A stretch of DNA of 11,195 nucleotides, taken from the NCBI GenBank assembly GCA_022843345.1, contig JALHNW010000030.1, positions 1 to 11,195 on the forward strand. The letters are read 5' to 3'. Positions 1-11,195 of this stretch are shown here, piece by piece. Within the stretch, counting starts at the first letter, position 1; every line of letters starts with the position of its first letter. The position numbers were made by a program, and so were the translations under genes. The notes beneath the pieces were generated by a model. That model worked only from the letters and a program-made list of their open reading frames with translations, had not been told where the DNA came from and ran no database searches. This DNA comes from Rubritepida sp. (GTDB taxonomy: Bacteria; Pseudomonadota; Alphaproteobacteria; Acetobacterales; Acetobacteraceae).

Positions 1-1456
1 CGCGGTAGCCGTATTCCTCCACCTCCGCCTCGCTCGCCAGCCAGGCCAGGGCGGCGGCGATGGCGGTGTCGCCGTGGCGCTGGCCGGCCTCGTCGCGGGT
101 GCGCTCCACCACGCGGGGCACACCGCGCTGCAGCTTCACTAGGCGGAAGTCGGTCTCGATGTCGCGGTCCTGCGGCAGGGTCAGCATGTCGTCTTCGAGG
201 GCGGTCTTGAGCGGGGGCATGTGCTCTCGGTACCAGGGCTCGGTCAGCATCACCTGCATCACCCGGCTGCCGTAGCGGTCGGCCGCCGCCTCGGCATGGG
301 CCATGCCGTTGCCCCCCGCGTCCAGCGCGATGGCGCGCAGCCGCGGCAGGCGGTCGCAGATGTGGTTCAGCACCTGCTGCTGCTGGGCGAAGGGCATGTT
401 GCGCAGCTCCACCACGAAGCGCGTGCGGCGCTGCAACCCCTGCTCGACCGAGAGCACCCACATGACCGAGAGGTCCAGCTTGCGGGCGAAATCCTGCCCG
501 AAGGCGTGGGGCGTGCGCGGGTCCAGCTGCGCCAGCAGTGGATCGACGTGCTGCACCAGCCAGGCCTGAACCTCCTCGGCGCGCAGGGGCTCTGGCCAGG
601 TCACGAAGGGGCCGTGACTGGCGAGTGGCGGTGGCGGCTCCCACCGCAGCACCGGGATGCCCGGCACCATCCGCGCCTTGAGCAGCGGGCCAGGCAGCCA
701 GGTGCCCGTCAGCGGGCTCGGGATGCAGAACAGCTCCTGGTCGGCCGCGCTGCGATAGCGCGCGACCAGGGCGGTGCGCCATTCGGCCTCACCCTCCGGC
801 GTCCATTCCTTGCGGGTGCGCAGACAGATGCGCCGATACAGGCCATCGGCCAGGGCATCGTCCAGCGTGCAGCGCAGCAGGTTGTAGGGCACGCGCCGCC
901 CACGGATGTCGTTGACCAGTGCATTGAAGGCGTTCGCCTCGCCGAAATGCGTGCTGATCACCACCACCTTGCCGCCCCACACCAGATACGCCATGGCCGA
1001 GTCCAGCACCGCGTCCAGGTCATCCATGAAGGCGGCCTCGTCCAGGATGACCAGACCCTCCTTGCCGCGCAGGGCGCGGGGCACGCTGGGCAGGGCCACC
1101 ACCTCGAAGCCGCTGGCGAAGCGGATGCGGAAGACGGCGATGGTCGCCTCGGGCTTGTCCGGGTCCGGCCAGACGTCCTCTTCCATGGCGGCGGCGGCCA
1201 GCTGGAACTCGCTCGCCCAATCGGCCACATAGCCGATGAACTCGCGCGTCATCTCCTTCTCATAGCCCATGTAGAAGGCGCTCATGCCACCAGCCTCCGC
1301 GGTGGAGGCGGCGGTCAGGGCGGCGATGGCAGCGGCGGCCCAGGAATAGCCGGTGCGGCGGGACTTCTCGACAACGGTGACGGCATGCGCGCTGACGCTG
1401 GCCATCAGCTGCTGCTGGTAGCTCAGGAAGACGTCGGGCAAGGCCACGGCGCTCAT
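1..1456 (-). CDS. Phage terminase large subunit, Mu gp28-like (3' end outside window)
   Basis: This is the DNA-packaging motor, an ATPase plus nuclease that cuts and translocates phage DNA into proheads. Reading the minus strand from an ATG at 1456 gives 485 uninterrupted codons to the window edge, so the C-terminus is missing. Visible motifs are a Walker A-like SRRTGYS at about residues 32-38, Walker B LVILDEA at 135-141 (catalytic D139-E140), and a coupling STH motif at 168-170. A RuvC-type nuclease domain begins at GQDFARKLDLSV (D322); further candidate acidic residues are in LDAGGNG (about 380) and HGD (about 463). The start overlaps the small-terminase stop as ATGA. The order small terminase then large terminase is the Mu gp27-gp28 arrangement. 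Assignment is by motif and order, not by search. Confidence 0.93.
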   Translation of the reverse strand, partial: MSAVALPDVFLSYQQQLMASVSAHAVTVVEKSRRTGYSWAAAAIAALTAASTAEAGGMSAFYMGYEKEMTREFIGYVADWASEFQLAAAAMEEDVWPDPDKPEATIAVFRIRFASGFEVVALPSVPRALRGKEGLVILDEAAFMDDLDAVLDSAMAYLVWGGKVVVISTHFGEANAFNALVNDIRGRRVPYNLLRCTLDDALADGLYRRICLRTRKEWTPEGEAEWRTALVARYRSAADQELFCIPSPLTGTWLPGPLLKARMVPGIPVLRWEPPPPLASHGPFVTWPEPLRAEEVQAWLVQHVDPLLAQLDPRTPHAFGQDFARKLDLSVMWVLSVEQGLQRRTRFVVELRNMPFAQQQQVLNHICDRLPRLRAIALDAGGNGMAHAEAAADRYGSRVMQVMLTEPWYREHMPPLKTALEDDMLTLPQDRDIETDFRLVKLQRGVPRVVERTRDEAGQRHGDTAIAAALAWLASEAEVEEYGYR

Positions 1457-2022
1457 GCCCGCACCCCGAACACGCTGGCCTTGATGGTGGCCACCACATC
1501 GGCCGAAAGCCCCTGCGCGCGGGCCGTGGCCTCCACGCTGGTGGCGGCCTGCCGCTGTGCGGCCTCGGTCGCGCGCTTCTCGATGCGCTCGACGAAGTCC
1601 TGGTTGTGGCGGCTGGCCTTGGTGAGGCGCTCGACAGCCTCGGCGAACAGGGCGGCGCCCTTGGGGTTGCGGAGGGCGGCGCGCGTCTCGTCGCCATGCT
1701 CGCTGCCGGCGTCGTCGGCCGAGGCCAGCGTGTCGGCCAGGAAGCTGTGCATCAGCTCGATGTTCACGCGCGCCACCTGGTCGCCCGGCTGTTCGCCGAG
1801 CTGGCGCACAAGGCCTTCCGCGAGCGCGCGGGACTGGCGGAGCCGCGCGCCCAGCTTGTCCAGCTGCTGCACATGGCGGCCGAGTGCCGAACGGCTGACC
1901 TCGACATCCAGCTTGGCCAGGTGCGCCAGGATTTCGTCGATGGTGCGCCCGCCATCGCGCAGCCGGCCGATGGCTTCGCGGATCTCGGACGGCAGGCGGG
2001 AGATGGTGCTGGGCCGCGCCAT
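1453..2022 (-). CDS. DUF3486 family protein, Mu gp27-like small terminase
   Basis: This 189-residue protein is the likely small terminase subunit, which recognises phage DNA and recruits the large subunit. It begins MARPSTISRLPSEIREAI, the usual opening of DUF3486. A helix-turn-helix follows at about residues 25-50 (GRTIDEILAHL, then EVSRSALGRHVQQLD), the hallmark of this family. The remainder is highly charged, alanine-rich and predicted helical or coiled coil, suited to oligomerisation. The length is close to Mu gp27. Its stop overlaps the large-terminase ATG in an ATGA, implying coupled translation and balanced amounts of both subunits. It starts 8 bases after the stop of the gp26-like gene. 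Confidence 0.92.
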   Translation of the reverse strand: MARPSTISRLPSEIREAIGRLRDGGRTIDEILAHLAKLDVEVSRSALGRHVQQLDKLGARLRQSRALAEGLVRQLGEQPGDQVARVNIELMHSFLADTLASADDAGSEHGDETRAALRNPKGAALFAEAVERLTKASRHNQDFVERIEKRATEAAQRQAATSVEATARAQGLSADVVATIKASVFGVRA

Positions 2023-2030
2023 GGCGGCGC

Positions 2031-2339
2031 CTACAGCGGCTGCGCGACGCCGGGGTGCGTGGCGCCGCGCGCCACGTCACGGCCGGCCCGCGTGGCGTGC
2101 GCCAGCCACAAGGCACCATGCGTGGCCTCGGTGGTCAGACGCTCGATGGTGAGCAGCCCCTGCCGCTCCAGCCAGGTCAGCAGGCCGCGCATGTCGTCCT
2201 GGGTGACCACGCCCATGCGCAGGCGCATCAGCTCGCGCGTCAGGATGTCCTCGTTGAGCGCATTGCCCTCGGCCGCCTCTAGGATGCGGAGCACGGTGGC
2301 GCGGCGGTCTTCGGCCAGGCGCTCGGCCATGGTGGTCAT
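2031..2339 (-). CDS. Mu gp26-like protein (VpaChn25_0724 family)
   Basis: This is a 102-residue protein in the slot always occupied by gp26-like proteins, immediately before the small terminase. It starts MTTMAERLAEDRRATVLRIL and continues with short helices and a wing-like segment (MGVVTQDDMRGLLTWLERQGLL at about residues 42-63). The pattern resembles a winged-helix DNA-binding fold and matches what I know of the VpaChn25_0724 family. The molecular role is not established; a part in packaging or DNA binding is inferred from position. The ATG forms an ATGA overlap with the DUF2730 stop. The gene ends in TAG, whereas most neighbours end in TGA. Confidence 0.82.
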   Translation of the reverse strand: MTTMAERLAEDRRATVLRILEAAEGNALNEDILTRELMRLRMGVVTQDDMRGLLTWLERQGLLTIERLTTEATHGALWLAHATRAGRDVARGATHPGVAQPL

Positions 2340-2671
2340 TTGGGCTTGTCCATCATGTGCTGGAGGATGAGGCGCGTATCCACGGCGTTGCGCTCCACCG
2401 CCTGCCGCACGCCCTGGATCTCGGAGGCGACCACGGCCACGCCGCGTTCGGTCGCGCCCATGCGGTCATTGATGGCGCGCAGATCCGCATGGGTGGGCAC
2501 GGTGTCCATCTGCCGCTCCACCTTTTCCAGCCGACCCGACAAGGCCGTGATGTCGCTGCTCTTCGCGAAGTCGCCGGAGAGCTGGTACTTCACCCAGGCA
2601 ATGACGACGCCGCCCACGAGGCCGGCGGCGGTCAGCCAGGTGACCACATCGCGGATGGAGATCTCAGGCAT
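2336..2671 (-). CDS. DUF2730-like small membrane protein (Mu gp25 position)
   Basis: This 111-residue protein (from the chosen start) has one N-terminal transmembrane segment at about residues 9-29 (VVTWLTAAGLVGGVVIAW). A heptad-like soluble region follows (SGRLEKVERQMDTVP, then ATERGVAVVASEIQGVRQAVE) that looks like a coiled coil. This is the layout of the DUF2730 family found between lysis and terminase genes in Mu-like phages. Function is not established; a lysis-related or membrane-anchored role is inferred. ATG 2671 is preceded by GAGG at good spacing and gives a clean N-terminus. An in-frame ATG at 2680 and a GTG at 2713, which would overlap the preceding stop as GTGA, are the alternatives. 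Confidence 0.78.
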   Translation of the reverse strand: MPEISIRDVVTWLTAAGLVGGVVIAWVKYQLSGDFAKSSDITALSGRLEKVERQMDTVPTHADLRAINDRMGATERGVAVVASEIQGVRQAVERNAVDTRLILQHMMDKPK

Positions 2672-2709
2672 GGCGCGCATCCTCGCGGCGATGGTGGGGC
2701 GGGGGCGCA

Positions 2710-3171
2710 TCACTCATGCGGCGCGCGGGCGCCCGGCGCCGCTGTGCCAGCGATGCGGCGCGCCAGGCCGAGGCTCTCGCCAGGGGCGACGGGGTTCAGG
2801 CCCAACCGCAGGCTGAGCATGCGCTTGATGCCTTCCCGGTCCACGCCCAGCTCCGCCATTTTGCCGGGCATCTGCTGCGCCACGTAGTCTGCGGAGCTGG
2901 CCACAATGGGCAGCGCGATCGCGGTCAGGAACGAGGCGCGCGCCGCCGGTTCGGGCGGTACGGGCACGCTCAGCAGGTGCTGCTGCAGCCGCTCACGCGC
3001 CTGGCCGGCCACCACCTCCACCACGCCGAGAAGCGCCTCGCGGGCCTTCTGCTCGCTGGACGCCCCGAAGAACCGGGCGGCGCCGGTGGCGAGCCACGTG
3101 CCGGCGCCCAGGAAGAGCGTCAGCGCCAGGTTCACCAGATGCGGCGCGAGGGCCGCGATGATCTCGTTCAC
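2710..3171 (-). CDS. Holin-like membrane protein of the lysis cassette
   Basis: This is a 153-residue protein starting at GTG 3171, with AAGGA 8 bases upstream. It has a single N-terminal hydrophobic helix at about residues 8-31 (LVNLALTLFLGAGTWLATGA) followed by a long amphipathic helical part (ARFFGASSEQKAREALLGVV and onward). One N-terminal membrane helix plus a soluble helical tail recalls LLH-type phage holins, and it lies 16 bases downstream of the endolysin gene. On that basis I infer that it controls membrane permeabilisation or endolysin release. No strict family motif is visible. The length is rather more than an ordinary holin, so another structural or lysis-accessory role is possible. 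Confidence 0.6.
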   Translation of the reverse strand: MNEIIAALAPHLVNLALTLFLGAGTWLATGAARFFGASSEQKAREALLGVVEVVAGQARERLQQHLLSVPVPPEPAARASFLTAIALPIVASSADYVAQQMPGKMAELGVDREGIKRMLSLRLGLNPVAPGESLGLARRIAGTAAPGARAPHE

Positions 3172-3187
3172 GGGGTGGTTCCTTCTG

Positions 3188-3649
3188 TCACGTGGGGAGG
3201 CCGTCGCGCGCGGCGGGGAAGCCCTGGCGTTCGGCCCACTCCCGCGCGTCGAAGCAGGGGCAGTCCTTCCGCACGCCGGGAATGTCGCGGTGGCCCAGCA
3301 CGCGGCAGCCGGGGTAGCGGGCGAGGATGCCGGCCACGAGGTTCTCCAGCGCCGCCCATTGGGGCGCGGTGAAGTTGCTCTCGGGTGTACGGCGGTCGCG
3401 CTCGGCCACGCCGCCGACGAGGCAGATGCCGATGGAGCGCGCGTTCACCTCGACGGCATGGGCGCCCTGCACGTTCTCGGGCCGACCGGGTTCCAGCCTG
3501 CCGTCACGACGGATGATCCAGTGGTAGCCCACCGCCCGGAAGCCGCGGCGAATGTGCCACTGGCCGATTTCCTCGCGGCCGATGTCCATGCTGGGCGGCG
3601 TGGCGGCGCAGTGGATGACGATGAGGTCGGTAGAGCGGCGGGGGTTCAT
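3188..3649 (-). CDS. Endolysin: N-acetylmuramoyl-L-alanine amidase (Amidase_2, T7 lysozyme type)
   Basis: This 153-residue, single-domain peptidoglycan amidase cleaves the bond between MurNAc and L-alanine to lyse the cell. The T7-lysozyme zinc ligands are present: H13 in IVIHCA, H120 in GHRDI and C130 in KDCPCFD. The catalytic pair is also recognisable as Y42 (GYHWIIRRDG) and K128. The length is essentially that of T7 lysozyme (151 residues). There is no signal peptide, so export must depend on a holin; the membrane protein 16 bases downstream is the candidate. ATG 3649 overlaps the preceding acb2-like stop by one base (TGATG), so the two genes are translationally coupled. Confidence 0.95.
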   Translation of the reverse strand: MNPRRSTDLIVIHCAATPPSMDIGREEIGQWHIRRGFRAVGYHWIIRRDGRLEPGRPENVQGAHAVEVNARSIGICLVGGVAERDRRTPESNFTAPQWAALENLVAGILARYPGCRVLGHRDIPGVRKDCPCFDAREWAERQGFPAARDGLPT

Positions 3650-3870
3650 CAGAAGGTGGTCGGCTTCGCCACGGCGCGCGTCAGCGCCATGAAGCCCTGC
3701 TGCAGTTCCGTGGTCGCGATGGCCAGCCAGCGCGGGTCGGCGCCCGCTTCGCGCGCCTGCTCGATGAGGGCGCGGGTCTGCTCGGCATGGTCCTTGATGG
3801 CGTTCATGGACGCGATCTCGGCCGCGCTCAGGTCGCGGTAGCCTTTGATCTGGCGGTGCTGGTTGTCCAA
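3649..3870 (-). CDS. acb2: Acb2/Tad1-type cyclic-nucleotide sponge (anti-CBASS), TTG start
   Basis: This small helical-hairpin protein belongs to the family that sequesters cyclic nucleotide immune signals made by CBASS, and in relatives the gcADPR signal of Thoeris. The family signature is clear: DNQHRQIKGYRDLS near the N-terminus and LQQGFMALTRAV near the C-terminus, ending KPTTF. A TTG at 3870, with AGGAG 9 bases upstream, gives a 73-residue protein. It starts (M)DNQHR and places Y at 11 and K at 26, the positions I recall as ligand-binding in PaMx33 Acb2. An in-frame ATG at 3909 (86 residues) has no obvious ribosome binding site. It is the first gene after mor and is coupled to the endolysin. 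Which nucleotide it binds cannot be told from sequence alone. Confidence 0.86.
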   Translation of the reverse strand: MDNQHRQIKGYRDLSAAEIASMNAIKDHAEQTRALIEQAREAGADPRWLAIATTELQQGFMALTRAVAKPTTF

Positions 3871-3953
3871 GGTGGGCGGCTCCTGCGGGGCGCTGTGCGG
3901 TGGGCACATTCGCGCGCGCGCGGAGGTTCGGTTCACCCCCGAGGGCGCGGGGG
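3871..3953 (-). promoter_or_regulatory. Gap between mor and acb2-like gene: candidate late promoter region
   Basis: An 83-base gap separates the Mor-family gene from the acb2-endolysin genes. It is the largest non-coding space in the otherwise packed block left of the regulator. It contains a (CG)5 run around 3911-3921, a direct repeat of GGTTC on the plus strand (3925-3934), and most of the hairpin listed separately. In Mu, Mor activates a promoter with a dyad-symmetric operator downstream of mor, so this is the natural place for a Mor-dependent promoter. I see no convincing -10 hexamer. That is compatible with activator dependence but does not prove it. Confidence 0.35.
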
Positions 3954-3954
3954 T
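3935..3954. repeat. Perfect 7-bp inverted repeat touching the mor stop codon
   Basis: The arms ACCCCCG (3935-3941) and CGGGGGT (3948-3954) are perfect reverse complements around a 6-base loop, AGGGCG. The element abuts the stop codon of the Mor-family gene. As RNA it would be a strong stem, but no T-run follows on the minus strand, so it is not a typical intrinsic terminator. It could stabilise the mor message end, attenuate read-through, or be a protein-binding dyad. Confidence 0.5.
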
Positions 3955-4319
3955 CAGCCCTCGAACAGGTCCGGCTGGTGGGCCGTCAGGCGCGCGGCGC
4001 GAAGGTTTAGCCACACTGCGTCCTCGGTGATGCGCATCTGGCGCGCGATCTCGCTGTAGCTGTGGCCCTCGGCCTTCAGCACACGGATCTGCCAGTGGCG
4101 CGCGATGGGCACCTTGATCTCCTCGCCCCCGCGCCAGGTGGCCAGGGCCTGCGCCGCCTCCCGACCCACGGCCTGCACCAGCGTGCTGGATTGGTTCGGG
4201 TCCTTCGGGATGTAGAGCCGGGTGCCGCCGAAGGCGCGGATGAACGCGAGCAGCTGGGCGGGGCTGAGGTGCGCGGAAAGGTGGGCGAGTTCGGCGGGCG
4301 GCGGGGGGAGGTCGGGCAT
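3954..4319 (-). CDS. mor: Mor/C family middle-late transcription activator
   Basis: This 121-residue transcription activator of the Mu Mor/C family should turn on the genes after the early operon. Recognisable family elements are GGTRLYIPK at residues 31-39, a conserved helical dimerisation region, the GGEEIKVP strand-turn at 64-71, and a C-terminal helix-turn-helix at about 80-108 (VLKAEGHSYSEIARQM, then TEDAVWLNL). The length is close to Mu Mor (129). The start is ATG 4319; a GTG directly before it at 4322, closer to a GAGG sequence, is almost equally good. It lies about 24 bases after a 62-residue gene and just before the acb2 and lysis genes, matching the expected mor-to-late order. No second Mor/C copy is seen in the window. 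Confidence 0.9.
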   Translation of the reverse strand: MPDLPPPPAELAHLSAHLSPAQLLAFIRAFGGTRLYIPKDPNQSSTLVQAVGREAAQALATWRGGEEIKVPIARHWQIRVLKAEGHSYSEIARQMRITEDAVWLNLRAARLTAHQPDLFEG

Positions 4320-4343
4320 CACACCCGACCTCGGTTCGCGGCG

Positions 4344-4532
4344 TCAGCTCGCGATCTTGTAATGCTGGTCGCAGAGGCTGCACCCCAAGGCGCCCAGCCG
4401 TTCGGCCAGGTGCTTGAGCATGACGGCCAGTCCGAGGCGAACCTCGGCCCGCAGCGGTGCGTCATCGTCCAGCAGGTCGCCAAGCGCGTGCAGCGCCGTG
4501 GCGATGTCGATGGCTTCCTGGTGGTCAGGCAT
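4344..4532 (-). CDS. Small hypothetical helical protein, 62 aa
   Basis: This 62-residue protein starts MPDHQEAIDIATALHALGDL and overlaps the upstream regulator gene by 8 bases (4525-4532), which suggests coupled translation. It is acidic in its first half and predicted almost wholly helical. Two cysteines and a histidine lie close together near the C-terminus (GCSLCDQHYK). A single metal site would need partners from another chain, so metal binding is only a thought. I do not recognise a family. Its position between two regulators suggests an accessory to the middle-stage switch. Confidence 0.68.
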   Translation of the reverse strand: MPDHQEAIDIATALHALGDLLDDDAPLRAEVRLGLAVMLKHLAERLGALGCSLCDQHYKIAS

Positions 4533-5136
4533 GGGGCGGGTCGAAATCCAGCGCGGGCTGCGCGGCCAGCGAGGGGATTTCGGCCAGGATGCGCTCCAGC
4601 TTGCGCAGCTTTCGCAGGGCGTCGAGCGAGAGCCCGGACTGGGAGGCAAGGCGCGTGGCCTCGGCCCGCGCGCGCGCCTGCTGGCGCTGGTGCGCACTGT
4701 CCGCCGCGTCCATGGCATCCAGCCGGCCGATGGCCTGCCGCACCATGGGCTGCGCCAGGATGGCGCGGGCGTCCGGCAGGCGGGCCAGGGCGTCGCGCGG
4801 AGCGCGAGGCGCCGAGGCTCTGCCCTCCAGCATGTCCACCAGCCAGCGCCTGAGCCGCTTCGCCCGATTGTTGCTGACCTCCATGGCCACGTTCAGCACC
4901 ACCCGCAGGGTGTAGGCTCGGGTCGGCTGCTCGCCGCCCTCGGTGGGCCAGGGCACCAGCTCCGTGTGCCCCTCGGGAACCACCGAAGGGTCCCGCTCCA
5001 GGATGCGATAGAAGGTCGCCCGGTTGATCCCAAGGGTGTCGCAGATGTGCGACACCCTTACCCAGATTTGCGACACCCCTTGCAGCCCTTCCAGGCGGCC
5101 GACCGGGCTGCTGTAGACGATGATTTCGGAAGACAT
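4525..5136 (-). CDS. Putative phage DNA-binding regulator (HTH plus Bro-N/ORF6N-like region)
   Basis: This 203-residue protein starts at ATG 5136, with GGAG upstream. Residues about 25-47 look like a helix-turn-helix (RVSHICDTLGINRATFYRIL). Residues 52-72 contain a VPEGHTELVPWPTEGGEQ segment. Residues 74-99 (AYTLRVVLNVAMEV, then NNRAKRLRRWL) resemble the helical core seen in Bro-N/ORF6N phage antirepressor proteins. The rest is a basic helical tail with many arginines and a leucine-rich stretch (LRKLRKLERIL). It heads the block that ends in mor, so a regulatory role is inferred. The coding sequence carries a perfect inverted repeat at 5032-5059. I cannot place it firmly in one family. Confidence 0.72.
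   Translation of the reverse strand: MSSEIIVYSSPVGRLEGLQGVSQIWVRVSHICDTLGINRATFYRILERDPSVVPEGHTELVPWPTEGGEQPTRAYTLRVVLNVAMEVSNNRAKRLRRWLVDMLEGRASAPRAPRDALARLPDARAILAQPMVRQAIGRLDAMDAADSAHQRQQARARAEATRLASQSGLSLDALRKLRKLERILAEIPSLAAQPALDFDPPHA
5032..5081. repeat. 12-bp perfect inverted repeat plus a third near-copy
   Basis: AAGGGTGTCGCA (5032-5043) and TGCGACACCCTT (5048-5059) are perfect reverse complements separated by four bases, GATG. A third near-copy in the same orientation as the right arm, TGCGACACCCCTT, lies at 5069-5081. The element sits within codons about 19-35 of the regulator gene, giving the protein the near-repeat VSQIW/VSHIC. There is no T-run after it. It could be an internal operator, a recombination site or a regulatory RNA stem. 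Confidence 0.75.
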
Positions 5137-5440
5137 GGGCTTCTCCAGAGGAACTGGGGGGCATGGCCCCCCGGGTGTTGGAAAGCTGCCTCTGGACAGC
5201 CGCGCAGGCCTTTGGGGTAGGGCATAGCTGCCCCACCCTTGGACATACACCTGCGCCACCCGGAAGAAGGGGCCGCCCGGCAAGGGCGGCGGCGCCAGAG
5301 GACAACTGCCAGTGAGCGGTTTCCACGCCGCCCGTCTGACAGTCGCGACACTGCGGCAGCCGGCCCGCGCCGGTCAAGGGGATTGATTTGGGGGGCTGCC
5401 TATGCGCCATCATGGTCAACCCATGGATGAGGACGCTTGG
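5137..5440. promoter_or_regulatory. Divergent intergenic region between regulator and secreted-protein gene
   Basis: About 300 bases separate the start of the minus-strand regulator from the plus-strand signal-peptide gene, in a window where genes otherwise touch or overlap. It must hold promoters for at least the plus-strand gene. Visible elements are a GC hairpin at 5156-5172 and an 8-bp palindrome GTCGCGAC at 5342-5349. A relatively AT-richer patch lies at 5381-5389. Good matches to -35/-10 hexamers are not seen on either strand. No convincing gene lies here; the open frames crossing it lack ribosome binding sites and family features. Confidence 0.5.
5156..5172. repeat. GC-only hairpin in the regulator leader
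   Basis: GGGGGGC (5156-5162) and GCCCCCC (5166-5172) form a perfect 7-bp stem with a three-base loop. It lies about 20 bases upstream of the regulator start codon. In a minus-strand transcript it would fold just before the ribosome binding site (GGAG), so it could modulate translation. Without a U-run it is not an intrinsic terminator. Confidence 0.5.
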
Positions 5441-5968
5441 ATGCCCCTGGTGAAGATGACCGCTCTCGCGATTGTCGGGTGCTTGGCAATGGCCGCGCAC
5501 CCGGCCGCCGCACAGTCGAGGCAGCGGGCGGAGCCGGCGCCCATCTGGGGCGCACCCGTCGCGACCTTCGGGGCCGCCTACAACACCGCCGCGCGCCGCA
5601 TCAACCTCGCCACCCGCGCGATAGAGGTGGATTGCGGCGGACAGGTGCAGATCATCTGCCAATACCGCGCCGGCGGCACGGGCATCCTTGTTCGTGCTCA
5701 GGTCCGCGAACGGCAGGTGCAGGAAGTGACTATTGCCTTCGGGTCCGACAATCGTGAACAGACCATGCAGGCCTTGATGGCCATCGAAACCGTGATCGCC
5801 ATGGCTGAGCCTTCGGCCGATCCACAAGAACGAACGGCCGTCATCCGAACCCTGTTGCTCGACCCCGGCACTGCACCAGGGACACGCCGCGCCAGCTTGG
5901 GTGCGACCCGCTTCGAGGTGACGATAGCCCCGGGCGTCGGCATGTTCCTGAGTGCCAGTCCGCGCTGA
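5441..5968 (+). CDS. Predicted secreted protein on the opposite strand (candidate moron)
   Basis: This is the only plausible plus-strand gene in the window. Starting at ATG 5441, with GAGGA at 5429-5433 (7-base spacing), it encodes 175 residues. A clear Sec signal peptide is present: MPLVKMTALAIVGCLAMA, then AHPAAA-QS with an AxA cleavage site near residue 24. The mature part has two cysteines in VDCGGQVQIICQY, which could form a disulphide, and is mixed alpha/beta with no motif I know. In-frame ATGs at 5402 and 5423 would bury the signal peptide and are less likely. It sits between the early operon and the middle block, facing both, and its codon use is a little less GC-extreme. It could be expressed from the prophage to alter the host envelope; that is inference. 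Confidence 0.75.
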   Translation: MPLVKMTALAIVGCLAMAAHPAAAQSRQRAEPAPIWGAPVATFGAAYNTAARRINLATRAIEVDCGGQVQIICQYRAGGTGILVRAQVRERQVQEVTIAFGSDNREQTMQALMAIETVIAMAEPSADPQERTAVIRTLLLDPGTAPGTRRASLGATRFEVTIAPGVGMFLSASPR

Positions 5969-6065
5969 CCTCACCACAGCCGCACACCCATCAGCCATAG
6001 CCGCCGCCGCAGTTCCCACCGGCGCTGCCACCGCCGCGCGCGCAGCTTCCCCGCCCGGGCGCACA

Positions 6066-6254
6066 TCAGCTGGCCTTCGGCGCCGGCTCGGCCGCGCGCG
6101 CGACCTCCGCGTCCACGAGGTTGCCGATCAGCGCCTTGGCATAGCCCACGTCGCGGTCTCGGTCGGCGGCGCGGCCCTTTGCGGTGGGCGTCTGCGCGCG
6201 GGCATAGAGGTCCGTGAGGATGGCGCTAAGCCGCGCCTGGCCCTCGGGGCTCAC
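6066..6254 (-). CDS. Small hypothetical protein, last gene of the early operon, 62 aa
   Basis: This 62-residue protein starts with GTG at 6254, forming a GTGA overlap with the gemA stop, so it is translationally coupled to gemA. It is predicted helical (SPEGQARLSAILTDLYARAQ, then VGYAKALIGNLVDAEVARAA) and charged, with no cysteine or membrane segment. I do not recognise a family. It closes the early operon; downstream lie about 100 bases and then the end of the opposing plus-strand gene. No intrinsic terminator with a T-run is visible between the two convergent genes, only GC palindromes such as GCCCGGGC near 6052-6059. Confidence 0.65.
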   Translation of the reverse strand: MSPEGQARLSAILTDLYARAQTPTAKGRAADRDRDVGYAKALIGNLVDAEVARAAEPAPKAS

Positions 6255-6706
6255 GCCGCGTCGCCCCGCAGCCTGGCGCCCACCTGCAGCCGCCGGCGCC
6301 AGGCCTTCAGCCCTTCCAGCACCTTGTTCGCTTGCACGCTGTCCAGGAACTCCGGCGCGCTCACGCCCTGCGGGTTAGCGGCCGTCTGGGTCTGGCGCGC
6401 CGTGAACACGCGCAGCGCCGCCGCGTGGTCCTCCGCGTCCACGCCCAGCTTGCAGATGTCGGCCCACACCGCGTGGATCATGCGGATCTGCGCGTGCTTC
6501 GACATGGGGAGGCGCAGGCGGGGCATCGCCTTGAAGCCCAGGCGTTTAAACTCCTTCAGCACGGCCTCGATCTGCGGCTCGGTCATCGCGGTGGCGCTGT
6601 CTTGCCCCGTCACGCGGCGCAGCACGTCGCGGTAGCTTTCCTCGGTCAGCGCCAGGGCCTTCTTCGCCACGTGCAGCTTCGCGATCATCTTGGTGCGCGT
6701 GCTCAT
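6251..6706 (-). CDS. gemA: GemA-like regulatory protein (Mu gp16, DUF1018)
   Basis: This 151-residue protein matches the GemA/gp16 family. The N-terminal block MIAKLHVAKKALALTEESYR (residues 7-26), followed by DVLRRVTGQDSATAMTEPQ and a KRLGF motif near 54-58, is the typical DUF1018 signature. In Mu, GemA has been linked to modulation of host gene expression and DNA topology during the early phase; that role is knowledge about the family, not visible here. The chosen ATG 6706 has GGGA at 8-base spacing. A GTG at 6712 would overlap the upstream stop as GTGA but has a poorly spaced ribosome binding site. The gene occupies the end of the early operon, as in other Mu-like phages. Confidence 0.9.
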   Translation of the reverse strand: MSTRTKMIAKLHVAKKALALTEESYRDVLRRVTGQDSATAMTEPQIEAVLKEFKRLGFKAMPRLRLPMSKHAQIRMIHAVWADICKLGVDAEDHAAALRVFTARQTQTAANPQGVSAPEFLDSVQANKVLEGLKAWRRRLQVGARLRGDAA

Positions 6707-6708
6707 GC

Positions 6709-7245
6709 TCACATTCCCACTTCGATGGTGACGACGAGGCAGCCCGTGACGCGCTTCAACAGCGGCGCGAACTCGCGCTCGATGTGCTTCGCCACGAAGG
6801 CGCTGGGTGCCGAGAGCAGCAGCTCCTCGCTCGTGTCGCCCAGCACCTGGCAGCGGCCGATCCAGGCGCGGAAGGTCGGCAGGTCGAGGTGCGGCGCGCA
6901 GCGGGGCCACAGCGGGTGGTCCGGCGCGGCGAGCGAGGGCGGCGCGTGGGCGGCACCCTCGGCGGGCACATAGTCCTCCCACCGGCGCTGACGCAGGAAT
7001 GTGGCGGCGTGCACCACGAAGTCGCTGCCCAGGGCCTTCTGCGCGCACTCGGCCGCATAGGCGGCGGCGGCCTGCGTCAGCGCGGCGGGGCTCGCGCCGG
7101 CGCGCACGGCCTTGGCGAACTCGGCCTCGGCCAGGGCGCGGGGGTTGGGGCTGCGCTTGGGGTAGGCCAGCCAGAACAGCCGGAAGTCGGCGTCCAGGCG
7201 GCGCGGGATGCCCTTCTTGGGGAACATGGAGATCTGCTGGCTCAT
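6709..7245 (-). CDS. Replication-type protein with C-terminal DnaA domain I-like region
   Basis: This 178-residue protein appears to have two parts. Residues about 18-93 (FRLFWLAYPKR, then a helical stretch, then HAATFLRQRRWEDY) follow the pattern seen at the ends of phage replication/primosome proteins. Residues about 110-176 resemble DnaA domain I: LWPRC, FRAWIGRCQVLG, LLLSAPSAFVAKHIEREFAP, then VTIEV. In DnaA that domain mediates self-contact and interaction with DnaB helicase and DiaA. No AAA+ or DNA-binding domain follows. It is coupled by ATGA to the 335-residue gene upstream. A plausible role is recruiting the host helicase or replisome to the transposition intermediate; this is inference. 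Confidence 0.75.
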   Translation of the reverse strand: MSQQISMFPKKGIPRRLDADFRLFWLAYPKRSPNPRALAEAEFAKAVRAGASPAALTQAAAAYAAECAQKALGSDFVVHAATFLRQRRWEDYVPAEGAAHAPPSLAAPDHPLWPRCAPHLDLPTFRAWIGRCQVLGDTSEELLLSAPSAFVAKHIEREFAPLLKRVTGCLVVTIEVGM

Positions 7246-8249
7246 GCCACGGCACTCCGGGCGCCGGGCGCGTCGGCCCTCGCGGCGATGGCGTAGGGGG
7301 GCAGGCCGTGGCGGACGCGGCGGGTGTTGCACTCCGTCAGCAGGCCGCGCGGCGTGAACAGGGCCAGCCGCTGTTCGATCTCGGCGTGCTTGGCGCGGGC
7401 GCCGCGCTCGCGCAGCAGCTCCTCATAGAGCCAGTTCGTCGCGTCCTCGATGCTGGCGGGCACGGCCTCCAGCGCCGAAAGGTCCGGCGGCGGCGCTTCG
7501 TTGGGCGTGCGATTGGGCAGGGCGACCGTCTCGGGCGTGGCCAGCCAAGCGCGCGCGGCATCCGCCGCCGGCCTCGATGTGCTGCCATTCACCCAAGCGT
7601 TCAGGCAGCCGCCGTTCATGCCCATCTGCCTCTCGGCTGCGGTGAAGCTCAGCCGCTGGCGGGCCATCCGCGTGCGCACGGCCTGGCGCAGCGCGTCCAA
7701 CTCGCTGGGCGGGAACGCGGCAAGCGCCTCGTGCTGCTGCGCGCGCTCGATCACGGCATCAACCTGGCGGACCATGTCGGCGACGATCGGCGCCGCGGTC
7801 GTCGCGAAGCCCTCCATCGCCGCCTGAACCTGCGGCGCCACGGCCGCCGCGGCCTCGCCGAAGCGCGCCGCCGCCGCCGCCACCGCATCGGCCAGGCCGT
7901 CCTGCGCGGCCTCGGCCTCGGTCGCGCCGGCACCGTTGATCTCATTGCGGCGTCGCGCGTCCTTCTGGCGCTTCCATTCCCGCTGCCGCTGGCGCTTGCG
8001 GGCCAGCCGCTCCTCCTGCGTCCCGGCCGGTGCCCGCCCGCGGCGCTTGCCCTCGGCCGCCGTGTCCGGGGCACCCTCCAGGCAGGCCGTCATCAGCTGC
8101 TCCACCACCGCCCGCTCAGGCGAGGGCTGGCCTTGCAGCGCATCCGCCGCCACGCGCAGGCAGGCGCGCATGACGTGCACCGGGATGGGCTGGGTGCGGG
8201 GCGCAAGCATTCGCTCGATGCCCACCAGCAATTGCACCGCGTCAACCAT
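7242..8249 (-). CDS. 335-aa basic/HTH protein of the early operon, function unknown
   Basis: This protein has several regions. A short helical N-terminus is followed by a strongly basic stretch at about residues 66-101 (KRRGR, then ERLARKRQRQREWKRQKDAR). Next is a long alanine-rich helical or coiled-coil part at 112-175. A possible helix-turn-helix lies at about 186-237 (MARQRLSFTAAERQMGMNGG, then LNAWVNG), similar in style to the xxNxWLNG end of Cro/MuB-type HTHs. A charged C-terminal helical part follows (ASIEDATNWLYEELLRERGA). ATG 8249 has GGAG at 7-base spacing and overlaps the previous gene by 8 bases. I do not recognise the family; nucleic-acid binding is inferred from the basic and HTH-like regions. 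Confidence 0.72.
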   Translation of the reverse strand: MVDAVQLLVGIERMLAPRTQPIPVHVMRACLRVAADALQGQPSPERAVVEQLMTACLEGAPDTAAEGKRRGRAPAGTQEERLARKRQRQREWKRQKDARRRNEINGAGATEAEAAQDGLADAVAAAAARFGEAAAAVAPQVQAAMEGFATTAAPIVADMVRQVDAVIERAQQHEALAAFPPSELDALRQAVRTRMARQRLSFTAAERQMGMNGGCLNAWVNGSTSRPAADAARAWLATPETVALPNRTPNEAPPPDLSALEAVPASIEDATNWLYEELLRERGARAKHAEIEQRLALFTPRGLLTECNTRRVRHGLPPYAIAARADAPGARSAVA

Positions 8250-8691
8250 GGTCGCTCTCCATCAGGATGCGCCGCCAGCCGTGCAGGGCGGCGCGACAGA
8301 GGGCCAGCGCGGCATCCGCGCTGGTGGCCTCGAAGAAGGTGGCCTGGTCGCGCGCGGTCCAGCCGAAGCCATGGCCGCGGCGCCGGCCGCTGCCATAGTC
8401 CCAGCCGGGCGGCACCAGGATGGCGGTGCCGTCCGTGAGGCGCGTCACGGGCGGCATCGGCATCCAGGTCGAGGCAAGGGGGCTGCGCACGCGCCAGCAG
8501 GCACGGGGCGCGGCGGGGCCCTCCGCGCGCCAGCCCAGCGCGCGGAAGATGTCGGACTCCAGCTCGGGGCCGCTCTCCATGGCCTCCAGCCGCTCGATGA
8601 CGAGGCCGATGGCCGTCAGGTCCCGCGGGCGGAACACGGCATGCGCGGCGCGCAGGCCGCACTGGCGGGGGCGGATGATCATCATGGTCAT
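8242..8691 (-). CDS. Hypothetical protein resembling phage ABA-sandwich domain proteins, 149 aa
   Basis: This 149-residue protein starts MTMMIIRPRQCG in an ATGA overlap with the upstream gene. The middle and C-terminal part has the spacing seen in small phage proteins of the ABA-sandwich type: SDIFRALGW, then a tryptophan-containing strand region (ACWRVRSPLASTW), a PPGWDYGSG turn, and a final helix ATSADAALALCRAALHGW. The hydrophobic and tryptophan pattern fits, but there is no catalytic motif and I could not align it formally. The N-terminal part contains LTAIGL, shared with the 77-residue protein two genes upstream. Function is unknown. Confidence 0.7.
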   Translation of the reverse strand: MTMMIIRPRQCGLRAAHAVFRPRDLTAIGLVIERLEAMESGPELESDIFRALGWRAEGPAAPRACWRVRSPLASTWMPMPPVTRLTDGTAILVPPGWDYGSGRRRGHGFGWTARDQATFFEATSADAALALCRAALHGWRRILMESDHG

Positions 8692-8954
8692 GCCGCGCGC
8701 CTCGGCAGCGCCGCCAGCAGGCCGGAGACCTCGGCGCGGTAGCGGGTGATGCAGTCGGCCCGCTCGGCCTGGGTGCGCGCCTCGGCATAGCCGGGCACGC
8801 GGCGGCAATCGGGCCGGCGCTCGGCCGTGTAGACCAGCGCGACCACCAGCGAGGGCGCCTCTCCGGAGACAATGAGCTGCGCGGTGTGCGGCACGGTGCG
8901 CAGCACGCCGAGGCGGCCCTGCGGGTCGGCGCAGAGGTGGGCGATGACGTTCAT
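8688..8954 (-). CDS. Hypothetical protein, 88 aa
   Basis: This 88-residue protein begins MNVIAHLCADPQGRLGVLRT in an ATGA overlap with the previous gene and ends in an ATGA overlap with the next. The pattern is a short beta-rich N-terminus (LGVLRTVPHTAQLIVSG, then LVVALVYTAER) and a helical C-terminal third (ERADCITRYRAEVSGLLAAL), suggesting a small alpha/beta fold. Three cysteines are scattered and do not form a zinc motif. I recognise no family. Codon use and third-position GC agree with the neighbours, supporting a real gene. Confidence 0.65.
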   Translation of the reverse strand: MNVIAHLCADPQGRLGVLRTVPHTAQLIVSGEAPSLVVALVYTAERRPDCRRVPGYAEARTQAERADCITRYRAEVSGLLAALPRRAA

Positions 8955-9184
8955 GCCGGCACCGCCACGTCGAGCGCGAGGCCGATGGCGGTCAGGCAAG
9001 GGTTGGCCAGGCCATAGCCGCAGCCGCACATGGCGCCACCGTCCCGGAGCGTCGCGCAGCACGCCCGGACATCCTCAATGCGCGGTAGCTCGGCGCGATC
9101 CAGGCCATTCCAGCGTCGCGCATTTCGCAGCGCTGCCTTTCCACGAGCAGCCCAATCCATGCGCTGCTCAAGCGTCGCGATCAC
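8951..9184 (-). CDS. Small cysteine-rich hypothetical protein, 77 aa, GTG start
   Basis: The GTG at 9184 overlaps the gam stop as GTGA, the same architecture as its neighbours, and gives 77 residues. An internal ATG at codon 9 is an alternative. The N-terminal half is basic and helical (MDWAARGKAALRNARRW). The C-terminal half has five cysteines at 42, 43, 53, 55 and 63 (ACCATL, MCGCGYG, NPC), enough for a small metal site though the spacing is not a standard zinc finger. It ends with LTAIGLALDVAVPA, part of which recurs in the 149-residue protein. No family recognised. Confidence 0.6.
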   Translation of the reverse strand: MIATLEQRMDWAARGKAALRNARRWNGLDRAELPRIEDVRACCATLRDGGAMCGCGYGLANPCLTAIGLALDVAVPA

Positions 9185-9702
9185 GCCGCCACCTCGACCG
9201 TCACCGGCGTGACCACGAACTCCTCGCCGTCGCTGGCGATGGTGACGCCCGCCACGGTCGCGGCGATGGCCGGCTCGGCCAGCATCGCCTCCTTGTTCAC
9301 CTCGACCTTGCGGCGCAGGAAGCGCTCCAGGCCCACGCGCTGCAGGAGAGCGACCACTGCCGGCATGTCCTTCACCTTCACGCTGGGCGGCTTGGTGCGC
9401 CACGACATCTCGCCCGTGGCCAGCTTCACCGTCTTGGTGCGGTTGCCATCGGTCAGCGTCAGCCGGTTCGCCGTCGCCCAGATTTCCAGGCCGCGCGTCA
9501 GCAGCGCGGCCTCCTCGGTCAGCGGGCGCGAGGTGGCCTCGGCCGCCTCCTTCGCCTTCGCGATCGTCTCCTCGGTCGCCTTGGCCAGCACCGCCTGTTC
9601 GCGCTGGATGGTGCCGAGGCGCGCCAGCGCCGCCTCCGCTTCCGCGCGGTTCTGCGGCACCGGCGCCGCCTCCGCCGCGCGCTTGAGCTTCGCCTTGGTC
9701 AT
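9181..9702 (-). CDS. gam: Mu Gam-like host-nuclease inhibitor, DNA-end binding protein
   Basis: This 173-residue protein is almost the same length as Mu Gam (174). Gam is a Ku-like DNA-end binding protein that shields linear phage DNA from host exonucleases such as RecBCD. The N-terminus is a long helix (NRAEAEAALARLGTIQREQA, then LAKATEETIAKAKEAAE). A compact domain follows with the family pattern LLTRGLEIWATANRLTL, KTVKLATGEMSWRTKPPSV and a C-terminal LERFLRRKVEVNKEAML. The ending (GVTIASDGEEFVVTPV) is also typical. It is coupled by ATGA to the DnaA domain IV-like gene and by GTGA to the next gene. Early-operon location agrees with Mu. Confidence 0.94.
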   Translation of the reverse strand: MTKAKLKRAAEAAPVPQNRAEAEAALARLGTIQREQAVLAKATEETIAKAKEAAEATSRPLTEEAALLTRGLEIWATANRLTLTDGNRTKTVKLATGEMSWRTKPPSVKVKDMPAVVALLQRVGLERFLRRKVEVNKEAMLAEPAIAATVAGVTIASDGEEFVVTPVTVEVAA

Positions 9703-10016
9703 GCTGTGAGGGTCTCCGGGTTGAGGATGGTCCGTGCCCGCGCCACGCGGGCCGCGTAGCCGGGGTCGTTCTTCATGCGCGCCTGGTGCACGCGCAGGCC
9801 GTGCAGCACCGTGGTGTGGTCGCGCCCCATGGCGCGGCCGATGACGGGCAGGCTGCGCGGCGTCATCTCGCGCGACAGCGCCATGGCCGCGTGGCGCGCC
9901 TGCACGGCGGCCTGGTGGCGCCGCTCGCTCAGCAGCTCCGCCAGCGGCTCGTTGAAGGCGGTGGCGACGGCGGCTAGCACCTGGCGCACGGTGGGGGTTT
10001 CGAGGTGCTGGCTCAT
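9699..10016 (-). CDS. Stand-alone DnaA domain IV-like DNA-binding protein, 105 aa
   Basis: This 105-residue protein consists mainly of the DNA-binding domain of the replication initiator DnaA. Residues about 35-73 show the domain IV signature: AVQARHAAMALSREM, then SLPVIGRAMGRDHTTVLHG, including the GRDHTTV motif that contacts DnaA boxes. A short helical segment precedes it (TVRQVLAAVATAFNEPLAEL), like the start of domain IV. There is no AAA+ domain and no Walker motif. The length excludes a truncated gene, because start and stop both form ATGA overlaps with intact neighbours. It may bind DnaA boxes in the host origin or phage DNA, either recruiting replication factors or competing with host DnaA; the choice is inference. 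Confidence 0.88.
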   Translation of the reverse strand: MSQHLETPTVRQVLAAVATAFNEPLAELLSERRHQAAVQARHAAMALSREMTPRSLPVIGRAMGRDHTTVLHGLRVHQARMKNDPGYAARVARARTILNPETLTA

Positions 10017-10183
10017 GTCAGCAAGGACGCGGTCCAGAGGGCCAGGGCATGAAAGATGCCGGCCAGAACGGTCAGGCCCGCTCTGGTCTCCGGCGACACC
10101 CTCATGTCGCCGGCCACCGACGAGCAGAACGTGCCGCAGCCGGTCAGCGCGAGGGCCAGCACCCAGCCGATGACGGCGCTCAT
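10013..10183 (-). CDS. Tiny membrane or lipoprotein-like protein, 56 aa
   Basis: This 56-residue protein, coupled by ATGA overlaps on both sides, starts MSAVIGWVLALALTGC. Residues 13-16 (L-T-G-C) match a lipobox after a short hydrophobic stretch, so C16 could be lipidated. A second hydrophobic segment lies at about residues 36-55 (AGLTVLAGIFHALALWTASL), which a simple lipoprotein would not need. It may therefore be a two-helix inner-membrane protein instead. I recognise no family. Small envelope proteins in early phage operons sometimes block superinfection; that role is only suggested by size and location. Confidence 0.62.
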   Translation of the reverse strand: MSAVIGWVLALALTGCGTFCSSVAGDMRVSPETRAGLTVLAGIFHALALWTASLLT

Positions 10184-10362
10184 GCGAACCACGCCACGAG
10201 CAGCATCGCGAGGTACATGCGGCCGAACGACGCGCAGGGCAGCCCGTAGGACACGCGGCGGCTTCGGACGCCCTGCTGCCGCCCTGCCCCATGCAGGAAG
10301 GCCGCGCAGTAGGCGAAGAAGCACAGGGGCGTCACCGCCACCCAAAGCAGGAAGCCGCTCAT
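10180..10362 (-). CDS. Tiny two-helix membrane protein, 60 aa
   Basis: ATG 10362 overlaps the MuB stop as ATGA and gives 60 residues. There is a hydrophobic helix at about 3-23 (GFLLWVAVTPLCFFAYCAAF). A basic loop follows (GRQQGVRSRR at 28-36), then a short hydrophobic end at 48-59 (RMYLAMLLVAWF). The basic loop predicts cytoplasmic placement between two membrane passes. A longer reading from ATG 10401 is possible but would overlap muB heavily. No family recognised; with its neighbour it forms a pair of tiny membrane proteins in the transposition operon. Confidence 0.62.
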   Translation of the reverse strand: MSGFLLWVAVTPLCFFAYCAAFLHGAGRQQGVRSRRVSYGLPCASFGRMYLAMLLVAWFA

Positions 10363-11195
10363 GCCGCCGCCCCGGCCGAGCCCGCGCCCAGCCGCTCCCA
10401 CGCCAGCCGCACATCCTCGGCCGAGAGCGCGCGGCCCTCATTCCGCGCGACCATCTCCGCCAGGCGCCAGCACTTGTTCAGGTTGCGCAGGCCGCCGGCA
10501 TACTTGGCCACCGCGCGCAGATGATCCCGCGCATCGCCGCCGGGCACGCCCCACGCATCCAGCAGGGCGTTGATGTCGCCCGCCAGCGGCTTGGGCCGCT
10601 TCAGCCGCATGCCCACCCGGCTGTAGAGCTGCGCGAACTCCGCGCGGTGCTTCCCGCCCTCCAGCCGCCCCACGATCGCGTCATTGCCCACGAGGGCGAC
10701 GCCGACCTCGCACTGGTCGTGGAAGGCGCGCAGCTGGTCCAGCATGCCGCTGTTCAGGTGCTGCGCCTCGTCAATGACCAGCAGCCCGCGCCGGCCGACC
10801 AGCTTGCCCTTGATGCTGTTGCTCAGGCTGTCCGGTGAACCGCGGCCATAGGCGCCGACCATGACCGCGATGGCCGAGAGCAGCGCGCGCGTGGTGCTGA
10901 TCGCGGGCTCCGCCACCAGTTTCCACACGTTCGGGTTGGTGCGGGTGTACTCGCAGGCGGCGGAGGACTTGCCGGTGCCGGGCGCGCCGGTCACCACCAC
11001 CATGTCCGGCATGTGCTGGGCATGCGCCAGCACGTCCAGCACCGCCTGGGCCGTGGGCGTCACCACGAAGCGCGGCGGCAGCGGGGCCGTGCCGCGCACC
11101 TGCACGGCCTTGGTCCGGTTCGCCATCCAGCGGCGCAGCTTGGTCGCGATGCGGCTGCCATCGCCGCCATAGGTGCCGCCCAGGAAGGGCGTCAG
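10359..11195 (-). CDS. MuB-like AAA+ transposition ATPase (5' end outside window)
   Basis: This is the target-selecting ATPase that binds DNA and activates the MuA transposase. The frame is open to the right edge: 23 codons (LTPFLGGTYGGD and onward, ending RRW) precede the first internal ATG at 11126. They look like the end of an N-terminal HTH as in Mu B, so the start lies outside the window. Motifs, numbered from that ATG, are Walker A GAPGTGKSS at 48-56 and Walker B GLLVIDEAQHL at 114-124. A sensor-1-like VALVGND lies at 143-149 and a conserved FAQLYSRVGMR, with a candidate arginine finger, at 164-174. A C-terminal helical domain follows (LRAVAKYAGGLRNLNK). The transposase gene should lie just to the right. 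Confidence 0.93.
   Translation of the reverse strand: MTPFLGGTYGGDGSRIATKLRRWMANRTKAVQVRGTAPLPPRFVVTPTAQAVLDVLAHAQHMPDMVVVTGAPGTGKSSAACEYTRTNPNVWKLVAEPAISTTRALLSAIAVMVGAYGRGSPDSLSNSIKGKLVGRRGLLVIDEAQHLNSGMLDQLRAFHDQCEVGVALVGNDAIVGRLEGGKHRAEFAQLYSRVGMRLKRPKPLAGDINALLDAWGVPGGDARDHLRAVAKYAGGLRNLNKCWRLAEMVARNEGRALSAEDVRLAWERLGAGSAGAAA

Follow-up and report, generated by a model that had tools for sequence, protein, structure and literature searches.

The gene at 6709-7245 on the minus strand of the window (the whole stretch of DNA analysed, 11,195 nt) encodes a 178-aa protein in which a module of phage replication initiators, without their N-terminal DNA-binding part, is fused to DnaA domain I. 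Judging from its sequence, this protein may be a helicase-recruiting adaptor of a Mu-like phage, a role to which we give slightly less than an even chance. The window is one contig of a 2.5 Mb draft genome (465 contigs, 84% complete); the base data are this single draft genome at contig level, and the relatives are chiefly metagenome contigs. This genome is placed in one family with G481, whose GemA coordinates coincide with those of the Neoroseomonas eburnea record of L009, pointing to a host of Acetobacteraceae type. On the minus strand lies the early region of a Mu-like phage, in the order MuB, a domain IV protein, Gam, small genes, a 335-aa protein, the domain I protein and GemA, followed beyond GemA by a Mor-like activator, an amidase and Gp27. 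The presence of MuB, Gam, GemA, Mor and Gp27 identifies a Mu-like transposable phage, MuA being out of view because the contig ends inside MuB. The annotated features are:

10359..11195, minus strand: MuB transposition ATPase, truncated at its 5' end where the contig stops (PF09077, 2.3e-17; AAA_22, 1.9e-16; phrog_296, 3.3e-60)
9699..10016, minus strand: stand-alone DnaA domain IV protein, 105 aa (PF08299, 3.5e-20)
9181..9702, minus strand: Mu Gam-like end-protection protein (PF07352, 1.6e-30)
8951..9184, minus strand: small ORF without Pfam match
8688..8954, minus strand: small host-nuclease-inhibitor-like protein (phrog_1518, 2e-5)
8242..8685, minus strand: conserved cassette protein without Pfam or PHROG match, present in related loci
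7242..8249, minus strand: 335-aa protein, part of which resembles the MuB N-terminus (phrog_296 profile, 226-288, 5.3e-5)
6709..7245, minus strand: 178-aa fusion of a phage replication-initiation module and DnaA domain I
6946..7239, minus strand: N-terminal module of the fusion, the C-terminal module of phage replication initiators (phrog_270)
6709..6924, minus strand: C-terminal DnaA domain I of the fusion (PF11638, fold)
6251..6706, minus strand: GemA (PF06252, 3.2e-27)
3954..4322, minus strand: Mor-like late transcription activator (phrog_836, 3e-22; PF08765, 2.2e-5, at 24.8 bits just below the Pfam cut-off of 24.9)

For the 335-aa protein, an iterated profile also matches the N-terminal frame of the window's MuB, a match that the iteration may inflate. 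A comparison of six proteins with anti-phage defence families gave no match.

Residues 109-178 of the 6709-7245 protein are DnaA domain I, on which sequence, profile (PF11638) and structure concur, as the original prediction had it. Chance resemblance at this C-terminus was ruled out by 46 of 48 relatives together with the fold match. A broken dnaA gene was also rejected: neither this protein nor the one at 9699-10016 has an AAA+ match, and both genes are open frames overlapping their neighbours, which bears out the earlier description of two intact pieces, neither with an ATPase domain (domain III) of its own. In E. coli, Glu21 and Phe46 of domain I are described as binding DnaB, and Glu21, Trp25, Asn44, Phe46 and Trp50 as important for DiaA (PMC5448010). 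Counted over 84 homologues, W25 is kept in 84, F22 in 83 and F46 in 79, position 21 is D or E in 67, and D49 and W50 are found in 64 and 61, respectively. The window copy is one of the less canonical: W25 and F46 are kept, but E21, D49 and W50 are replaced by T, K and H, respectively, and these three changes speak against the adaptor role.

Residues 14-109 match phrog_270, a family annotated as 'replication initiation protein' (1.2e-18), and the same match is found in all 37 modules of our alignment, which includes 9 from loci where no Mu-like gene was found. The helical module shared by phrog_270-type initiators is present, and the DNA-binding domain before it is absent, since only about 14 residues precede the first helix of the module in the 178-aa protein. 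Among the 10 PHROG families listed for this N-module, every one with a named function is a replication family. In locus L034 the module is preceded by a winged-helix-like N-terminus, as read by eye, and in L036, L037, L039 and L043 it stands alone. The L034 protein matches 19 phage records, with annotations such as replication initiation protein, replication protein, RepA-like initiator and DnaD-like helicase loader, one case of a MerR-like DNA-binding protein and some hypothetical proteins. Compared with the PDB, the N-module gave no confident fold match, which weighs against the adaptor role.

Outside enterobacteria, the PriC/DnaT/DnaC route by which Mu loads the helicase in E. coli may be absent. 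For this step, a domain I borne by a phage and joined to a replication module offers a concrete candidate, open to experiment. The N-module would attach the protein to the fork or to the replication complex of the phage, and domain I, as a hook, would bind host DnaB; what is seen is the fusion itself, its fold and context, and a face conserved in most relatives. The helicase would be brought in this way to the fork left by MuA strand transfer, the protein standing in for the PriC, DnaT and DnaC steps of Mu in E. coli. With E. coli proteins in vitro, the passage from the MuA transpososome to the replisome is described as involving ClpX, further factors, PriA, PriC, DnaT and DnaB-DnaC (PMC3334882), and DnaC/DnaI is reported as missing from most bacterial genomes (PMC9825169). 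In the host draft genome, which is only 84% complete, no DciA was detected; the 6709-7245 sequence itself matches DnaA_N and apparently not DciA, the Z for DciA being tied with unrelated chains. The domain IV protein would act elsewhere as a sequence-specific DNA-binding factor, on host DnaA boxes or in early regulation.

DnaA domain IV is a helix-turn-helix, and the protein at 9699-10016 was rightly predicted to be a stand-alone version of it, as the PF08299 match indicates. We read its positions from an alignment with two host DnaA sequences, in what we take to be E. coli DnaA numbering, and the window protein keeps the equivalents of R399, R407, D433, H434, T435 and T436. Across 32 loci the DNA-contact positions are kept almost throughout (R399, D433 and T436 in 31 each, R407 in 32). 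Less constant are H434 (26/32) and T435 (15/32), with the recognition motif changed from T435 to A in 13 loci and from H434 to R in 6. Most likely, this protein is a separate DNA-binding factor and not a partner of the domain I protein. No exact DnaA box (TTWTNCACA) occurs in the window, and the 3 boxes with one mismatch (1.67 expected) were equalled in 54 of 200 shuffles. As raw counts, 46 of 139 loci contain between 1 and 4 boxes, and many of these loci are host chromosome stretches or phages without the fusion. Boxes less than 140 bases apart were seen in L011 (L124 is the same stretch), L095, L099, L109 and L121. Only 5 of the 34 fusion-bearing sequences have a box, 1-2 each, and only L011 has two.

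The chief rival of the adaptor reading, somewhat unlikely in our judgement, is a takeover of the host. The domain I protein would then vie with host DnaA for DnaB, or for a DiaA-like partner, and the domain IV protein would cover the DnaA boxes of oriC; with initiation in the host halted in this way, the replisome would become available to the phage. Most of the evidence is common to both readings. Titration of host DnaA or helicase, as first suggested, may also occur. The few boxes in the phages together with the kept DNA-contact positions imply that the targets may lie in the host. A takeover is also consistent with the divergence of the two DnaA-like domains, the highest of eight cassette parts (median identity of 35% and 38%, against 42-60%). 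A comparable case, by its description, is YfdR from the cryptic prophage CPS-53, which works on the interface of DnaA domain I, binding it and moderately inhibiting its partners (PMC4776307), whereas here the phage itself encodes domain I. On the other hand, the attached N-module is a replication module, which would be unexpected in a pure inhibitor, and the changed recognition motif in part of the relatives makes binding to host DnaA boxes doubtful in them.

Neither protein would take part in replication if the domain IV protein were a transcription regulator of the early operon and if the domain I protein served as an accessory to GemA or to control by Mor. The helix-turn-helix of domain IV, found without domain I in five Mu-like loci, fits this explanation, but the replication families named for the N-module do not, and we consider it improbable.

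The linkage between the two genes was followed in two samplings. Among 46 loci found through the domain I protein, local profiles place the fusion in 33, accompanied by GemA in 33, domain IV in 31, MuB in 31 and Gam in 28. Domain IV is missing in L030 and in L014, the latter cut by the contig end, and the order MuB, domain IV, domain I, GemA is unbroken wherever the genes are present. The remaining 13 loci have the N-module only, with none of the other profiles. Pfam searches mainly concur, but the fusion of L008 escaped PF11638, those of L006, L031, L038 and L048 scored below its cut-off, and in the L030 record the PF08299 match was only weak and distant.

The second sampling comprises 68 loci found through GemA, regardless of either DnaA piece (20 of the 367 genomes searched in the class have GemA, as do 42 of the 395 in the order, with the window genome in both). 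Both pieces are present in 5 of these loci, domain IV only in 5 (L073, L075, L083, L091 and L100), domain I only in 6 (L080, L081, L088, where domain I is weak, L114, L126 and L128) and neither in 52. In 7 of these 52 MuB is not seen either, several of the seven being short or cut. L114, L126 and L128 are located at contig ends, and G619, the genome of L126 and L128, has domain IV and MuB on other contigs; in G214 and G311, the genomes of L080, L081 and L088, there is no domain IV besides that of DnaA. Most sampled Mu-like prophages therefore manage without the domain I protein, a point against the adaptor role. In the MuB tree (81 rows), the pair is found in one main group, with a support of 85/87 that is not strong, plus the distant L029, with at least 3 changes. 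L100, inside the main group, appears to have lost the domain I protein while keeping domain IV, and this too counts against an adaptor. Restricted to the 54 MuB-bearing loci of this sampling (5 with both, 5 with domain IV only, 1 with domain I only and 43 with neither), the association has a Fisher p of 4.4e-4 before kinship correction; there are 0 concordant kinship-independent pairs, with only 2-3 available, too few for significance. From both samplings and the kinship test, the two genes are therefore linked by descent in one Mu-like lineage, separable and not obligate. Independent occurrence of the two across relatives had been named at first as a refutation of the proposal, and among other Mu-like prophages either gene is found alone; an obligate pair was rejected as unproven. 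A tblastn search with two fusion queries in 50,697 phage records retrieved no fusion, and StopSmel and POA1180, Mu-like phages of alphaproteobacteria, have no DnaA piece among 5 early proteins each.

Of the 34 fusion-bearing sequences, four were set aside, and covariation was analysed in the 24 that have all seven parts. The distances of domain IV and domain I have a partial r of 0.05, with 92 of 400 permutations as high, against 0.49 for domain IV and its neighbour Gam (0/400). Domain IV and the N-module reach 0.31 (0/400), equal to the value for Gam and the N-module (0.31, 0/400). In 12 hand-picked close relatives of Roseomonas type, domain IV falls into two classes (80-99% identity within, 54-62% between) and domain I into five (80-98% within, 44-65% between), with median identities of 93-94% for MuB, GemA and Mor, 85% for Gam and 84% for the N-module. 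The two sets of classes reassort, with a Mantel r of 0.08 that 420 of 2000 permutations reached, and L010 and L022 have a common domain I class (97%) with a different domain IV class (57%). A rebuilt DnaA, with the domain IV protein binding DNA and the domain I protein recruiting helicase as first proposed, and with MuB as the ATPase, is consistent with the linkage in 31 of 33 loci in constant order, the association before kinship correction and the covariation of domain IV with the N-module, but it is very improbable in view of the separate occurrence of the pieces, the lack of concordant independent pairs, the partial r of 0.05, the reassorting classes and the absence of an exact DnaA box from the window. 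What stays plausible of that proposal is the helicase-recruiting role, suggested by the fused replication module and by the DnaB-binding face kept in most relatives.

Compared with DnaA, the two pieces belong to the same folds and families, and the face with W25 and F46 as well as the DNA-contact positions are kept in most relatives; unlike DnaA, they are two separate proteins, neither with the AAA+ domain III, and the 6709-7245 protein has domain I at its C-terminus, behind a phage module. It has the helical module in common with phrog_270-type phage replication initiators but differs from them in having no N-terminal DNA-binding part, in carrying DnaA domain I and in belonging to a transposing phage. 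DnaA pieces are already known on other mobile elements of alphaproteobacteria. Genes for the DnaA N-terminal domain are reported in 10-23 copies per genome of Orientia, where dnaA marks the ends of RAGE (PMC10732058), and a Rickettsia felis plasmid is reported to carry DnaA-like proteins (PMC2635572). The likeness, drawn from these descriptions, is that of DnaA pieces on alphaproteobacterial mobile elements, but those are conjugative elements and plasmids, for which the passages describing them mention no phage replication module. Among the titles and abstracts listed in searches of open-licence PMC, none names a phage with stand-alone DnaA domains, and we saw no report there of DnaA pieces from Mu-like phages or joined to a replication module of phage origin.

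A new observation is that of discrete domain I classes on a near-constant N-module in close relatives. Among the 84 homologues, 96 of 370 pairs with N-modules at least 90% identical have domain I below 50%. Grouping the 44 homologues whose N-module resembles that of P0058 by at least 80% yields 6 or 7 domain I classes, for a threshold of 70% or 75%; identity between and within classes is 0.88 and 0.89 for the N-module, against 0.51 and 0.81 for domain I. The singleton class P0044 has an odd C-terminus. At the DNA level, L022 and L023 are 75-90% identical in the module, 37-55% across domain I and 85-98% after it, and among ten DNA pairs examined those of like class show no drop across domain I. 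Seven class representatives keep the AP..FHRDWVR stretch (F46, D49 and W50) and W25. The classes share the fold and, by these residues, the counterpart of the face that binds DnaB in E. coli; they are natural variants for mapping the contact between domain I and DnaB. Host DnaA domain I is nearly identical in three such hosts (L142, L143 and L145), so the phage classes are not a reflection of it.

The class pattern can be explained by recombination, whether or not diversifying selection is also at work. The rest of domain I may be under diversifying selection, for instance for escape from host proteins recognising DnaA domain I, or the selective cause may be the prevention of mixed assembly between phages replicating in one cell. 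That Acetobacteraceae Mu-like phages keep a swappable domain I as a helicase hook, with at least six divergent classes on a near-constant replication module and domain IV varying independently, is a speculative proposal that we rate as unlikely. Variability is not unique to the DnaA pieces, as the ORF just after GemA is more variable (51%; 22 ORFs compared, L011).

A region resembling the N-terminal part of MuB was found outside MuB proper, from which it is distinct, in the 335-aa protein encoded at 7242-8249. The phage and several of its relatives may carry a duplicated MuB N-terminal domain. This protein and the other genes considered here, two of them in the Roseomonas-type relative L011, are as follows:

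7242-8249, 335-aa protein, matching positions 226-288 of the phrog_296 profile
10013-10401, two small ORFs, hydrophobic by eye, flanked by MuB and the domain IV gene
5441-5968, opposite strand, ORF separating the early from the late phage parts
4525-5136, HTH protein flanked by GemA and Mor, with anti-repressor-like PHROG matches
L011:9629-10000, staphylococcal-nuclease-like protein gene (PF00565, 4e-11), directly preceding the domain I fusion
L011:11216-11599, ORF directly following GemA

The opposite-strand ORF is a possible moron, with no match in a Pfam search; its start, judged by eye, resembles a signal peptide. For the HTH protein, the PHROG profile search returned phrog_5060 (6e-7).

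The L011 ORF following GemA had no match in a Pfam search either and is the most variable of the 22 ORFs compared, with a median identity of 51% (in 11 of the 12 close Roseomonas-type relatives). Other alphaproteobacterial Mu-like prophages (L080, L081 and L088) carry a distant version of the fusion that follows GemA rather than preceding it, and six loci (L027, L029-L033) contain GemA with a second, partial GemA repeat in-frame.
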